From: Aquibaculum arenosum
GTDB taxonomy: Bacteria > Pseudomonadota > Alphaproteobacteria > Kiloniellales > DSM-21159
Direction of reading: 5' to 3'
Assembly (NCBI RefSeq): GCF_029222965.1
Contig: NZ_JARHUD010000001.1
Location: 248,001-312,000 of the forward strand
DNA: 64,000 nucleotides
Part shown: piece by piece, positions 1 through 64,000 of the stretch
How positions within the stretch are numbered: the first letter of the stretch is position 1
Layout: each line of letters begins with the position of its first letter
Program-made: the position numbers and the translations under genes
The notes under the pieces: generated by a model
Told to the model about the DNA's origin: nothing
Databases searched by the model: none
The model's input: only the letters and a program-made list of their open reading frames with translations

Positions 1-187
1 TCGCGATCATATCCCGGGCAATCTCCTGCACCGGAGCGAAGAACCACAGGGTCGCAAAAACCGCGCCGATCCAGGCACCGATGCCGAGAACCTCGTTGAC
101 GAAGCCGCGGGAGAAGGCGAGCAGCGCTGAAAGCAGCAGCACCACCAGAATAATCAAGTCGGTGACGTTTATCGGCAGCCAATCCAT
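1..187 (-). CDS. cvpA: CvpA family membrane protein (3' part cut by window edge)
   Basis: Only the first 62 codons lie in the window, starting at an ATG at 187 and running off base 1. The visible protein starts MDWLPINVTDLIIL and has a hydrophobic segment, the motif AFSRGFVNEVLG and a second hydrophobic stretch. This is the N-terminal pattern of CvpA (colicin V production protein), an inner-membrane protein of unclear biochemical role. The gene sits 18 bases downstream of radA on the same strand. In alphaproteobacteria radA-cvpA-purF is a frequent order, so purF may lie just outside the window. The family call rests on the short N-terminus and the neighbourhood. Confidence 0.8.
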   Translation of the reverse strand, partial: MDWLPINVTDLIILVVLLLSALLAFSRGFVNEVLGIGAWIGAVFATLWFFAPVQEIARDMIA

Positions 188-205
188 GGCCGGGCATCGC
201 TCCTA

Positions 206-1597
206 TCAGGCTTTGTCTGCACCGCCGCCGGCGGCAATGCGCGCCACCAGATCCTGAAGGTGGCTCATCTCCTCCAACCGGATCCCTTCCGGCGGAGACA
301 GACGCCGTCCGCGGCGCGGCGGCAGCAGGGCGCTGGCAAAGCCCAGCTTGGCGGCCTCCTTCAGCCGAACCTCGCTCTGGCTGACTGCCCGGATCTCGCC
401 CGACAGGCCGATTTCGCCAAACACCACGCATTCCTCGGGTACGGGCCGGTCGCAGGCGCTGGATACCAGCGCGGCGGCCACCGCAAGGTCCGCTGCCGGC
501 TCTCCGATGCGCAGTCCACCTGCAATGTTCAGATATACGTCCTTCCCGGCCATCACAAGCCCGCAGCGCGCTTCGAGCACCGCAAGGACCATGGCCAGCC
601 GGCCGCTGTCCCAGCCCACCACGGTGCGCCGCGGCGTGCCCAACGGCGATGGGGACACCAGAGCCTGGACTTCCACCAGCAGCGGGCGCGTGCCCTCTAA
701 GCCGGCAAAGACCGCTGCACCGGCGATATTGCCGCGCCGCTCGGCCAGGAAAAGCTCGGAGGGGTTGGCGACCTCCATCAGTCCGCCGTCGGTCATCTCG
801 AAGACGCCGATCTCGTCGGTCGGGCCGAAGCGGTTCTTTGTAGCACGCAAGATGCGGAACTGATGGCCGCGCTCGCCTTCAAAGGTCAGCACGCAGTCGA
901 CCATGTGTTCCAGCACCTTCGGGCCGGCGATCATGCCGTCCTTGGTGACATGGCCGACCAGCAGTAAGCAGAAGCCCCGGCGCTTGGCGACCCGCACCAG
1001 TTCCTGGGCGCTGGCGCGCACCTGTGCCACCGTACCCGGGGCGGATTCCAGGGCATCGACATGCATGGTCTGGATGGAATCGATGATCACCAGACGCGGC
1101 GCATCGGGGCGGTCGAGCGAGGCGACGAGGTCGCGCACGGAGGTGGCGGCCGCCAAGCGCACCGGCGCCTTGGACAGGCCCAAACGTGCGGCGCGCAGGC
1201 GCACCTGCTCCACGGCCTCTTCACCGGAGACGTAGATCGCTTCATTGCCGGCCGCGAGCGCGGCCGCGGCCTGCAGAAGCAGGGTCGATTTGCCGATGCC
1301 GGGGTCGCCGCCCACCAGCACAGCCGAGCCGGGGACCAGGCCCCCGCCGCACACGCGGTCGAACTCGCCGATGCCGGAGACCAGGCGCGGTGCCGGTTTG
1401 CTTTCGCCCTCCAGGTCGACGAACTCGACCTTGCGTCCGCTGCGTTTGGGGCCCTTGGCCAGGCCGCCGGGTGTGCCTTCGGGCGCCGCTTCCTCAACGA
1501 TCGAATTCCAGGCGCCGCAGGCTTCGCAACGGCCGGCCCAACGGCCGGAGACCGCGCCGCAGGATTGACAGACGTAAGTGCTGCGGGCGCGGGCCAT
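206..1597 (-). CDS. radA: DNA repair protein RadA
   Basis: RadA is a RecA-like ATPase that drives branch migration of recombination intermediates. The 463-residue protein has the expected order: an N-terminal zinc finger with Cys10, Cys13, Cys24 and Cys27, a Walker A loop GGDPGIGKST near residue 97, the RadA-specific KNRFG motif near residue 255, and a C-terminal Lon-protease-like domain. The ATG at 1597 overlaps the stop of the upstream ATPase gene as ATGA, which implies translational coupling. A GTG one codon earlier (1600) is an alternative start. It lies directly upstream of cvpA. The family assignment is secure. Confidence 0.96.
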   Translation of the reverse strand: MARARSTYVCQSCGAVSGRWAGRCEACGAWNSIVEEAAPEGTPGGLAKGPKRSGRKVEFVDLEGESKPAPRLVSGIGEFDRVCGGGLVPGSAVLVGGDPGIGKSTLLLQAAAALAAGNEAIYVSGEEAVEQVRLRAARLGLSKAPVRLAAATSVRDLVASLDRPDAPRLVIIDSIQTMHVDALESAPGTVAQVRASAQELVRVAKRRGFCLLLVGHVTKDGMIAGPKVLEHMVDCVLTFEGERGHQFRILRATKNRFGPTDEIGVFEMTDGGLMEVANPSELFLAERRGNIAGAAVFAGLEGTRPLLVEVQALVSPSPLGTPRRTVVGWDSGRLAMVLAVLEARCGLVMAGKDVYLNIAGGLRIGEPAADLAVAAALVSSACDRPVPEECVVFGEIGLSGEIRAVSQSEVRLKEAAKLGFASALLPPRRGRRLSPPEGIRLEEMSHLQDLVARIAAGGGADKA

Positions 1598-2376
1598 CAC
1601 TGGGCAACCTGAATTGGGCCGTCGATTTCTCCGGCTACGAACTGCTCGACGAAGGCGTTGCCCTCGCGCTCGATGGCGTCCATCGGGCCCTGCCAGACGA
1701 TCTCGCCCTTGTAGAGCATGGCGATGCGATCGGAGATACGCCGGGCGCTGTCCATGTCATGAGTGATGGTCAGTCCGGTGGCGCCGAGATCCGTGACACA
1801 CTGGCGGATCAGCCGGTCGATCAGGTCGCCCATGATGGGGTCGAGGCCGGTGGTGGGTTCGTCGAAGAAGAGGATCTCAGGACGAACGGCAATGGCGCGC
1901 GCGAGCCCGACGCGCTTGCGCATGCCGCCGGACAGCTCGGCCGGCGAAAGATCGGCCACCTCCGCGTCCAGACCCACGTCTGCCAAGCGCTCGAGGGCCA
2001 GATCGCGTGCTTCCTTGCGGCTCATCCGCTCGTGCTCCAAGGGCACGAAGGCCACGTTCTGCCAGACCGGCAGGGAATCGAAGAGGGCTGCGTTCTGGAA
2101 CAGCATGCCGATGTGGCTGCGCATCTCGTCCAGTGCCGCGCCGCGCAGGCCCACCGTTTCCTTGCCGTCGATCAGAATGGAGCCGGCGTCCGGCGGCAAC
2201 AGCCCGAGGATGCACTTTAGCAACACCGATTTGCCGGAGCCGGAGCCGCCGATGATGACCAGCGATTCCCCCTTGGCGATGTCCAGGTCCACGCCATTGA
2301 GCACGTGATTGTCGCCGAAGGACTTCTTCAGTCCGCGAATGCGGATCTTGGGCTGGTCCTGGCTGGCCGCGGTCAT
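1597..2376 (-). CDS. MlaF-type ABC transporter ATP-binding protein
   Basis: This is the ATPase of an Mla/Ttg2-type lipid transporter, which moves phospholipids between inner and outer membranes. The 259-residue protein shows Walker A GGSGSGKS (43-50), the Q-loop Gln94, the signature LSGGMRKR (148-155) with the family's GGMRKR form, and Walker B ILFFDEP (168-174). It is coupled by 4-base ATGA overlaps to the MlaE-like permease upstream and to radA downstream. No MCE-domain (MlaD), MlaC or MlaB gene is nearby, so the rest of the complex must be encoded elsewhere. The exact lipid and direction of transport are not readable from sequence. Confidence 0.9.
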   Translation of the reverse strand: MTAASQDQPKIRIRGLKKSFGDNHVLNGVDLDIAKGESLVIIGGSGSGKSVLLKCILGLLPPDAGSILIDGKETVGLRGAALDEMRSHIGMLFQNAALFDSLPVWQNVAFVPLEHERMSRKEARDLALERLADVGLDAEVADLSPAELSGGMRKRVGLARAIAVRPEILFFDEPTTGLDPIMGDLIDRLIRQCVTDLGATGLTITHDMDSARRISDRIAMLYKGEIVWQGPMDAIEREGNAFVEQFVAGEIDGPIQVAQ

Positions 2377-3146
2377 CCGAAAAAGAGTCCGGTGATCAGG
2401 TAGTTGAAGCAGAGGATGAGGATCGAAGCCGAGACCACGGCATTGGTGGTCGCGGTGCCCACGCCTTGAGCGCCCCCGCGCGAGTGATAGCCGTGGTAGC
2501 AGCCCATCAGCGTGATCAGGAAGCCGAAGGCCGCCGCCTTGACCAGGCCCGAGAGCACGTCCTCCAGTTCCATGAAGTCATAGGTGTTCTGAAGATAGGC
2601 CTGGGGGTTGAAGCCGAGCTGGCCGGTAGAAACGAGATAGCCGCCCAGCACGCCGATGATGTCTGCGGTCAGCACCAGCAGCGGCAACATGGTCACGCCC
2701 GCGATCACCCGCGGCACGATCAGATACTTGAAGGGATTGGTGGCCAGGGTGACGAGCGCGTCGATCTGCTCCGTCACCCGCATGGTGCCGATTTCTGCTG
2801 CCATGGCGGCGCCGATCCGGCCGGCGACCATCAGGCCGGCCAGCACCGGCCCCAGCTCGCGGGTGATCGAGACCACCACGACGTTCGGGATGGCGCTCTC
2901 GGCCGAAAAGCGGGCAAAGCCGGTGTAGCTCTGCAGAGCCAGCACCATGCCGGTGAAGATCGCGGTGAGACCGACCACGGGGAGGGAGTAGTAGCCGATC
3001 TCGATCATCTGCCGGCCGATCAGCCGCGGATACCAGGGGCCGCGCAGGCAGTGCCACAGCGTCAGCCCGGCAAAGAGCGAGAGGCGGCCGGCGGTTTCGA
3101 GAAAGGATAGGAAAGCGCGCCCAAGTGGCGTCAGAAGAGGAACCAC
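2373..3146 (-). CDS. MlaE-type ABC transporter permease
   Basis: This inner-membrane permease partners the MlaF-type ATPase encoded immediately downstream. The 257-residue protein matches the MlaE/YrbE family: hydrophobic throughout, with the conserved central segment ELGPVLAGLMVAGRIGAAMA followed by AEIGTMRVTEQIDAL. The start is a GTG at 3146, two bases beyond the stop of alr, so the gene looks cotranscribed with alr and dnaB upstream. The function, intermembrane lipid trafficking for outer-membrane homeostasis, is inferred from the family. Confidence 0.9.
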   Translation of the reverse strand: MVPLLTPLGRAFLSFLETAGRLSLFAGLTLWHCLRGPWYPRLIGRQMIEIGYYSLPVVGLTAIFTGMVLALQSYTGFARFSAESAIPNVVVVSITRELGPVLAGLMVAGRIGAAMAAEIGTMRVTEQIDALVTLATNPFKYLIVPRVIAGVTMLPLLVLTADIIGVLGGYLVSTGQLGFNPQAYLQNTYDFMELEDVLSGLVKAAAFGFLITLMGCYHGYHSRGGAQGVGTATTNAVVSASILILCFNYLITGLFFG

Positions 3147-3148
3147 GC

Positions 3149-4258
3149 CTAGTCGTCCCGGTAGATGCGATGAGAGCGCCGGCCGAGGGACGTCAGGATC
3201 TCATAGCCGATGGTGCCGGCCTGTTCCGCCAAATCATCCACTCCCTGTTGAGGACCCAGCAGGTCCACCAGATCGCCGGGGCGGAGCCGGTCCTCGGGCA
3301 GATCGCTGATGTCCACAGTCACCACGTCCATCGACACCCGCCCGGCCAGCGGCAGGCGCTGACCGTCATACCACGCGAAACTGCGTCCCGACAGGCAGCG
3401 CAGGAAGCCGTCGGCATAACCCAGGGCGATTGTTGCGATGCGGCTGGGGCGCGGGGCCCGGAAGCTGGCACCGTAGCCAACGGCCCTACCTGGGTCAATC
3501 GAGCGGATCTGCAGCACTTTTGCTTGCAAGTGAACCACTTGGCGCATGGGGTTGGGCTTGCCGGGTACTGGATTGACCCCGTAGTGCGCCGCCCCGGGCC
3601 GCCCGAGATCGAAGTGGAAAACCTGACCGAGGAAGATCCCAGAGGAGTTGGCGAGACTGGCCGGGGCCGCCGGGAGACGCTCGCGCGCCCAGCGGAAGCG
3701 CTCGAGTTGCTCGGCGTTTTGGGCATGAGTGGGCTCATCTGCGCAGGCGAGATGGCTCATGATCAGGCAGGTCTCGATGCCCGCCAGGCGCTGCGGCTCC
3801 GCGGCAAGGCATTCTACTTCGCTGTCGGGAAGCCCCAGCCGGCTCATGCCGCTGTCGGTCTGCAGTGCGGCGGGCAGGCTTTTGCCCAGACTGCGCGCCT
3901 GTGCAGACCAACGCTCGACCTCCTCAAGGGAATTGAGCACCGGGATGAGGTCGGATTCGACATAGTCGGGCTCTGCTCCGGCGAAGAGGCCGCCGAGCAC
4001 GTAAATCTGGGCCTCCTGCAGGCAGCGGCGCAGGCGCAGCCCCTCGTCGGGCAGGGCCACGAAAAAACTGCGCGCCCCGGCCTGCCAGAGTGCCGAAGCG
4101 GCCTGTTCCAGGCCGAGGCCGTAGCCATCCGCCTTCACAACCGCCGCACAGGGCACGGCTCCCAGTTCCTGCTGCAGGCGTTGATGGTTGGCGCGCAGCG
4201 CCCCAAGGTCGATGGTCAGGATCGCCCCGGCGCGGGCCGCGGCACGGTCAATGGGCAT
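3149..4258 (-). CDS. alr: Alanine racemase
   Basis: Alr is a PLP enzyme that interconverts L- and D-alanine and supplies D-Ala for peptidoglycan. The 369-residue length is typical. The PLP lysine is Lys42 in the motif AAVVKADGYGLG. The second catalytic region appears as AVGYGASFRAP in the C-terminal half, and ALGYADGFLR is also conserved. The ATG at 4258 overlaps the end of dnaB by 11 bases, and the stop is two bases before the next gene, so dnaB-alr-mlaE-mlaF-radA-cvpA appears to be one tightly packed transcription unit. Whether it is the biosynthetic (Alr) or a catabolic (DadX) racemase cannot be told from sequence, but the context favours Alr. Confidence 0.94.
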   Translation of the reverse strand: MPIDRAAARAGAILTIDLGALRANHQRLQQELGAVPCAAVVKADGYGLGLEQAASALWQAGARSFFVALPDEGLRLRRCLQEAQIYVLGGLFAGAEPDYVESDLIPVLNSLEEVERWSAQARSLGKSLPAALQTDSGMSRLGLPDSEVECLAAEPQRLAGIETCLIMSHLACADEPTHAQNAEQLERFRWARERLPAAPASLANSSGIFLGQVFHFDLGRPGAAHYGVNPVPGKPNPMRQVVHLQAKVLQIRSIDPGRAVGYGASFRAPRPSRIATIALGYADGFLRCLSGRSFAWYDGQRLPLAGRVSMDVVTVDISDLPEDRLRPGDLVDLLGPQQGVDDLAEQAGTIGYEILTSLGRRSHRIYRDD

Positions 4259-5762
4259 CGGGCAGGTACTCGTCGGCTATGTAGTCGCCGAAGCGGGTGG
4301 TGTCGCCGTCGAAGGTCAGCTTGCGGATGCCGATGGGGCCGTGACGCTGTTTGGCGACGATCACCTCGGCCAAACCGTAAACCTCTTCGCAGCGCTGTTT
4401 CCACCGCTCGTAGCGTTCGTGATACTTCTCGTCATTCTCGTTCTCGCGGCGCATGGGCTCCGCACGCTCGAGGTAGTACTGCTCGCGATAGACGAAGAGC
4501 ACCATGTCGGCGTCCTGTTCGATCGAGCCGGACTCGCGCAGATCCGAGAGCTGAGGGCGCTTGTCCTCGCGCTGTTCCACCTGGCGGCTGAGCTGCGACA
4601 GGGCGATGACCGGCACGTCCAGTTCCTTGGCGATGGCCTTCAGGCCGCGGGTGATCTCTGAGACTTCCTGCACACGGCTGTCGCTCTTGCCCCCTCCGGG
4701 CACGGTCATGAGCTGGAGGTAGTCGACCACAATGAGGCTGAGGCCGTGCTGGCGCTTGAGGCGGCGGGCCCGGGTGCGCAGCGCCGGTACGGAAATGGCC
4801 GGCGTGTCGTCGATGAACAGGCGCAGCGCCTGCAGTTCACGCGCCGCGTCGAAGACCTTGTCGAAGTCCTCCTGAGTGATGGCGCCCTTGCGCAAGGAAT
4901 CGGAGCGTACGCCCGATTGTTCGGAGAGAATGCGTCCGGCGAGCTGCTCCGCCGACATTTCCAGGGAGAAGAAGGCGACCGTCTCTGGTTCTTCAAAGCT
5001 CTGGCCATCGGGCCCACGCTCCAGCCGACGCGACTTGGCCACGTTGAAGGCGATGTTGGTGGCGAGCGCCGTTTTGCCCATGGACGGCCGGCCCGCGAGG
5101 ATGATCAGGTCGGAGCGGTGCAGGCCGCCCAACAGCTTGTCGATCTCGGCGAAATGGGTCGCCAAACCTGCCAGCGCGCCGTCGCGGCGATAGGCGGCTT
5201 CGATCAGCGTGACGGCTTCGGTCAGCGCACCGGAGAAGGGCTGCAGGCCGCCTTCTGCCAGACCGGTTTCCGCGAGACTATAAAGTCGCTGCTCCGCCTG
5301 TTCGATCTGGTTTGTGGCCGCGCTGTCCGGGTCTTGTTCGTAGGCAGACTCGTCGATGTCCTGCGCGAGGGCGATGAGCTCTCGCCGCAAGAAGAGGTCG
5401 TGGATCAGGCGGCCGTAGTGGCGGACGTCCGGGTTGACCGGCGCTGCCTGTAGTTCGGCGAGATAAGCCGCACCCCCAACGTCCGCCAGACCGCCGTCCT
5501 GATCGAAGAAGCCCTTGAGCGTGATGGCGTTGGCGAGTTGCCCGCGCTCGATCAGCTTGCCGCAGGCGCGATAGATCCGCTCATGTGCCCCATCGGCGAA
5601 GTGCTCGGGCAGGAGAAAGTCGGACACCTTCTCATAGGCATGGTTGCTGTGCAGAATTGCGGCCAGGAGCGCCTGCTCCGCCTCCAGATTGTGTGGGGGC
5701 AGGCGCTGGAGGGCGGATTCCTCCTCGGATGCGACGAACTGAAGGCGCTGTGTGGGTTCCAT
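4248..5762 (-). CDS. dnaB: Replicative DNA helicase DnaB
   Basis: DnaB is the hexameric 5'-3' helicase of the replication fork. The 504-residue protein has the N-terminal primase-interaction domain beginning RLPPHNLEAEQALLAAIL, the Walker A loop GRPSMGKTALA near residue 220, a Walker B-type segment LSLIVVDYLQLM, and the conserved SQLSRQVEQREDKRPQLSDL region (DnaB motif 4). There is no intein: the RecA-like domain is uninterrupted. It is the first gene of the minus-strand run to cvpA; the 105 bases upstream separate it from the LOG gene and probably hold its promoter. Confidence 0.97.
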   Translation of the reverse strand: MEPTQRLQFVASEEESALQRLPPHNLEAEQALLAAILHSNHAYEKVSDFLLPEHFADGAHERIYRACGKLIERGQLANAITLKGFFDQDGGLADVGGAAYLAELQAAPVNPDVRHYGRLIHDLFLRRELIALAQDIDESAYEQDPDSAATNQIEQAEQRLYSLAETGLAEGGLQPFSGALTEAVTLIEAAYRRDGALAGLATHFAEIDKLLGGLHRSDLIILAGRPSMGKTALATNIAFNVAKSRRLERGPDGQSFEEPETVAFFSLEMSAEQLAGRILSEQSGVRSDSLRKGAITQEDFDKVFDAARELQALRLFIDDTPAISVPALRTRARRLKRQHGLSLIVVDYLQLMTVPGGGKSDSRVQEVSEITRGLKAIAKELDVPVIALSQLSRQVEQREDKRPQLSDLRESGSIEQDADMVLFVYREQYYLERAEPMRRENENDEKYHERYERWKQRCEEVYGLAEVIVAKQRHGPIGIRKLTFDGDTTRFGDYIADEYLPDAH

Positions 5763-5867
5763 GGCCCGAGACTAGCAGGTGGAAGCCGGAAAGGGACGCG
5801 GTGAATCAGGTGGAAAGCGGGGAAAACCTGAAAAGCCGTTTAATATCAGCCTGTTAAGAATGACCTG

Positions 5868-6659
5868 TTACAGGACTGGTCCGCGTTCCGGCGGTCCATC
5901 CACCAGGAAGCCCGTGATGTAGTCGAAAGCGTCCTCCACCGAGTCGGTGGGATGGAAGAGGGCGAGGTCCTTCTCATTGACCGTGCCGTGGCGCACAAGC
6001 GCCTCAAGGTTGAGGACCTCGGACCAGAACTGCTTGCCGAACAGCACGATGGGCATGCGCTTCTTCATCTTCAGAGTTTGCATCAGGGTCAGCAGTTCGA
6101 ACATCTCGTCGAGCGTGCCGAAGCCGCCTGGCATGATCACCACGGCCTTGGCCATGTAAGTGAACCAGAACTTCCGCATGAAGAAGTAGTGGAACTCGAA
6201 CGACAGTTCCGGCGTCACGTAATGGTTCTCGAACTCCTCCACGGGAATGGAGATCGTCAGGCCGATGGAGCGGCCACCCGCCTCGTAGGCGCCCCGGTTT
6301 GCTGCCTCCATGATGCCGGGCCCGCCGCCGGTGCAGACCACGAAGCGACCCGGATCGCCGGGCAGCGCCAGGGACCATTCTGTCAGTTTGCGGGAGAGTT
6401 CCCGAGTGGCCTCGTAGTAGATCGCCAACTCGCGCAGGCCCTCGTGATCGCGCGCGCTGCCGTCCTCGATGCTGGCTTGCGAAGGCACCCGCGCGGAGCC
6501 GAAAAAGACAATGGTGTCGAGGATGCCATTGCGGTCAAAGCGATCGAGCGGCTCGTGAAATTCCGATAGAATGCGCAGCGGTCGGCCGGCCCGGCTGTTC
6601 AGGAACTCGCTGTTGGCATAGGCCTTGGGGGCCTTGGTGGTGGGGGTGTCATCAGTCAT
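5868..6659 (-). CDS. LOG family protein (TIGR00730, cytokinin-activating-type phosphoribohydrolase)
   Basis: Members of this Rossmann-fold family hydrolyse nucleoside 5'-monophosphates to base and ribose 5-phosphate; many bacterial members act as AMP or pyrimidine nucleotide nucleosidases. The 263-residue protein carries the defining motif PGGFGTLDE (177-185), an upstream GGGPGIMEAANRGA (111-124) and FGSAR (53-57). The N-terminal extension of about 45 residues fits the longer bacterial subgroup. The ATG at 6659 has no strong ribosome-binding site. The gene is monocistronic, between dnaB and an EndoU gene on the same strand. The physiological substrate is unknown. Confidence 0.88.
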   Translation of the reverse strand: MTDDTPTTKAPKAYANSEFLNSRAGRPLRILSEFHEPLDRFDRNGILDTIVFFGSARVPSQASIEDGSARDHEGLRELAIYYEATRELSRKLTEWSLALPGDPGRFVVCTGGGPGIMEAANRGAYEAGGRSIGLTISIPVEEFENHYVTPELSFEFHYFFMRKFWFTYMAKAVVIMPGGFGTLDEMFELLTLMQTLKMKKRMPIVLFGKQFWSEVLNLEALVRHGTVNEKDLALFHPTDSVEDAFDYITGFLVDGPPERGPVL

Positions 6660-6721
6660 TGGGGCAGGTTACCCGTAAGTTGTGGTGAAGTTGGGGCAGA
6701 TGATCCCCTTGTGCTGACGGA

Positions 6722-7300
6722 TCAGCAGCCTCGGGCCGCCGGCCAGGCAGTGTTGATCACCTCGCGGTGGGGCAGCAGCCAGCCCTCGATGGCATAGCCC
6801 AGACCGCTATTGCCGCACCATTTGCCGCGTCCGTCCAGCCATTGGCGCTGGTGATAGGCCTCCAGCACCGCGGCCAGGATCTCCTCGCCATCGAGGTCGT
6901 CGGGAAAGAGCGTCGAACGCTTGCACTGCCGGCCGGGCGCATTCGGCTGGCAGACGCGGGCGACGTAGATGCCGTGCGCATCGCGTGGCCGCAGGACCTT
7001 GTCGATCTCCGCTTCCCCCGGTGTTGCTTCCCCGAGGGTGGCGTGGAAGCCGACGGCGTCGCCCCGGCGGTTAATCTCGCCGCAGAACAGGTGGGTGAGA
7101 TTGACCGGCGGCGTGGTCTCCGACCAATGGGGCGCCTCGCTGGTGCAGTCAAAAGCCCGCACCGGCGCACTCAGCGTCACGAGGAGCAGGCAGAGAGTAA
7201 GGAGCGAGCCGGAGCGCACGGGTTTCGATCCCACATAAGCAGAGGAAGGCCGACCGAAGGTTCGGCCCGGCTTCCGGCCTTGGCCAGCTGCCTCAGGCAC
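6722..7300 (-). CDS. Secreted EndoU-family nuclease
   Basis: The mature part matches the bacterial EndoU fold (Mn-dependent or RNase A-like endoribonucleases). It has a first histidine in NLTHLFCGEINRRG (His70), a second in AVGFHATLG (His86), and the typical late block CKRSTLFPDDL with Lys128, matching the catalytic His-His-Lys pattern. A hydrophobic signal peptide covers about residues 32-49 (LLTLCLLLVTLSAPVRA). The outer GTG at 7300 gives a long leader. GTGs at 7234 and 7222 would give more compact signal peptides, and none has a clear ribosome-binding site, so the start is uncertain. Four cysteines suggest an extracytoplasmic disulfide-bonded protein. No immunity gene or toxin-delivery domain is adjacent, so a free secreted nuclease is more likely than a polymorphic toxin. 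Confidence 0.75.
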   Translation of the reverse strand: MPEAAGQGRKPGRTFGRPSSAYVGSKPVRSGSLLTLCLLLVTLSAPVRAFDCTSEAPHWSETTPPVNLTHLFCGEINRRGDAVGFHATLGEATPGEAEIDKVLRPRDAHGIYVARVCQPNAPGRQCKRSTLFPDDLDGEEILAAVLEAYHQRQWLDGRGKWCGNSGLGYAIEGWLLPHREVINTAWPAARGC

Positions 7301-7354
7301 TGTTACATAAACGCATACGGGAGACAGTCACAAGACGGCGGAAGGAGCAGGGCG

Positions 7355-8974
7355 GTGAACCCCTTTGAACAGGATCTTGATCGCAATTCAGCCAACTATG
7401 TCCCCCTTTCGCCGCTGTCGTTCCTGCCCCGCACAGCGGCGATCTATCCTCAACGCACGGCAGTGGTGCACGGACGCACCAGCTTCACCTGGGCGGAGGC
7501 CTATGAGCGCTGTCGCCGTCTGGCCTCGGCACTGGCCGATCTGGGGGTGAGCAAGGGCGATACGGTGGCCGTCATGGCGCCGAACACGCCGCCGATGTGG
7601 GAGGCACATCACGCAGTGCCCATGCTGGGTGCTGTGTTGAACGCGCTCAACGTGCGCCTCGATGCCCGAACCATCGCCTTCATCCTGGCGCATGGCGAGG
7701 CGAAGGTCCTGATCACCGACACCGAGTTTCACCCGACCATCTCCGAGGCCCTGAAGTTGCTCGGCCGCGACCTTCCCGTGATCGACATCGACGATCCGCA
7801 AGGCCCCGGTGGGGAGCGGCTGGGTCAGGTGGAGTATGAAGACTTCCTGGTCGGCGGTGATCCCGACTATGCCTGGGACCTGCCCGAGGACGAGTGGAAT
7901 GCCATCGCCCTCAACTACACCTCCGGCACCACCGGCGACCCAAAGGGCGTCGTTTATCATCATCGCGGCGCCTACCTGAACGCGCTGGGCAATGCCATGG
8001 TCTGGAGCCTGCCGCCGCACCCGGTCTACCTCTGGACCCTGCCGATGTTCCACTGCAACGGCTGGTGCTTTCCCTGGACGATCACGGCCGTGGCCGGCAC
8101 TCATGTCTGCCTGCGGCGGGTCGAAGCCAAGGCCATATACGATGCCTTCGCCGACCATGGGGTGACGCATCTCTGTGGGGCGCCCGTCGTCATGCAGCTC
8201 ATCCTCGGCGTGCGGCCGGAGGATCGGCGGGACTACGGACAGAAAGTGCAGATGATGACGGCCGCCGCCCCGCCGCCGGCCTCGGTGCTCGCCGCCATGG
8301 AGGAGCAGGGGATCGAGATCACCCACGTCTACGGGCTGACCGAGGTTTACGGGCCGGCCGTGGTCTGCGCCTGGCACGACGACTGGAGCGCGCTCTCCAT
8401 TGAGGAGCAGGCGGAACTCAAGGCGCGTCAGGGGGCGGCCTATCCGGTGCTGGAGCAGCTGATGGTCGGCGATCCGGAGACCCTGGAGCCCGTGCCGGCC
8501 GATGGGCAGACCATGGGCGAGGTCTTCATGCGCGGCAACATCGTGATGAAGGGCTACTTCAAGAACCCTTCGGCCAGCGAGCGGGCTTTCGCCGGCGGCT
8601 GGTTCCACAGCGGCGACCTGGGTGTGGTGCACCCCGACGGCTATGTGCAGCTCAAGGACCGCTCGAAGGACATTATCATCTCGGGCGGGGAGAACATCTC
8701 CTCCATCGAAGTGGAGGATGTGCTCTACAAGCATGCCGCTGTGGCGGCGGTTGCCGTGGTGGCCAAGGCAGACGAACGGTGGGGCGAAACCCCTTGCGCC
8801 TTCGTCGAACTGAAACCCGGCGCAACGGTCGAGGCCGAAGAGCTGATCGCCTTTTGCCGCGAGCGGCTCGCACACTTCAAGTGTCCGCGCCATGTGGTCT
8901 TCGGCGAATTGCCCAAGACCTCTACCGGCAAAATTCAGAAATTCACTCTGCGCGACCGCGCCGGCCAGCTTTGA
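7355..8974 (+). CDS. Acyl-CoA synthetase (AMP-forming), DmdB-like
   Basis: This ANL-superfamily ligase activates a carboxylic acid with ATP and CoA. The 539-residue protein has the phosphate-binding loop YTSGTTGDPKG near residue 187, the adenine region HVYGLTEVYGP, GWFHSGDLG, and the C-terminal hinge KDRSKDIIISGGENISS with the catalytic lysine in TSTGKIQKF. The start is the GTG at 7355, preceded by GAAGGAG at 7341-7347. The open frame extends further upstream, but that part overlaps the divergent EndoU gene. It is a close paralogue of the ligase at 62085. Both resemble the clade containing methylmercaptopropionate-CoA ligase DmdB and medium-chain ligases. The substrate is not determinable here. 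Confidence 0.9.
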   Translation: MNPFEQDLDRNSANYVPLSPLSFLPRTAAIYPQRTAVVHGRTSFTWAEAYERCRRLASALADLGVSKGDTVAVMAPNTPPMWEAHHAVPMLGAVLNALNVRLDARTIAFILAHGEAKVLITDTEFHPTISEALKLLGRDLPVIDIDDPQGPGGERLGQVEYEDFLVGGDPDYAWDLPEDEWNAIALNYTSGTTGDPKGVVYHHRGAYLNALGNAMVWSLPPHPVYLWTLPMFHCNGWCFPWTITAVAGTHVCLRRVEAKAIYDAFADHGVTHLCGAPVVMQLILGVRPEDRRDYGQKVQMMTAAAPPPASVLAAMEEQGIEITHVYGLTEVYGPAVVCAWHDDWSALSIEEQAELKARQGAAYPVLEQLMVGDPETLEPVPADGQTMGEVFMRGNIVMKGYFKNPSASERAFAGGWFHSGDLGVVHPDGYVQLKDRSKDIIISGGENISSIEVEDVLYKHAAVAAVAVVAKADERWGETPCAFVELKPGATVEAEELIAFCRERLAHFKCPRHVVFGELPKTSTGKIQKFTLRDRAGQL

Positions 8975-9016
8975 AGCAAGGCCGGCGCCGTGCGCTTAGA
9001 TCAGGCTGAACCAGAC

Positions 9017-9193
9017 TTAGGCGGTGCTATGGCCGTTGCTGAGGCTGGAAATGGTATCTTTGAGCTTAAGTTTCTCCCTCTTCAGTTCATGCAATCGAGC
9101 CTCGTCGGGATGGGGCCGCGCGCGTTCCTCGCTGATGGTCTGCTCAATACGGGCATGCTTGTCGCGGAGCATCTCGATGTGCGGTTCGATCAT
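9017..9193 (-). CDS. DUF465 / YdcH-like small coiled-coil protein (58 aa)
   Basis: A 58-codon gene, easily missed because of its size. The product starts MIEPHIEMLRDKHARIEQ and continues with the DUF465 pattern of charged heptads, including HPDEARLHELKREKLKLKD. The ATG at 9193 is preceded by a near-perfect Shine-Dalgarno GAGAGGAGGT seven bases upstream, which strongly supports translation. DUF465 proteins form short antiparallel coiled coils of unknown function and are widespread in alphaproteobacteria. It is divergent from ubiX and convergent with the acyl-CoA ligase. A second family member is at 14262. Confidence 0.85.
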   Translation of the reverse strand: MIEPHIEMLRDKHARIEQTISEERARPHPDEARLHELKREKLKLKDTISSLSNGHSTA

Positions 9194-9330
9194 ATGAACG
9201 ACCTCCTCTCAAATGGTAGGCCAACGCGGCACAGCCCGAATTTCCGGGGGGTGCGGCGTGAGGGGAGACGGAAGCGCTGCCCCTTGATATTAAGTGTGGG
9301 TGCGAAGCCGTCGGGGCGCAATATTGCAAA

Positions 9331-9975
9331 ATGATGAAAAGTGTCAGCGAGTCGAAACCCACCCGGTTGATTGTCGGCATCAGCGGCGCCAGCGGCGTGA
9401 TCTACGGCATCCGCCTGCTGCAGGCGCTGCAACCGCTCCCGGTCGAAAGCCATCTGGTGGTCAGCCGTTCGGCCGAGCTGACGCTGGCCTACGAAAGCGA
9501 TCTCAGTCTGCGCGATCTGCAGAGCCTCGCCGATGTGGTGCACGGCCGTGACGACATGGGCGCGGCCGTCTCCAGCGGTTCCTTCCGGACGCTGGGCATG
9601 GTGGTCGCTCCCTGTTCGGTCCGCTCCATGGCGGAGATCGCCAGCGGCGTGACCACCAGTTTGCTGACCCGGGCAGCCGACGTGGTGCTGAAAGAGCGCC
9701 GGCGTCTGGTGCTTATGGTGCGCGAGACGCCGCTGCATGCCGGCCATCTGCGCAATCTCCTGTCTTTGGCCGAGATGGGGGCGGTGATCGCGCCGCCGGT
9801 GCCGGCCTTCTACACCAATCCCACTAGCCTCGAGCAGGTGGTGGACCAATCGGTGGGGCGTGTGCTGGACCTCTTCGACCTGGAAAGCACTGCGGTGCAG
9901 CGCTGGGGCGAAACCGGGGAGGAGGGGGCGCGCCGGCGGCGCGGGCGCCTTGAGAAGAAGGGCGCCAAGGACTGA
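9331..9975 (+). CDS. ubiX: UbiX family flavin prenyltransferase
   Basis: UbiX makes prenylated FMN, the cofactor of the UbiD decarboxylase in ubiquinone biosynthesis. The 214-residue protein begins with the family's Rossmann-like motif LIVGISGASGVIYGIRLLQAL. It then has MVVAPCSVRSMAEIASGV, the arginine-rich segment VLKERRRLVLMVRETPLH, and AEMGAVIAPPVPAFY, all hallmark UbiX blocks. Two consecutive ATGs at 9331 and 9334 could start it. A basic C-terminal tail of about 15 residues extends past the usual end. No ubiD partner lies next to it, which is common. Assignment is secure. Confidence 0.94.
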   Translation: MMKSVSESKPTRLIVGISGASGVIYGIRLLQALQPLPVESHLVVSRSAELTLAYESDLSLRDLQSLADVVHGRDDMGAAVSSGSFRTLGMVVAPCSVRSMAEIASGVTTSLLTRAADVVLKERRRLVLMVRETPLHAGHLRNLLSLAEMGAVIAPPVPAFYTNPTSLEQVVDQSVGRVLDLFDLESTAVQRWGETGEEGARRRRGRLEKKGAKD

Positions 9976-10051
9976 GATTTCCCGGTTTCGGTTCCGGCGG
10001 GCTTGCAAAAGCGGTTATGCTGCATCAGGAACAGGAATGGGGAGGCCGGAC

Positions 10052-11275
10052 ATGATCCGCAACGCTCTCTGGCTGGCGATCGCTGGCTGCCTGATGATGT
10101 CAGGCGCGGCAAAGGCCCAGTCCTGGCCTGAAGGCCCCGGGCGACAGCTCACGGAAGAGACCTGCGGCGCCTGCCACCGCACGAGCCTGATCACCAACAG
10201 CAGCGGTTATGACGAGGCCGGCTGGCGCCATCTCATCGGGACCATGATCGACCTCTCCGGGACCGACATGCTCAACGAGATCGCCGGCTATCTGGCTGAA
10301 CACTTTCCGCCCAATGACCGGCGCGCCCCGACCCTGGTCGAGGGGGAGCATTCCATCCGCTTCGAGGAATGGGTCACCCCGACTCTGGGCCAGCGCACGC
10401 GCGACCCTGTGGAGGCACCGGACGGCAGCATCTGGTGGGCGGGTCAGTGGGCCGATCTCGTCGGGCGCCTCGACCCCGAAAGCGGCGAGATGGAGGAGTT
10501 CCACCTGCCCAGCGGGGCCAAGCCGCACACGGTAACCGCCGATGCCGAAGGACGCATCTGGTACACGGGAAATGGAAACGCCACCATGGGCGTGCTGGAC
10601 CCCACGACCGGCTCGATCACGGAATACGAGATGCCCGACCCCGAGGCGCGCGATCCCCATTCGGCCATCGTCGACGGGAGCGGGCGGGTCTGGTTCACGC
10701 TGCAGCGCTCCAACATGATCGGCCGCCTCGATCCCGCATCCGGAGAGGTGGACCTGGTCACCCTGCCCACAGCCAACAGCCGACCCTATGGCATCAAGCT
10801 GGATTCCAGTGACACGCCCTGGGTGGCGGCCAACGGCAGCAATCGGCTCTTCCGCGTCGAGCCGGACAGCATGGCGATCGAGGAACACGAGTTGCCGGGA
10901 GACGGCACGCATGTGCGTCGGCTCGCCATCGCCGAGGATGACAGCATCTGGTACGTGAACTCAGGGCTCGGGCGTATCGGCCACTACGATCCCCGGACCC
11001 GTGAGGCGCGGGAGTGGCCTTCGCCCAGCGGCCCGGACTCTCACCCATACGCTATTGCGCTGCTCGACGGTGCGGTCTGGTTCAACGAATCCGGACAGCG
11101 GCCCGATGCTCTGGTGCGCTTCGACCCCGAGAGTGAGAGCTTCCAGAGCTGGCCCATTCCTTCGGGAGAAGTTCACGCCGGCATCATCCGGCACATGCGC
11201 CCGGCCAGAGACGGCTCGCTCCTGATCCACCAGAGCAGTACCAATCGCCTGCTGCGGGTGATGCCGGAGGACTGA
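10052..11275 (+). CDS. Periplasmic c-type heme motif plus Vgb-like beta-propeller protein
   Basis: The 407-residue protein has a signal peptide (1-22, ending AKA), then a single c-type heme site CGACHR (Cys38, Cys41, His42), then about 300 residues of beta-propeller repeats. Each repeat contains a GR/GSIWxxx turn and an RLDPxSG strand (for example GSIWWAGQWADLVGRLDP and GRIWYTGNGNATMGVLDP), as in the streptogramin B lyase (Vgb)/SMP-30-type propeller. The ATG at 10052 is chosen because GGGGAGG precedes it by six bases; an in-frame ATG at 10037 is the alternative. It follows ubiX by 76 bases. A true Vgb lyase is unlikely. A periplasmic redox or sensing protein is an inference. The reaction is unknown. 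Confidence 0.8.
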   Translation: MIRNALWLAIAGCLMMSGAAKAQSWPEGPGRQLTEETCGACHRTSLITNSSGYDEAGWRHLIGTMIDLSGTDMLNEIAGYLAEHFPPNDRRAPTLVEGEHSIRFEEWVTPTLGQRTRDPVEAPDGSIWWAGQWADLVGRLDPESGEMEEFHLPSGAKPHTVTADAEGRIWYTGNGNATMGVLDPTTGSITEYEMPDPEARDPHSAIVDGSGRVWFTLQRSNMIGRLDPASGEVDLVTLPTANSRPYGIKLDSSDTPWVAANGSNRLFRVEPDSMAIEEHELPGDGTHVRRLAIAEDDSIWYVNSGLGRIGHYDPRTREAREWPSPSGPDSHPYAIALLDGAVWFNESGQRPDALVRFDPESESFQSWPIPSGEVHAGIIRHMRPARDGSLLIHQSSTNRLLRVMPED

Positions 11276-11288
11276 CGGCGCAGAGCTT

Positions 11289-12506
11289 TTACAGCAGGGC
11301 GAAACCCAGCAGACCCGCGGCGATGACCACGGTCCAGGCCGGTGCCCGCCAGGCGGCGAGAGCGACGAAGGCGGCAGCGGTGATCGCCATGCTCGTCGGG
11401 GAGATGACACCGGTGGTGAAGACGGGGTCATAGAGCGCCGCCGCCAGCAGGCCCACGACGGCGGCATTGATCCCGAGCAGTGCCTTCTGTGCCTTGGGCG
11501 CGCCGCGCAGGCGGGCCCAAAAGGGCAGGGCGGCCACAACGAGCAGCGCCGAGGGCAGGAAGATCGCAAGAAGCGCCACAACAGCGCCGAACAGGCCGTT
11601 GGGCGCCTGGATCTGCACCGTCCCCAGATAGGCGGCGAAGGTGAACAGCGGGCCGGGTACGGCCTGGGCTGCCCCGTATCCCGCCAGGAATGCCTCCCGC
11701 TCCACCCAGCCGGTGCTCACGACCTCGGCCTGCAGCAGCGGCAGGACAACATGGCCGCCGCCAAAGACCAGAGCGCCGGCGCGATAAAAGCGGTCGAGCG
11801 TCTGGACGATGCCATCGCCTGTCGCGCCGGCCAGCAGTGGAAAGAGCAGCAGCAAGAGGAAGAAGAGCGCAAGGCAGAAGAGTGCAGCCCGGCGACTGAC
11901 CGAGACCGGCAGTCCGTCCGCCTCTGTGAGTGCGCTGTCGCCCGGCCGCAGCCACAGCAGTCCGGCCGCAGCCCCCAGGACGATGACCGTCAACTGCCCC
12001 GCCACGCCCGGGACCGTCAGGGCCAGTATCATCCCGGCAACCGCGATGGTCGCCCGTTCGCGGTCGGGTGTGAGGCTGCGTGCCATGCCGAGCAGGGCAT
12101 GGGCCACCACGGCCACGGCCGCTGCCTTCAGGCCTTGGACCCACCCGGCGTCTGCACTCATACCCAGGGCCTCGGCGCCGTAGGCGAAGGCTACCAGCAG
12201 CAGGGCCGAGGGCAGAGTGAAGGCGGTCCAGGCAGCCAGCATGCCGGCATAGCCCGCGCGCTGTAGCCCGACCGCCATGCCGACCTGGCTGGAAGCCGGT
12301 CCCGGCAGGAACTGGCACAACGCGACGATGTCGGCATAGGCCCGGTCGCTGAGCCACCTGTGCTTGGCCACGAAGGCATCGCGAAAGTAGCCGATGTGCG
12401 CGACAGGACCGCCGAAAGAGGTGAGGCCCAGCACCAGGAAGATGCGAAAAACCTCCCAGGCGGACCCCTGCCTCTCGCTGACTGGGTCAGTCCTGCTCAT
12501 GCTCAC
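11289..12506 (-). CDS. chrA: Chromate transporter ChrA
   Basis: ChrA (CHR family) is an inner-membrane transporter associated with chromate efflux and cross-reactive with sulfate. The 405-residue protein is the long bidomain form. The first CHR domain carries FGGPVAHIGYFRDAF near residue 35 and a proline/glycine-rich FLPGPASSQVG. The second carries FGGGHVVLPLL followed by AVPGPLFTFAAYLG. About ten hydrophobic segments are visible. A GTG at 12506 and an ATG at 12500 are possible starts, both inside the end of the upstream gene, so expression is coupled to it. No chrB regulator is adjacent. Chromate as substrate is inferred from the family. Confidence 0.9.
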   Translation of the reverse strand: MSMSRTDPVSERQGSAWEVFRIFLVLGLTSFGGPVAHIGYFRDAFVAKHRWLSDRAYADIVALCQFLPGPASSQVGMAVGLQRAGYAGMLAAWTAFTLPSALLLVAFAYGAEALGMSADAGWVQGLKAAAVAVVAHALLGMARSLTPDRERATIAVAGMILALTVPGVAGQLTVIVLGAAAGLLWLRPGDSALTEADGLPVSVSRRAALFCLALFFLLLLLFPLLAGATGDGIVQTLDRFYRAGALVFGGGHVVLPLLQAEVVSTGWVEREAFLAGYGAAQAVPGPLFTFAAYLGTVQIQAPNGLFGAVVALLAIFLPSALLVVAALPFWARLRGAPKAQKALLGINAAVVGLLAAALYDPVFTTGVISPTSMAITAAAFVALAAWRAPAWTVVIAAGLLGFALL

Positions 12507-13017
12507 GGGGGAAGAGCCCCGACAGCCGCGTGGGGTCGAGCTGTGGCCAAGTGGCTTTGAGCAGGGTCAGGAGGTGGTCACGCTCGTCGCCGTCGGGCGC
12601 GGGAATCAGGGCGAGGAGGTTGGCGGCGGCGTGGGACGGGCCTCCGGTGGCCGCCGGCGGGGCCAGGGCGGATTCGAGCAACAGCTGCTCCAGCCGCTCG
12701 GCTTCCAGTTCCTGCGCCTTGATCTGCTGGCGCAGTTCTGCCGCCTCACCCAGCGCCGTCGCTTCGCGGCCCTTGAGCCATTGGCGGACCCCGCGCAGAG
12801 GCCGCACAACATGGGCGTGCCAGGGGGCAGCTTGCTCGTCGAGCCTTTGGCGCTCGTCCTGCGTGATGCGATGGCCCAGCGCGCCGCACCAGAGCGCATG
12901 CAGCAAGCGGTTCACGTCCGCGCCGCGGCTGTCCTGCAAGGCCAGGCAGGCCTCGGGGACACCAGGTCTGCCGTAAATCGCGAGGGAGAAGCTCCAGAGC
13001 CGGCCGGTGTGCTCCAT
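12487..13017 (-). CDS. TIGR02444 family protein
   Basis: The 176-residue product begins with the family's N-terminal pattern, LWSFSLAIYGRPGVPEACLA, then LQDSRGADVNRLLHALWCG, and later a glutamate-rich helical stretch. Proteins of this family are small, cytoplasmic and of unknown function. The ATG at 13017 lies one base after the stop of pfkA; the open frame continues upstream but only as shadow coding of pfkA. The 3' end overlaps the start of chrA. A pfkA-TIGR02444-chrA transcription unit is likely. Function cannot be assigned. Confidence 0.8.
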   Translation of the reverse strand: MEHTGRLWSFSLAIYGRPGVPEACLALQDSRGADVNRLLHALWCGALGHRITQDERQRLDEQAAPWHAHVVRPLRGVRQWLKGREATALGEAAELRQQIKAQELEAERLEQLLLESALAPPAATGGPSHAAANLLALIPAPDGDERDHLLTLLKATWPQLDPTRLSGLFPREHEQD

Positions 13018-13018
13018 G

Positions 13019-14107
13019 TCAGCGGTCTCCCAGGCAGATGCCCAAGCCGCGAGCGGCGTGAACCAGGGCGCCCTGCGGATCGACCCGGTGGGGCTGGTCC
13101 ACCACATCGACCAGTGCGAGATCGGTGACCGTGCGCCCGGACCAGGCCACCATGCGGTCGCGTTTGCCGGCGGCCAGGAGATCGACGGCATGAACGCCGA
13201 AGATCGAGGCCATCAGCCGGTCGCGTGGCACCGGGGTGCCGCCGCGCTGCACATGCCCCAGCACGGTGACCCGGACTTCGGCCCCGGTGGCCTCGGCCAG
13301 TTTTTGGCCGATGTAGTGGCCAATGCCGCCGTAACGCGCTTTGGCGGCTCCTGGACTGGCAGTGACGGCCTCACCCTCCTCGGTGCGTACGGCCTCGGCC
13401 ACCACCACGAGTGCGAAGTTGCGATCGCGCCGTCGCAGCTCGTCGATCTTGCGCTTGAGATTGTCCAGCGAGTAGGGGATCTCCGGGACCAGAATGATGT
13501 CGGCGCCGCCGGCAATCCCCGCGGCGAGGGCGATGTGGCCGGCATCGCGCCCCATGACCTCCAGGACCATGATCCGGTCGTGGCTCGCAGCGGTGGGCTG
13601 CAGGTGGTCGAGCGCGTCAGTGGCCACGCCGACGGCTGTGGCGTAGCCGATGGCCACCTCAGTGCCGGCGACGTCATTGTCTATGGTCTTGGGAATGCCG
13701 ATCAGGGGTAGGTCGGCCTTCTCACACAGTCGTGAGAGGATGGCGAGGCTGCCGTCGCCGCCGATGCCGATAAGACCCTCGATCTCCAGTTCGCGAAAGC
13801 CCTCGACGATCTCCTCTGAACGGTCGAGTCGGCGGCCGTCGGGCAGGGGGAAGTTGAAGGGATTGCCCTTGTTGGTGGTGCCCAAAATCGTCCCGGCCCG
13901 GCGCAGCAGTTCGCCCTGGAAGCGGGAGAGGTCAAGGGTTTCTGCCTCCACCGGGCGAGAGAGCAAGCCCGCCGTGCCCTTGTGGATGCCGACCACGTGC
14001 CAGCCGTAACCCTCCACCGCGCGCTGGACAACCGCGCGCAGAACTGCGTTGAGCCCTGCGCAGTCGCCCCCGCTGGTGAGCACGCCAATTCTGCGCCTAT
14101 TGGTCAT
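13019..14107 (-). CDS. 6-phosphofructokinase
   Basis: This enzyme phosphorylates fructose 6-phosphate at C1. The 362-residue protein shows GVLTSGGDCAGLNAVLRA at the N-terminus, GIGGDGSLA (phosphoryl-donor loop), PKTIDNDVAGTE (catalytic Asp), MGRDAGHIAL (sugar binding) and LGHVQRGGTP. The donor-determining pair is mixed: Gly at the GGDGS position, as in ATP enzymes, and Lys in PKTIDND, as in pyrophosphate enzymes. Some protist and plant ATP enzymes combine these, so ATP is the more likely donor but PPi cannot be excluded. The ATG at 14107 is preferred over a TTG four codons upstream. Many alphaproteobacteria lack this step, so its presence is informative about glycolysis here. Confidence 0.9.
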   Translation of the reverse strand: MTNRRRIGVLTSGGDCAGLNAVLRAVVQRAVEGYGWHVVGIHKGTAGLLSRPVEAETLDLSRFQGELLRRAGTILGTTNKGNPFNFPLPDGRRLDRSEEIVEGFRELEIEGLIGIGGDGSLAILSRLCEKADLPLIGIPKTIDNDVAGTEVAIGYATAVGVATDALDHLQPTAASHDRIMVLEVMGRDAGHIALAAGIAGGADIILVPEIPYSLDNLKRKIDELRRRDRNFALVVVAEAVRTEEGEAVTASPGAAKARYGGIGHYIGQKLAEATGAEVRVTVLGHVQRGGTPVPRDRLMASIFGVHAVDLLAAGKRDRMVAWSGRTVTDLALVDVVDQPHRVDPQGALVHAARGLGICLGDR

Positions 14108-14261
14108 TCTGCTGCTCAAGGATCCGTGTTAGGGAAAACAAGGTGTCGCAAAGCTTCATCCCCTGCAACTCTCCCCGGCGTTTTCACCCCCTCCCCGGGT
14201 AAAGCGGGAAGCGCTATGATGGTTTCCGGTCCCCAATCAACAGCACGAGCCCTCCAGGCCT

Positions 14262-14486
14262 ATGAATGACGATTATGAGAACCGCGAGGAAGAGCAGGCG
14301 TCACTGCGCGCCCGCCTGGAGCAGCTGCAATTGGAACACCGGGATCTGGACGAGGTAATCGAGAAGCTTTCCGAGTCGCCGCTGAGCAATCAGTTGCAGA
14401 TCCAGCGTCTGAAGAAGCGCAAGCTTGTCTTGAAGGACATGATGGGGCGCATCGAAGATCGCCTGATCCCCGACATCATCGCCTGA
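14262..14486 (+). CDS. DUF465 / YdcH-like small coiled-coil protein (74 aa)
   Basis: A 74-residue, highly charged helical protein with the DUF465 core: LRARLEQLQLEHRDLDEVI, then an SPLSNQLQIQRLKKRKLVLKD block of the same type as in the 58-residue homologue at 9017. It has no signal peptide or membrane segment. The gene is divergent from pfkA across 154 bases and convergent with a methyltransferase gene four bases away. The function of the family is not established. Confidence 0.85.
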   Translation: MNDDYENREEEQASLRARLEQLQLEHRDLDEVIEKLSESPLSNQLQIQRLKKRKLVLKDMMGRIEDRLIPDIIA

Positions 14487-14490
14487 GACA

Positions 14491-15156
14491 TCACGATTCG
14501 ACCCCGGGTTCCCGAGTGAACAGCAGGTAGTCGAATCGGTCTGAAGGTCCATGGCGGTAGGTTTCTTGCAGCCTGTAGCCTGGAAGGTGTTTCAGGGCGT
14601 CGCTACCCATCAGGATCACGGCGCGGGGCCGCGGCAGGAGGCGGGCAAGGCAGGCCAGGATCACCGGCTCGGGGAAAGGTTTGAAAAGGAAGCAGACCGT
14701 CACGTCGCTCGGGTAGTCAATCTTGAGTGCATCGCCCAAGATGAGCTGATGATTGCGGCTGCCCAGGCGCTCGAGATTCCTGCGACAGACACGGATATGG
14801 GAGGGAATGAGGTCCACGCCGATGATCCGTTGGAAGGGATAGCGTCGCGCCACCACAAGGGCCCGGCCCTTGCCGCAACCGATGTCCAGGAAGACATCGT
14901 TCGCAGAAACAGCAAGCGCATCGAGCGCCCGTCGCAGCACCCCCGGATGGCAGGGAAACGCGGCGGTGCGATCACCGCGCGGGGTGCCGTTTTCAGTCAG
15001 GGTTTCCTGCGTGGCCGGGGAGGTGGTGTCGATGCGCTCGTGAAAGGCATCGAAGACATAGCCCAGGCCGTAGTAGTAGCTCTTGTAAAGTGTTGCGCGC
15101 AGTCCGTCGGCTGAAAGGTTGCGCTGGATCTGGCGCGCGCGGGCAAGCACATGCAT
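14491..15156 (-). CDS. Class I SAM-dependent methyltransferase
   Basis: A 221-residue Rossmann-fold methyltransferase. Motif I is [16 protein letters not shown], followed by the acidic end of strand 2 in [17 protein letters not shown] and motif II-like [12 protein letters not shown]. The N-terminal 60 residues are helical and basic ([18 protein letters not shown]). The protein has no recognisable substrate-binding signature, so the methyl acceptor is unknown. The ATG at 15156 is chosen over a TTG at 15180. The gene is divergent from purE with a 317-base intergenic region and convergent with the DUF465 gene. Confidence 0.82.
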
Positions 15157-15473
15157 TCGGGTGTGCCCCTTTTTCTGCAATCCGGATGCCCACGGAAGCC
15201 CGGCGCGGATCCGACGCGTCGCAGATTAGGGCATCGCGCAGGCTGCTGTGCACAGTCGCAAAAGGGATAACCCGAAAGATGCGGCAGGCCACGACACCTG
15301 GGGTGAGCCGCGATGGATTTCGGCTGGTAGCGCAGCGGCAAAGCTTGTTTCGCGGCGGGTGCGAACGGATAATGCGCCAAAGCACCCGCCCGGGGAGGGC
15401 CCGGGCCAATTTGACGGGGTCGTCTAACGACGGATCGGGGGCCTTTCCGGATGATGGCAATGGGAGCGAAGGC
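15157..15473. other. Structured intergenic region / purEK leader
   Basis: This 317-base region separates the divergent methyltransferase and purE genes and holds no convincing gene. It contains two overlapping inverted repeats. Hairpin A pairs 15354-15362 with 15382-15390 (9 bp, GGCGGGTGC with GCACCCGCC). Hairpin B pairs 15388-15394 with 15400-15406 (7 bp, GCCCGGG with CCCGGGC). They share 15388-15390 and so cannot both form fully. A short GTCGT-CTA-ACGAC repeat lies at 15419-15431. None is followed by a T-run, so a simple intrinsic terminator is not supported. A leader-based control of purE is possible but unproven. Confidence 0.4.
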
Positions 15474-15971
15474 ATGACGGTGTCTGCGCCGCAGGTCGGT
15501 ATCATCATGGGCAGTCAATCCGATTGGCCCACACTCAGCCATGCGGCCGCGGTGCTGACGGAGTTGGGAGTTGCGCACGAAACCCGAATCGTTTCGGCGC
15601 ATCGCACCCCGCAGCGGCTTTACGACTATGCACGCACGGCCCGCGAAAGAGGACTGCAGGTGATCATCGCCGGCGCCGGCGGTGCGGCGCATTTGCCTGG
15701 AATGGTGGCCAGCCTCACGCCTTTACCGGTATTCGGGGTTCCCGTGGAGAGCCAGGCTCTGAAAGGCATGGATTCGCTGCTGTCGATCGTGCAGATGCCG
15801 GGCGGCGTTCCCGTGGGCACGCTGGCCATTGGCCGGGCGGGCGCGAAGAACGCGGGACTGTTGGCAGCCTCGGTGCTCGCGTTGCACGACGAGGCCCTGG
15901 CGAAGCGGCTCGACGCCTATCGTGCCGCGCAGAGCGAAGCTGTGGCAGAGGAGCCTCGCGACGATGGCTGA
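15474..15971 (+). CDS. purE: 5-(carboxyamino)imidazole ribonucleotide mutase PurE
   Basis: PurE moves the carboxylate of N5-CAIR to give CAIR in purine biosynthesis, acting after PurK. The 165-residue length and motifs are those of class I Pur[13 protein letters not shown] near the N-terminus, [18 protein letters not shown] with the catalytic His, and [17 protein letters not shown]. The ATG at 15474 follows GGGAGCGA. The open frame extends upstream into the leader but without family similarity. purK overlaps its end by eight bases, so the two are translationally coupled. Confidence 0.96.
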
Positions 15972-17061
15972 AGCGCGTTTCACCCTGCCGCCGGGCTCGA
16001 CCATCGGCATCCTGGGCGGCGGACAGCTCGGGCGCATGACAGCCTTGGCGGCCGCGCGACTGGGCTATCGCTGCCACGTCTATTGCCCGGGCGCGGACGA
16101 GCCGGCCACCCAGGTGGTCGCGCGCTCGACCATTGCCGCCTATGACGACGAGGCGGCGCTGAGCGCCTTCGCCGATGCGGTGGACGTGGTCACCTTCGAG
16201 TTCGAGAATGTGCCGGCGCACACCGCGCGGGTGTTGGCCGAGCGGGTTCCGGTGCGTCCCGGTGCGGACGTGTTGCACATCTGCCAGAACCGCCTGCGCG
16301 AGAAGGACTTCCTCGGCTCGATCAATGTGCCGACCACCCGCTATATGGAGGTGGCCGGACCGGAGGCCATGATCCGGGCGCTGCGCGATTTCGGCGCGCC
16401 GGTCATCCTGAAAAGCGCCGAGTTCGGCTATGACGGCAAGGGGCAGGTCCTGCTGCGCAGCGAGGAGCAGGTGGAGCAGGCTTGGCAGGAAATGCGCAGC
16501 CATGCGCCGGACAGCCCGGCGATCGTGGAAAGCTTCGTCGACTTTCGGGCCGAGATTTCGGTCATCGTTGCCCGCGGCCAGGATGGAGCGATTGCGCCCT
16601 ATATTCCGGTCGAGAACCGGCATCGCGATCACATCCTCGATCAGACAGTGGCGCCGGCGCGCATTCCGGCAGACGTTGCCGAGCGGGCCGAGGTGATTGC
16701 GCGGCACGTGGCGGAAGGCCTGAACCTGGTCGGGCTGGTCGCAGTGGAGATGTTCGTGACCACCGACAACCGTGTGCTGGTCAACGAGCTGGCTCCGCGC
16801 CCACACAACTCCGGCCACTGGACCATGGATGCCTGCGTCACTTCTCAGTTCGAGCAGCTGGTGCGGACCGTGGCCGGCCTGCCCCTGGGCGCGCCCGACC
16901 GCCATTCCAATGCGGTGATGCGTAACCTCTTGGGCGACGAAGCCGGCCGCTGGCGAGAGATTCTCTCAGATCCTGCTGCGCGCCTGCATCTCTACGGCAA
17001 GGGGGAGGCGCGCCCGGGCCGCAAGATGGGTCACGTCACGCGCCTGTCGCCGCTCGGCTGA
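15964..17061 (+). CDS. purK: 5-(carboxyamino)imidazole ribonucleotide synthase PurK
   Basis: PurK is an ATP-grasp ligase that makes N5-CAIR from AIR, ATP and bicarbonate. The 365-residue protein starts with the nucleotide-binding motif [20 protein letters not shown]. It continues with [14 protein letters not shown], the ATP-grasp loop [14 protein letters not shown], and the metal-binding [19 protein letters not shown], all typical PurK blocks. The ATG at 15964 overlaps the end of purE by eight bases. Assignment is secure. Confidence 0.96.
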
Positions 17062-17126
17062 CGCTTCGCTGCCTGCCTTCTTCACCTGCCCGTACTCCGA
17101 GACCATTCGGGAGATAAAACCTCGCC

Positions 17127-17420
17127 ATGCTGCGTCACATTGTCTTCTTCTCCGCCAAGGATCCGCAGGATATCGAGCGGATTCAAGAGCTGCTTATGCA
17201 GCTCGGCACCATCCCCAGCGTGCGACATTTCGAAGTGGGCCAGAATATCCGTCGCGACCAGTTCTCCTCGGAAGTGGATCTGGTGGTCTACGGAGAATTC
17301 GAGGATGAGGCGGCCTTGCAGGCCTACAAGGCACACCCGACTTATGCGGAGTGCATTCGCCAGGTGAAGCCGCTGCGCGATCTGCGCGTTGCCGCAGACG
17401 TTCGCGCCGACGTAACCTGA
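17127..17420 (+). CDS. Dabb (stress-responsive A/B barrel) family protein
   Basis: A 97-residue protein beginning MLRHIVFFSAKDP, the usual Dabb opening in which a histidine follows the first strand. It ends with the conserved ALQAYKAHPTYAECIRQVKP segment. Dabb domains are dimeric ferredoxin-like barrels; some are enzymes of polyketide or terpene metabolism, but most bacterial members have no known role. It lies 65 bases after purK in the same direction. The family is clear, the function is not. Confidence 0.85.
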   Translation: MLRHIVFFSAKDPQDIERIQELLMQLGTIPSVRHFEVGQNIRRDQFSSEVDLVVYGEFEDEAALQAYKAHPTYAECIRQVKPLRDLRVAADVRADVT

Positions 17421-17474
17421 CGCCCTGTTGCGCTTCGGCCCGCAGTGGGCCGGTCCAGAATGGAGAAGTTGACC

Positions 17475-17750
17475 GTGAAGGCTGCCCTGCCGACATCCCA
17501 GCGTGCCACCCGCCTGTCCATTGGCGCTATTTTTGCCGCGCTCTGTGCCGGCATCATCATGTTCGATGCCGTCTTGGCGCTCGGTATCGGCCTGGATTGG
17601 GCGATTATCGGGCTTCTGCACCTGTCCGAGAGCTTTGCCCTGGCCGGCGGTGTCGTCGCGCTGGCACTGGCGGCACTGTCCGGGGTGTGGCTGTTCCGGC
17701 GTGCCTGTGAGGCTGAGCGGGAGCTTGCGCAGCCGGACGCCGTCGCCTGA
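17475..17750 (+). CDS. Small two-helix membrane protein, unknown function
   Basis: The product (91 residues from the GTG at 17475) has two hydrophobic helices, SIGAIFAALCAGIIMFDAVL and a second around FALAGGVVALALAALSGVWL, with short charged ends. GGAGAAG at 17462-17468 sits six bases before this GTG, which is why it is preferred. An in-frame ATG at 17460 would add five residues but has a weaker ribosome-binding site. It follows the Dabb gene by 54 bases and converges with soxG. I recognise no family. Confidence 0.55.
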   Translation: MKAALPTSQRATRLSIGAIFAALCAGIIMFDAVLALGIGLDWAIIGLLHLSESFALAGGVVALALAALSGVWLFRRACEAERELAQPDAVA

Positions 17751-17777
17751 TATCACCGGCGGCGGCTGCCTATAGCC

Positions 17778-18389
17778 TCAGCGGAGCGGTTCTTCCACCC
17801 GGAGACCGTACTCTGCGCCCAGGTCCAGCAGCTCCTCCCAGAGCGCCAGTGCGAAGCTGCGCGTGACGTAGAGATCGATTTCCTCGCGCGCCCGCGCGTG
17901 AAGCGTCACGGCCTGATGCCCAAATCGGGTGAGGGCGCAATGGCCGGCGGGGAAGGACTCCTCAATGAGATCCAGCCCGCAGCCCTTGGCCAGCAGATCG
18001 CGCGCCTTTGTACCGGCGATGCGGATGACGCAGCGGGCGTGGTTGATGTCGGCCACGGCCACCGCCGGACGATCGGCAAAAGCGTCGCGCAGCGTCCGGA
18101 CCAGATCGGGCCGCTTGTCCTCGGGCACCACGACGAGCCATCGGTCCGGGCCCTGCCAGAGCAGAGCGCCGGCCTCGTTCTCATGGGCCCGACTCGGGGC
18201 CGGCAGTTCCAGTCCCACCAACTCACGCAGCGTGGCGGCCACCGCTTCCCGGTCTTCCGGAAAGCAGGAGACGAGAGCCACGGAGAGGCCGCGCCGCTCA
18301 CTCGAAGACAGGCGGGCGGCTGCCGGGTCCGTGGTGCCGTGAAGGCCGGGATGATAGGCGCCCTCGAGGGCGGACAAACGCTCAGGCAT
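17778..18389 (-). CDS. soxG: Sarcosine oxidase subunit gamma
   Basis: SoxG is the small GcvT-like subunit of heterotetrameric sarcosine oxidase. The 203-residue protein begins MPERLSALEGAYHPGLHG, the usual SoxG opening, and contains VADINHARCVIRIAG and KGCGLDLIEESFPAGHCALT, both conserved in the family. Its start overlaps the 3' end of soxA by eight bases, and it is the last gene of the soxBDAG operon. Assignment is supported by both sequence and operon position. Confidence 0.93.
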   Translation of the reverse strand: MPERLSALEGAYHPGLHGTTDPAAARLSSSERRGLSVALVSCFPEDREAVAATLRELVGLELPAPSRAHENEAGALLWQGPDRWLVVVPEDKRPDLVRTLRDAFADRPAVAVADINHARCVIRIAGTKARDLLAKGCGLDLIEESFPAGHCALTRFGHQAVTLHARAREEIDLYVTRSFALALWEELLDLGAEYGLRVEEPLR

Positions 18390-21381
18390 GCAGGCGCTTT
18401 CCTTCGGGATCGAAGAAGTGGGGAGAGACCACCTCCACCTTGACGGTGGTGTTGTTCAGCGGGTTGGTGGCGTAAAGCGTCGTGCCCATCCGCTCCGCAC
18501 CGTCCTTCAACAGGCCCAGCGCGATGTTCTTGTTGAGCGTGATGGAGTAGGTCGGGCTGGTGGCATAGCCCAGCATCGGCACCGGCGCCTGCGCCTTCGG
18601 GTCCTCGACCAGTTGGGCGCCGCCGGGAATGCGCTTGTTGTCCTCGAGAGAGACCAGCCCCACCAGCGCCGGACGGTGCGGGTCGGCGGTGACGGGCCGT
18701 TCCTTGAGGCGGTGGCCGATGTAGGGCTTTTTCGTCGAGCAGAGCTTGCCCAGCCCAAGGTCGGCGGCGGTGGTCTGTCCGCTGAGCTCGGGCCCCGCGG
18801 CATGGCCCTTTTCGATGCGCATCACCGCCATGGCTTCCGTGCCATAGGCCATGATCTCGGAGTCCTGTCCGGCCTCCATCAGGGCTTCCCACACCGCCAG
18901 ACCGTGATCGGCGCCGGCCGCGACTTCATAGGCGAGTTCGCCGGAGAAGGAGATGCGGAAGATGATCACTGGCTTGCCGGCGATGCGGGCATGCACCACG
19001 CCCATGAAGGGCAGGGCCTCGTTGGAGACCTCGGCTCCCTCCACCGCCTTCTCCAACACCGCGCGCGAGCGTGGCCCGGCAATGGCCATGGCGGCGATCT
19101 GGTCGGTGACCGAGGCGACATGCACCCGCAGGTCCGGCCAGCAGGTCTGGAGGTGATACTCCATGTGGCTGAGGATCCGCGCCGCATTGGCCGTGGTCGT
19201 GGTCACCAGGTAGTGGCTTTCCGACAGGCGCGAGCAGGTGCCGTCGTCGAAGACCATGCCGTCCTCGCGCAGCATCACGCCGTAACGGGCCTTGCCCACG
19301 GGCAGCTTCTTGAAGCCATTGGCGTAGATGCGGTTGAGGAACTCGCCGGCGTCGGGTCCCTGCACGTCGATCTTGCCCAGGGTCGAGACGTCCACCATGC
19401 CGACCTTCTCGCGCACGTGCCTCGTTTCGCGGTTCATGGCCTCGAACAGCGTTTCGTTGCCTCGCGGATAGTAGCGCGGCCGCATCCACAGGCCGGTTTC
19501 CACCATCACGGCACCCTGCGCCTCGTGCCAGGCATGCATGGGCGTTCGCCGGATCGGATGGTAGTGGCGCAGCACGTCGCGGCCGCCGAAGGCGCCCAGG
19601 CTGACCGGGGTGTAGGGCGGACGGAACGTGGTCTGCGCCAGCTTCTCCCGCGCCTCGCCGCGGGCCCGGGCCAGCACTTCCAGCGCATTGACGTTGGCCG
19701 TCTTGCCTTGGTCGGTGGCCATGCCCAGCGTGGTGTAGCGCTTGGCGTGTTCAGGGGCGCGGTAGCCTTCGCGCACTGCCTGATCCAGGTCCTTGGCCGT
19801 GACGTCGTGCTGGAAGTCGACGAAACGCTTACCCTTGCGGGTATAAACCTCCCACAAGGGCGCCGGCACGGCTTCGGCCTCCGGCTCGACGGCCGGCAGG
19901 TCGATCGGTTTGAGCGCGTGTCCCAGCGCCTCCAGCGCCGCACCGGCGGCACTGACGCCGTCGGTAAGCGCGGACGCCAGGGTCATGTGGCCGGCGGCGG
20001 CACCGGCAGAGCGCTCGGCCTGCTTGGATGTCCCAGGAACGAAGGTGAAGAGGCGGGAGTCCCATTGCGGCTTGCCGCCGGACTGGGCGTGCAGTTGCAC
20101 CGCCGGGTTCCAGCCGCCCGACATGGCGAGCAGGTCGCTGGAGATGAAGCGGGTGGGCTCTGTGGGATTGCCGTCTGCATCTAGCGCCGCCACTTCGGCG
20201 CCGAGCAGATGACGGCCGCCGCGAGCGCGGACCACGACGTGATTGCTCAGATGCTCGATGCCGCGTTCCGCCAGGGCCCGCAGCAGATCGCCGCCCGGCA
20301 CCGGCCGCGGATCCACCACCGCTGCCACGGCGACGCCGGCATCGGCCAGATCCAGGGCGGTGCGATAGGCCTCGTCGTGGTTGGCGAAGACCGTCGCCCG
20401 CTCGCCGGGCGTCACGGCCCAGCGATGCAGGTAGCGCCGGACCGCGCCGGCCAGCATCACACCGGGAATGTCGTTGTCGCCGAAGACCAGCGGGCGCTCG
20501 TGGGCGCCGGCGGCGATGACGACCTGCTTGGTCCGTAGGGTCCAGAGCCGCTGGCGCGGCTGATGCGCACCCGGCTGAGGCAGGTGATCGGCCACCCGCT
20601 CCACCAGCCCCATGACACCGTGGTCGTAGAAACCGAAGGCCGTGGTGCGGGTGAGAATGCGCACGTTGGGCAGGCTGGCCAGCTCGCTGGCTGCGTCTGT
20701 GGCCCAGGCAAGCCCGGCACCGGCCGCTTCACCCAGTAGGGCACCGCCCAGCTCGTTGTCCTGCTCCACCAGGAAGACGCGCGCTCCACTGCGGCCCGCG
20801 GTCAGCGCAGCGGCGAGGCCGGCAGCACCACCACCCACGACCAGGAGGTCGCAGTGGGCATGGGCCTTCTCATAGCGGTCCGGGTCCGGCAGCGTCGGCG
20901 CGGTGCCGAGGCCAGCGGCCTTGCGGATGATACGTTCATAGAAATGCCAGGCGCCCCGGGTCGGGCCCATGAAGGTCTTGTAGTAGAAGCCGGCCCCCAG
21001 AAAGGCGGAAAAGACGTTGTTGATGGCGCTGACATCGAAGGCCAGCGACGGCCAGCGGTTCTGGCTGGTGGCTTCCAGACCGTCATAAAGCTCTGCCACG
21101 GTGGCGCGCAGGTTCGGCTCGTGCCGGGCGCCGCTGCGCAGCTGCACCAGGGCGTTCGGCTCCTCGACCCCGGCGGAGAGGATGCCCCGCGGGCGATGGT
21201 ACTTGAAGCTGCGTCCCACCAGCTTGACCCCATTGGCCAGCAGCGCTGAGGCCAGGGTGTCGCCGGCATAACCCTGATAGGATTGTCCATCGAAGCGGAA
21301 GGAGAGCGGTGTGCCGCGGTCGATCCGTCCGCCGTCGGGCGAGCGGTGGGGCTGTGCCTTGTTTGCCTTGGCCGCGCTCAT
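18382..21381 (-). CDS. soxA: Sarcosine oxidase subunit alpha
   Basis: The alpha subunit binds NAD and folate and passes the methylene unit from sarcosine to tetrahydrofolate. The 999-residue length is typical. It has an N-terminal ferredoxin-like Fer2_4 domain (FRFDGQSYQGYAGDTLASAL, with SFKYHRPRGI). A Rossmann dinucleotide-binding motif DLLVVGGGAAGLAAALTAGR lies near residue 175. The C-terminal half is a GcvT-like aminomethyltransferase domain. It overlaps soxD upstream by four bases and soxG downstream by eight. The three cognate subunits are adjacent, so confidence is high. Confidence 0.96.
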   Translation of the reverse strand: MSAAKANKAQPHRSPDGGRIDRGTPLSFRFDGQSYQGYAGDTLASALLANGVKLVGRSFKYHRPRGILSAGVEEPNALVQLRSGARHEPNLRATVAELYDGLEATSQNRWPSLAFDVSAINNVFSAFLGAGFYYKTFMGPTRGAWHFYERIIRKAAGLGTAPTLPDPDRYEKAHAHCDLLVVGGGAAGLAAALTAGRSGARVFLVEQDNELGGALLGEAAGAGLAWATDAASELASLPNVRILTRTTAFGFYDHGVMGLVERVADHLPQPGAHQPRQRLWTLRTKQVVIAAGAHERPLVFGDNDIPGVMLAGAVRRYLHRWAVTPGERATVFANHDEAYRTALDLADAGVAVAAVVDPRPVPGGDLLRALAERGIEHLSNHVVVRARGGRHLLGAEVAALDADGNPTEPTRFISSDLLAMSGGWNPAVQLHAQSGGKPQWDSRLFTFVPGTSKQAERSAGAAAGHMTLASALTDGVSAAGAALEALGHALKPIDLPAVEPEAEAVPAPLWEVYTRKGKRFVDFQHDVTAKDLDQAVREGYRAPEHAKRYTTLGMATDQGKTANVNALEVLARARGEAREKLAQTTFRPPYTPVSLGAFGGRDVLRHYHPIRRTPMHAWHEAQGAVMVETGLWMRPRYYPRGNETLFEAMNRETRHVREKVGMVDVSTLGKIDVQGPDAGEFLNRIYANGFKKLPVGKARYGVMLREDGMVFDDGTCSRLSESHYLVTTTTANAARILSHMEYHLQTCWPDLRVHVASVTDQIAAMAIAGPRSRAVLEKAVEGAEVSNEALPFMGVVHARIAGKPVIIFRISFSGELAYEVAAGADHGLAVWEALMEAGQDSEIMAYGTEAMAVMRIEKGHAAGPELSGQTTAADLGLGKLCSTKKPYIGHRLKERPVTADPHRPALVGLVSLEDNKRIPGGAQLVEDPKAQAPVPMLGYATSPTYSITLNKNIALGLLKDGAERMGTTLYATNPLNNTTVKVEVVSPHFFDPEGKRLHA

Positions 21382-21668
21382 GGCGTCACCTCGGACTTGG
21401 CAGGGGCGGCTACGACCATCTCATTGGCCGGCCAGCTGCCAGTGATCTCGTGGGTCAGGGTGTCGCGTTCGACGACGATCCAGGCACGGCAGCCCTGGAT
21501 GTGCTGCCAGTGCTCACGATGGCTGCCGCGGGGGTTGTCGCGGAAGAAGACGTAATCGACCCATTCCTTCATCGGCGCATCGTCGGCAGGGCGCTGCAGC
21601 GTGGCATCGCCGCCATAGCCGAATTCGTTGAGGTCGCGGTCTCCGCACCAGGGACAGGGAAGTCGCAT
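21378..21668 (-). CDS. soxD: Sarcosine oxidase subunit delta
   Basis: SoxD is the small zinc-binding subunit of sarcosine oxidase. The 96-residue protein starts with the characteristic MRLPCPWCGDRDLNEFGYGG, has HREHWQHIQGCRAWI in the middle, and so supplies the Cys-x2-Cys, His and late Cys ligands expected for zinc. It lies 12 bases downstream of soxB and overlaps soxA by four bases. Short length and operon position both fit. Confidence 0.95.
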   Translation of the reverse strand: MRLPCPWCGDRDLNEFGYGGDATLQRPADDAPMKEWVDYVFFRDNPRGSHREHWQHIQGCRAWIVVERDTLTHEITGSWPANEMVVAAPAKSEVTP

Positions 21669-21680
21669 GCTATACTTGCC

Positions 21681-22934
21681 TCAATGATGGCCAGGCACCG
21701 GGCCGGCGCCTTTTTCGTCGAGCACCGCGCCCGTCTCGAAACGTTCGAGGCTGAGGGGCTCGTTGATCGGATGGGGCTGGTCGTTGGCGATGGTGTGGGC
21801 AAAGACCCAGCCGGAGCCCGGCGTGGCCTTGAAGCCGCCGTAGCACCAGCCGCCGTTCAGGTAGAGTCCCTCCACCGGCAGCTTGCCGATGATGGGGCTG
21901 CCATCCATGGACATGTCCATCACGCCGCCCCAATGGCGCAGCAGCTTGACGCGCGATAGGTTGGGAAAGAGCGACAGCCCGGCGGTGATCACGTCCTCCA
22001 CCACCGGCAGATTGCCGCGTTGGGCATAGGAGTTGTAGCCGTCCAGGTCGCCGCCAAAGACCAGGCTGCCCTTGTCCGACTGGCTGACGTAGAAGTGATG
22101 TGCGCCGTAGGTCACGACCGTGTCGATCACCGGCTTCAGGGCCTCGGAGACGAAGGCCTGGAGCAGGTGGCTCTCCATGGGCAGGCGCAGCCCGGCCATG
22201 GCGGCGAGGCGCGAGGAGTTTCCCGCCACCGCGATGCCGATCTTCTTGGCGCCGATGAAGCCGCGGCTGGTCTCGACGCCGGTCACGCGATTGCCCTCGC
22301 GCCGGATGCCGGTGACCTCGCAGTTCTGGATGATGTCGATGCCGCGGGAGTCGGCCGCGCGGGCGAAGCCCCAGGCGACGGCGTCGTGGCGGGCGGTGCC
22401 GCCGCGCGGCTGCAGCAGGCCGCCGTAGATCGGAAAGCGCGCGTCCTCGAAGTTGAGGTGGGGCACCATGGCCCGCACGCCCTCGCGATCGAGCAGTTCC
22501 GCATCGATGCCGTTCAGGCGCATGGAGTTGCCGCGGCGGCGGAAGGCATCCATCTGCGCGTCGCTGTGCGCTAGGTTGAGGACGCCGCGCTGGCTGAACA
22601 TGACGTTGTAGTTCAGGTCGTGGCTCAGGTTTTCCCAGAGCTTCATCGACCACTCATAAAGGTGGGCGTTGCCGTCCAGGAGATAGTTGGAGCGCACGAT
22701 GGTGGTGTTACGGCCAGTATTGCCGCCACCAAGGTAGCCCTTTTCCAGCACGGCGACATTGGTGATGCCGTGCTCCTTCGCCAGATAGTAGGCGGTGGCG
22801 AGCCCGTGTCCGCCGGCGCCGACGATCACCACGTCGTACTCGGCTTTCGGCTCCGGTTCGCGCCAGGCAGGCGACCAGGCGCCGGGGCCGCAGAGGGCGC
22901 CCTTCACCAGGCTGAAAATGGAATAATGGGTCAT
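21681..22934 (-). CDS. soxB: Sarcosine oxidase subunit beta
   Basis: SoxB is the flavin-binding subunit where sarcosine (N-methylglycine) is oxidised. The 417-residue protein has the FAD-binding motif YDVVIVGAGGHGLATAYYLA, the downstream GGNTGRNTTIVRSNYL, and GGTARHDAVAWGFARAA, whose His is at the position that carries covalent FMN in the family. It is the first gene of soxBDAG. Sarcosine is the end product of choline/betaine demethylation, so osmolyte catabolism is the likely context, though no betaine genes are in the window. Confidence 0.96.
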   Translation of the reverse strand: MTHYSIFSLVKGALCGPGAWSPAWREPEPKAEYDVVIVGAGGHGLATAYYLAKEHGITNVAVLEKGYLGGGNTGRNTTIVRSNYLLDGNAHLYEWSMKLWENLSHDLNYNVMFSQRGVLNLAHSDAQMDAFRRRGNSMRLNGIDAELLDREGVRAMVPHLNFEDARFPIYGGLLQPRGGTARHDAVAWGFARAADSRGIDIIQNCEVTGIRREGNRVTGVETSRGFIGAKKIGIAVAGNSSRLAAMAGLRLPMESHLLQAFVSEALKPVIDTVVTYGAHHFYVSQSDKGSLVFGGDLDGYNSYAQRGNLPVVEDVITAGLSLFPNLSRVKLLRHWGGVMDMSMDGSPIIGKLPVEGLYLNGGWCYGGFKATPGSGWVFAHTIANDQPHPINEPLSLERFETGAVLDEKGAGPVPGHH

Positions 22935-23106
22935 GCTTGCGCCGCTGTGATTTGCCTTCCGGCTGCAGCGGACGGGCGCCAGTTCGCGCCCTCAGATCCG
23001 CTTTGCCGCTGCAGAGCAGGCTAGGCACTTTCGTTCTACGGCAACAATCACGGGGCGACGCCTGGAACGCAAAGACGCGACATCGCCCAAAAAGACGCAA
23101 AGCCTT

Positions 23107-23148
23107 GAAAAGCAACAGCCGCAGGGAACGGCAGCTCCCTGCGGCTGT
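23107..23148 (-). terminator. Intrinsic terminator downstream of the gamma-glutamyltransferase-family gene
   Basis: A perfect 13-bp inverted repeat pairs 23115-23127 with 23136-23148 around an eight-base loop. Read on the minus strand, the stem is followed by TGTTGCTTTTC, a moderate T-rich run. It begins 24 bases past the stop of the minus-strand gene at 23172, where an intrinsic terminator is expected. Confidence 0.8.
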
Positions 23149-23171
23149 AGGTGAACGAGCCTAATTGGCGC

Positions 23172-24758
23172 TTACCAGCCGAGCGCGCAGCCGTCCTTGC
23201 GTGGATCGGAGGCGGCGATCAGGGCACCGCACTCCCGGTCGATGCGGATGGCCTGGGCGCCGCCATGAGGGCTCTCGACAAACTTCACCTTGTGCCCCAG
23301 TGCCCGCAGGGCCTCGGCCTGGTCTTCCGTAAACCCGGTCTCCAGTGCCAGAACTCCGTCGTGGGCGAAGCTGCGCGGACGGTCGATGGCAATCTGCATG
23401 TTCATGTCCTCGTCGAGCACCGAGGTGAGGAAAGCGGCGTGGCCGCTCGCCTGGTAGTGCCCGCCCATGACCCCGAAGGGCATGAGGGCGGCGCCATCCT
23501 GCATGACCATTCCCGGGATGATCGTGTGCATCGGACGCTTGCCGGGAGCAAAGGCATTGATGTGCCCCGGCTCCAGCCGGAAGGAGGAGGCACGGTTGTT
23601 CAGCACCACACCGGACTCCGGACCGATGACGCAGCTTCCGAAACCGTGGAACAGGGAGTTGATGAAGGAGATGGCATTGCCGTCCTGGTCGACGACGGAC
23701 AGGCAGATCGTGTCGCGGTGTTCCGAGCCGCCCAGATCCAGAGCCGGGGCGTCTGCGGCCTCATTCGGCGAGATGCGCGCGCGCAACGCTTTGGCGGTTT
23801 CTTCAGAGAGCAGCTGTTCCGTCATGGCGGACATGGCGGCCGGGTCACTGATGAAGGCATCGCGCTGGGCGTAGCCTTGCTTGGTGGCTTCGGCGATCAG
23901 GTGCGTGCGGGTGACCTCGTCCAGGCCGGCCATGTCATAGCCGGAGAGGATGTTGAGGATCATCAGGGCGATGATGCCCTGGCCGTTGGGCGGGCACTCA
24001 TAGACCTGGTAGCCCCGATAGTCGGTGGAAACCGGCGTCACGTAGTCGGCTTTTGCCGCTGCGAAATCTTCCAGGCTGTGATGGCCGCCCAGAGCCTGCA
24101 GGCGGCCGACCAGATCCTCGGCCACCGGGCCGCTGTAAAAGGCCTTTGCGCCGTCCAGGGCGATCCGGCGGAGTGTTGCGCCCAGCTTCGGCTGGCGGTG
24201 GCGGGTGCCGAGCGCCGGGGCCTTGCCGTCAACCAGGAGCAGTTCGCGTGCCACCGAGTCGTTTGCCAGGCGCGGCACCAGTTTTTCCCAGTCCCAGGCC
24301 ACGCGCGGCGTGATGACGTAGCCTTCCTCAGCATAGCGGATGGCAGGCGCCAGGATCTCGCCGATGTCCTTGCGGCCGTGGTCTTCGGCCAAACGGCACC
24401 AGGCAGCAATAGACCCGGGAACGACCACGCCGTGCGCTCCGTCTTCCGGAATCTTGGTGAAGCCTTCCTGCCGGTACCAGTCGAGCGAGGCGCCGGAGGC
24501 CGCGCGGCCCGAGCCGTTGATCGCGACGGGCTCGGAGGCGCCCGCCGGAGCATAGAGCGCAAAGCAGTCGCCGCCGATGCCGGTCATGTGCGGCTCCACG
24601 ACGCAGAGCACGGCGCAGGCGGTCAGGGCAGCATCGACCGCATTGCCGCCGGAGCGCAGCATTTCCACCGCGGCCATGGAAGCCAGCGGGTGGGAGGTGG
24701 CGACGGCGGCGCTGCCGGCGTAGAGGGCGGAGCGACCGTTCTTCTGGAAATCGCGCAT
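23172..24758 (-). CDS. Gamma-glutamyltransferase family protein (oxamate amidohydrolase-like)
   Basis: This is an Ntn-hydrolase that matures by self-cleavage. The 528-residue precursor has the conserved N-terminal block SHPLASMAAVEMLRSGGNAV, VEPHMTGIGGDCFALY, and the nucleophile Thr350 in HRDTICLSVVDQDGNAISF, with the C-terminal FGVMGGHYQASGH. There is no signal peptide, unlike periplasmic Ggt. The sequence after the nucleophile (SFINSLFHGFGSCV) resembles the HpxW/oxamate amidohydrolase branch. The ATG at 24758 is chosen because upstream residues show no family similarity. It lies between soxB and an ABC-F gene. The substrate could be a gamma-glutamyl compound or another amide. Confidence 0.85.
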   Translation of the reverse strand: MRDFQKNGRSALYAGSAAVATSHPLASMAAVEMLRSGGNAVDAALTACAVLCVVEPHMTGIGGDCFALYAPAGASEPVAINGSGRAASGASLDWYRQEGFTKIPEDGAHGVVVPGSIAAWCRLAEDHGRKDIGEILAPAIRYAEEGYVITPRVAWDWEKLVPRLANDSVARELLLVDGKAPALGTRHRQPKLGATLRRIALDGAKAFYSGPVAEDLVGRLQALGGHHSLEDFAAAKADYVTPVSTDYRGYQVYECPPNGQGIIALMILNILSGYDMAGLDEVTRTHLIAEATKQGYAQRDAFISDPAAMSAMTEQLLSEETAKALRARISPNEAADAPALDLGGSEHRDTICLSVVDQDGNAISFINSLFHGFGSCVIGPESGVVLNNRASSFRLEPGHINAFAPGKRPMHTIIPGMVMQDGAALMPFGVMGGHYQASGHAAFLTSVLDEDMNMQIAIDRPRSFAHDGVLALETGFTEDQAEALRALGHKVKFVESPHGGAQAIRIDRECGALIAASDPRKDGCALGW

Positions 24759-24865
24759 GGGCGAGATTCTCGCTTTCTCTCGTGTGTCGAAGGCTTTGCC
24801 TTTTGTGATAGCGGCTCGCGGGCAGGCGGTCCAGCACCGGGCCTGTTCCACGAGCCAAACGTCGG

Positions 24866-26767
24866 TCAGGCGGCGCCGGCCTCCGCCATGGCTGCCTCGA
24901 TGGCTTCTTCCGCCTCCAGCCAGGCTGCTTCAGCCTCGGCGATGGCCTTGTCCAGTTCGCCCAGGCGCTTTTGCAGTTCGGGCACCGCCTGTGGCTGGCT
25001 TTCGTAGAGCTTCGGGTCGGCCAGTTTCCGCTCCACTGCCTGTCGCTCGGCGGTGAGGGTTTCCAGGAGTTTCTCGGCCTGACGGGCTTCCTTGCGAAGG
25101 CCTGCGGTGGCGGCGCGCGCTTCGGCAGCGGCGCGACGCTGGTTCTTGCGGGTGGGCGTGGTGTCCCGCGGCTTATCGCTTCTGGCCTCGCGTCGCTCAG
25201 CCCGGCGCTGTTCCAGGAGCAGTTGGCGGTAGTCGTTCATGTCGCCGTCGAAGCTCTGCACTCTGCCGTCCTGCACCAGCCAGAGCCGGTCGGCGACCAA
25301 CTCCACCAAGCGGGGGTCATGGCTGACCAGCACCACGGCGCCCTCATAGGCCCCCAAGGCCTGGACCAGTGCGTCTCGTGCGTCGATGTCCAGATGGTTG
25401 GTCGGCTCGTCCAGGATCAGCAGGTGCGGCGCTTCGCGGCTGATGATGGCAAAGAGCAGCCGCGCCTTCTCGCCACCGGAGAGATCGCCGGCCTTGGTGG
25501 TCGCCCGGTCACCGCCGAGGCCGAAACGCGCGAGATGGTCGCGCAGGGCCTGGGCTGTCGCCTCTGGCATTTGACGGGCCAAATTGTCCATGGCCGAGCG
25601 GGAGAGATCGAGCGCCTCGGCCTGGTCTTGCGCGAAGTAGCCGACGCGCAGTTTGCGGTCCCGGTGGCAGCGCCCTTCCAGGGGGTCGAGGCGTGCGGCC
25701 AGCAGGCGCGCGAGGGTCGACTTACCGTTGCCGTTGGCGCCGAGCAGCGCGATCCGGTCGTCCATGTCCAGGCGCAGATTGAGGTTGCGCAGCACAGGTT
25801 TGCCCGGCGCATAGCCCACAGCGGCCTTTTCGAGCTGCAGGATGGGCGGGGCCAGCGGTTCGGGGTTCGGGAAGTTCAGTGTGATCGAGGCATCCTCGAT
25901 CAGCGTCACGCTGGGCTGCAGCTTCTCCAGCATCTTGATGCGCGACTGCGCCTGGCGTGCCTTGCTGGCCTTGTAGCGGAAGCGGTCCACAAAGGCCTGG
26001 ATATGCCGGCGCTGGGCCTCGATCCGGGCATTCTGGGCCGCCTCGTGTTCCAGCCGTTCGCGCCGTGTGCGCTCGAAGATGTCGTAGCCACCCGAATAAA
26101 GGGTGAGCTTGCCCCCTTCGAGATGAAGGATGCGGTCCACGGCGCGGTTCAGCAGGTCGCGGTCATGGCTCACCAGCAGCAGGGTGCCGGGGTAGTTCGC
26201 CAGATGCCCTTCGAGCCAGAGCGCCGCCTCCAGGTCGAGATGGTTGGTCGGCTCGTCGAGCAGCAGCAAGTCCGGTTCGACGAAGAGCAAAGCCGCCAGG
26301 GCAACGCGCATGCGCCAGCCGCCGGAGAAGGCGGAGCAGGGCCGTTGCTGGGCCGCCTCGTCGAAACCCAGGCCGGCGAGGATGCGCGCCGCACGCGCCG
26401 GCGCGCTCTCGGCACGGATTTCGGCCAGCCGCTCGTGAATCTCGGCGATGCGGGCGGGCTCGCTGGCGCTCTGGGCTTCCTCGAGGAGCTGGCTGCGTTC
26501 GCTGTCGGCGGCCAGCACGGTGTCGATGAGGCTGCGTTCGCCCCCCGGCGCCTCCTGGGCCACCGTGCCGATGCGCTGTCGGCCGATCACCTCCACGGCG
26601 CCGCCGTCGGGGCTCAGCTCCCCGGCGATTAGCTTGAGCAGCGTGGACTTGCCTGTGCCGTTGCGGCCCACGAGACCGACGCGCCAACCGCGGTTGATCG
26701 TGGCCGAGGCTCGCTCGAACAGCACGCGTCCCTCGACGCGGTAAAGAAGATCCTGGATCTGCAGCAT
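24866..26767 (-). CDS. ABC-F family ATP-binding protein
   Basis: ABC-F proteins bind ribosomes and modulate translation; they have two ATPase domains and no membrane part. This 633-residue protein has Walker A loops GLVGRNGTGKSTLL (first) and ALLGANGNGKSTLA (second), signatures FSGGWRMR and LSGGEKARLL, and Walker B LLLLDEPTNHLD twice. The interdomain linker of about 80 charged residues and a C-terminal coiled coil place it near the Uup/YheS groups. The ATG at 26767 follows AAGG. It is divergent from ndk. A role in rescue of stalled ribosomes is the family inference. Confidence 0.92.
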   Translation of the reverse strand: MLQIQDLLYRVEGRVLFERASATINRGWRVGLVGRNGTGKSTLLKLIAGELSPDGGAVEVIGRQRIGTVAQEAPGGERSLIDTVLAADSERSQLLEEAQSASEPARIAEIHERLAEIRAESAPARAARILAGLGFDEAAQQRPCSAFSGGWRMRVALAALLFVEPDLLLLDEPTNHLDLEAALWLEGHLANYPGTLLLVSHDRDLLNRAVDRILHLEGGKLTLYSGGYDIFERTRRERLEHEAAQNARIEAQRRHIQAFVDRFRYKASKARQAQSRIKMLEKLQPSVTLIEDASITLNFPNPEPLAPPILQLEKAAVGYAPGKPVLRNLNLRLDMDDRIALLGANGNGKSTLARLLAARLDPLEGRCHRDRKLRVGYFAQDQAEALDLSRSAMDNLARQMPEATAQALRDHLARFGLGGDRATTKAGDLSGGEKARLLFAIISREAPHLLILDEPTNHLDIDARDALVQALGAYEGAVVLVSHDPRLVELVADRLWLVQDGRVQSFDGDMNDYRQLLLEQRRAERREARSDKPRDTTPTRKNQRRAAAEARAATAGLRKEARQAEKLLETLTAERQAVERKLADPKLYESQPQAVPELQKRLGELDKAIAEAEAAWLEAEEAIEAAMAEAGAA

Positions 26768-26914
26768 GGCGCCTTGATAGCAGCCGCGCGCGGAGGTGGC
26801 GAGAGGGGCGCACATTGAAGTTATGGTGCGGTTGCCGCTTGCCGCCGGCGCAGCTATAAGGCGCGCGATTTCGCTTTCTCGAGCAATTTGACCCTAAATC
26901 AGGAGACAACCACC

Positions 26915-27337
26915 ATGGCGATCGAACGCACCCTGTCGATCATCAAGCCCGACGCCACCCGCCGCAACATCACCGGCAAGATCATCGATCGCCTGGAGAC
27001 CGCCGGTCTGCGGGTGGTGGCGCAAAAGCGCGTCCAGCTCACCCAGGCACAGGCCGAAGGCTTCTATGCCGTGCACCGTGAGCGGCCTTTCTTCAATGAC
27101 CTCGTGTCCTTCATGGTCTCCGGCCCGGTTGTCGTGCAGGTGCTGGAAGGCGAGGATGCCGTGGCCAAGAACCGCGAAGTGATGGGTGCCACCAACCCGG
27201 AGAACGCCGACGCGGGCACGATCCGCAGGGACTTTGCCGAGTCCATCGAGGCCAACTCCGTGCACGGCTCCGACAGCGCCGAGAATGCCGCCAACGAGAT
27301 CGCCTACTTCTTCTCCGAGTGCGAGATCGTCGGCTGA
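26915..27337 (+). CDS. ndk: Nucleoside diphosphate kinase
   Basis: Ndk equilibrates nucleoside di- and triphosphates through a phosphohistidine. The 140-residue protein has the standard length, the N-terminal [33 protein letters not shown] and the active-site His117 in NSVHGSDS. The ATG at 26915 is preceded by AGGAG nine bases upstream. A clear intrinsic terminator follows at 27378. The gene is divergent from the ABC-F gene across 147 bases and looks monocistronic. Confidence 0.97.
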
Positions 27338-27377
27338 GAGACTGGGTGAGCCGCTCACGAAAGTGAGCTATTCAGAT

Positions 27378-27418
27378 AAAGCCGGGGCGGCTGAAGAGGT
27401 TGCTCCGGCTTTTCTTTT
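27378..27418 (+). terminator. Intrinsic terminator of ndk
   Basis: The arms AAAGCCGGGGC (27378-27388) and GCTCCGGCTTT (27402-27412) pair with one wobble around a 13-base loop and run directly into TTTTCTTTT. This is a textbook rho-independent terminator about 40 bases after the ndk stop codon. Confidence 0.9.
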
Positions 27419-27553
27419 CCGCAGACACCAAGCTGCTGCTTGCTTTTGACAAGCCCCCGGCGCTGCTGCACTTTCCGGGCCTGATCGTCGATTTCCGGTG
27501 GCTATACCGGAACCACCCAGACAGATGGCAAGCAGAGGAGGCGAGGGCGCTCT

Positions 27554-29167
27554 ATGGCCGAGGATGCGGTTTCCGTCATACCGGCGCGGGACAGCTGCGT
27601 GCTGCGCTACATGCTGGAGCATTGGGCGGTGGCGCGCCCCGACGCCGACTTCGTGCGTTTCTGGCCGGGCGAAGGCTGGAGCTATGCCGAGACGCTGGCG
27701 CGGGTGCAGCGGCGCGCGGCGGTCCTGCAGCGCGAGGGCGTGAAGCAGGGCGATCATGTGCTTTGCTGGATGGGTAACGGGCCCGATCTGCTGACGACCT
27801 GGTTTGCCATCAACTATCTCGGCGCGGTCTACATCCCGATCAATACCGCGGCGCGTGGCCGACCCCTGGCACACATTCTCGACAACGCCGATGCCCGCCT
27901 GATGATCGCCGAGCCTGACTTCCTCGAGCGGTTGAGCGACATCGCAACCGGCAAGGTGGAGCGCATCCTGGTCACCGAAGCAGGAGACTTGCCCCCGGTT
28001 GCCGGCCTGTCGCTTTCGCCGCTCCTTGACCCTGATACACCGCCGCCTGCCGAGAGCCTGGCCTTGGAGCGGCCGATCGAGCCCTGGGACAGCCAGGCGA
28101 TCATGTACACCTCGGGCACCACCGGCCCGTCCAAGGGCGTCGTCTTCTCCTACGTGCAGCTCTATACCATGGGTCCCGATGCCTTCGACTGCATCGCGCA
28201 GGACGACATCTGCATGATCTGTGGGCCGATCTTTCATTGCGGCTCCACGCTCTATGTCTATGCCATGCTGGCGCTGGGCGGCAGCATGGCCATGATCCGG
28301 GAGTTCAAGACGGGGACGTTCTGGCAGGCAGTGCGCGAAACCGAGAGCAGCGTGGTTCTGCTTCTGGGGGTGATGGCGAACTTCCTGCTCAAGGCGCCGC
28401 CGACACCGGAGGACAAGGACCACCCTCTGCGGAAGGCCTTCGTGGTCCCCTTCGGCGAGGACGCGCCCAAGTTCCGCGACCGCTTCGGCGTCGAGCTCTA
28501 CACTGTCTACAACATGACCGAGATCGCCAGCCCGATCAGCGCCGGGCCGATCCACAGCGGCGAGGACGATCTGGGTCTCGCCGGCCGGCCGCGGCCCTGG
28601 TTCGAACTGCGTGTGGCCGATGCCCATGACCAAGAGGTGCCGCGCGGCGAGGTGGGCGAACTGCTGGTGCGCAGCCACCGCCCCTGGGCCTTGATGAAGG
28701 GCTACTATCGCAATGCCGAGGCGACGGTGGAGGCCATGCGCAACGGCTGGTTTCACACCGGCGACGCCTTCCGCCAGGATCCTGACGGGCGCTTTTTCTT
28801 CGTCGACCGCATGAAGGACGTCATTCGCCGGCGCGGCGAGAACATCTCCTCCTTCGAGCTGGAGGCGGAGGTGGTGGCGCACCCGGATGTGAAGGAAGCC
28901 GTTGCCGTCGCCGTGCCCAGCGCGCACAGCGAGGACGAGGTGTTGGTTGTGGTCACCCCGGTGCCCGGCGCCACCATCGACCCGGAGGCACTGACTCTCT
29001 TCCTGGCCGAACGGCTGCCGCGCTTCATGGTGCCGCGCTACCTGCGCATCACCGACGATCTGCCGAAGACCGCCAGCGGCAAGCTGCAGAAGCACGTTCT
29101 GCGCCAGGACGGCGTGACCGCCGACACCTGGGACCGCGAGGCGGCCGGCCTCAAACTGAAACGCTGA
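27554..29167 (+). CDS. CaiC-like acyl-CoA ligase (AMP-forming)
   Basis: A 537-residue ANL-superfamily ligase with the phosphate loop [15 protein letters not shown] near residue 185, [20 protein letters not shown] and the C-terminal hinge [19 protein letters not shown]. It ends with the catalytic lysine in TASGKLQKH. The overall pattern is closest to crotonobetaine/carnitine-CoA ligase relatives, a group with broad and mostly unassigned substrates. It is followed 17 bases later by a thiolase, suggesting activation and thiolytic cleavage of a carboxylic acid. It is distinct from the two DmdB-like ligases at 7355 and 62085. Confidence 0.86.
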
Positions 29168-29184
29168 AAGGATCGGATCGCCCG

Positions 29185-30387
29185 ATGAAGGAAGCCGTCA
29201 TCGTCTCCACGGCCCGCACGCCCCTGGCCAAATCCTATCGCGGGGCCTTCAACAACACCACAGCCCCGGACCTGGCCGGCCACGCCATTGCCGAGGCGGT
29301 CAAGCGCGCGGGTCTGGCGCCGGAAGAGATTGAGGACGTGCTGCTGGGCGCGGCCTTGCAGCAGGGCACCACCCACGCGAACGTGGCGCGGCCGGCAGCC
29401 TTGCGCGCGGGCCTCCCCACCAGCGTTGCGGCCATGACCCTCGACCGGCAGTGCGCCTCGGGGCTCATGACCATCGCGACCGCCGCCAAGCAGGTCCTGC
29501 ATGGTGAGACGGGCATCGCTGTGGCTGGCGGCGTCGAGCAGATCTCCCTGGTGCAGACCGACGCGATGAACCTTGGTCGCTGGCGGGATCCCTGGCTGAT
29601 GGCGCATCGCCCGGACGTCTACATGTCGATGCTGGAAACAGCCGAGATCGTGGCGGAGCGCTATGGCGTGTCGCGCGAGGCGCAGGACGCCTTTGCCCTG
29701 CGCTCGCAGCAGCGCACCGCCGAGGCCCAGGAGGCCGGTCGGTTCGACGAAGAGATCGTGCCGCTCACCACCCGCAAGATCGTGCGCGACAAGACCAGCG
29801 GCGAGACTTGGGAGGAAGAGGTCACTCTGACGAAAGATGAGGGGAACCGGCCGCAGACAACGCTGGCCGACCTAAAGAAGCTGCAACCCGTCTTCCGCGA
29901 CGGACAGCAGGTCACGCAGGGGCGGTTCGTGACCGCCGGCAATGCCTCGCAGCTTTCCGACGGCGCCAGCGCCGTGGTGGTCATGGAGCGCGCCGAGGCC
30001 GAGCGCCGCGGCCTGTCCCCTCTGGGCGTCTACCGCGGCATGGCGGTCGCCGGCTGCGATCCGGACGAGATGGGAATCGGCCCGGTCTTTGCCGTGCCGA
30101 AGCTGCTGGAGCGCCATGGCCTCGGCGTTGATGACATCGACCTCTGGGAACTGAACGAGGCCTTTGCCTGCCAGGCGGTCTACTGCCAGGAGCGCCTGGG
30201 CATTCCTGCGGAACGCCTGAACGTCAACGGTGGCGCCATTGCCATCGGCCATCCCTACGGCATGACCGGAGCACGCCTGGTCGGGCACGCCCTGCTGGAA
30301 GGCCGGCGCCGGAAAGCGCGCTATGCGGTGATCACGATGTGCGTCGGCGGCGGCATGGGCGCGGCCGGTCTCTTTGAAATCTGCTGA
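29185..30387 (+). CDS. Thiolase (acetyl-CoA acyltransferase)
   Basis: Thiolases cleave 3-ketoacyl-CoA or condense acetyl-CoA units. The 400-residue protein has the nucleophile Cys90 in [11 protein letters not shown], the conserved [16 protein letters not shown] with the catalytic His, and the second Cys in [11 protein letters not shown]. The [11 protein letters not shown] block is also present. It forms a two-gene unit with the upstream ligase. The sequence fits a degradative acyltransferase (FadA/PcaF group), but chain-length preference cannot be read directly. Confidence 0.9.
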
Positions 30388-30502
30388 TTCCCACGTCTGG
30401 ACGTTTGCGTCAGGCGCTGTCTAATTATTATGGTGATATGCGCGGCGAAGAGCCGCTCTGCCGCGCATGCCCGCCGCGGCGTCGGAAGAGGGAGGACGGC
30501 AC

Positions 30503-30940
30503 ATGGTTGATGACAAGACCATTTATCGCGGAAGCTGCTTTTGCGGTGCGGTCGAGGTGGCCGTGAGCGGTGAGCCCTTTGCCATGGGCTACTGTCACTG
30601 CAAGGATTGCCGGGCCTGGAGCGCCGGTCCGGTCAATGCCTTTGCGCTCTGGGGGCCCGATGCGGTCGAGGTGACCAAGGGCGAGGAGTTCCTGGCCGGC
30701 TACAACAAGACCGAGGACAGCCACCGCCGGTTCTGTAGTCGCTGCGGCGGCCATGTCATGACCCGGCATGTGCCCGGCGAGTTCGTCGACGTCTATGCGG
30801 CCGTTTTGCCGGACCTGACCTTCAAGCCGCAAGTCCACGTCAACTATGCCTCTGCTGTGCTGCGCATTCCCGACGGCCTGCCCAAGCTCAAGGACTTCCC
30901 TACCGAGATGGGAGGCAGTGGCGAGACGATGAGGGAATGA
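30503..30940 (+). CDS. GFA family zinc-binding protein
   Basis: A 145-residue protein of the GFA/Mss4-like fold, whose founding member catalyses or stabilises S-hydroxymethylglutathione formation from formaldehyde. Zinc ligands appear as GSCFCGAVEV, GYCHCKDCR and RFCSRCGGH. The ATG at 30503 follows GGGAGGAC; an upstream extension lacks similarity. It lies downstream of the thiolase but 115 bases away and converges with a GGDEF gene. Most family members have unproven function, so a formaldehyde link, attractive beside sarcosine oxidase, is only an inference. Confidence 0.82.
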   Translation: MVDDKTIYRGSCFCGAVEVAVSGEPFAMGYCHCKDCRAWSAGPVNAFALWGPDAVEVTKGEEFLAGYNKTEDSHRRFCSRCGGHVMTRHVPGEFVDVYAAVLPDLTFKPQVHVNYASAVLRIPDGLPKLKDFPTEMGGSGETMRE

Positions 30941-30959
30941 CGGCCGGCGCGCCGGTTCG

Positions 30960-32180
30960 TCAGTTGGCAGAAACCAGGCGCGCGTCTGTGTGCCACTCCA
31001 CGCGGTTGCGCCCGCTGCGCTTGCCGCGATAGAGGGCGTCGTCGGCGCGCTTGATCGTCGGTTCCAGGCTGCTTTCGTCCGACAGGGCGGCGGCCACGCC
31101 CAAAGTCACGGTCAAGCGCGCACCCGTCATCGGCTCGGGCAGGGCGAGGCCGGCGACGGTCTCGCGCAGGCGTTCGGCAAGGACACAGGCCTCCTCCAGG
31201 TCCGTGTCGGGAAAGGCGACCATGAACTCCTCGCCGCCGAAGCGACCCAGCAGATCGCCCGGCCGCAGAGCCTCCGTGCAGGCGGCAGCCACGCGCTGCA
31301 GGGTGCGGTCGCCCCCGTCGTGTCCCCAGGTGTCGTTGACGCGCTTGAAGTGATCCAGGTCGAACATGCAGAGGCTGAAGGGGCGCCCTTGGGCGCGCGC
31401 TTCCGCCCAGGCGCCTTGGGCCCGCTCCATGAAGTGGCGGCGGTTGGCGATACCGGTCAGGTCGTCGCGCTCCGCCCGATGGCGCAACTGCTCCTCCAGG
31501 CGCTGCTGTTCCGCCATGGCGCTGGTCAGGCGGTGGTTGGAATGCCGCTCCTCCGACAACAAGGCGAACTGTCGTCGTTCGAGCCGCGCCAGTCTCAGCG
31601 CTGTGCCGAAGCCCACGAAGTTGGCCATACTCAGAAGCAAACCATGGGTCAGGACCCGAACCGGCGGCAGGCCGGCCCAGAACCAAGCGGCAAAAAGGAA
31701 GCCGGCCGTGAGCAGTAAGCTGGACAGGAGGATGCCCTGCAAGAGGTTGGGCACGAAGAGATAGAAGGCAAGCAGCGCGATGATCACGGCCGTGAACTGC
31801 GTCGGCAGCGTCGTCGGGCGCAGCGGTACGATCAGAATGATGCACAGCGCGATGACGATCGGAGCAACGCTGTGCAGCCAGGGCCGCGTCAGCAGCACCG
31901 GGTGCCGGCTGAGATGGAACGCAAAGAAGAGGCAGCAGCTACTGACGGTGAGCCGCATAGCCAGCAGCAGCCAGCTTTCCTGCGTTACGCCGAGGAAGCT
32001 GAAATCGGCAATCGAGAAGCTGAGCAGGATCGCTGCCGCGATGCACAGAGAAAGGCGGCTGTCGCGCTGGACGCTGCCGAGGACTGATTCCCGAAAGGCG
32101 GCCTCCATCCCGCGGTCCCGAAACTGCCCGGTGATCGGGTGCAGTTGCGGCAGGGGTTCCTCGTTGCTCTGGGCTGCCAT
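30960..32180 (-). CDS. Membrane-bound diguanylate cyclase (GGDEF)
   Basis: A 406-residue signalling enzyme that makes cyclic di-GMP from two GTP. The N-terminal half carries about six hydrophobic helices (residues 45-200), an unclassified membrane sensor region. A short coiled coil then leads into the GGDEF domain, which starts near DDLTGIANRRHFME. The active-site motif is intact (RFGGEEFMVAFP), and the product-inhibition I-site RPGD lies five residues upstream of it. Both features predict an active, feedback-inhibited cyclase. It stands alone between the convergent GFA gene and the divergent mrr gene. Confidence 0.9.
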   Translation of the reverse strand: MAAQSNEEPLPQLHPITGQFRDRGMEAAFRESVLGSVQRDSRLSLCIAAAILLSFSIADFSFLGVTQESWLLLAMRLTVSSCCLFFAFHLSRHPVLLTRPWLHSVAPIVIALCIILIVPLRPTTLPTQFTAVIIALLAFYLFVPNLLQGILLSSLLLTAGFLFAAWFWAGLPPVRVLTHGLLLSMANFVGFGTALRLARLERRQFALLSEERHSNHRLTSAMAEQQRLEEQLRHRAERDDLTGIANRRHFMERAQGAWAEARAQGRPFSLCMFDLDHFKRVNDTWGHDGGDRTLQRVAAACTEALRPGDLLGRFGGEEFMVAFPDTDLEEACVLAERLRETVAGLALPEPMTGARLTVTLGVAAALSDESSLEPTIKRADDALYRGKRSGRNRVEWHTDARLVSAN

Positions 32181-32333
32181 TCGTTAGCCTAACTCAAGCG
32201 CTTTTCGATTGAACAATGCCTGCCGGCGGCATGCAACCAGGGATCCGAGGGAAGATCGACAGAGGGGTTTTGCAAATATAAGCTGTGGGCAGCAGAAAGA
32301 AGACTGCGCTGCGCGCGATTGGGGGAGAGGGGC

Positions 32334-33263
32334 ATGGCGATTCCCGACTATCAGGCTCTGATGGCACCCGTCCTCGATGTGGCACGGGACGGCGAGATCA
32401 AGGTATCTCAGGCGGTCGAGCGGCTGGCTGAAACCCTGGGCTTGAGCGATACGGACCGGCAGGCGCTGCTGCCCAGCGGCAAGCAGACGGTGTTTGCCAA
32501 CCGGGTGCACTGGGCCAAGACCTACCTGAAGCAGGCCGGCCTGGTGGAAGCCACGCGCCACGGGCATTTCCGCACGACCGAGCGCGGCCAGCAGGCGCTG
32601 TGCGAAGCGGGCGGGCGGATCGACAACAGCTACCTTGAGCGCTTTGCCGCGTTCCGCGCCTTCAAGGCGGGAGCGGCAGCGTTCGAGAACGGAGACGATG
32701 CGCCTGAAGTGAGTATCACCACTCCTGCCCAGGATGACGAGCGCACGCCGGATGAGATCATGCGCGATGCGCATCGCCGGATCGAAAGGGAACTGCGGCA
32801 CGATCTGCTGGATCGCATTATCGAAGCGCCGCCCAGCCTCTTTGAACGCCTGGTAGTCGCCCTGCTCATCGCCATGGGTTACGGCGGTTCCGCCGAAGCC
32901 ACGGGGCGTGCGCTCGGGCGTTCCGGTGATGGCGGCGTCGACGGAGTGATCGACCAAGACTCGCTGGGGCTGGACCGGATCTATGTCCAAGCCAAGCGCT
33001 ACGGTACAGGCAATCCCGTTGGCGCCGGGGCGATCCGGGACTTCTTCGGCAGCCTCGATCGCTTCAAGGCGGCCAAGGGTGTGTTCGTCACCACCTCCAC
33101 CTTCACCCGCGAGGCCCATGCCACGGCCGATTCGCTCAGCAAGCGCATCGTCCTGCTGGACGGGAATGCGCTGGCTGGGCTGATGGTGCGCCACGGGGTG
33201 GGCTGTCGTACTGAGGAGGTGCTCCACCTCAAGCGGGTCGATGAGGACTTCTTTCTCGACTGA
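32334..33263 (+). CDS. mrr: Mrr-type restriction endonuclease
   Basis: Mrr enzymes are modification-dependent nucleases that cleave methylated DNA. The 309-residue protein has the N-terminal Mrr winged-helix part (residues 1-100, with KQTVFANRVHWAKTYLKQAG). The C-terminal PD-(D/E)xK domain has the catalytic sequence SGDGGVDGVIDQD and, 15 residues on, YVQAKRY, giving the Asp and Gln-x-Lys pair. The ATG at 32334 follows GGGGGAGAGG. No methylase gene is adjacent, consistent with a solitary type IV system. The two flanking minus-strand genes are unrelated, so it may be an acquired single gene. Confidence 0.9.
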   Translation: MAIPDYQALMAPVLDVARDGEIKVSQAVERLAETLGLSDTDRQALLPSGKQTVFANRVHWAKTYLKQAGLVEATRHGHFRTTERGQQALCEAGGRIDNSYLERFAAFRAFKAGAAAFENGDDAPEVSITTPAQDDERTPDEIMRDAHRRIERELRHDLLDRIIEAPPSLFERLVVALLIAMGYGGSAEATGRALGRSGDGGVDGVIDQDSLGLDRIYVQAKRYGTGNPVGAGAIRDFFGSLDRFKAAKGVFVTTSTFTREAHATADSLSKRIVLLDGNALAGLMVRHGVGCRTEEVLHLKRVDEDFFLD

Positions 33264-33296
33264 GTCCTCGCCGGCCCGCCTGGGCGGAGCGCTTCC

Positions 33297-33980
33297 CTAC
33301 TTGGCCGTCAGCGACTGGATCTCGGCAATCATCTCGTCGGCGGAGCGGGTGCGGCAGTAGTGGCCCTTCATCGCCTCGATGGACCGCGCATGCCCCTCGG
33401 GCGTCTCGGCGGCGCAGGCATCCTCGATCTGGGTGACCAGATAACCGCGATCAGCGGCATCGCGCACGGTCGATTCCACGCACTGGTCGGTCATCACGCC
33501 GTAGACGATCAGGTAGTCGATGCCGAGATTGCGCAGCACGTACTCGATGTTCGTGGCATTGAAGATGCCCGATGCGGTCTTGGGGATCAGGATTTCGTCA
33601 CCCTGCGGCGCCACGGCCGGGATCACCTGCGCCTCCCAGGAGCCCTTGGCGTGGTGCAGGCGTGAGATCTTGTGGTCGAGGCTGCGATCGCGGCCGTCCT
33701 GGGTCAGGCTCTCGATTACGGTGTAGATGACCTCGATGCCTGCCGCCCGCGCGGCAGCCTGCAGGCGCTGCTGAGCTGGAAGTACCACCGATTCCAGGCG
33801 CTCCAGGAAGGGCAGCATCTTCTCGGCCGGGTCGCCCGCGGTGCGGGCACGCTGCAACAGCTCCGAACTGTACTCGGCATTCTGCATGTCCACCGAGAGC
33901 AAGGCGGTACGCTGGGGAACGATGGCGCGCTCGCGGTAGATCCCGCCGGGGGCGTCAATGGCCGGAAGTGCTGTCGACAT
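33297..33980 (-). CDS. Isochorismatase-family cysteine hydrolase (paralogue 1)
   Basis: A 227-residue cysteine hydrolase. The catalytic Asp is in TALLSVDMQNAEY, the lysine in DEILIPKTASGIFNA, and the nucleophile Cys in GVMTDQCVESTVRDA, with the cis-peptide GVMT. The family includes N-carbamoylsarcosine amidohydrolase, ureidoacrylate and biuret hydrolases and nicotinamidase, so an amide substrate is expected. It is a paralogue of the enzyme at 41948: both share SLTxDGRDRSLDxK, VAPQGDE and the TDQCV region. It is divergent from the RpiR regulator across 131 bases, an arrangement typical of a regulated catabolic gene. Confidence 0.88.
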   Translation of the reverse strand: MSTALPAIDAPGGIYRERAIVPQRTALLSVDMQNAEYSSELLQRARTAGDPAEKMLPFLERLESVVLPAQQRLQAAARAAGIEVIYTVIESLTQDGRDRSLDHKISRLHHAKGSWEAQVIPAVAPQGDEILIPKTASGIFNATNIEYVLRNLGIDYLIVYGVMTDQCVESTVRDAADRGYLVTQIEDACAAETPEGHARSIEAMKGHYCRTRSADEMIAEIQSLTAK

Positions 33981-34041
33981 AGCCTGTTACTCCAGATCAA
34001 GGATGAGAGCGATCCCTGCACGGCAGCGCAGGTTTTCGGAA

Positions 34042-34053
34042 CTGTAATTACAG
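34042..34053. promoter_or_regulatory. Perfect 12-base palindrome between the hydrolase and rpiR genes
   Basis: CTGTAATTACAG reads identically on both strands and lies midway in the divergent intergenic region. Such symmetry suits a dimeric regulator. A separate odd palindrome TCGTAACGA follows at 34075-34083, just before the RpiR-gene start. Assignment to RpiR is inferred from position only. Confidence 0.45.
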
Positions 34054-34111
34054 GATTGCGCTTATCACGCAACTTCGTAACGATGGCGGTACTTCATGCT
34101 CAACGCGGGAG

Positions 34112-35026
34112 GTGCCCTTGCCCACCAGCACCAGCGCCGGCACAGGCACCGGCAGGCGACCGGCCACCCTGGCCGATCGCATCACCGCCAGTCTGCCCTC
34201 GCTCACCAATGCGGAGCGGCGCGCCGCCCGGGCACTCCTCGCGCGCTACCCCACAACCGGCATAGAGACCGTCGCTCTTTTTGCCGAGCGGGCTGGGGTC
34301 AGCGCACCGACCATCCTGCGCTTCATCGCCAAGCTGGGTTTCGACGGCTATGGCGATTTCCGGCGCGAACTGCGGCGCGAACTGGAAGCGCAGGCACAGT
34401 ATCCTCTGACCCGGCCCCCCGAGGCCGACAGCGCGGCCTCGGGGCTGGCGAAACTGGGGAGGCGCCTGAGCGATACCATCGGCGACAGCCTTGCCATGTG
34501 CGAGCGCGGCGAACTCGACCGTCTGGTCAGCGCGCTCAGCGATGAGCGCAGGGATGTCTACCTGCTGGGCGGCGATTTCACCGACGTGGCTGCCCGACAC
34601 CTCGAGTTTCATCTGCGCAAGATGCGGCCGCGGGTGCGCCTGATGGACCACGACCTGATCCGCCGTGCCGATCTCCTGGCCGACCTGCGGCGCCGGGACC
34701 TCTTCATCCTTTTCGACATCCGCCGCTATCAGCGCGACAGCGTCGACACGGCCCGCCTCGCCGCGGCGCGCGGTGCCAGTGTGGTGCTGATCACCGACCA
34801 GTGGATGTCCGACGCCGCCGAGGTGGCCGACCTGGTTTTCCGCACAAGAGTGGACGGTCCCTCCCGCTGGGACAGCCTGGTTGGCATGATCGCCTTCGTG
34901 GAGGTTCTGGCCCAGGCCTATGATGAGCAGGTCTGGTCGCGCTCGCGGCAGCGGATAGAGGCGATCGAGCGCCACAGGCAGGCACTTTGGGGCGCGGAAC
35001 CCGGTGCGCCCGGCGATCATAAGTGA
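34112..35026 (+). CDS. MurR/RpiR family transcriptional regulator
   Basis: A 304-residue regulator with an N-terminal HTH_6 domain (SLPSLTNAERRAARALLARY, then VALFAERAGVSAPTILRFIA and KLGFDGYGDFRRELRREL). A C-terminal SIS-type domain follows (residues 130-270), containing DVYLLGGDFTDVAARHLEFH. SIS domains usually bind phosphosugars, but in LIV-linked regulators of this kind the effector is often unknown. The start is placed at the GTG at 34112; a TTG at 34118 with better spacing from GGGAGG is an alternative. It precedes the livGFHMK operon by 80 bases and is divergent from the cysteine hydrolase, so it probably controls both. Confidence 0.85.
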   Translation: MPLPTSTSAGTGTGRRPATLADRITASLPSLTNAERRAARALLARYPTTGIETVALFAERAGVSAPTILRFIAKLGFDGYGDFRRELRRELEAQAQYPLTRPPEADSAASGLAKLGRRLSDTIGDSLAMCERGELDRLVSALSDERRDVYLLGGDFTDVAARHLEFHLRKMRPRVRLMDHDLIRRADLLADLRRRDLFILFDIRRYQRDSVDTARLAAARGASVVLITDQWMSDAAEVADLVFRTRVDGPSRWDSLVGMIAFVEVLAQAYDEQVWSRSRQRIEAIERHRQALWGAEPGAPGDHK

Positions 35027-35053
35027 TGGAACAATCGTACTATTCGTTACCGA

Positions 35054-35082
35054 TTGATGTTTTGAAACGATCTCTGTAACGT
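35054..35082 (+). promoter_or_regulatory. Candidate promoter of the liv-type operon with TAACG motifs
   Basis: TTGATG at 35054-35059 and TAACGT at 35077-35082 are spaced by 17 bases, resembling a weak sigma-70 promoter. The hexamer GTAACG at 35076-35081 overlaps the -10 box. The same hexamer occurs at 34077-34082 and inverted (CGTTAC) at 35045-35050, both near the RpiR gene. This repetition suggests a regulator-binding element overlapping the promoter, but the motif is short. Confidence 0.35.
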
Positions 35083-35106
35083 GCATTTCGCAAGATAACG
35101 GTTGGG

Positions 35107-35917
35107 ATGGGCATGGCGACATCGGGCGTGACCCTGAAGGCAGAGGGGCTGACCAAGCGCTTCGGTGGCTTGGTGGCGCTCTCCGACTATTCCGTCGAAC
35201 TGAGCCAGGGTGAGGTCCTGGGGCTGATCGGGCCGAACGGCGCCGGTAAGACCACGGCCTTTAATCTGCTCACCGGTGTGCTGGCTCCCACAAGCGGGCG
35301 AATCGGCCTGGAGGGGCGTGACCTGACCGGCACCAAGCCCGAAGACTTCGCTGTCGCGGGCATCGCGCGAACTTTCCAGAATATCAGGCTCTTCCGTGAT
35401 CTCAGCGTCTGGGAGAATGTGGCCGTCGGCGCGCACCGGGGCGAGGGCGCCGGCTGGCTGGCGACGCTGCTGGGACTGCCCTCCGTATCCCGGAGCGAAC
35501 GCGCCCTGCGGGAGCGCGCGGCCGCCCTGCTGGCCCAGTTGGACATGGAGGAGATGGTCGACCGGCGTGCCGGCGACCTGCCCTATGGCCTGCAGCGCAA
35601 GGTCGAGATCGCCCGCGCGCTGGCGACCCGGCCGAAGGTCCTGCTGCTCGACGAGCCCGCTGCCGGCATGAACGCGACGGAAACCGCCAGCCTCACCACC
35701 ATGCTGCAGGACTTGGTCGCGCGCATCCCGGATCTGACGCTGGTGGTGGTGGAGCACGACATGCGCCTGGTGATGGCGCTCTGCCGGCGCATCCAGGTGA
35801 TCAACCGCGGCGTCCTGCTTGCCGATGGCGCGCCGGCGGAGATTCAGCAGGACCCGGCGGTGATCGAGGCCTATCTGGGCAGCGCACGCCGTAAGCGGCG
35901 CACAGCGGAGGCCGCCG

Positions 35918-35931
<14 letters not shown>
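35107..35931 (+). CDS. LivG-type ABC transporter ATP-binding protein
   Basis: One of two ATPases of a branched-chain-amino-acid-type (HAAT) importer. The 274-residue protein has Walker [12 protein letters not shown] near residue 45 and the LivG-typical [21 protein letters not shown]. The signature is [15 protein letters not shown] and Walker B is [15 protein letters not shown]. The ATG at 35107 or the next ATG at 35113 could start it. It overlaps livF by 14 bases. Substrates of such systems extend to amides, ureas and aromatic acids, so leucine should not be assumed. Confidence 0.93.
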
Positions 35932-36648
<717 letters not shown>

Positions 36649-36652
<4 letters not shown>

Positions 36653-37545
36653 CCGGCGGCTATCTGCTGCAACAGATGATCAACGGATTGGTGCTGGGGT
36701 CGGTCTATGCCCTGGTGGCGGTCGGCTTCTCGATGATCTACGGCATCGTGCGTCTGATCAACTTCGCCCACGGCGACGTGTTGATGGTCGGCGCCTTCTC
36801 CGCCTTTGCCATCCTGCTGGTCTTCGGCTTTCCGCTCTGGGCCGCCGTCCTGGCCGTGCTGACCATCGGTGCCATCCTGGCGATGCTGATCGACTTCATC
36901 GCCTTCCGGCCCCAGCGATCCGCACCTCAGGTCAATGGTTTCATCACCTCGCTCGGTGTCTCGATCCTGATGCAGAACCTGGGCATTCTGCTGCTGTCCG
37001 GTCAGCCGCGGCCCTTCAACCTGCCGGGTTGGATGCGGACCAATCTGGATGTGCTCGGCGCCCGCATGACCGTGCTGGAAATCGTCACGGTGGCTGTGAC
37101 CCTGCTGGTGCTGCTGGGCCTTACCTACTTCGTGCGCGGGACGCGCATGGGCATTGCCATGCGGGCGACGGCGGAGAACCCTTTGGCCGCGCGCCTCATG
37201 GGCATCCGGGTCAACAAGGCTATCGCGACCGCCTTCGCGCTCGGCGGGGCGCTGGCCGGTCTTGCCGGTCTGCTGTGGGCAGGGCGCGCCGGGCAGATTG
37301 ATCCGCTCATGGGCTTCGTGCCCGGCCTCAAAGCCTTTGTCGCTGCGGTGATCGGCGGTGTGGGCAGCCTCGTCGGTGCGGTGTTGGGCGGCTACCTGCT
37401 GGGCTTTGCCGAGGTGCTGTTCGTCGGCCTGCTGCCGCCGTCCTTCGGCTCCTATCGTGATGCCTTCGTCTTCGGTCTGCTGATCCTGATCCTGCTGGTG
37501 CTCCCCAATGGACTCATGGGCCGCTCGACGGAGGAGCGGGCATGA
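36649..37545 (+). CDS. LivH-type ABC transporter permease
   Basis: A 298-residue permease with about eight hydrophobic helices. It has the LivH-typical N-terminus INGLVLGSVYALVAVGFSMI with YGIVRLINFAHGDVLMVGAF. The later coupling segment GTRMGIAMRATAENPLAARL and GGVGSLVGAVLGGYLLG are also typical. ATGA overlaps on both sides tie it to livF and livM. It forms the membrane channel with LivM. Confidence 0.94.
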
Positions 37546-38579
37546 GTGTGGGCCGTCACCATCTCGCATGGGGACTGCTGGCGGTGGTCGTCATTGCCCT
37601 GGTGGCCTATGCCGAGGGCTCGCTCAGCGGCTATGAGCGCACGGTGCTCGGCTTCGCCGGCATCTACGCCATGCTGGCAATCAGCCTCAGCTTTTCCAAC
37701 GGACTGACCGGGCTTTTTTCTCTGGGCCACCCCGCCTTCATGATGGTGGGGGCCTATGTCGGGGCCGTCCTCACCTTTCCGGCCAATCGCAAGGGCTTCA
37801 TGCTGCCGGCGCTGCCGGAGTGGCTGGCGAGCGTTGAGTGGTCCCTCTTCCCGGCGACACTGGCCGGCGGCATTGCCGCCGCGCTGGTTGCGGCAATCGC
37901 GGGCTTTCCGGTGCTGCGCCTGCGTGGACACTATCTGGCGGTGGCGACCCTGGGGCTGATCATCATCCTGCGTGTCGTGATCAACAACGCCGACGGTGCC
38001 ACCCGCGGGGCGCTCGGCCTCAACGGCATACCGCGCCACACCGATCTCTGGTGGATCTTCGGCTGGCTGGCGGCGGCCTTGCTGGTTTGCTGGCGGCTCA
38101 AGCACTCCTCGATCGGGCGCAGCCTGCTGGCGATCCGGGAGAATGAGATGGCGGCCGCCTGCATGGGGGTGCCACGAGCGCGTGCCAAGCTGGCCGCCTT
38201 CTCGCTTGGGGCTTTCTTTGCCGGCGTCGGCGGCGTGCTCTGGGCGCATCTCCTGACCAATCTGACGCCGGGCTCCTTCGGGATTGCGCTGGCTTTCATG
38301 CTGGTGGTCATGGTGGTGATTGGTGGCAGCGGCAGCCTGGTTGGCGCGGCGCTGGCAGCGATCGCCCTGACCTTTCTCAGCGAAGCCCTGCGTCCTATCG
38401 AGCAGGCCATGGGCGCCTATGGTCTGGTCCAGATCGTCATTGCCGTCCTGCTGATCGCGATGTTGCTGCTGCGCCCTCAGGGCTTTTTTGGCAGCGCTGA
38501 ACCATCCTTCCTGCGGCGCAAAGCGGCAGGGTCCCGGGCCGGGAGGCCCCTTTCACCTGGTGAAGAACGGGAGGTTTGA
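37542..38579 (+). CDS. LivM-type ABC transporter permease
   Basis: The second permease, 345 residues and hydrophobic, with LSFSNGLTGLFSLGHPAFMM and the conserved LRLRGHYLAVATLGLIIIL. The coupling helix appears as LLAIRENEMAAACMGVPRAR, followed by GGSGSLVGAALAAIAL. The stop is one base before the start of the solute-binding protein gene. The C-terminal 30 residues are polar and unconserved. Confidence 0.94.
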   Translation: MSVGRHHLAWGLLAVVVIALVAYAEGSLSGYERTVLGFAGIYAMLAISLSFSNGLTGLFSLGHPAFMMVGAYVGAVLTFPANRKGFMLPALPEWLASVEWSLFPATLAGGIAAALVAAIAGFPVLRLRGHYLAVATLGLIIILRVVINNADGATRGALGLNGIPRHTDLWWIFGWLAAALLVCWRLKHSSIGRSLLAIRENEMAAACMGVPRARAKLAAFSLGAFFAGVGGVLWAHLLTNLTPGSFGIALAFMLVVMVVIGGSGSLVGAALAAIALTFLSEALRPIEQAMGAYGLVQIVIAVLLIAMLLLRPQGFFGSAEPSFLRRKAAGSRAGRPLSPGEEREV

Positions 38580-38580
38580 G

Positions 38581-39735
38581 ATGAGGTTTCGTAGTCTTTT
38601 GATGGCTGCCGGCGCGGTGGCGCTGGCGGGCGGTGCCTTCGCAACGCAGGGCGAGGCACAGGAGCCGATCCGCGTTGCGGCGCTTTATTCCCTGACCGGC
38701 GGGCTTTCGTCCCTGGACGGACCGTCGCTGAAGGGTGCTGAGTTGCACGTCGACCAGATCAACGAGGAGGGCGGGGTTCTCGGTCGTCCGCTGGAGCTTG
38801 TGGTCTTCGATACCCGCACCGACCAGCAGGTGACGGCAACGGCGGCGCAGGAGGCCGTTTCCAGCGATGTCGTCGCCGGCTTCGGCCAGTCCGACACCAC
38901 CTTCGTGATGGCGGCGGCGCCGACCTTCCAGGATGCCGGCATTCCCTTCGTCACCTCCGGCGCGACTCACCCCATGCTCCCGACCTGGGTGGGCGAGAAC
39001 ATGTTCATGGCGGCCTTTGGCGACGACGATCAGTCCTACGCCATCGCCGACTATTCCTACGACACCCTGGAGCACCGTCGGGTCTACGTCTGGACCGACA
39101 ACTCCATGGACTTCACCCGGGCGCTGACCGCCTTCTTCAAGGAACGCTTCGAGGAGCGTGGCGGCGAAATCATCGATGAAGACTTCTTCATGATGGGCGA
39201 CACCGATTTCTCGGCCCAGATCGCGCGTCTGGAAGCGGTGGAGCCGACCCCGGACGCCGTGTTCATCTCGGCCATTCCCAGCGAAGCCGGCCTGACCATC
39301 CGCCAGATCCGTGAAGCGGGCCTGGACATCCCCATCATCTCCGGTGACGGCTTCGACAGCCAGCTGGTGGCCACCGTGCCGGGGCCGGAACTGGCCAACG
39401 ACGTCTGGTTCTCCACGCACACCTACCTGGCCGACGATCGCCCGGAAGTGCAGGAGTTCATCGATGCCTACGAGGCCAAGTTCGACCATCCGCCGGAGAA
39501 TTCCTTCGCGCCGCTGGGCTATGACGCCATCGGTCTGATCGCCAATGCAATCGAGGCGGCGGGCAGCGACGATCCGGCGGCGATTCGCGATGCCTTGGAG
39601 GCCACGCGCGACTACCCGGCGGTGACCGGAACCGTGTCCTACACCCGTGAGAACATGGTGCCGCCGAAGCCGGTCTCGATCATTTCCGTGCAGAACGCGG
39701 AATTCAAGGTCGAGGACATCTGGCGTCCGGAATAA
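38581..39735 (+). CDS. LivJ/LivK-type periplasmic substrate-binding protein
   Basis: A 384-residue binding protein with a signal peptide (residues 1-26, ending GEA) and the type I periplasmic-binding fold opening IRVAALYSLTGGLSSLDGPS, KGAELHVDQINEEGG. The ATG at 38581 follows GGGAGG. It determines the substrate of the import system, but the ligand pocket (around SGATHP and DGFDSQLV) cannot be read for a specific ligand. It is followed by a GC-rich stem-loop (39749) and the glutamine-synthetase-like gene. Closest functional class: amide/urea or branched-chain amino acid binding. Confidence 0.9.
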   Translation: MRFRSLLMAAGAVALAGGAFATQGEAQEPIRVAALYSLTGGLSSLDGPSLKGAELHVDQINEEGGVLGRPLELVVFDTRTDQQVTATAAQEAVSSDVVAGFGQSDTTFVMAAAPTFQDAGIPFVTSGATHPMLPTWVGENMFMAAFGDDDQSYAIADYSYDTLEHRRVYVWTDNSMDFTRALTAFFKERFEERGGEIIDEDFFMMGDTDFSAQIARLEAVEPTPDAVFISAIPSEAGLTIRQIREAGLDIPIISGDGFDSQLVATVPGPELANDVWFSTHTYLADDRPEVQEFIDAYEAKFDHPPENSFAPLGYDAIGLIANAIEAAGSDDPAAIRDALEATRDYPAVTGTVSYTRENMVPPKPVSIISVQNAEFKVEDIWRPE

Positions 39736-39748
39736 GCCGACGCCTTCG

Positions 39749-39772
39749 GGCCGGGGAGTCCGCTCCCCGGCC
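39749..39772 (+). terminator. GC-rich stem-loop between the binding protein and the ligase gene
   Basis: GGCCGGGGAG (39749-39758) and CTCCCCGGCC (39763-39772) form a perfect 10-bp stem with a TCCG loop. The tail GGATTTACGTT lacks a continuous T-run, so complete termination is unlikely. Such hairpins often protect the upstream mRNA of binding-protein genes and lower downstream expression. Confidence 0.5.
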
Positions 39773-39810
39773 GGATTTACGTTCTTTCGTGAAATTTGGG
39801 GGTATGACCC

Positions 39811-41130
39811 GTGGCAATCGAACCTGAGAAGCTGCTCTACATCTGCTGTTCCGACATCGCCGGGCAGGTGCGGGGCAAGGGCTTCCCGGCGCGCGATCTG
39901 GAGAACAGGCGGCGCTTCGGGGTCGGCTGGACGCCGACCAACACCATGATCAACTGCCTGGGCCGTATCCCCGCGACGCCCTTCGGCCCCCATGGCGACC
40001 TCTTCCTTGTGCCCATGGCAGAGGGCGAAGTGCGCTTGGACTTCGGTGACGGCATGCCGGAGGAGCACTGGTTCATCGGCGAGATCCGCAATTTGGATGG
40101 CACTGATTGGGACTGCTGTCTGCGCTCCTTCCTGCGCCGGACGCTGGACGAACTGGAGGCGGAAACCGGCCTGCGCGTGCTGGCCAGTTTCGAGCATGAG
40201 TTTTATCTCGACGGCGCCGAGGAACGCAGCGGCGATTCCTACGCGCTCAGTTCCATGCGCGGTATCGAAGCCTTCTCGGCCGAGTTTGTTGGCGCCCTGC
40301 GGGCCAACGGCCTGGAGCCCGATACCTACCTGCCCGAATATGGCACCCAGCAGTACGAGATTACGATCGATCCGGCGATGGGGCTGGAGGCCGCTGACCG
40401 TGCGGTGAAGCTACGTGAAATTTGCCGCGCCACGGCCCAGCGGCATGGCATGCGCGCCAGCTTCTCGCCACTGGTCACCCGCGGCGTCGCCGGCAACGGC
40501 GTGCACATCCACTTCAGCCTACAGGATCGCGAGGGCCGTCCCGTGACCTGGGATCCGGATGGGCCGGGGGAACTCTCCCAGGCCGCTGGTTCCTTTGCCG
40601 CCGGCATTCTGCGCCATGTGCGCGCGCTCTGCGCCATCACCGCACCCAGCGTGATCTCCTACGATCGGCTGCGGCCTCATTCCTGGTCGGCCTTCTGGGG
40701 CAATCTGGGTCTGCGCGACCGCGAAGCCTTGCTGCGTATCTGCCCCTATCCCCACGCCGATGACGTTGACCCGGCCCCGCGGTTCAATCTCGAATTCCGT
40801 GCCGCCGATGCCGCAGCCAGTCCCTATCTGCAGCTGGCCGTGCTGATCCGCGCGGGCCTGCAGGGCTTGCGCGAGAAGCTGCCTACACCGCCGATTACCG
40901 AAGGCGATCCGGAGGCCTTGGGCGAGGCAAAGCGACGGGAGATGGGCATCCACGATCTGCCGCGTTCGCTCGACGAGGCCCTTGCCGCGCTGGAAGAAGA
41001 CGAGACAGTGAGCGGCTGGCTGGGTCCGGTTCTGCTGGAGGCCTACCTGCAGCACAAGCGGGGTGAAATGGGCATGCTTGCCGGGCGCGATGAGGCCGAA
41101 ATCTGCCGCATCTATGCCGAGGCTTACTGA
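39811..41130 (+). CDS. Glutamine synthetase family protein (GlnA-like ligase)
   Basis: A 439-residue member of the glutamine synthetase superfamily. The catalytic Glu pair lies in ASFEHEFYLDG, the second acidic motif in YGTQQYEITID, the loop His in GNGVHIHFSLQ, and the C-terminal substrate Arg in FNLEFRAADAAASPYLQL. The short N-terminal domain and the divergence from GlnA suggest a gamma-glutamyl-amide (PuuA-like) or other carboxylate-amine ligase. The GTG at 39811 follows GGGGGT seven bases upstream. It is ten bases before the FGase-like gene, in the operon with the liv genes. The substrate is unknown. Confidence 0.84.
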   Translation: MAIEPEKLLYICCSDIAGQVRGKGFPARDLENRRRFGVGWTPTNTMINCLGRIPATPFGPHGDLFLVPMAEGEVRLDFGDGMPEEHWFIGEIRNLDGTDWDCCLRSFLRRTLDELEAETGLRVLASFEHEFYLDGAEERSGDSYALSSMRGIEAFSAEFVGALRANGLEPDTYLPEYGTQQYEITIDPAMGLEAADRAVKLREICRATAQRHGMRASFSPLVTRGVAGNGVHIHFSLQDREGRPVTWDPDGPGELSQAAGSFAAGILRHVRALCAITAPSVISYDRLRPHSWSAFWGNLGLRDREALLRICPYPHADDVDPAPRFNLEFRAADAAASPYLQLAVLIRAGLQGLREKLPTPPITEGDPEALGEAKRREMGIHDLPRSLDEALAALEEDETVSGWLGPVLLEAYLQHKRGEMGMLAGRDEAEICRIYAEAY

Positions 41131-41140
41131 GGACAGCACT

Positions 41141-41944
41141 ATGGGCAGCGATGCCACCCTTTCCACCCTGTTCGGTCCCTCTGATCCGCCGCCGGTGGGC
41201 GAGCTTGCAGGTGCCGACGACAGCCCCTTCTTCCTGGTCTGCGACCACGCCGGCAATGCGGTGCCGGCAATTCTGGAGGGGCTCGGCCTGCCACAGGCCG
41301 AGCGGGAACGTCACATTGCCATCGATCGCGGTGCGCTGGCAGTCGCGAAGAATCTGGCGGCGCGGCTGCAGGCGCCGCTGGTTTATCAGCGCTATTCCCG
41401 CCTGGTGATCGACTGCAACCGCAAGCCGGAGGCCGGTGATTCGATCCCCGCCGTGTCCGATGCGACCGAGGTTCCGGCCAATCAGGGGCTGGACCCCGCA
41501 GCGCGGCAAGTCCGGCATGACGCGATCCTCAAGCCCTACCACGACCGGATCAGGGCGCTGCTCGATGCCCGGGCTGAGGCGGGTCGGCCAACGCTGTTCG
41601 TCTCCGTGCATTCCTTCACGCCGGAACTGCGCGCACGCCCACTAGAGCGCCCCTGGGACCTCGGCCTCTGCTGGGGCGATGACCGGCGTTTCAATGATCT
41701 GGTGCTGGCGGCCCTGGAAGAACAGGCAACGGACCTGCGCCTCGGCCGCAACGAGCCCTATGGCGTCGACATGGTGAACGACTATTCGATCCCCGTGCAC
41801 GCGGAGGGCCGCGGCCTGCCCTATGTGGAGTTCGAGATGCGCCAGGATCACCTGGAGGATGCAGCCGCGCCGGAACGCTGGGCCGAGCGGTTGGAGCGGG
41901 CGCTGCGTCTGGCGGCGGAACGCTTTTTCAAGCAGGAAGGATAA
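41141..41944 (+). CDS. N-formylglutamate amidohydrolase-like protein
   Basis: A 267-residue FGase-family hydrolase. It begins with the conserved DHAGNAVPAILEGLGLP (FLVCDHAGN), then YQRYSRLVIDCNRKP, LFVSVHSFTP and RNEPYGVDMVNDYS, all family blocks with putative zinc ligands. FGase proper cleaves N-formyl-L-glutamate in histidine degradation, but no hut genes are here. In this operon it may act on another N-acyl or gamma-glutamyl product. The ATG at 41141 follows GAGGAC. It is three bases before the cysteine hydrolase gene. Confidence 0.84.
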   Translation: MGSDATLSTLFGPSDPPPVGELAGADDSPFFLVCDHAGNAVPAILEGLGLPQAERERHIAIDRGALAVAKNLAARLQAPLVYQRYSRLVIDCNRKPEAGDSIPAVSDATEVPANQGLDPAARQVRHDAILKPYHDRIRALLDARAEAGRPTLFVSVHSFTPELRARPLERPWDLGLCWGDDRRFNDLVLAALEEQATDLRLGRNEPYGVDMVNDYSIPVHAEGRGLPYVEFEMRQDHLEDAAAPERWAERLERALRLAAERFFKQEG

Positions 41945-41947
41945 GCC

Positions 41948-42562
41948 ATGAGCCGTCCCGCGCCCTTGGACCGCGATGCGCCGATCGATCCCAGCCGGAC
42001 GGCGCTGCTGCTGATCGACGTGCAGAAGGGTATTTTCCATCCGGGCGCGGCCGAAGCCCGGCCCTACTTCCACAAGTCGGCAAGCGAGATCGCCGTGCCC
42101 AACATGGTTCGGTTGCTGGCCGCTGCTCGCAGCAGCGGCCTGGAGGTGGTGCACACGGTGATCCAGAGCCTGACCGCCGACGGGCGTGATCGCAGCCTCG
42201 ATTACAAGCTGACCGGCTTCAACTTTCCGCCGGGCAGCCGGGAAGCCGAGGTCTGTGACGAGGTGGCGCCGCAGGGGGATGAAATGGTGCTGCCCAAGAC
42301 CTCATCCAGCCTCTTCAACTCGACGATCTTCGAGTACCTGCTGCGCAACATCGGCCTGGACAGCGTCATCGTCACCGGCTTCCTCACCGACCAGTGCGTC
42401 GACCACACCGTGCGCGACGGGGCGGATAGGGGCTTCCGGATGATCTGCCCCATTGATGCCTGCACCACCGATTCCCGGGAGCGGCACGAGAATGCCCTGG
42501 CTGCCTTCCGCGGGTACTGCCGACAAGCGACCACCGAGGAACTCGTGAAGGAATTCTCCTGA
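41948..42562 (+). CDS. Isochorismatase-family cysteine hydrolase (paralogue 2)
   Basis: A 204-residue cysteine hydrolase with catalytic Asp in TALLLIDVQKGIF, Lys in DEMVLPKTSSSLFN and Cys in GFLTDQCVDHTVRDG. It shares SLTADGRDRSLDYKLTG, VAPQGDEM and the TDQCV block with the enzyme at 33297. It is the last gene of the liv-type operon, three bases after the FGase-like gene. The family hydrolyses amides, carbamoyl compounds or isochorismate; the operon suggests release of ammonia or an amine from the imported compound. Confidence 0.88.
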   Translation: MSRPAPLDRDAPIDPSRTALLLIDVQKGIFHPGAAEARPYFHKSASEIAVPNMVRLLAAARSSGLEVVHTVIQSLTADGRDRSLDYKLTGFNFPPGSREAEVCDEVAPQGDEMVLPKTSSSLFNSTIFEYLLRNIGLDSVIVTGFLTDQCVDHTVRDGADRGFRMICPIDACTTDSRERHENALAAFRGYCRQATTEELVKEFS

Positions 42563-42574
42563 GCGCTGCAGCGG

Positions 42575-43222
42575 TCAGCGCACCTCCGTGTCGGGAGGTG
42601 GATCGCTGGCAGGTGTGACGACCTTGGCAGTGGCCTCCTTGCGCAGCCGGCGCAGCAGCAGCCACCCGATCAGCAGGGTGAGCAGCGTGAAGAGCAGCAT
42701 CCAGGTCAGGTTGTCTGTCAGGTCGGCCAGGCTCTGGACGCTGCGGCTGAACAGCAGGCCCAACCCGAAATAGAGACCGATCCAAGTGCTCAGCCCAAGA
42801 AAGTCCCAGATCGCAAAGCGCGGCCAAGGGTAGCGGGTGAGCCCGGTGGCCAGATTGACCCAGGGACCCAGGGGAGAGAGCAGCCATCGGCTGAAATAGA
42901 TGCCTGGGCCTCCCCAGCGCCACACCAGCGCTTCTGCTTTGTCGAAAGTTCTGGCCGCACGCGGGCGCCGGGTCAGCCTGTGCAGGACGAGGTTGCCGCC
43001 CAGTCGTCCGAGCAAGTAGCCGGTCTGGTCGCCAATCACCGCCCCGGAGATGCCGGCAAACAGAAGTGGCCAGAGCTCCATCTCCCCCTGACCCACGAAG
43101 GACCCGAGCGCCATCAGCAGGAGGGAAGTGGGGAAGGGCATGCCCAGACAGTTGGCGATCAGGATGCCGAACAGCGCGATCGCCCCATGATCCACGACGA
43201 GATCGACCAGCTCCTCGCTCAC
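42575..43222 (-). CDS. DedA family membrane protein
   Basis: A 215-residue integral membrane protein with the DedA/SNARE-associated pattern: GMPFPTSLLLMALGSFVGQG, FAGISGAVIGDQTGYLLGRL and the later FSRWLLSPLGPWVNLATGL. DedA proteins include undecaprenyl-phosphate and lipid flippases, and several confer cation or antibiotic tolerance. The start is a GTG at 43222 overlapping the upstream gene's stop. It converges with the cysteine hydrolase gene. The substrate lipid is an inference from the family. Confidence 0.88.
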   Translation of the reverse strand: MSEELVDLVVDHGAIALFGILIANCLGMPFPTSLLLMALGSFVGQGEMELWPLLFAGISGAVIGDQTGYLLGRLGGNLVLHRLTRRPRAARTFDKAEALVWRWGGPGIYFSRWLLSPLGPWVNLATGLTRYPWPRFAIWDFLGLSTWIGLYFGLGLLFSRSVQSLADLTDNLTWMLLFTLLTLLIGWLLLRRLRKEATAKVVTPASDPPPDTEVR

Positions 43223-43602
43223 GGCTCGGCCTCGCTTGCCCCGTTGGACGGTGGCGGGCGGGCCACCTCGCCGCGGGCCATGGCAATCGCGTGCTCCAGT
43301 CGCAGGCGCAGGGCGTCGAGCGGCAGCTTCCGTTCCTCGGCAATCTCGGCGAGGGGACGCCGGTCCGGCGGTTCAGGCGGCAGGTCGAGGGCTTGGTGCA
43401 GGTCTGCCACCGGCACCTCGTAAGCATGCGCCAGATAGCCGAGCGTCATCCAGCCCTTGATGGGTTCCTGGGGTGTCTCCGACCAGTGCCGGGCATTTTC
43501 CACAAAGCGTCCCGCAAAGAACCCGCTGGCCGCTGCCGTCGCCAGGAACAATGCGAACAGCAGCCAGTGGGTTCGGGTGAGCGGTGGGAGCGCCAGCTTC
43601 AT
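43219..43602 (-). CDS. Hypothetical single-pass membrane protein with a helical tail
   Basis: A 127-residue protein with a single N-terminal membrane helix (residues 12-33, LLFALFLATAAASGFFAG). A soluble region follows with two similar short helical units, YLAHAYEVPVADLHQAL and LAEIAEERKLPLDALRLRL, the pattern of small HTH-like repeats seen after membrane anchors. The ATG at 43602 follows GGAAGGC six bases upstream. It is coupled to dedA by a GTGA overlap and may act with it. I recognise no named family. Confidence 0.6.
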   Translation of the reverse strand: MKLALPPLTRTHWLLFALFLATAAASGFFAGRFVENARHWSETPQEPIKGWMTLGYLAHAYEVPVADLHQALDLPPEPPDRRPLAEIAEERKLPLDALRLRLEHAIAMARGEVARPPPSNGASEAEP

Positions 43603-43675
43603 GGGACGCCTTCCTTCCCGCGGCGGGAGGCCCCGGTCCCGGTCGGTCATTCCGCCGGGACCGTGACGTGGAGGA

Positions 43676-45346
43676 TCAGCGGGCTTCCGCCTCCGTCCTG
43701 ATGGCGGTCAGCGTCTTGGCCGGGGTGATCGCGTCGGGATCGATCTGCAGTTCGAGCAGCGCCGGCTTGCCGGACTCCCAGGCTCGTTCAAAGGCCGCCT
43801 CGAACTGTTCGGTATGGGTGACCGTCTCGCCGTAGGCGCCATAGGCGCGGGCAAGCGCCGCGAAGTCGGGATTCTTCAGATCGGTGGCGCTGACCCGTCG
43901 CGGATAGTCCCGCTCCTGATGCATGCGGATGGTGCCGTACATGCCGTTGTTCACCAGGATGATGATGATCGGCAGGTCGTACTGCACCGCCGTCGCCAGC
44001 TCCTGCCCGTTCATCATGAAGCAGCCGTCGCCGGCAAAGGCCACCACCGGGCGGTCACGGTGGAGCCGCTTGGCGGCCACGGCGGCCGGCGTGCCGTAGC
44101 CCATGGAGCCGGACGTGGGGGCGAGCTGGGTGTGATCGCCGCGATAACGGTAGAAGCGGTGCACCCAGGCGGTGTAGTTGCCGGCGCCGTTGCAGATCAC
44201 CGTCTCCGGCGGCAGGCGCTCGCGCAGCCAGCCGAGTATCTCGCCGAGCTGCAGTTCGCCCGGAATCGTCGGCGGTGTGGTCCAGGCCAGGTAGTCCTCA
44301 CGCGCCTGGCGTGTGGCCTCGGCCCAGGGGCGTGCGCTCTTCGGCTCCAACTCGGCCAGAGCGCGCAGGGCCGGCGCCGCACCGGCGTTGATCGCAAGCG
44401 TCGGCTGATAGACGCGGCCCAGCTCCTCGGCGCCAGCGTAGACGTGCACCAGCTTCTGCTTGGGGCGGGGGATGTCGAGCAGGGTGTAGCCGCTGCTGGT
44501 CATCTCGCCCAGGCGGGCGCCGATCACCAGCAGGAGGTCGGCCTCCTTGACTCGCTTTGCCAGTTTCGGGTTCACGCCGATGCCCACGTCGCCGACATAG
44601 TTCGGATGGCTGTTGTCGATGCAGTCCTGACGGCGGAAAACCGCCGCAACCGGCAGGTCCCAGGCTTCGGCGAAACGCTGCAGGTCGGCACGAGCCTCTG
44701 GCGTGCGTCCGTCGCCGACCATCACCAGCGGCCTTTCCGCCTGGCTCAACAGCTCGGCCAGGCGCTCGATCTGCTTGGCGCCGGGGTGGGGCTGCACGGG
44801 CTCGAAGGTCTCGACCCCCTTGGGCTCGACCATGTCTCGCAGCATGTCTTCCGGCAGCGCCAGCACCACCGGCCCCGGGCGACCGCTGGTGGCGGTGTAG
44901 AAGGCCCGGGTGACGAACTCGGGAATGCGCTCGGCCTGATCGATCTGGGCGGCCCACTTCACCATGGGGCCGAAGACCTTGCGATAGTCGATCTCCTGGA
45001 AGGCTTCGCGCTCGAAGTCGCCCCGCGCGACCTGACCGACGAAGAGAATCATCGGGGTGGAATCCTGCGCGGCGATGTGCACGCCGGGGCTGGCGTTGGT
45101 GGCGCCGGGACCGCGGGTCACGAAGCAGATGCCGGGCCGGCCCGTCATCTTGCCATAGGCATCGGCCATCATCGCGGCACCACCCTCCTGGCGGCACACG
45201 GTGACCTCGATGGCCGTGCTGTCGTGCAGTGCGTCCAGCACCGCGAGATAGCTCTCGCCGGGTACGCAGTAGAGATGATCGACGCCGTGGGTTTCGAGAC
45301 AGTCGACCAGAAGCTGGCCGCCGGTCCGCATATTCGGTTTCTGCAT
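43676..45346 (-). CDS. Thiamine-diphosphate-dependent enzyme (acetolactate synthase-like)
   Basis: A 556-residue ThDP enzyme with the three expected domains. The N-terminal Pyr domain holds the catalytic Glu in VTVCRQEGGAAMMADAYG. The middle domain follows, and the C-terminal PP domain carries AGDGCFMMNGQELATAV ending in VNNGMYGTIR, the ThDP-magnesium motif. The layout matches acetolactate synthase large subunits, but no small regulatory subunit is adjacent, so sulfoacetaldehyde acetyltransferase, glyoxylate carboligase or another decarboxylase remain possible. The ATG at 45346 is preferred over an upstream ATG at 45427 that adds 27 unconserved residues. It appears monocistronic. Confidence 0.85.
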   Translation of the reverse strand: MQKPNMRTGGQLLVDCLETHGVDHLYCVPGESYLAVLDALHDSTAIEVTVCRQEGGAAMMADAYGKMTGRPGICFVTRGPGATNASPGVHIAAQDSTPMILFVGQVARGDFEREAFQEIDYRKVFGPMVKWAAQIDQAERIPEFVTRAFYTATSGRPGPVVLALPEDMLRDMVEPKGVETFEPVQPHPGAKQIERLAELLSQAERPLVMVGDGRTPEARADLQRFAEAWDLPVAAVFRRQDCIDNSHPNYVGDVGIGVNPKLAKRVKEADLLLVIGARLGEMTSSGYTLLDIPRPKQKLVHVYAGAEELGRVYQPTLAINAGAAPALRALAELEPKSARPWAEATRQAREDYLAWTTPPTIPGELQLGEILGWLRERLPPETVICNGAGNYTAWVHRFYRYRGDHTQLAPTSGSMGYGTPAAVAAKRLHRDRPVVAFAGDGCFMMNGQELATAVQYDLPIIIILVNNGMYGTIRMHQERDYPRRVSATDLKNPDFAALARAYGAYGETVTHTEQFEAAFERAWESGKPALLELQIDPDAITPAKTLTAIRTEAEAR

Positions 45347-45479
45347 GGAGCCCTTCGCCGGTAGGTCTTTTGAACAGGCGCGCATGATGGTGCCTGCGAC
45401 CGGGGCGATCAAGGCGCGCCGCGCCAATGAAGGGCCGGCGCCGGCACTTCCGGCGCTCTTCCCGCCGACCCGGGCGCAG

Positions 45480-46397
45480 CTACATTGCTTCTTGGTTTGT
45501 GGTTATGTCGCTGGCCGGCAGGGGCGTGAGCAGCGGCACGTTGTCCATGCCGCCAGACGTGCTCTCCCCGGTTTCGGCAGTCATCCCGCCACCGGTCGGC
45601 GGCATCATGGTGATGGGGGCGCCGCGCAAGGCACCGCGAACCTGGGCAGCGACGGACTGCGCCGAACGCCCGGCGTCCCGGCCGGTGAGTGCAAAGGTGA
45701 TGGGGCCCTCGCGCCAATAGGCCAGGGTGCCGCTGTCCTGCTGGGTGCTGGAGATCGCCGGTGGGGTGCCCCCCGCACCGGGCAGCAGGAAGAGGCTGGT
45801 GCGTTCCCCGGCACCGTCCGTATAGATCAACTGCACGCCGGGAATGCCCCTCTCGTCCGTGCCACGCATGCCGACCAGGCGCAGGCCCAGGGGCGAGAGG
45901 TCGGGGGTGGGGATTCGCAGGGTGACGTCGCCCTCCTGCTCGGCGGCGACGGCCTTGGGGATCAGGGCCGAACTGTCCACGTTGCTGGCGGCGACTTCCG
46001 GTTTTGGCGACCAGTCGGAGTGCAGCGCCAGCGACGCCTCCACCAGCGCCTGTGATGGCTGTGGCGGTCCGACACTGGACTCATTGAGACTCCAGCCGAG
46101 AAAGCCGGCGGCCGCGAGCGATGCCGCAAAGGCGCCGTAGCGCAGCGAGCGTCTCCAGAAGGGAGGCGCCGAGCGCGGCTCTAACGCCGCTGCCAACCGA
46201 TCGGGCAGGGGTTCGGTCACGGTGTGGTCGTAGGCGGCCCGGATGATCCGGTTCTGTGCCTCGTAATCCGCCACGCGTTGTGCGGCATGGGGATTGTCGC
46301 GCAGGTATGCGGCCACCTCCTCCCGCCGCAGGGGATCCAGAAGTCCGTCTGCATAGGCGAGGAGATCGAGCTCTTCGATCGTCCGGCCTTGTGTCAC
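45480..46397 (-). CDS. Anti-sigma factor (membrane-anchored)
   Basis: A 305-residue protein with an N-terminal anti-sigma-like helical domain (ELDLLAYADGLLDPLRREEV, AAYLRDNPHAAQRVADYEAQ) and no zinc Cys-x2-Cys. A single membrane helix (residues 84-104, YGAFAASLAAAGFLGWSL) and a periplasmic domain with low-complexity ends follow. The gene overlaps the ECF sigma gene with ATGA, the standard arrangement for a cognate pair. Release of the sigma factor on an envelope signal is the family inference. Confidence 0.85.
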   Translation of the reverse strand: MTQGRTIEELDLLAYADGLLDPLRREEVAAYLRDNPHAAQRVADYEAQNRIIRAAYDHTVTEPLPDRLAAALEPRSAPPFWRRSLRYGAFAASLAAAGFLGWSLNESSVGPPQPSQALVEASLALHSDWSPKPEVAASNVDSSALIPKAVAAEQEGDVTLRIPTPDLSPLGLRLVGMRGTDERGIPGVQLIYTDGAGERTSLFLLPGAGGTPPAISSTQQDSGTLAYWREGPITFALTGRDAGRSAQSVAAQVRGALRGAPITMMPPTGGGMTAETGESTSGGMDNVPLLTPLPASDITTNQEAM

Positions 46398-46912
46398 TTC
46401 ACCCTCCTCACTGGCGGCACCCCCGCAGCGGCACCGCCGGTCAATCCGCGTAGTGCTTCACGTCCGCGCGACAGGCGGGACTTTAAGGTGCCCACTTCTA
46501 CGCCGAGTACTTGGGCGGCCTCGTCGTAGGGCAAACCTTCCAGCGCCACCAGAAGAATGGCATCGCGTTGGCCAGCCGGCAATTTGTCGAGCGCTTCCAG
46601 CACTGTCGCGCACTCCATGTGATGGTGCTGGCGCGCCGGCATCGAGGGATGCGGCACGACAGTGTCGTCTATCGACTGCGGCGGCGGAGCGTAGCGATTC
46701 TTGCGCCCGTTCAGATAGACCGTATAGACGATCCGCAGCAGCCAGCCGCGCAGACTTGCCTGTTTGCGGACCTGCTGTTGCTTGCGCAGGGCGCGCTCCA
46801 AGGCATCCTGCACCAGATCGTCAGCGCGTGTCGGATCCTTGACCAGCGCCCGGGCATAGCGCCGCAGTCGCGGTGTTTCACGAGCGATCAGCCAGCTTAC
46901 GTCGTCGGGCAA
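46394..46912 (-). CDS. ECF RNA polymerase sigma factor
   Basis: A 172-residue ECF sigma-70 family protein with region 2 (RYARALVKDPTRADDLVQDALERAL) represented in the first 40 residues and region 4 in the last 60 (EGLPYDEAAQVLGVEVGTLK, SRLSRGREAL). The start is a TTG at 46912, chosen because AGGAGAAG lies seven bases upstream; a longer frame reaches 47065 without a good site. It is coupled to the anti-sigma gene and has a GGAAC-N18-GTC element upstream, the same as in the divergent DUF4168 gene. Target genes are otherwise unknown. Confidence 0.88.
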   Translation of the reverse strand: MPDDVSWLIARETPRLRRYARALVKDPTRADDLVQDALERALRKQQQVRKQASLRGWLLRIVYTVYLNGRKNRYAPPPQSIDDTVVPHPSMPARQHHHMECATVLEALDKLPAGQRDAILLVALEGLPYDEAAQVLGVEVGTLKSRLSRGREALRGLTGGAAAGVPPVRRVK

Positions 46913-46953
46913 GTGTCTTCTCCTGGGCTGTGCCACCGCCCGTTCATTTGCAT

Positions 46954-46979
46954 GACAGGCTGAGGCCACAGGCGGTTCC
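46954..46979 (-). promoter_or_regulatory. Candidate ECF promoter of the sigma/anti-sigma operon
   Basis: Read on the minus strand, GGAAC (46979-46975) is followed 18 bases later by GTC (46956-46954), about 42 bases before the TTG start. GGAAC is a frequent ECF -35 element. The same spacing occurs in front of the divergent gene at 47218, which suggests autoregulation by the encoded sigma factor. Confidence 0.45.
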
Positions 46980-47103
46980 CTTCCCCTGCAAAAAGACTTG
47001 GGGAGGCAGACAGCCGGGGTAAAGGCTGCCGGGGCGATTGGGGCATGTTGGGCCCGTCCGGGCATCTCGGGATGCGGCGGGTTCAGGACTTTTTATTTTT
47101 CTT

Positions 47104-47129
47104 GGAACGAAGCGCAGCGGACCCTTGTC
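47104..47129 (+). promoter_or_regulatory. Candidate ECF promoter of the DUF4168 gene
   Basis: GGAAC at 47104-47108 is followed 18 bases later by GTC at 47127-47129, matching the element of the divergent sigma operon. It lies about 90 bases before the start codon of the secreted protein gene. Confidence 0.45.
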
Positions 47130-47217
47130 CGTCTATCAGCGAGCTTCGCAGGGATGCTCGTGCAACTCATCAAGATCGCGCTGCGATTATCCCAGTTTTT
47201 GAAGAAAGGAGAACGGC

Positions 47218-47610
47218 ATGAACATGCCTATCCGCACTCTGCTCGCCGGTACCGCTGCTGTTGCGCTGATGGCCGGAGCCGCTTTCGTGGCGCCGACGCC
47301 CGTTACCGCGCAGACCGAAATGCAGCAGCAGGAAGCCCCTGCGGTAGACTATGATACCCAGACGCTGCAGACCTACGCCGCGGCCATGACCGAGGTCGTC
47401 GAAATCGGCGAGCGCATGCAGCCCTCGATTGCCGAAGCTGAATCGGAAGAGGAAGCCGAAGAGATCTGGGTGGAGATGCAGGAAGAGATGGTCTCCGCCG
47501 TCGAGCAGCAGGGTATGAGCGTCGACGAGTACAACCAAATCACTCAGCAGGCCCAGATGGATCCCGATCTCGCAGCCGAGATCAATGAGATGGTCCAGAA
47601 CGGCCAGTAA
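47218..47610 (+). CDS. Secreted DUF4168 domain protein
   Basis: A 130-residue exported protein with a signal peptide (1-31, ending VTAQ) and an acidic helical DUF4168 domain. The features are YDTQTLQTYAAAMTEVVEIG near residue 45, an acidic EAESEEEAEEIW, and the C-terminal MSVDEYNQITQQAQMDPDLA. The domain's function is unknown. The gene is divergent from the ECF sigma operon and shares its GGAAC-N18-GTC element, so an extracytoplasmic stress response target is likely. GAAAGGAGAA precedes the ATG at 47218. Confidence 0.8.
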   Translation: MNMPIRTLLAGTAAVALMAGAAFVAPTPVTAQTEMQQQEAPAVDYDTQTLQTYAAAMTEVVEIGERMQPSIAEAESEEEAEEIWVEMQEEMVSAVEQQGMSVDEYNQITQQAQMDPDLAAEINEMVQNGQ

Positions 47611-47790
47611 GTCTCGAGCTTGCGCCCGGGCTTAGCGGCCCGGGTGCGGCCTCTCCCGGACAGGGAAAGAGGACAGGCTCCCGATATAAAGGCGCGGCTC
47701 CTTATGCGAGTGCCGCACCTTTGTGCTTTCAGGGCCGTGGTCCGGGCACTGGATATCTGCTGGATATCTGATCGTCTTGAGGTGACCACA

Positions 47791-47822
47791 GAAAAACAGG
47801 GGCGTCCGTGGGACGCCCCTGT
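47791..47822 (-). terminator. Intrinsic terminator downstream of the lipoprotein gene
   Basis: ACAGGGGCGTCC (47796-47807) pairs perfectly with GGACGCCCCTGT (47811-47822) around a three-base loop. On the minus strand the stem ends in TTTTTC. It lies 30 bases past the stop of the small lipoprotein gene and is convincing as its terminator. Confidence 0.85.
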
Positions 47823-47851
47823 TCTCCTGGAATTGGCTGGGAAGGCTGGAC

Positions 47852-48004
47852 TTACTCGGGCGCCGTCGGGCTGCTCATGCCGCCGCCGGTGTCACCAGGC
47901 TCTTGCATCGCCGGGGGCTGGTTGTCGACATCGTCGGCCGGCTCGCAGGCGGCAAGGAACATGGCGCCGAAGAAGGTGAGAGCGATCATCCAGATGCGAG
48001 TCAT
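47852..48004 (-). CDS. Small lipoprotein (50 aa), unknown function
   Basis: A 50-codon gene with a complete signal: the product starts MTRIWMIALTFFGAMFLAAC, ending in a perfect lipobox LAAC with Cys20. The remaining 30 residues are acidic and proline-rich (EPADDVDNQPPAMQEPG). The ATG at 48004 is preceded by AAGGAG seven bases upstream, and a perfect intrinsic terminator follows at 47791-47822. Together these make translation very likely although the gene is short. It converges with the DUF4168 gene. Function is unknown. Confidence 0.8.
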   Translation of the reverse strand: MTRIWMIALTFFGAMFLAACEPADDVDNQPPAMQEPGDTGGGMSSPTAPE

Positions 48005-48224
48005 GGTGGCTCCTTTCGGTCAGTGGACCTAGTTTCCGGTCCCGAAACCCTTAGGGCTTCCGAGCAGGGCCCGGATGAATAACGCCATGACCAAATGACA
48101 GAGCTCCAGAGCGATAGGTTCCTCAGAATCGCTTGGGGCTTTATAGTGTCACGCAGTGCAATTTCTGTCCCAGGTTTAAGGCCAAAGCTGCAGGCAGCAA
48201 GGTTGCATGGGTAGTGGAGAGGAT

Positions 48225-48863
48225 ATGACTGACATCATCGTTGACCGCCGCCGCGATCTCTTGCTGCTGGTAGACCCCCAGTACGACTTCTGCCCGGGTG
48301 GGGAGCTGGCGGTCCCCGGGGGAGACGAGATTTTCGAGCCCATGCGTCGGTTGGTGCCGCACTTCACAAATGTTGCGGTCACTCAGGATTGGCACCCGCC
48401 GGGCCACAGCTCTTTTGCCAGCAGTTACCCCGACAAGCAGCCCTTCGAGACCGTGGAACTGGGCTACGGCACCCAGGTGCTTTGGCCCGACCACTGTGTG
48501 CAGGGCACAGGGGGCGCCGCTTTCCATTCGGCGGCGCCGGTGGACGCGGCCCAGGTGGTCGTTCGCAAGGGCTATCACCGCGAGATCGATTCCTACTCCG
48601 CCTTCTTCGAGAACGACCATCGCACAGCCACCGGTCTTGCCGGCTATCTGCGCGAACGCGGGATCGAGCGGGTCTTTCTGGCCGGCCTAGCCTATGATTT
48701 CTGCGTGCTCTGGTCGGCGCAGGACGCGCGCAAGTGCGGTTTCGAGGTGGTGGTGGTAGCGGATGCCTGCCGCGCCATCGATCTGAACGGCTCCGCGGCG
48801 GCTGCCACGGAGTCCTTGCGTGCGGTCGGCGCGCTCCTAACTGATAGCCAGAACATCGGCTGA
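48225..48863 (+). CDS. pncA: Nicotinamidase (PncA-like)
   Basis: Nicotinamidase converts nicotinamide to nicotinate in NAD salvage. The 212-residue protein has catalytic Asp in LLLVDPQYDFCPGG, metal-binding TQDWHPPGHSSFA, WPDHCVQGT, the lysine in VVRKGYHREIDSYS and the nucleophile Cys in GLAYDFCVLWSA. The ATG at 48225 follows GTGGAGAGG. It is related at superfamily level to the two cysteine hydrolases at 33297 and 41948 but has the PncA-specific metal site. It is followed by a small hypothetical gene 16 bases later. Confidence 0.93.
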   Translation: MTDIIVDRRRDLLLLVDPQYDFCPGGELAVPGGDEIFEPMRRLVPHFTNVAVTQDWHPPGHSSFASSYPDKQPFETVELGYGTQVLWPDHCVQGTGGAAFHSAAPVDAAQVVVRKGYHREIDSYSAFFENDHRTATGLAGYLRERGIERVFLAGLAYDFCVLWSAQDARKCGFEVVVVADACRAIDLNGSAAAATESLRAVGALLTDSQNIG

Positions 48864-48879
48864 ACCGCACGAGGTTTCG

Positions 48880-49143
48880 ATGCCCATTCTGCGTACCCTT
48901 CTGTTCGAAGCGGCCAGGCGCGCCGCGCGCAACCCGCGAGTGCGCGCCGAAGCGGGGCGAGTCTTTCGCGACGAAGTGCAGCCGCGGCTGCAAACGGCGG
49001 CCACGAAGGGTAAGGGCGCGGCCGGCAAGTTTAATGAGGAATGGCGCGGCACGTCGGGCGAGGTCAATTTCAGACAGGATCCGGCGCGCTTTGCTGGCCG
49101 GCTGGCGGGGCGTCTGCGCCGCCGCGTCAGCCAGAAAGACTGA
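48880..49143 (+). CDS. Hypothetical basic protein (87 aa)
   Basis: An 87-residue, strongly basic protein beginning MPILRTLLFEAARRAARNPR. Arginine and lysine are spread throughout (VRAEAGRVFRDEVQ, FAGRLAGRLRRRVS), and there is no hydrophobic segment or signal peptide. The ATG at 48880 lies 16 bases after pncA, probably in the same unit. Such Arg-rich small proteins may bind nucleic acid or be membrane-proximal, but I recognise no family. It converges with pdeM. Confidence 0.55.
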   Translation: MPILRTLLFEAARRAARNPRVRAEAGRVFRDEVQPRLQTAATKGKGAAGKFNEEWRGTSGEVNFRQDPARFAGRLAGRLRRRVSQKD

Positions 49144-49196
49144 ATAAGGCTAGCCTTCGCCTACCGCGGGCGGGCCTCACTGAAGAACCGTTAGGC

Positions 49197-49916
49197 TCAT
49201 CGCACCTGGCGCAAGACGCTGTGCGGGAAGGCATGTACGTGCCCACGCACCGGCAGGTGAACTGCGAATCCTCGAGGGAAGAGCCGGGCGATTGCCGGAG
49301 CCAGCACGTCGAGACCGCCGGCATAGGCTCCGAAGGCTGGCAGGATCAGGCGGCGGCCATCATGAACGAAACAGCGTCCGGTGAAGCGGCCCAGGCGATG
49401 CGAAACGCTGGCCTTGGGGTGATAGTGGCCGGAGACCTCGCCGGCGACGAGACCGCTGTGCGCCTCGTGGCGCAGTACCAAAGGTCCCAGCACCAGCTCC
49501 TCCATCACGCGACCGAGACTGTCGCCCGGGGGAGCCGGGTCGTGGTTGCCGGCCAACCAGATCCAGTCCCGCTCCGCGGCCAGGGCGCGCAGGCGATCGG
49601 TCTCTTCCCGCGGCAGGCGGTCGGCGGCTTCACCGTCGTGGAAGGAATCGCCCAGGCAGACCACCCGCCGCGCCGGGCGGCGGCGCAGAAGCTCTTCCAG
49701 CCGGGTGAGGGTGGCGGCGCTGTCGTAGGGCGGCAGAAAACTGCCGCGCCGGGCGTAGGCCGAGCCCTTCTCTAGATGCAGATCGGCCAGGAGGAGCGTT
49801 TGTTTCTCCGCCCACCAGACTGCCCCTTCCGGCTCCGGCGTGAGATCCACGCCATTCAGCAGGAGAGAGGGCGCCGGTGGCGGGTGTGAAATAGTGCGCG
49901 CGGCGCCTGCTGACAT
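49197..49916 (-). CDS. pdeM: Ligase-associated DNA damage response endonuclease PdeM
   Basis: PdeM is a calcineurin-like phosphoesterase of a DNA-damage response set that usually includes an Lhr-like helicase, a ligase and an exonuclease. The 239-residue protein has the metal-binding motifs LLLADLHLEKG, VCLGDSFHDGE, LAGNHDPAPPG, GEVSGHYHPK and RCFVHDGRRLILPAFGAYAG, in the expected order. The partner genes are not in the window. It is 14 bases downstream of a quinone oxidoreductase gene on the same strand, so it may be expressed with it. Assignment by family is good. Confidence 0.86.
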   Translation of the reverse strand: MSAGAARTISHPPPAPSLLLNGVDLTPEPEGAVWWAEKQTLLLADLHLEKGSAYARRGSFLPPYDSAATLTRLEELLRRRPARRVVCLGDSFHDGEAADRLPREETDRLRALAAERDWIWLAGNHDPAPPGDSLGRVMEELVLGPLVLRHEAHSGLVAGEVSGHYHPKASVSHRLGRFTGRCFVHDGRRLILPAFGAYAGGLDVLAPAIARLFPRGFAVHLPVRGHVHAFPHSVLRQVR

Positions 49917-49930
49917 GGCTTGGGTCGCGC

Positions 49931-50911
49931 TCAGCGGCTTACCTCCAACACAACCTTGCCGGTGGCGGCGCGCCGTTCCAGCAGCCGAAGTGCCTCGGCG
50001 CCACGCGCCAGTGGCAGACGGTGGGAAACGCGCGGCCGGAGTTTTCCCTCAGCCGCCCAGGCGGCCAACTGCTCGAACTGCGCGCGCACCCGCGCCGGAG
50101 CGTTCTTGCGGTAGGAACCCCAGTAGAAGCCGAAGGCGGCCAGGTTCTTGACCAGCAGCAGGTTGGCGGGAATCTGCTGCACATCGCCGGCGGCAAAGCC
50201 GATCACCACCAGGCGGCCTTCCCAGGCGGCGCAGCGCAGAGAGGCTTCGAAGACCTTGCCGCCCACGGGGTCGAAGACCACATCGGCGCCGCGCCCGCCG
50301 GTGATCTCCTTCACCCGGGTGCGCAGATCCTCCTCGCGGTAATTGATCAGGTGGTCGGCCCCGTGCGCCTGAGCGACGGCCAGCTTGTCGGCGCTGCCGG
50401 CCGTGGCGATGACGGTGGCGCCGAGCGCCTTGCCCACCTCCACGGCCGCCAGCCCGGTGCCGCCGGCCGCGCCGTGGACCAGCAGGGTTTCTCCCGGCTG
50501 CAAGTCCGCGCGCCAGACCAGCGCGCCATGGGCGGTCCCGTAGGTGATGGGAAAACCGGCTGCGATGGCGGCATCAAAGCCGGCAGGTCGGTGGAAGACG
50601 TCGCTGGCCTTGGCCACGGCGACCTCGGCGTAGCCGCCATGGCCGGGAATGCCCATCACCGGGTCGCCGACGCGGAAGGACTGGACGCCTTCGCCCAGCG
50701 CCGCAACGGTCCCTGCCACTTCGAGCCCGGGAGCAAAGGGGAAGGGTGGCTTCTCCTGATACTTGCCCCGGATGATCAGTGTATCGGCGAAGTTGACCCC
50801 GGCGGCCTCGACCGCAATCGCAATCTCGCCCGGGCCCGGCTCGGGGGCCGCGATCTCGTCCAGTTCCAGGTCTTCCGGTTCGCCCCAGGCCCGGCACAGC
50901 AAGGCACGCAT
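49931..50911 (-). CDS. NADPH:quinone oxidoreductase family protein
   Basis: A 326-residue medium-chain dehydrogenase/reductase of the zinc-free quinone oxidoreductase type. It has GVNFADTLIIRGKYQEKPPF, ALGEGVQSFRVGDPVMGIPG and the nucleotide-binding LVHGAAGGTGLAAVEVGKAL near residue 145. There is no catalytic zinc cysteine set. The ATG at 50911 follows AAGGAAAG; an upstream ATG-containing extension is not conserved. It sits between the asparaginase and pdeM genes with short gaps and may be cotranscribed. The physiological substrate is unknown. Confidence 0.87.
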   Translation of the reverse strand: MRALLCRAWGEPEDLELDEIAAPEPGPGEIAIAVEAAGVNFADTLIIRGKYQEKPPFPFAPGLEVAGTVAALGEGVQSFRVGDPVMGIPGHGGYAEVAVAKASDVFHRPAGFDAAIAAGFPITYGTAHGALVWRADLQPGETLLVHGAAGGTGLAAVEVGKALGATVIATAGSADKLAVAQAHGADHLINYREEDLRTRVKEITGGRGADVVFDPVGGKVFEASLRCAAWEGRLVVIGFAAGDVQQIPANLLLVKNLAAFGFYWGSYRKNAPARVRAQFEQLAAWAAEGKLRPRVSHRLPLARGAEALRLLERRAATGKVVLEVSR

Positions 50912-50934
50912 GTCTTCTTTCCTTTCGAGAATGG

Positions 50935-51999
50935 TCAAAAGGACCAGTCTGCGCCGCGCTGTATCTGCCCCACTTCAAGGCCAACACGATTGTGCAGCAC
51001 GGGCGCGATGTCCTGTTTCAGCTCCGCCGCGGCGGCACTGTCCAACTGGTCGAGGCGTTGCAGCAGTTGTGCCAGCAGGAACTCGCTGGCCCGGGTGGCG
51101 CCGTCGTCCACCTTGAGGGCGAGGCCCAGGCCCAACTCCGGCAGCGCGGCGCAGTAGACGCCCTCGGCGCCTGTCTTGACCAGAGCACGCCCGCCGGTTG
51201 CGGCCAGTACGCGGGTGCACATGCGCCCGGTGCCGGCGACCATATAGGGCTCGGCCGTCATGGCCTTGGCGATGCGCGCGCAGGCTACTTGCCGCCGCTC
51301 CGGCTGGTCGGCCGGGTCGGCAAAGCGCGCCATGGCGAGCGCCAGATTGCCCAGGGGAATGCCGATCTGGGGAATGCCACAGCCGTCGATGCCGCGCGGG
51401 GCAGCGCGCAGGTCCAGCCCGCACATCATCTCCAGGATCCCGAGCAGGGTCTGCTGCACCGGGTGCTCCCAGAGGATATAGCCCTTCGTCGGTACCTTCA
51501 GGTGCTTCGCCAGGGTCAGAAAGCCGACGTGCTTGCCGGAGCAGTTGTTGCGCAGCGCGCTGGCGCCGCCGCCCGCGCGCAGCAGCTCCTCCAGGCTAGC
51601 CTGGTGAGTCGGTAGTTGCGGGCCGCACTCCAGATCGCCCTCGGTACAGCCGATGCGCTCCAGCCAGGCCGCCACCGCTTCGGCCTGGGCGGCCTCGCCG
51701 TTGTGACTGGCGCAGGCCAGCGCGATCTCCTTGTCGTCGCAGCCAAAGGCCTCGGCGGCACCGCTTTCCACCAATCCCAGTGCCTGCAGCGGCTTGATGG
51801 CGGAGCGCGGATAGACCAGCGCCTCCACATCGCCGGCGGAGAGCACGACGCGACCCTCCACGTCGACCACGGCCACGGCGGCGCGGTGTCGGTTTTCCAC
51901 CATGCTGCCCCGGGTGACCTCGACCAGCAGCGGATTGACCGCCGGACGGGGCGGTGTGGTCTGCGCGTGCTTGTGAGAAGTCTGGGTGGGCTCGGTCAT
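50935..51999 (-). CDS. L-asparaginase, Rhizobium etli ReAV type
   Basis: A 354-residue asparaginase of the family that includes the Rhizobium etli inducible enzyme, unrelated in fold to the common bacterial types. All published active-site positions are present. A Ser-x2-Lys pair lies in YPRSAIKPLQ (Ser66, Lys69), Ser98 in CASHNGE, and the zinc ligands Cys153, Lys156 and Cys207 in NNCSGKHVG and DGCGIP. Lys275 is in LVKTGAEG. The numbering is shifted by a constant 18 residues up to Cys207 and by 12 at Lys275. The ATG at 51999 follows AGGA. It heads a minus-strand run to pdeM. Asparagine hydrolysis is the expected role. Confidence 0.88.
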   Translation of the reverse strand: MTEPTQTSHKHAQTTPPRPAVNPLLVEVTRGSMVENRHRAAVAVVDVEGRVVLSAGDVEALVYPRSAIKPLQALGLVESGAAEAFGCDDKEIALACASHNGEAAQAEAVAAWLERIGCTEGDLECGPQLPTHQASLEELLRAGGGASALRNNCSGKHVGFLTLAKHLKVPTKGYILWEHPVQQTLLGILEMMCGLDLRAAPRGIDGCGIPQIGIPLGNLALAMARFADPADQPERRQVACARIAKAMTAEPYMVAGTGRMCTRVLAATGGRALVKTGAEGVYCAALPELGLGLALKVDDGATRASEFLLAQLLQRLDQLDSAAAAELKQDIAPVLHNRVGLEVGQIQRGADWSF

Positions 52000-52087
52000 G
52001 GTGATGTCCTGATTGCGGCGGGGACTCTGGGTCCGAAAGGTGCGCGGCAGCTTGCCCAAGCGGCTGCATCGGTGCAAGTTCCGCTCC

Positions 52088-52633
52088 ATGCGTGGATACT
52101 TCGGAATTGGCGTCGAGGGCATCTCTAAGGCGATGAACCTCGGCAACCTGCAGCGCTCGGCCCATGCCTTCGGCGCAAGCTTTTTCTTCACGGTCGCGCC
52201 GCAGATCAAGCAGCGCGAGGTTCGGCTGTCGGACACCTCCAAGGCGCCCGATCACCTGCCGACCTACAGCTTTGCTTCGGTGGCGGAGATTCAGCTTCCT
52301 CGGCACTGTCGCCTGATCGGGGTGGAGCTGACGGACGATGCGATCGACCTGCCCAGTTTTCATCACCCCACATCTGCGGCCTATGTGCTGGGTCCGGAAC
52401 GCGGCAGCCTCTCACCGGAGATGCAGGCCCGCTGTGACGCGATCGTGAAGATTCCCATGAGGTTTTGCATCAATGTCGGCGTGGCCGGCGCGATCGTCAT
52501 GTACGATCGCATGACCGTAATGGGCCGCTTCGCGCCGCGGCCGGCTTCCAGTCTGGGCCGACCCGAGGAGGTGCCACCGCATGTTCATGGCGCCCAGGTG
52601 ATTCGCAGCCAGCGGCCGCAGAAACAGGGCTGA
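52088..52633 (+). CDS. TrmH/SpoU-family RNA methyltransferase
   Basis: A 181-residue SPOUT methyltransferase: GYFGIGVEGISKAMNLGNLQ near the N-terminus (motif 1), YVLGPERGSLSPEM (motif 2) and KIPMRFCINVGVAGAIV followed by MYDR (motif 3 and the trefoil knot). The substrate is likely a tRNA or rRNA 2'-O-methyl site but cannot be chosen. The ATG at 52088 is preferred over a TTG at 52013. It is divergent from the asparaginase gene. The short length without an N-terminal RNA-binding extension is typical of the small TrmH-like group. Confidence 0.85.
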   Translation: MRGYFGIGVEGISKAMNLGNLQRSAHAFGASFFFTVAPQIKQREVRLSDTSKAPDHLPTYSFASVAEIQLPRHCRLIGVELTDDAIDLPSFHHPTSAAYVLGPERGSLSPEMQARCDAIVKIPMRFCINVGVAGAIVMYDRMTVMGRFAPRPASSLGRPEEVPPHVHGAQVIRSQRPQKQG

Positions 52634-52922
52634 GTCTCGCAAGGCGCAGGTCAGCATCCCAATGTTGCGCGCAGGATGGCGCAAGCGGGGGGTGGCTTGG
52701 CGCAGGGTGAAGCTGTTATCTTCCACACGCTGGAATCAGGCTCCCCGGTGCCGAAGGCCTTGCTCAGGGCGCCGGACGACACCATTCCTTTACGGCGTTC
52801 AGACCGGGTGATTGCGAAAGGTTCGCTGCCGGTTGTTTCCTATTGAGTCCGATTCGGTGATGATGCCCGGCGACGCGGACCTGAGTGGGCTCCGGAGCGC
52901 GAGAGTATACAGGGGATAGAAC

Positions 52923-53456
52923 ATGCAGCGAAAGAGATTGACGACCTCTGCGGCGGCCGTCGCGACCGCAGCCGCCTTGCTCACTTTCCAGCCGCAACCG
53001 GCCGAGGCGCAATCGGTTGAGCGCGTTGGCGACTTCAATGCCTGGTCCACCTATACCACTTCGGAGGATGGTAACCGGGTCTGCTTCATCGCCAGTTCGC
53101 CCACGCGCAGCGAGGGGCAGTACACGCGGCGCGGCAATGTCTTTTCCATCGTGACGCTGCGGCCCGCCGATGACCGCGACCCCGAGGTCAGCTTCATCGC
53201 CGGCTACACCTTCCAGGACGAGAGCACGGTGGAAGCCGTCATCGACCAGGACCACAGCTTTGCGCTCTTCACGCAGGAAGATGCCGCCTGGTTGCCCAAC
53301 GAAGCCGGCGCGGACCGTCAGATGATTGATCGCATGCGCGCCGGCCTGACCATGGTGGTTCGTGGCACCTCCTCGCGCGGCACCCTCACCACCGACACCT
53401 ATTCCCTGCGCGGTTTCATGGCGGCCTACGACGCCATGGAGCAAGCCTGTAACTGA
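52923..53456 (+). CDS. Invasion associated locus B (IalB) family protein 1
   Basis: A 177-residue secreted protein with a signal peptide (1-30, ending AEAQ) and an IalB domain: [40 protein letters not shown] and a C-terminal Cys. The domain name comes from Bartonella invasion locus B, but in most alphaproteobacteria it is a periplasmic protein of unknown role. The ATG at 52923 follows AGGGGATAG. The stop lies 11 bases before rlmN. A second family member follows convergently at 54633. Confidence 0.84.
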
Positions 53457-53467
53457 AAGTCGTTCCC

Positions 53468-54607
53468 ATGAGCAGAAGCGCTCACGCCCTTGCCTTCGCC
53501 CCGCCGGAAGCGGCCGCCGATTCCAAACGGGATCTGATCGGTCTCAGCCGTGATGCGCTGACTGATGCCGTTGTCCGTCTCGGCGAGCCCAAGTTTCGCG
53601 CGAAACAGCTCTGGCACTGGCTCTATCACCAGGGCGCGACCGACTTCGCGGCCATGACGACCCTGTCCAAGGGCTTCCGGGCCAAGCTGGCCGAGCACTT
53701 CCGCATTTCGCGGCCGGGGGTGGCGCGCCATCAGGTCTCCGAGGACGGCACCCAGAAATGGCTGCTGCGCTTCGACGACGGCAATGAAGCCGAGATGGTC
53801 TTCATCCCCGAGGAAGACCGCGGCACGCTCTGCGTTTCCAGCCAGGTGGGCTGCACCCTGACCTGCCGCTTCTGCCACACCGGCACCCAGCGCTTGGTGC
53901 GCAATCTCTTAGCAGCGGAGATTCTGGGCCAGATTCTGCTGGCCCGCGATTTTCTCGGCGAATGGCCCTCTCCGAAGGAGGGGCGGCGCCTCACCAACAT
54001 CGTGATGATGGGCATGGGCGAGCCGCTCTATAACTTCGAGGAGGTTTCCAAGGCCCTGAAGCTGGCCATGGATCCGGACGGGGTGGCGCTCTCCCGGCGC
54101 CGCATCACGCTTTCGACCTCGGGCGTGGTGCCGATGATGGCCCGCTGCGGCGAGGAACTGGGCGTGAACCTGGCGGTCTCCCTGCACGCGACCAATGATG
54201 AGCTGCGCGATGAGATCGTGCCGCTCAATCGCAAGTACCCGATCGCCGAACTGCTGCAGGCCTGCCGCGACTATCCCGGCGTCCACAACGCCCGGCGAAT
54301 CACCTTCGAGTATGTGATGCTCAAGGACGTCAACGACAGCGATGTCCACGCCGACGAGTTGGCACGTCTGCTGCGGGACATTCCGGCCAAGGTGAATCTC
54401 ATCCCCTTCAATCCCTGGCCGGGGACGGTTTACGAGTGCTCCGACTGGAACCGCATCGAGACCTTCTCGGACCGGCTCTACCACCACGGCCTCTCGGCAC
54501 CGGTGCGCCGGCCGCGGGGACGCGACATCGCCGCCGCTTGCGGCCAGCTCAAGAGCGCCAGTGAGCGCCTGCGCAAGAGCGAGCGGGAGGCAGCGGCCGT
54601 CGCCTGA
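53468..54607 (+). CDS. rlmN: 23S rRNA (adenine2503-C2)-methyltransferase RlmN
   Basis: RlmN is a radical SAM enzyme that methylates A2503 of 23S rRNA and A37 of some tRNAs. The 379-residue protein has the N-terminal domain ([20 protein letters not shown]), the radical SAM cluster Cys129, Cys133 and Cys136 in [12 protein letters not shown], and [11 protein letters not shown]. The C-terminal segment with [11 protein letters not shown]-type [14 protein letters not shown] is typical of the family. A perfect 13-bp stem brackets its stop codon. It follows the IalB-family gene by 11 bases and converges with the second one. Assignment is secure. Confidence 0.96.
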
Positions 54608-54624
54608 GGGTGACGGCCGCTGCC
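54589..54624. other. Stem-loop spanning the rlmN stop codon
   Basis: GGCAGCGGCCGTC (54589-54601) and GACGGCCGCTGCC (54612-54624) are perfectly complementary, with the rlmN TGA (54605-54607) in the loop. There is no T-run on either strand. It lies between convergent rlmN and IalB-family genes and could stabilise or separate the two messages. Confidence 0.5.
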
Positions 54625-54632
54625 CCAATGCC

Positions 54633-55184
54633 TCACTGCATAAGGGCTTCCATGCCCGCGGTGAAGCCCATGAGCGACAGCGGGACCGACACCTGCTGCT
54701 CGTCGATGTCGTAGGCCAGTACCTCCAGGGTCACCCCGCTGCGCAGGCGGCGCTGCACCTCGTCGCTCAGCTCGAGCGGCGCCAAGCAGCCGCCCGGCTC
54801 GCAATGGCGGATCGGCAGGCGGTCTGGCTCGGCGTCGTCGATGCTGAGGCCGATGCCGGGCGGCAGCAGGACCCCCAGCGGCATCACGAACCAGGCCACC
54901 GGAACGCTGTCCGGGCCGCTGGGCGCGATGACCATGGCCATTACCGGTTCCCCGGTCTCGGGATCGTCCACAGGCTGAACCAACTCGCAGCGCCGCTGCT
55001 CGGCCTCGCCCAGGCAACGCAGGCTCCAATCCTGGAACTGCTGCACCTCCACCTCCGCGTCCACATCGCTTCCCGGGGCACCCTCCGTCGGCAGCCCCTG
55101 GGCCAGGGCAGGAGTCTGCGCCAGGGCCAGAAATGCCAGGGCGCCGGCGATCAGTCCGAGGGTCGAGATCCTTCGTTCAAGCAT
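54633..55184 (-). CDS. Invasion associated locus B (IalB) family protein 2
   Basis: A 183-residue secreted protein with a signal peptide (1-28, ending ALAQ) and the IalB core: VQQFQDWSLRCLGEAEQRRC, WFVMPLGVLLPPGIGLSIDD and PIRHCEPGGCLAPLELSDE. Cysteine pairs at CLGEAEQRRC and HCEPGGC suggest disulfides. It is convergent with rlmN and divergent from the GlpR-like gene. It shares only the fold-level pattern with the first family member, being the more canonical IalB. Confidence 0.87.
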   Translation of the reverse strand: MLERRISTLGLIAGALAFLALAQTPALAQGLPTEGAPGSDVDAEVEVQQFQDWSLRCLGEAEQRRCELVQPVDDPETGEPVMAMVIAPSGPDSVPVAWFVMPLGVLLPPGIGLSIDDAEPDRLPIRHCEPGGCLAPLELSDEVQRRLRSGVTLEVLAYDIDEQQVSVPLSLMGFTAGMEALMQ

Positions 55185-55347
55185 TGCGTCTCCAAGCGTG
55201 CTGCTGTCTGCGTCGCACCCAAGCCGGATGCAGGACCTGTATAACGAAGTGCGACGGGAGCGTCGATGCGAGGCGTGCAGAGTTGTTTTTCATACGAACG
55301 TCATCAACGCGTCTTCCCGCTGAAACGAACCTCCTCTAAGATCATTC

Positions 55348-55363
55348 CTGTTCAAATGAACAG
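55348..55363 (+). promoter_or_regulatory. GlpR-like operator palindrome upstream of the repressor gene
   Basis: CTGTTCAAATGAACAG is a perfect 6-base inverted repeat separated by four bases, and its core TGTTC-N4-GAACA matches the half-sites of the E. coli GlpR operator. It lies 37 bases before the GTG at 55401 and just after a possible -10 hexamer TAAGAT (55337-55342). Its position suits autorepression of the operon. Confidence 0.6.
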
Positions 55364-55400
55364 AAGGGCGCACTGTCTTGCACAGTGGAGGAGGGGAAGG

Positions 55401-56189
55401 GTGCTGAGCGACCGCCAGAAGGCGATTGTGGTGCTGATCCGGGAGCAGGGCTATCAAGCGATCGAAGCCCTGGCCGAGCGCTTCGGCGTCACCCCGCAGA
55501 CCATCCGGCGCGACGTCAATCAGCTCTGCGATGCCCGGGTGCTGCGGCGCTTGCACGGCGGCGCGGAACTCTTGAGCGAAGCCGAGAACCTGCCCTACGA
55601 CACCCGGCGCATCACCCACCTCGATGCCAAGCGGCGCATCGCGGAAGCGGTAAGGCCGCTGGTCGCCAACCGCTCCTCCCTGTTCATCGGCATCGGCACC
55701 ACGCTGGAGCAGGTGGCTCTGGCACTTTCTGCACACGAGGACCTGACGGTGGTGACCAACAACCTGAACGCCGCCATGGCGCTGTCGGTCAACGGCTCCC
55801 ACCGCATCGTGATCGCCGGTGGCAAGTTGCGCCTGCCGGATCGCGACCTCCTGGGCGAAGAGGTCGAGGCGCTCTTTTCGGCCTACAAGGTGGACATCGG
55901 CATTTTCGGCGCCGGCGGAATCGACGAAGAGGGGACGCTGCTCGACTTCGATCCGGCAGAGGTGCGCGCCCGCGAGGCGCTGGTGGCCAACTGCAGGCGG
56001 CGCATTCTGGTGGCCGATGCCACCAAGTTCGGGCGCAGTGCGCCGGTGCGCGGCGGTCACATCGCGGATGTGGATCGTTTCGTCACCGACCGACCGCCGC
56101 CCCCGCCCATCGCAGCGCTGCTGAGCGAGGCAGGGTGCGAGACCATAGTGGCACAGTCTGTTGAAAGGGAGAGAGTGCATGCCGGCTGA
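55401..56189 (+). CDS. DeoR/GlpR family transcriptional regulator
   Basis: A 262-residue repressor with an N-terminal HTH (LSDRQKAIVVLIREQGYQAI, LAERFGVTPQTIRRDVNQLC) and a C-terminal DeoRC sugar-phosphate sensor (LFIGIGTTLEQVALAL, ATKFGRSAPVRGGHI). The GTG at 55401 is chosen because GGAGGAGGGG precedes it; the longer frame upstream lacks similarity and contains the operator. Its stop overlaps the start of the ugpC-like gene, and the adjoining transporter suggests glycerol 3-phosphate as inducer. GlpR-type function is inferred from context and the operator. Confidence 0.86.
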   Translation: MLSDRQKAIVVLIREQGYQAIEALAERFGVTPQTIRRDVNQLCDARVLRRLHGGAELLSEAENLPYDTRRITHLDAKRRIAEAVRPLVANRSSLFIGIGTTLEQVALALSAHEDLTVVTNNLNAAMALSVNGSHRIVIAGGKLRLPDRDLLGEEVEALFSAYKVDIGIFGAGGIDEEGTLLDFDPAEVRAREALVANCRRRILVADATKFGRSAPVRGGHIADVDRFVTDRPPPPPIAALLSEAGCETIVAQSVERERVHAG

Positions 56190-57327
56190 CAGCGGTCCCG
56201 CAGCGGTCGAAGCGGAGGCGATCCGCAAGACCTGGGGCGATGCCGTCGCGGTCGACGGCATCAGCTTCCGGGCCGAATCCGGCGAGTTCCTCGTGCTGCT
56301 CGGACCGTCCGGGTGCGGCAAGTCCACGACGCTGCGCATGGTGGCCGGGTTGGAAGAGAGCGACAGCGGGCGCATCCTGATCGAGGGGCGCGACGTGACG
56401 GGACGGCCGCCGGCTGAGCGGCAGATTTCCATGGTCTTCCAGTCCTATGCCCTCTTTCCCCATCTTAATGTGGCTGAGAACATCGTCTTCGGCCTCAAGG
56501 TGCGCCGGGTGCCGCGCGCCGAGCGGGACGAGCGCCTGCGTCGGGTGGCCGAACTCACCGGGCTGTCGGCACTGCTGGAACGCAAGCCGTCCCAGCTCTC
56601 CGGCGGTCAGCGCCAGCGCGTCGCCCTGGCCCGGGCCGTGGTGGCGGAACACCCGATCTGCCTGATGGACGAACCTCTGTCCAACCTCGATGCCAAGCTG
56701 CGTCACGAGATGCGCCAGGAGATTCGCGCCCTGCAGCAGCGCCTTGCCATGACGGTGCTCTATGTCACCCACGATCAGACCGAGGCCATGTCCATGGCCG
56801 ATCGCGTGATGCTGCTCAACGGCGGGCAGGTGGAGCAGTTCGCCACGCCGGATCGGCTCTATGACCGGCCGGACAGCCTCTTCGCCGCGGCCTTCATCGG
56901 CAGCCCGCCCATGAACCTGCTGCCCCTCGAGTCTGCAGGCGAGTCTGTGCGCCTGCCGGACGGCCGCAGCGTGGCGGCATCGCTGTCGGCGAAAGCGGTG
57001 CTGGGTCTGCGCCCGGAGGCCCTGCGTCCGGTTGAGCCGGGGCAGGGCTTGCTGCTGAGCGAAGTGACCGCGGTCGAGTATCTCGGTGCCGACAGTGTCG
57101 TCAGCGCCAGAGCGGGCGAGGCGCCCCTGGCGGTGCGGCTGCCGGGGCGGGTGAGCTTGAAGCCCGGTGATGCCATGGAGCTCACCTGGGATCGGGAAGA
57201 CCTGCATTGCTTCGATGCCGCCAGCGAGCGGCGGCGCGATGAGTGGCGCGACCTGCTGGCAGGGGCGCTGCACGGGGTTTCGGCTGGAGGCGGCGCTTCC
57301 GGTCGATCCGGGGAACCGGTGGCATGA
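56179..57327 (+). CDS. ugpC: UgpC-like ABC transporter ATP-binding protein
   Basis: The ATPase of a sugar/glycerol-phosphate importer of the MalK/UgpC group. The 382-residue protein has Walker A GPSGCGKSTTLRM, VFQSYALFPHLNVAENIVFG, the signature LSGGQRQRVALARA, Walker B LMDEPLSNLDAKLR and a C-terminal regulatory OB-type domain (TOBE, from about residue 240). The ATG at 56179 follows AAGGGAGAG and overlaps the regulator's stop. Glycerol 3-phosphate as substrate is inferred from the operon, not from the ATPase itself. Confidence 0.9.
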   Translation: MPADSGPAAVEAEAIRKTWGDAVAVDGISFRAESGEFLVLLGPSGCGKSTTLRMVAGLEESDSGRILIEGRDVTGRPPAERQISMVFQSYALFPHLNVAENIVFGLKVRRVPRAERDERLRRVAELTGLSALLERKPSQLSGGQRQRVALARAVVAEHPICLMDEPLSNLDAKLRHEMRQEIRALQQRLAMTVLYVTHDQTEAMSMADRVMLLNGGQVEQFATPDRLYDRPDSLFAAAFIGSPPMNLLPLESAGESVRLPDGRSVAASLSAKAVLGLRPEALRPVEPGQGLLLSEVTAVEYLGADSVVSARAGEAPLAVRLPGRVSLKPGDAMELTWDREDLHCFDAASERRRDEWRDLLAGALHGVSAGGGASGRSGEPVA

Positions 57328-57425
57328 CGCCGCGGGTTCGTCGTTAACCGGGGGCAGGCGGTTTTCCCGGCCGGAAAAGCCGAACCGCCGCGCTCCGAAA
57401 GCTGCAACCGGAGGGGAATGGTGCC

Positions 57426-58709
57426 ATGACGACTCGAACGAAAAACCTGATCGGCGGTCTCGCGCTGTCGACGGCTCTGGCCGGGGGCGCGGCTTTGCCG
57501 GCCGCGGCCGAGGTCGAGCTCACGATGTTCTATCCCATCGCCGTGGGCGGTGCCCTGACCGAGGTGGTCGACGGTCTCGTCGAGGACTTCGAGGCAGAGC
57601 ATCCCGACATCAGCGTCAACGCCATCTATGCCGGCAACTATGACGACACCCGCGTGCGCGCCCTGGCGGCCCTGAATGCCGGGGAGCCGGCACAGCTGTC
57701 CGTGCTCTTCTCTATCGACCTCTTTGAGCTGCTGGAGCAGGACATCATCGTTCCCTTCGACTCGCTGGTCGAGACTGACGAGGACCGGGAGTGGCTGGAT
57801 TCCTTCTACCCGGGCCTGATGGCCAATGGGGTTACCGAGGGGCAGACCTGGGGCATTCCCTTCCAGCGCTCCACCATCGTGCTCTACTGGAACAAGGACG
57901 CCTTCGCCGAGGCCGGCCTGGATCCCGAGACGCCGCCGGCCAACTGGGACGAGATGGTCGAAATGGGCCAGGCCCTGACCAAGGACGACGGCTCCCAGTG
58001 GGGCGTAATGGTGCCCTCCACCGGCTACCCCTACTGGATGTTCCAGGCCTTTGCTCTGCAGAACGGCATCGAGCTGATGAACGAGGCAGGGACCGAGACC
58101 TATTTCGACGATCCGGCCGCTGTCGAGGCGCTGGAATACTGGGTCTCGCTCTCGGCCGAGCACGGCATCATGCCGAGCGGCACGGTGGAGTGGGGCACGC
58201 TGCGCCAGAACTTCCTCGAAGGTCAGACGGCCATGATGTGGCACACCACCGGCAACCTGACCGCCGTGCGGAACCAGGCCGAGTTCGACTTCGGCGTGGC
58301 CCTGCTGCCGGCGAAGGAGCGCTATGGTTCCCCGACCGGTGGCGGCAACTTCTACGTCTTCAAGGACGCCTCCGAGGAGGAACAGAAGGCGGCGATGACC
58401 TTCATCAAGTGGATGACCGCTCCGGAGCGTGCGGCCGCCTGGTCCATCGAGACGGGCTACATGGGTGTGAGCCCGGCCGCCTACGAGACCGATGAGCTCA
58501 AGGCCTACATCGAGGACTTTCCGGCTGCGGCCGTGGCCCGCGACCAGCTTGAGCACGGTGCGGCCGAACTCTCGACCTACGAGGGTGGGCGCGTGCGTGA
58601 GGCACTGAACAACGCGGTTCAGTCGGCGCTGACCGGATCGGCCGAACCGGCGGACGCCTTGGCCGAGTCACAGGCCACCGCGGAGCGTCTGCTGCGCATG
58701 TATCGCTAA
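57426..58709 (+). CDS. ugpB: UgpB-like glycerol-3-phosphate-type ABC substrate-binding protein
   Basis: A 427-residue periplasmic binding protein with a signal peptide (1-28, ending AAA). Its opening, VELTMFYPIAVGGALTEVVD, is characteristic of UgpB, followed by FEAEHPDISVNAIYAGNYDD and WNKDAFAEAGLDPETPPANW. The ATG at 57426 follows GGAGGGGAATGG. It is separated by 98 bases from the ATPase gene and followed by an intrinsic terminator. sn-Glycerol 3-phosphate or glycerophosphodiesters are the probable ligands by family. Confidence 0.88.
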   Translation: MTTRTKNLIGGLALSTALAGGAALPAAAEVELTMFYPIAVGGALTEVVDGLVEDFEAEHPDISVNAIYAGNYDDTRVRALAALNAGEPAQLSVLFSIDLFELLEQDIIVPFDSLVETDEDREWLDSFYPGLMANGVTEGQTWGIPFQRSTIVLYWNKDAFAEAGLDPETPPANWDEMVEMGQALTKDDGSQWGVMVPSTGYPYWMFQAFALQNGIELMNEAGTETYFDDPAAVEALEYWVSLSAEHGIMPSGTVEWGTLRQNFLEGQTAMMWHTTGNLTAVRNQAEFDFGVALLPAKERYGSPTGGGNFYVFKDASEEEQKAAMTFIKWMTAPERAAAWSIETGYMGVSPAAYETDELKAYIEDFPAAAVARDQLEHGAAELSTYEGGRVREALNNAVQSALTGSAEPADALAESQATAERLLRMYR

Positions 58710-58720
58710 GACCCTGTAAG

Positions 58721-58760
58721 CCGCACCCCGGCCAAGCGACCGGCCGGGGTGCGGTCTTTT
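58721..58760 (+). terminator. Internal terminator between ugpB and ugpA
   Basis: CCGCACCCCGGCC (58721-58733) pairs perfectly with GGCCGGGGTGCGG (58742-58754) and is followed by TCTTTT. It lies within the operon, so it would lower permease transcription relative to the binding protein, a common arrangement. Confidence 0.8.
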
Positions 58761-58782
58761 CCTGTTGTTGATTCGCGGTGCC

Positions 58783-59661
58783 ATGCCCCGATTGAAAACC
58801 ACCACGCTCTATGGCTGGCTGCTCTTCGCTCCTGCGGGAGTGATGCTGACGCTCTTTGCCTTCAGCCCGACCATTGCCACCTTCTGGCAAAGTCTTTTTT
58901 CGCGCGGCACCGCGCGACGCCCGTCTCAGTTCATCGGCCTGGATAACTACGAGGCCATGCTGGCGGACCCGATCTTTTGGCAGGTGGCCAAGAACTCGCT
59001 CTGGTACGCCGTCGGCACAATTCCGACCTCCATCGCGATCGCGCTCGGCATGGCGCTCTGGGTCAACTCCAAGCTGCCGGCGCGCACCCTGGTGCGCATG
59101 GCCTACTTCACGCCGACCATCCTGCCCATGATCGCCGCGGCCAATATCTGGCTGTTCTTCTACACCCCCAACATCGGCCTGCTCGACCAGATGGGCCGTG
59201 CCCTGGGACTGGGCGGACACAACTGGCTTGGCGATCCCTCCACGGCGCTCGGCGCCATCATCGTCACCACGGTGTGGAAGGAGGCCGGGTTCTTCATGAT
59301 CTTCTACCTGGCCGCACTGCAGACCATCCCCCCGGACCTGAAGGACGCGGCCGCCATCGAGGGGGCGGGACGCTGGACCTGGTTCCGCCGGGTGGTCTTT
59401 CCGCTGCTGATGCCGACGACGCTTTTCGTGCTGGTCAACGCCATGATCAACTCGGTGAAGCTGATCGACCATCTCTTCATCCTGACCAAGGGCGGCCCCA
59501 GCAACGCCTCGAAGCTGCTGCTCTACTACGTCTATGAGACGGCCTTCAGCTACTTCGACCAGCCCTATGCCGCCACGCTCACCGTGGTGATCCTGCTCAC
59601 GCTGGGCCTGCTGGCCGTGGTGCAGGTGCGTGGCCTTGATCGACGGATACATTACCGATGA
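58783..59661 (+). CDS. ugpA: UgpA-like ABC transporter permease
   Basis: A 292-residue permease of the binding-protein-dependent MalF/UgpA type with six hydrophobic helices. The EAA-type coupling motif is IPPDLKDAAAIEGAGRWTWF, and the N-terminal segment is GWLLFAPAGVMLTLFAFSPT. The ATG at 58783 is chosen over a TTG at 58765. The ATGA overlap at 59658 couples it to ugpE. It partners UgpE in the membrane. Confidence 0.9.
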   Translation: MPRLKTTTLYGWLLFAPAGVMLTLFAFSPTIATFWQSLFSRGTARRPSQFIGLDNYEAMLADPIFWQVAKNSLWYAVGTIPTSIAIALGMALWVNSKLPARTLVRMAYFTPTILPMIAAANIWLFFYTPNIGLLDQMGRALGLGGHNWLGDPSTALGAIIVTTVWKEAGFFMIFYLAALQTIPPDLKDAAAIEGAGRWTWFRRVVFPLLMPTTLFVLVNAMINSVKLIDHLFILTKGGPSNASKLLLYYVYETAFSYFDQPYAATLTVVILLTLGLLAVVQVRGLDRRIHYR

Positions 59662-60479
59662 CCCCGCGCCGCCTCACTCTTGGACGCTGTGTGGAGGTGT
59701 CGGCTGCCTGGCTGCTGGCGCTGATCTGGATCGCGCCGCTGCTTTACGCCTTCTGGGCTGCCTTCCATCCGCCGGCCTATGTCACGCGCTTCGAGCTCTT
59801 CGCGCCGCTGACGCTGCAGAACTTCGTGGAAGCCTGGGGCTATGCCCCCTTTGCGCGCTACTTCCTCAACACCTTCCTGCTCGTGAGTCTGATCCTGGCC
59901 GGGCAGTTTTTCTTCTGCACCCTGGCCGGCTATGCCTTCGCGCGCTTCGCGTTTCCGGGGCGAGACCTGCTCTTTGCGCTGACGCTGATGCAGCTCTTCA
60001 TCCTGCCCGAGGTGCTGATTGTCGAGAACTACCGCATCATGAGCGGGCTCGGCCTGATCGACACCATCGCCGGTATCGGCCTGCCCTACATGGCCAGCGC
60101 CTTTGGCATCTTCCTGCTGCGCCAGGCCTTCAAGCAGGTGCCGCGCGAACTGGAAGAGGCGGCCCGGGTGGAGGGCTGCGGCTTCCTGGGCGTGCTCTGG
60201 CGAGTCTATGTGCCGGTGGCCAAGCCGGTCTATCTGGCCTACGGCCTCGTTTCCGTGTCCACCCACTGGAACAACTTCCTCTGGCCGCTGGTGGTCACCA
60301 ACTCGGTGGAAACCCGGCCGCTGACCGTCGGGCTGGCGATCTTCGGTGCGCCGGAGAGCGGGGTAAACTGGGCGGTGATTTCAGCGGCGACGCTGATGGT
60401 TGTCGCACCGCTTCTGATCGCCTTCCTCCTGTTCCAACGCCAGTTTGTGCAGTCCTTCATGACCGCCGGCATCAAGTGA
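59658..60479 (+). CDS. ugpE: UgpE-like ABC transporter permease
   Basis: A 273-residue second permease with six hydrophobic helices and the coupling motif VPRELEEAARVEGCGFLGVL. It also has the MalG/UgpE-type loop STHWNNFLWPLVVTNSVETR. It starts at ATG 59658 in a four-base overlap with ugpA and is followed 37 bases later by a phosphodiesterase gene. The complete regulator-ATPase-binding protein-two permeases set supports a functional importer. Confidence 0.9.
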   Translation: MTPRRLTLGRCVEVSAAWLLALIWIAPLLYAFWAAFHPPAYVTRFELFAPLTLQNFVEAWGYAPFARYFLNTFLLVSLILAGQFFFCTLAGYAFARFAFPGRDLLFALTLMQLFILPEVLIVENYRIMSGLGLIDTIAGIGLPYMASAFGIFLLRQAFKQVPRELEEAARVEGCGFLGVLWRVYVPVAKPVYLAYGLVSVSTHWNNFLWPLVVTNSVETRPLTVGLAIFGAPESGVNWAVISAATLMVVAPLLIAFLLFQRQFVQSFMTAGIK

Positions 60480-60516
60480 GTTCTGGGCAAGCGAGTCCTC
60501 GTCGGGGAGACAGTCC

Positions 60517-61326
60517 ATGTTGATCGCACAACTTTCCGACCCGCACGTCATGGCGCCGGGCCAGCGTGCCTTTGGCCGGATCGATACCGCCGCCCTGTTG
60601 GAGCAGGCGGTGGCACGGCTCTTGCGGGTGGAGCCGCGGCCCGACGTGGTGCTGCTGACCGGGGATCTGGCCGACGGCGGGGCGCCGGCGCCCTATCGGG
60701 AGCTGCGTCGCCTCCTGGCGCCCCTGCCCATGCCGGTCTATCTGCTGCCGGGCAATCACGATAACCGGCAGGAATTGCGCGCGGCTTTTCCCGAGGCGGA
60801 CTACCTCCGGCAGGATCCCGACTTCCTGCATTTCGACCTCGACCTCGGCGCCTGTCGCCTGCTGGCCCTGGACAGCCTGCTGCCCGGCTCGATTAATGGT
60901 GAACTCTGCGAGCGGCGCCTGGCCTGGACCGCGGCGCGGCTGGAGGAAGCGCCGGACAAGCCCGTGATCATGGCCATCCACCATCCCCCCTTCACCACGG
61001 GCCTGGCCAAGATGGACGACTACGGATTGACGCGGGGCGGGACCGAATTGGCGGCCATCGTGGCCCGCCACCCGCGCGTGGAGCGCCTGCTCTGCGGCCA
61101 TCTGCATCGCCCGATCCAGGTCCGCTGGGCTGGAACACTGGCAATGACGGCACCCAGCACCGCGCATCAGATGAGCCTTGATCTGCGCCCCGACGCGCCG
61201 CTCACCATGCACCTGGAGCCACCCGGCTTCCTGCTGCACCAGTGGATCGAAGGGCAGGGGCTGGTGAGCCACCTGCTGCCCACCGGGGCGTTCGAGGGCC
61301 CGTTACCGCTCGGCGGTGCTCACTGA
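60517..61326 (+). CDS. Metallophosphoesterase (glycerophosphodiesterase-like)
   Basis: A 269-residue class III phosphodiesterase with the five metal motifs: LSDPHVMAPGQ (Asp8, His10), LTGDLADGG, LPGNHDNRQ, AIHHPPFTTG and LCGHLHRPI. The pattern fits GpdQ/CpdA-type enzymes; in GpdQ it hydrolyses glycerophosphodiesters to glycerol 3-phosphate. Its position at the end of the ugp operon makes that role likely, since it would supply the transported or repressor-sensed compound. cAMP hydrolysis remains possible. The next gene converges with an overlap of seven bases at its 3' end. Confidence 0.83.
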   Translation: MLIAQLSDPHVMAPGQRAFGRIDTAALLEQAVARLLRVEPRPDVVLLTGDLADGGAPAPYRELRRLLAPLPMPVYLLPGNHDNRQELRAAFPEADYLRQDPDFLHFDLDLGACRLLALDSLLPGSINGELCERRLAWTAARLEEAPDKPVIMAIHHPPFTTGLAKMDDYGLTRGGTELAAIVARHPRVERLLCGHLHRPIQVRWAGTLAMTAPSTAHQMSLDLRPDAPLTMHLEPPGFLLHQWIEGQGLVSHLLPTGAFEGPLPLGGAH

Positions 61327-61973
61327 ACTGGCTTTCCCGTTCCGCCTTCGCGGGCGAGGTCGAAGAGCTGCAGCAGGGCTTCGGGCGGCTGCGCGCCTGG
61401 CAGGGCGTAGTCTCCATCGATGATGAAGCAGGGCACGCCGCTGATTCCCGCCGCGCGCGCCTGCTGGTCCTCGCTGCGGACCGCGGCACTGTCGGTATCA
61501 CTTTCCAGGTAATCCCTGGTTTCCGCCGCTGGTAGCCCCACCTGTTCGGCCACCTCCAGCAGGGTTTGCCGCTGCCCGATGTCCTGTCCGGCCAGGAAGT
61601 AGGCCTGGAACAGCCCCTCCACCAAGGAATCTTGCAGACCTTGGTCACCGGCAAAGCGGATCAGGCGGTGCGCCTGCACCGTGTTGGGGGTACGCCGGAT
61701 GGCAGGGAAGTTGAAAGCAATGCCTTCGACCGCTCCCACGGCTGAGACATTGCGGTAAACTTCGGCGCTGGTGGCCGCTGGGCCGAACTTCAGTCTGAGA
61801 TAGAGATCACGTTCGATCCCCTCTTCGGGCATGTCCGGATTAAGCTGAAAGGCGCGCCACCGGATCTCCGCCGTCTTCGCCACTTTGGGCCGGGCGGCAA
61901 GCGCGCGTTCCAGGCGACGTTTGCCCACATAGCACCAGGGGCAGATGACGTCGGAGAAGATGTCGATGCGCAT
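61320..61973 (-). CDS. DsbA family oxidoreductase (FrnE-like)
   Basis: A 217-residue thioredoxin-fold protein with the active-site motif CPWC (Cys11, Cys14) in DIFSDVICPWCYVGKRRLER and the cis-Pro in GISGVPCFIIDG. It lacks a signal peptide, so it is cytoplasmic, as in FrnE and 2-hydroxychromene-2-carboxylate isomerase relatives. The ATG at 61973 is chosen: the longer open frame upstream is antisense to the acyl-CoA ligase gene. It converges with the phosphodiesterase gene by a seven-base overlap. Confidence 0.88.
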   Translation of the reverse strand: MRIDIFSDVICPWCYVGKRRLERALAARPKVAKTAEIRWRAFQLNPDMPEEGIERDLYLRLKFGPAATSAEVYRNVSAVGAVEGIAFNFPAIRRTPNTVQAHRLIRFAGDQGLQDSLVEGLFQAYFLAGQDIGQRQTLLEVAEQVGLPAAETRDYLESDTDSAAVRSEDQQARAAGISGVPCFIIDGDYALPGAQPPEALLQLFDLAREGGTGKPVQ

Positions 61974-62084
61974 GGCTGGTCTTTCCGGTTGGAGTGGGTC
62001 GGATCGCTTGACCTTTACCGACTGCCTCACGACCATAGCCGCCCACGGGCCGCAAGGCCATGGGACCAAAGCGAGGGAGTGCCA

Positions 62085-63731
62085 ATGGCTGAAGCCATCA
62101 GCAAGTTCGACCAGGATCTGCCGCGTCGGGAAGCCAACCACGTCGCCTTGTCGCCGATTTCCTTCCTGCAGCGCTCCGCGGCGATCTATCCGGAGTCGAC
62201 CGCTGTCATTCATGGCCGCCATTACAGTTACCGCGAATTTGCCGAGCGCTGCCGCCGGCTTGCTTCGGCCCTGCGGAAGCGCGGCCTCGGGCAGGGCGAC
62301 ACCGTGGCGGTCATGGCACCCAATGTTCCGGCGCTCTTGGAAGCGCATTACGGCGTGCCGATGTTCGGCGGCGTGCTCAACGCCCTCAACATTCGCCTGG
62401 ATCCGGCCACCATCGCCTTCATCCTGCAGCACGGCGAGGCCAAGGCGCTGATCGTCGATCGCGAGTTCTCGCCGGTGATCCAGGCCGCCCTGGCCGATCT
62501 GGACCGCAAGCCGCTGGTCATCGACTACGACGATGCTATGACGGAGGCCCAGGGCGGAACGCGCGGGCCGCTGATCGGCGAACTGGAGTACGAAGCCCTG
62601 CTGGCGGAGGGCGATCCCGATTTCGCCTGGCAGCCGCCGGCCGACGAGTGGCAGGCGCTGGCGCTGAACTACACCTCGGGAACCACCGGTGATCCTAAGG
62701 GCGTGGTCTATCATCACCGCGGCGCCTTCCTGAACGCGGTGGGCAACGCAATGGTGTTGGGCATCGACCGGCGCGCCGCCTACCTCTGGACCCTGCCGAT
62801 GTTCCACTGCAACGGCTGGACCTACACCTGGGCAGTCACCGCCATGTCCGGGACCCATGTCTGCTTGCGCAAGGTGGACCCGGCGCTGATCTACCCCTTG
62901 ATCGAGGAAGCAGGGGTCACGCATCTCTGCGGCGCGCCCATCGTTCTCAACCTGCTGGCGCATTCTCCAGCGGACGTTCGGCGGCCGCTGCCGCGGCGGG
63001 TGCGTGTCGGCACCGGCGGCGCGGCGCCGCCCTCGGCGGTGATCTCGCGCCTGGAGCAGCAGGGCTTCGAGGTCCTGCACCTCTACGGCCTGACCGAATG
63101 CTACGGCCCCTCGACGCTCTGCGCCTGGCAGGACGACTGGAGCAATCTGCCGCTGGAGGAACGTGCCGTAAAAATGGCGCGCCAGGGCGTGGCCTATCCG
63201 ACGCTGCAGGAAGCCAGCGTGCGCGATCCGGAGACCCTGGAGGCTGTGCCGGCCGACGGGGAGACGGTGGGCGAGCTGATGCTGCGCGGCAACACGCTGA
63301 TGAAGGGCTACCTGAAGAACCCCGAGGCCACGCGCAAGGCCTTCGCCGGCGGTTGGTTCCGCACCGGTGACTTGGGCGTGGTCCATCCCGACGGCTATGT
63401 GGAAATCAAGGACCGCTCCAAGGACATCATCATCTCCGGTGGGGAGAACATCTCCTCCCTGGAAGTGGAAGAGGTGCTCTACCGGCACCCCAAGGTCATG
63501 GAAGCAGCAGTTGTCGCCCGGCCCGATCCCAAGTGGGGCGAGAGCCCCTGTGCCTTCGTGACCCTGCAGCAGGGGGAGGAGGCGACGGCGGAGGAGATTC
63601 TCGCCTGGTGCCGCGATCACCTGGCGCGCTTCAAACTGCCCAAGACGGTGGTGTTCGGCGCCCTGCCGAAGACTTCCACCGGCAAGATCCAAAAGTTCGT
63701 TCTGCGCGAGCAGGCCAAGGAGCAGAAATGA
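62085..63731 (+). CDS. Acyl-CoA synthetase (AMP-forming), DmdB-like paralogue
   Basis: A 548-residue ANL-superfamily ligase with the phosphate loop YTSGTTGDPKGVVYHH, HLYGLTECYGP, GWFRTGDLG and KDRSKDIIISGGENISSLE, ending with the catalytic lysine in STGKIQKF. It is a close paralogue of the ligase at 7355: both share LSPISFL/LSPLSFL, AAIYP, VAVMAPN and LPMFHCNGW. The ATG at 62085 follows GAGGGAG. Its stop overlaps the SDR gene (ATGA), suggesting the activated acyl-CoA or its product is handled by that dehydrogenase. Confidence 0.9.
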   Translation: MAEAISKFDQDLPRREANHVALSPISFLQRSAAIYPESTAVIHGRHYSYREFAERCRRLASALRKRGLGQGDTVAVMAPNVPALLEAHYGVPMFGGVLNALNIRLDPATIAFILQHGEAKALIVDREFSPVIQAALADLDRKPLVIDYDDAMTEAQGGTRGPLIGELEYEALLAEGDPDFAWQPPADEWQALALNYTSGTTGDPKGVVYHHRGAFLNAVGNAMVLGIDRRAAYLWTLPMFHCNGWTYTWAVTAMSGTHVCLRKVDPALIYPLIEEAGVTHLCGAPIVLNLLAHSPADVRRPLPRRVRVGTGGAAPPSAVISRLEQQGFEVLHLYGLTECYGPSTLCAWQDDWSNLPLEERAVKMARQGVAYPTLQEASVRDPETLEAVPADGETVGELMLRGNTLMKGYLKNPEATRKAFAGGWFRTGDLGVVHPDGYVEIKDRSKDIIISGGENISSLEVEEVLYRHPKVMEAAVVARPDPKWGESPCAFVTLQQGEEATAEEILAWCRDHLARFKLPKTVVFGALPKTSTGKIQKFVLREQAKEQK

Positions 63732-64000
63732 TTCACTCTGATCTGAGCGGCCGCGTCGCCTTGGTTACCGGCGCGTCCAGCGGTATTGGCCACCACTTCG
63801 CCCAGACCCTGGCCCGTGCCGGTGCGCGGGTCGCCATCGGCGCACGGCGCAGTGAGAAGCTGGAATCTCTGGCGTCGGAGATCGCCGCGGCCGGTGGGCG
63901 GGCGCTGCCGTTGCGCCTGGACGTGACCGACCGGAACTCTGTTGTCGAGGCCTTCGCCCATGCGGAGACTGAACTGGGCACCCCCGACATCATCGTGAAC
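63728..64000 (+). CDS. SDR family oxidoreductase (3' part cut by window edge)
   Basis: The first 91 codons of a short-chain dehydrogenase/reductase: NAD(P)-binding TGASSGIG near residue 15, followed by LARAGARVAIGARRSEKLES and LPLRLDVTDRNSVVEA. The ATG at 63728 overlaps the ligase stop by four bases (ATGA). The active-site Ser-Tyr-Lys lies outside the window, so activity cannot be confirmed. Coupling to an acyl-CoA ligase suggests a role in fatty-acid or hydroxyacyl metabolism. Confidence 0.85.
   Translation, partial: MIHSDLSGRVALVTGASSGIGHHFAQTLARAGARVAIGARRSEKLESLASEIAAAGGRALPLRLDVTDRNSVVEAFAHAETELGTPDIIVN

Follow-up and report, generated by a model that had tools for sequence, protein, structure and literature searches.

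What does an ECF sigma factor encoded next to a DUF4168 gene in Aquibaculum arenosum control, and how does it recognize its promoters? The question is raised by a divergent gene arrangement in the window, the whole 64,000-nucleotide stretch of DNA that was analysed, in which a sigma/anti-sigma operon on one strand and the DUF4168 gene on the other are each preceded by GGAAC, 18 bases and GTC. From these two sites the preliminary description had proposed that the sigma factor activates its own operon together with a neighbouring envelope gene, and that the shared motif could be used to find other members of the regulon. Judging from sequence comparison, we think it very likely that the sigma factor directs its own operon, the DUF4168 gene and a small lipoprotein gene through GGAAC-N18-GTC, under a membrane anti-sigma factor that answers to an envelope signal.

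Between the sigma start (46912, minus strand) and the DUF4168 start (47218, plus strand) lie 305 bases with two outward-facing GGAAC-N18-GTC sites, whose positions (46954-46979, minus strand; 47104-47129, plus strand) proved exact on re-checking. These two members stand, but a third site had been overlooked, at 48097-48122 on the minus strand, 1 kb away, where it precedes a 50-aa lipoprotein ORF by 92 bp (Table 1). The 172-aa sigma factor matches the Pfam families Sigma70_r4_2, Sigma70_r2 and PhyR_sigma2 above cut-off (PhyR_sigma2 at 4.8e-16) and has sigma2 and sigma4 domains only, as befits an ECF (group 4 sigma-70) factor. On one side, a gene for a TPP-dependent enzyme (43676-45346, minus strand; NF006052, 922.8 bits) lies 133 bp downstream of the anti-sigma gene, an arrangement kept in G001, a genome of the same genus; it could be reached by read-through from the sigma promoter. 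On the other, a nicotinamidase gene (48225-48863, plus strand; NF008623 above cut-off) adjoins the locus, and a similar ORF is found near the sigma homologue in loci L054 and L056, which come from another family.

Table 1. Genes, putative promoter elements and related features of the sigma locus
Feature	Position	Strand	Remarks
ECF sigma gene	46394..46912	-	172 aa, TTG start; start backed by homologues
Anti-sigma gene	45480..46397	-	305 aa; three-part layout predicted
DUF4168 gene	47218..47610	+	130 aa, probable signal peptide
Small lipoprotein gene	47852..48004	-	50 aa, lipobox-like LAAC
-35 GGAAC, sigma/anti-sigma operon promoter	46975..46979	-	kept in 9/9 clade genomes
-10 GTC, sigma/anti-sigma operon promoter	46954..46956	-	41 bp upstream of sigma start codon
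-35 GGAAC, DUF4168 promoter	47104..47108	+	kept in 9/9 clade genomes
-10 GTC, DUF4168 promoter	47127..47129	+	88 bp upstream of ATG
-35 GGAAC, lipoprotein promoter	48118..48122	-	kept in G001, G003 and G008
-10 GTC, lipoprotein promoter	48097..48099	-	92 bp upstream of ATG
K144 codon, sigma4 recognition helix	46481..46483	-	covaries with fifth base of -35 box
Second-ECF site, GGAACTTT...GCGTC	G000:C12:365669-365694		conserved in G001

It is conceivable that such sites are simply chance matches of a short motif. The window holds eight of them against 1.93 expected from dinucleotide shuffles, a number that none of 100 shuffles reached. What speaks for chance is the studied genome as a whole (G000, 3.49 Mb): it contains 100 matches, or about 1.8 per 64 kb, of which most lie inside genes and 19 outside, and the backward-read pattern occurs 212 times, so that the motif is not in excess across the genome. 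With genes called by our own codon-usage script rather than a standard gene finder, 12 of the 100 matches fall outside genes and at most 300 bp upstream of one, compared with 11 of 217 for other spacers (10-17 and 19-26, same DNA; p 0.036); without the three local sites the figure is 9 of 97 (p 0.21). The genome scan suggested in the preliminary description thus favours upstream placement when the local sites are counted and ceases to do so when they are not, and the idea that the motif would find other members is the weaker part of the proposal: it is too short by itself, and its upstream enrichment is weak and, without the local sites, non-significant. For the same reasons a genome scan alone neither proves nor finds a regulon.

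The local sites exceed chance because they are conserved in relatives. Among 21 upstream regions of 260 bp each, taken from relatives and G000, 18 carry the N18 spacer (sigma 7/9, DUF4168 7/8, lipoprotein 4/4), when mononucleotide shuffles put the chance of such a site at about 0.004 per region; of the remaining spacers between 8 and 29, none is seen in more than one region of any gene class, save N17, which two DUF4168 regions have. When the 18 N18 sites are aligned, GGAAC is most often followed by C (12/18) and GTC most often preceded by T (14/18). This conservation, which extends across genera, already refutes a chance origin, to which we assign practically no probability.

Four genomes retain the full set of three sites, G000 and G001 in one genus and G003 and G008 in another; G001, G003 and G008 also possess lipoprotein homologues. 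G001 preserves the gene order as well as the sites, while the intergenic stretch between its sigma and DUF4168 genes has no blastn match that covers it. The sigma and DUF4168 sites are both preserved in G054, G075, G006 and G018; no lipoprotein gene was found in the examined loci of these four. Altogether, the motif precedes the sigma operon in 9/9 and the DUF4168 gene in 9/9 of the genomes in which DUF4168 accompanies this sigma clade. Two of them depart in detail. In G018 DUF4168 is encoded downstream of the anti-sigma gene rather than diverging from the operon, and N17 replaces N18 at both sites. In G263 the DUF4168 site is kept and the sigma-side motif is located 497 bp upstream, ahead of an extra ORF of 144 aa that looks secreted, sits between promoter and sigma gene and overlaps the sigma start. 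This locus (L264) was considered as a counter-example and ruled out, as a stretch wider than 260 bp reveals both sites. Secreted-looking ORFs occur in the sigma/DUF4168 neighbourhood of both L264 (-431 to +4 relative to the sigma start, G263) and L059 (-1288 to -566, G006); their products, with signal-peptide-like starts, presumably resemble PRC-barrel proteins. Autoregulation with a neighbouring envelope target, as first proposed, is thus supported by a motif conserved in both directions across genera.

Does the motif belong to the sigma factor or to DUF4168? The nine sigma factors that adjoin DUF4168 form a single branch (support 97/88, and 96/84 with residue 144 masked). The DUF4168 protein itself scores 61.8 bits against PF13767, for which the cut-off is 25.8, and belongs to this Pfam family. 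A survey of the order identified 24 DUF4168 genes in 18 of 61 genomes. All seven that adjoin the sigma clade carry GGAAC-N17/18-GTC no more than 300 bp from the domain, at 243-276 bp ahead of it, as opposed to none of the 17 others (p 3e-6, uncorrected for kinship). The 17 include L263, which lies about 1.5 kb from the sigma gene of G006 and is the second DUF4168 gene there, and in two of the 17 the motif occurs at a greater distance, 502 and 516 bp ahead of the domain. On these sequences the motif goes with the sigma clade, not with DUF4168 as such. The proposed common regulon gains from this distribution and from G018, where the spacers of the two sites shift jointly. The predicted model of DUF4168 comprises four helices and has no match in the PDB better than E 1.4; the word 'DUF4168' was not found in the literature searched (exclusive of supplements, preprints and most subscription papers). 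The link to the sigma clade gives this uncharacterised family a regulatory context and a regulatory handle.

If the sigma factor reads the motif, the two should change together. Residue 144 lies in the recognition helix, GT-L/V-K/R/M-SR, and is K in the studied sigma factor and M in most homologues. At 56 loci the 260 bp upstream of the sigma gene were searched, on the sigma strand, for GGAAC or GGAAT followed by N17/18 and GTC or GTT. The 15 K/R sigma factors have GGAAC in nine cases and GGAAT in none, six lacking a qualifying site (one of these, L061, is truncated by a contig end), whereas the 41 M sigma factors have GGAAT in 11 cases and GGAAC in one, with 29 lacking a site. Where an own promoter is detectable, then, K/R goes with GGAAC in 9/9 and M with GGAAT in 11/12 (Fisher p 3e-5, kinship ignored). 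These counts rest on the original 260-bp search, and so omit the site that the wider search revealed in L264; GGAAA and GGAAG matches, present at few loci, were also left out. Eight of the nine K/R-GGAAC cases fall in the DUF4168-linked clade, and in the ninth, L272, the site is an N17-GTT within an inverted repeat. The exception, L056, is an M-type with GGAAC whose near-identical relatives L054 and L055 have no such site. To account for K/R against M, two changes are needed on the full tree and four on the tree with residue 144 masked; for the 21 rows in which a base could be called, two residue changes and three base changes are counted. With so few changes, the counts are not independent and represent a handful of events rather than twenty.

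A structural counterpart comes from a modelling and mutagenesis study (PMC11588781): in the Corynebacterium glutamicum sigma D model, R170 contacts the G at template -31, equivalent to the C of GTAAC, and in that of sigma H, M170 faces A(-31), equivalent to the T of GGAAT. The C. glutamicum stretch TVMSR given there aligns with TLKSR of the studied sigma factor. It appears from the alignments that the fifth base of the -35 box tracks recognition-helix residue 144, in line with the published residue-base contact, as would be expected if this sigma factor reads the motif. The clade would offer a natural switch of the -35 code (residue M to K/R, base T to C) that is addressable by single substitutions.

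The same data bear on another reading, in which the sites are conserved operators of a different regulator acting on the divergent genes rather than sigma promoters. It draws its support from the fact that the case for promoters is one of sequence conservation. However, GGAAC, 17-18 bases, GTC and the distances to the start codons fit a sigma promoter, the sites are directional, separate and one per gene, and their fifth base covaries with residue 144, all of which makes the operator reading highly improbable.

More serious is the scenario that the promoters are genuine ECF promoters read mainly or also by a second ECF factor, which is EcfG-like (G000 C12:365872; L091/L041), with DUF4168 and the lipoprotein in its own or a shared regulon. 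The sequence upstream of this gene, GGAACTTT-N15-GTC, fits GGAAC-N18-GTC and is kept in G001, so the second ECF could share the three local promoters; its recognition helix, moreover, has K at the position aligned to residue 144. Yet the DUF4168 motif follows the neighbouring sigma clade, and the G018 spacer changes jointly at sigma and DUF4168. Nor were the usual partners of such a factor recognized in the genome: no full or canonical PhyR and no NepR exceeds its cut-off. NF006623 gave 17 matches, none above cut-off; the best PF18557 match (22.3 bits, below 25.7) lies in the studied anti-sigma factor; and PF22233 passes only in two ECF factors of the genome, the studied sigma factor being one of them. 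All three models found Caulobacter, which served as control. Cross-talk with the second ECF is possible, but by itself it would leave the link between the motif and the local sigma clade unexplained, and we consider it unlikely that this factor reads these promoters, whether as the main sigma factor or as an additional one. The neighbouring sigma factor is retained as the probable reader of the three sites.

Further members were sought by comparing the 100 matches of G000 with the 96/101 matches of G001. Orthologous upstream sites were shared by DUF4168, the lipoprotein, a DUF418 membrane protein, the second ECF and sigma, the sigma pair being taken from the separate locus comparison. The membrane protein gene has an upstream GGAACC-N15-CTGTCA in both genomes (L103, G000:C23:198776-198801; L223/L290, G001:C157:11718-11743), and by eye we take its product to be DUF418-like. 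On this shared site, it is probably a fourth regulon member in this genus. Its homologues in G003 and G008 are distant (31%) and have no GGAAC-N18-GTC in the 400 bp upstream, which makes DUF418 at most a genus-level member. A cysteine-rich secreted protein, L109 (C24:90230), was considered since a similar gene adjoins sigma in G006, and was dismissed: GGAAC is absent from the 400 bp that precede its G001 counterpart, L299. L109 belongs to a family of short, secreted, cysteine-rich proteins with L298 (G006:C39:31381-31647), L300, L294 and L295, one of which adjoins the G006 sigma gene.

How might this sigma factor be held in check? The AlphaFold model of the anti-sigma factor has a mean pLDDT of 64, higher within its domains. 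Residues 4-75 are predicted to be helical and resemble the ChrR anti-sigma domain (Z 8.3, rmsd 8.7, 69 residues), and a predicted helix at residues 83-99 is taken as the membrane helix from the model rather than from a topology program. Residues of about 160-259 may resemble the C-terminal domain of RseB/MucB (residues about 218-316 of the RseB reference; rmsd 3.1, 93 residues, Z 9.0, a little above the best Z of 7-8 that is usual for models lacking a clear match); Foldseek gives this domain E 1.3e-3, with nothing under 1e-3, and the ten-residue pLDDT means over 161-260 range from 73 to 88. By sequence, the RseB family is not among the Pfam matches of the anti-sigma factor, and part of the protein searched against the PDB has no match up to E 5. 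The only Pfam match, which is sub-threshold, is to NepR, and it recurs in 5/10 homologous anti-sigma factors; a PDB NepR profile matches at E 0.06. The NepR-like stretch (residues 53-70, around EPLPDRLAAAL), placed between anti-sigma domain and membrane helix, could mean that NepR and these membrane anti-sigma factors share an origin. An Hx3Cx2C motif was not found in the sequence, and 2/10 homologues have a weak zf-HC2 match. We infer from the model that RseA-like and RseB-like logic could be combined within one anti-sigma chain, a predicted union that provides a testable idea about envelope sensing by ECF26-type factors.

On the sequence comparisons, the system is most likely an autoregulated, membrane-tethered envelope-stress sigma factor with a small regulon. 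The sigma factor and its single-pass anti-sigma factor would be co-transcribed, and in resting cells the cytoplasmic domain of the latter would keep the former at the membrane. An envelope signal, sensed directly or via the RseB/MucB-C-like periplasmic domain, would then set the sigma factor free, probably through regulated proteolysis of the kind known for RseA. The free sigma factor would guide RNA polymerase to GGAAC-N18-GTC, with the -35 box read partly by K144 and GTC serving as the -10 element, and raise expression of its own operon, of DUF4168 on the divergent side and of the lipoprotein gene, and in this genus probably of the DUF418 membrane protein gene too. Beyond the two-site proposal, this interpretation takes in a third gene and offers an explanation of the -35 box at residue level.

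Several known systems show similarities to this arrangement. E. coli RseB protects RseA against cleavage. The predicted periplasmic domain of the studied anti-sigma factor may resemble the C-terminal domain of RseB/MucB, known from E. coli and from AlgU-MucA-MucB of Pseudomonas, but unlike in the RpoE-RseA-RseB and AlgU-MucA-MucB systems, the RseB-like domain would reside inside the anti-sigma factor itself, and the sigma factor belongs to another group. E. coli sigma E also shares the GGAAC -35 and GTC -10 elements, as seen in the PDB templates listed in PMC11588781. The resemblance of predicted residues 4-75 to an anti-sigma domain leads to SigE-ChrR of Rhodobacter sphaeroides, yet the studied anti-sigma factor is predicted to be membrane-bound and is without Hx3Cx2C. 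ChrR is a soluble zinc protein. EcfG (ECF15) factors in general use a GGAAC -35 box, and the likeness to them extends to the related sigma2 domain and to the sub-threshold NepR-like stretch of the anti-sigma factors; they differ in having the soluble NepR in place of an anti-sigma factor predicted to be membrane-bound.

A close parallel is the ECF26/EcfR group of Sinorhizobium meliloti (RpoE1, RpoE3, RpoE4 and RpoE6), which has in common with the studied locus the operon, autoregulation, the anti-sigma layout and a -10 GT. PMC6180224 gives GGAATA as the -35 and GT as the -10 element, autoregulation for all except RpoE3, and an anti-sigma factor with an N-terminal, a single membrane and a periplasmic domain. 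By alignment and model, the studied anti-sigma factor would have the same build, encoded downstream of sigma with an N-terminal domain, one membrane helix and a periplasmic part. At the own and neighbouring promoters, the -10 element fits the ECF26 pattern reported there and the -35 box does not, being GGAAC instead of GGAATA, and residue 144 is K/R rather than M; the rpoE4 promoter in the table of PMC6180224, counted by eye, is GGAAT-N18-GTC. Envelope genes adjoin ECF26 factors there too, with a putative lipoprotein, SMc01418, ahead of rpoE1 and a serine protease gene divergent from rpoE6 (PMC6180224), and RpoE1 and RpoE4 respond to sulfite according to PMC3511301; in place of sulfite oxidase or protease, the studied sigma factor has DUF4168 and small lipoprotein genes linked to it. 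The pSymA sigma factor in L289, which is only 35% identical to the studied one and sits on a long branch, is taken as RpoE6 because its divergent site matches the SMa0142 promoter shown in PMC6180224. Given these likenesses and the differing -35 element, the locus appears ECF26-like with a changed -35 box. One could propose that an ECF26-like lineage was rewired from GGAAT to GGAAC, largely by one M to K/R substitution in the recognition helix, that it acquired a dedicated envelope regulon (DUF4168, small lipoprotein) under a one-piece RseA-like/RseB-like anti-sigma factor, and that in the studied genome, where no PhyR-NepR pair was recognized, some of the general stress response may fall to it, a combination that we offer tentatively and that, taken jointly, is somewhat doubtful. 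While systems of this kind are well known, the clade, its regulon and the changed box are new within the literature searched, and the comparison assigns a conserved mini-regulon to a sigma clade without a description there.
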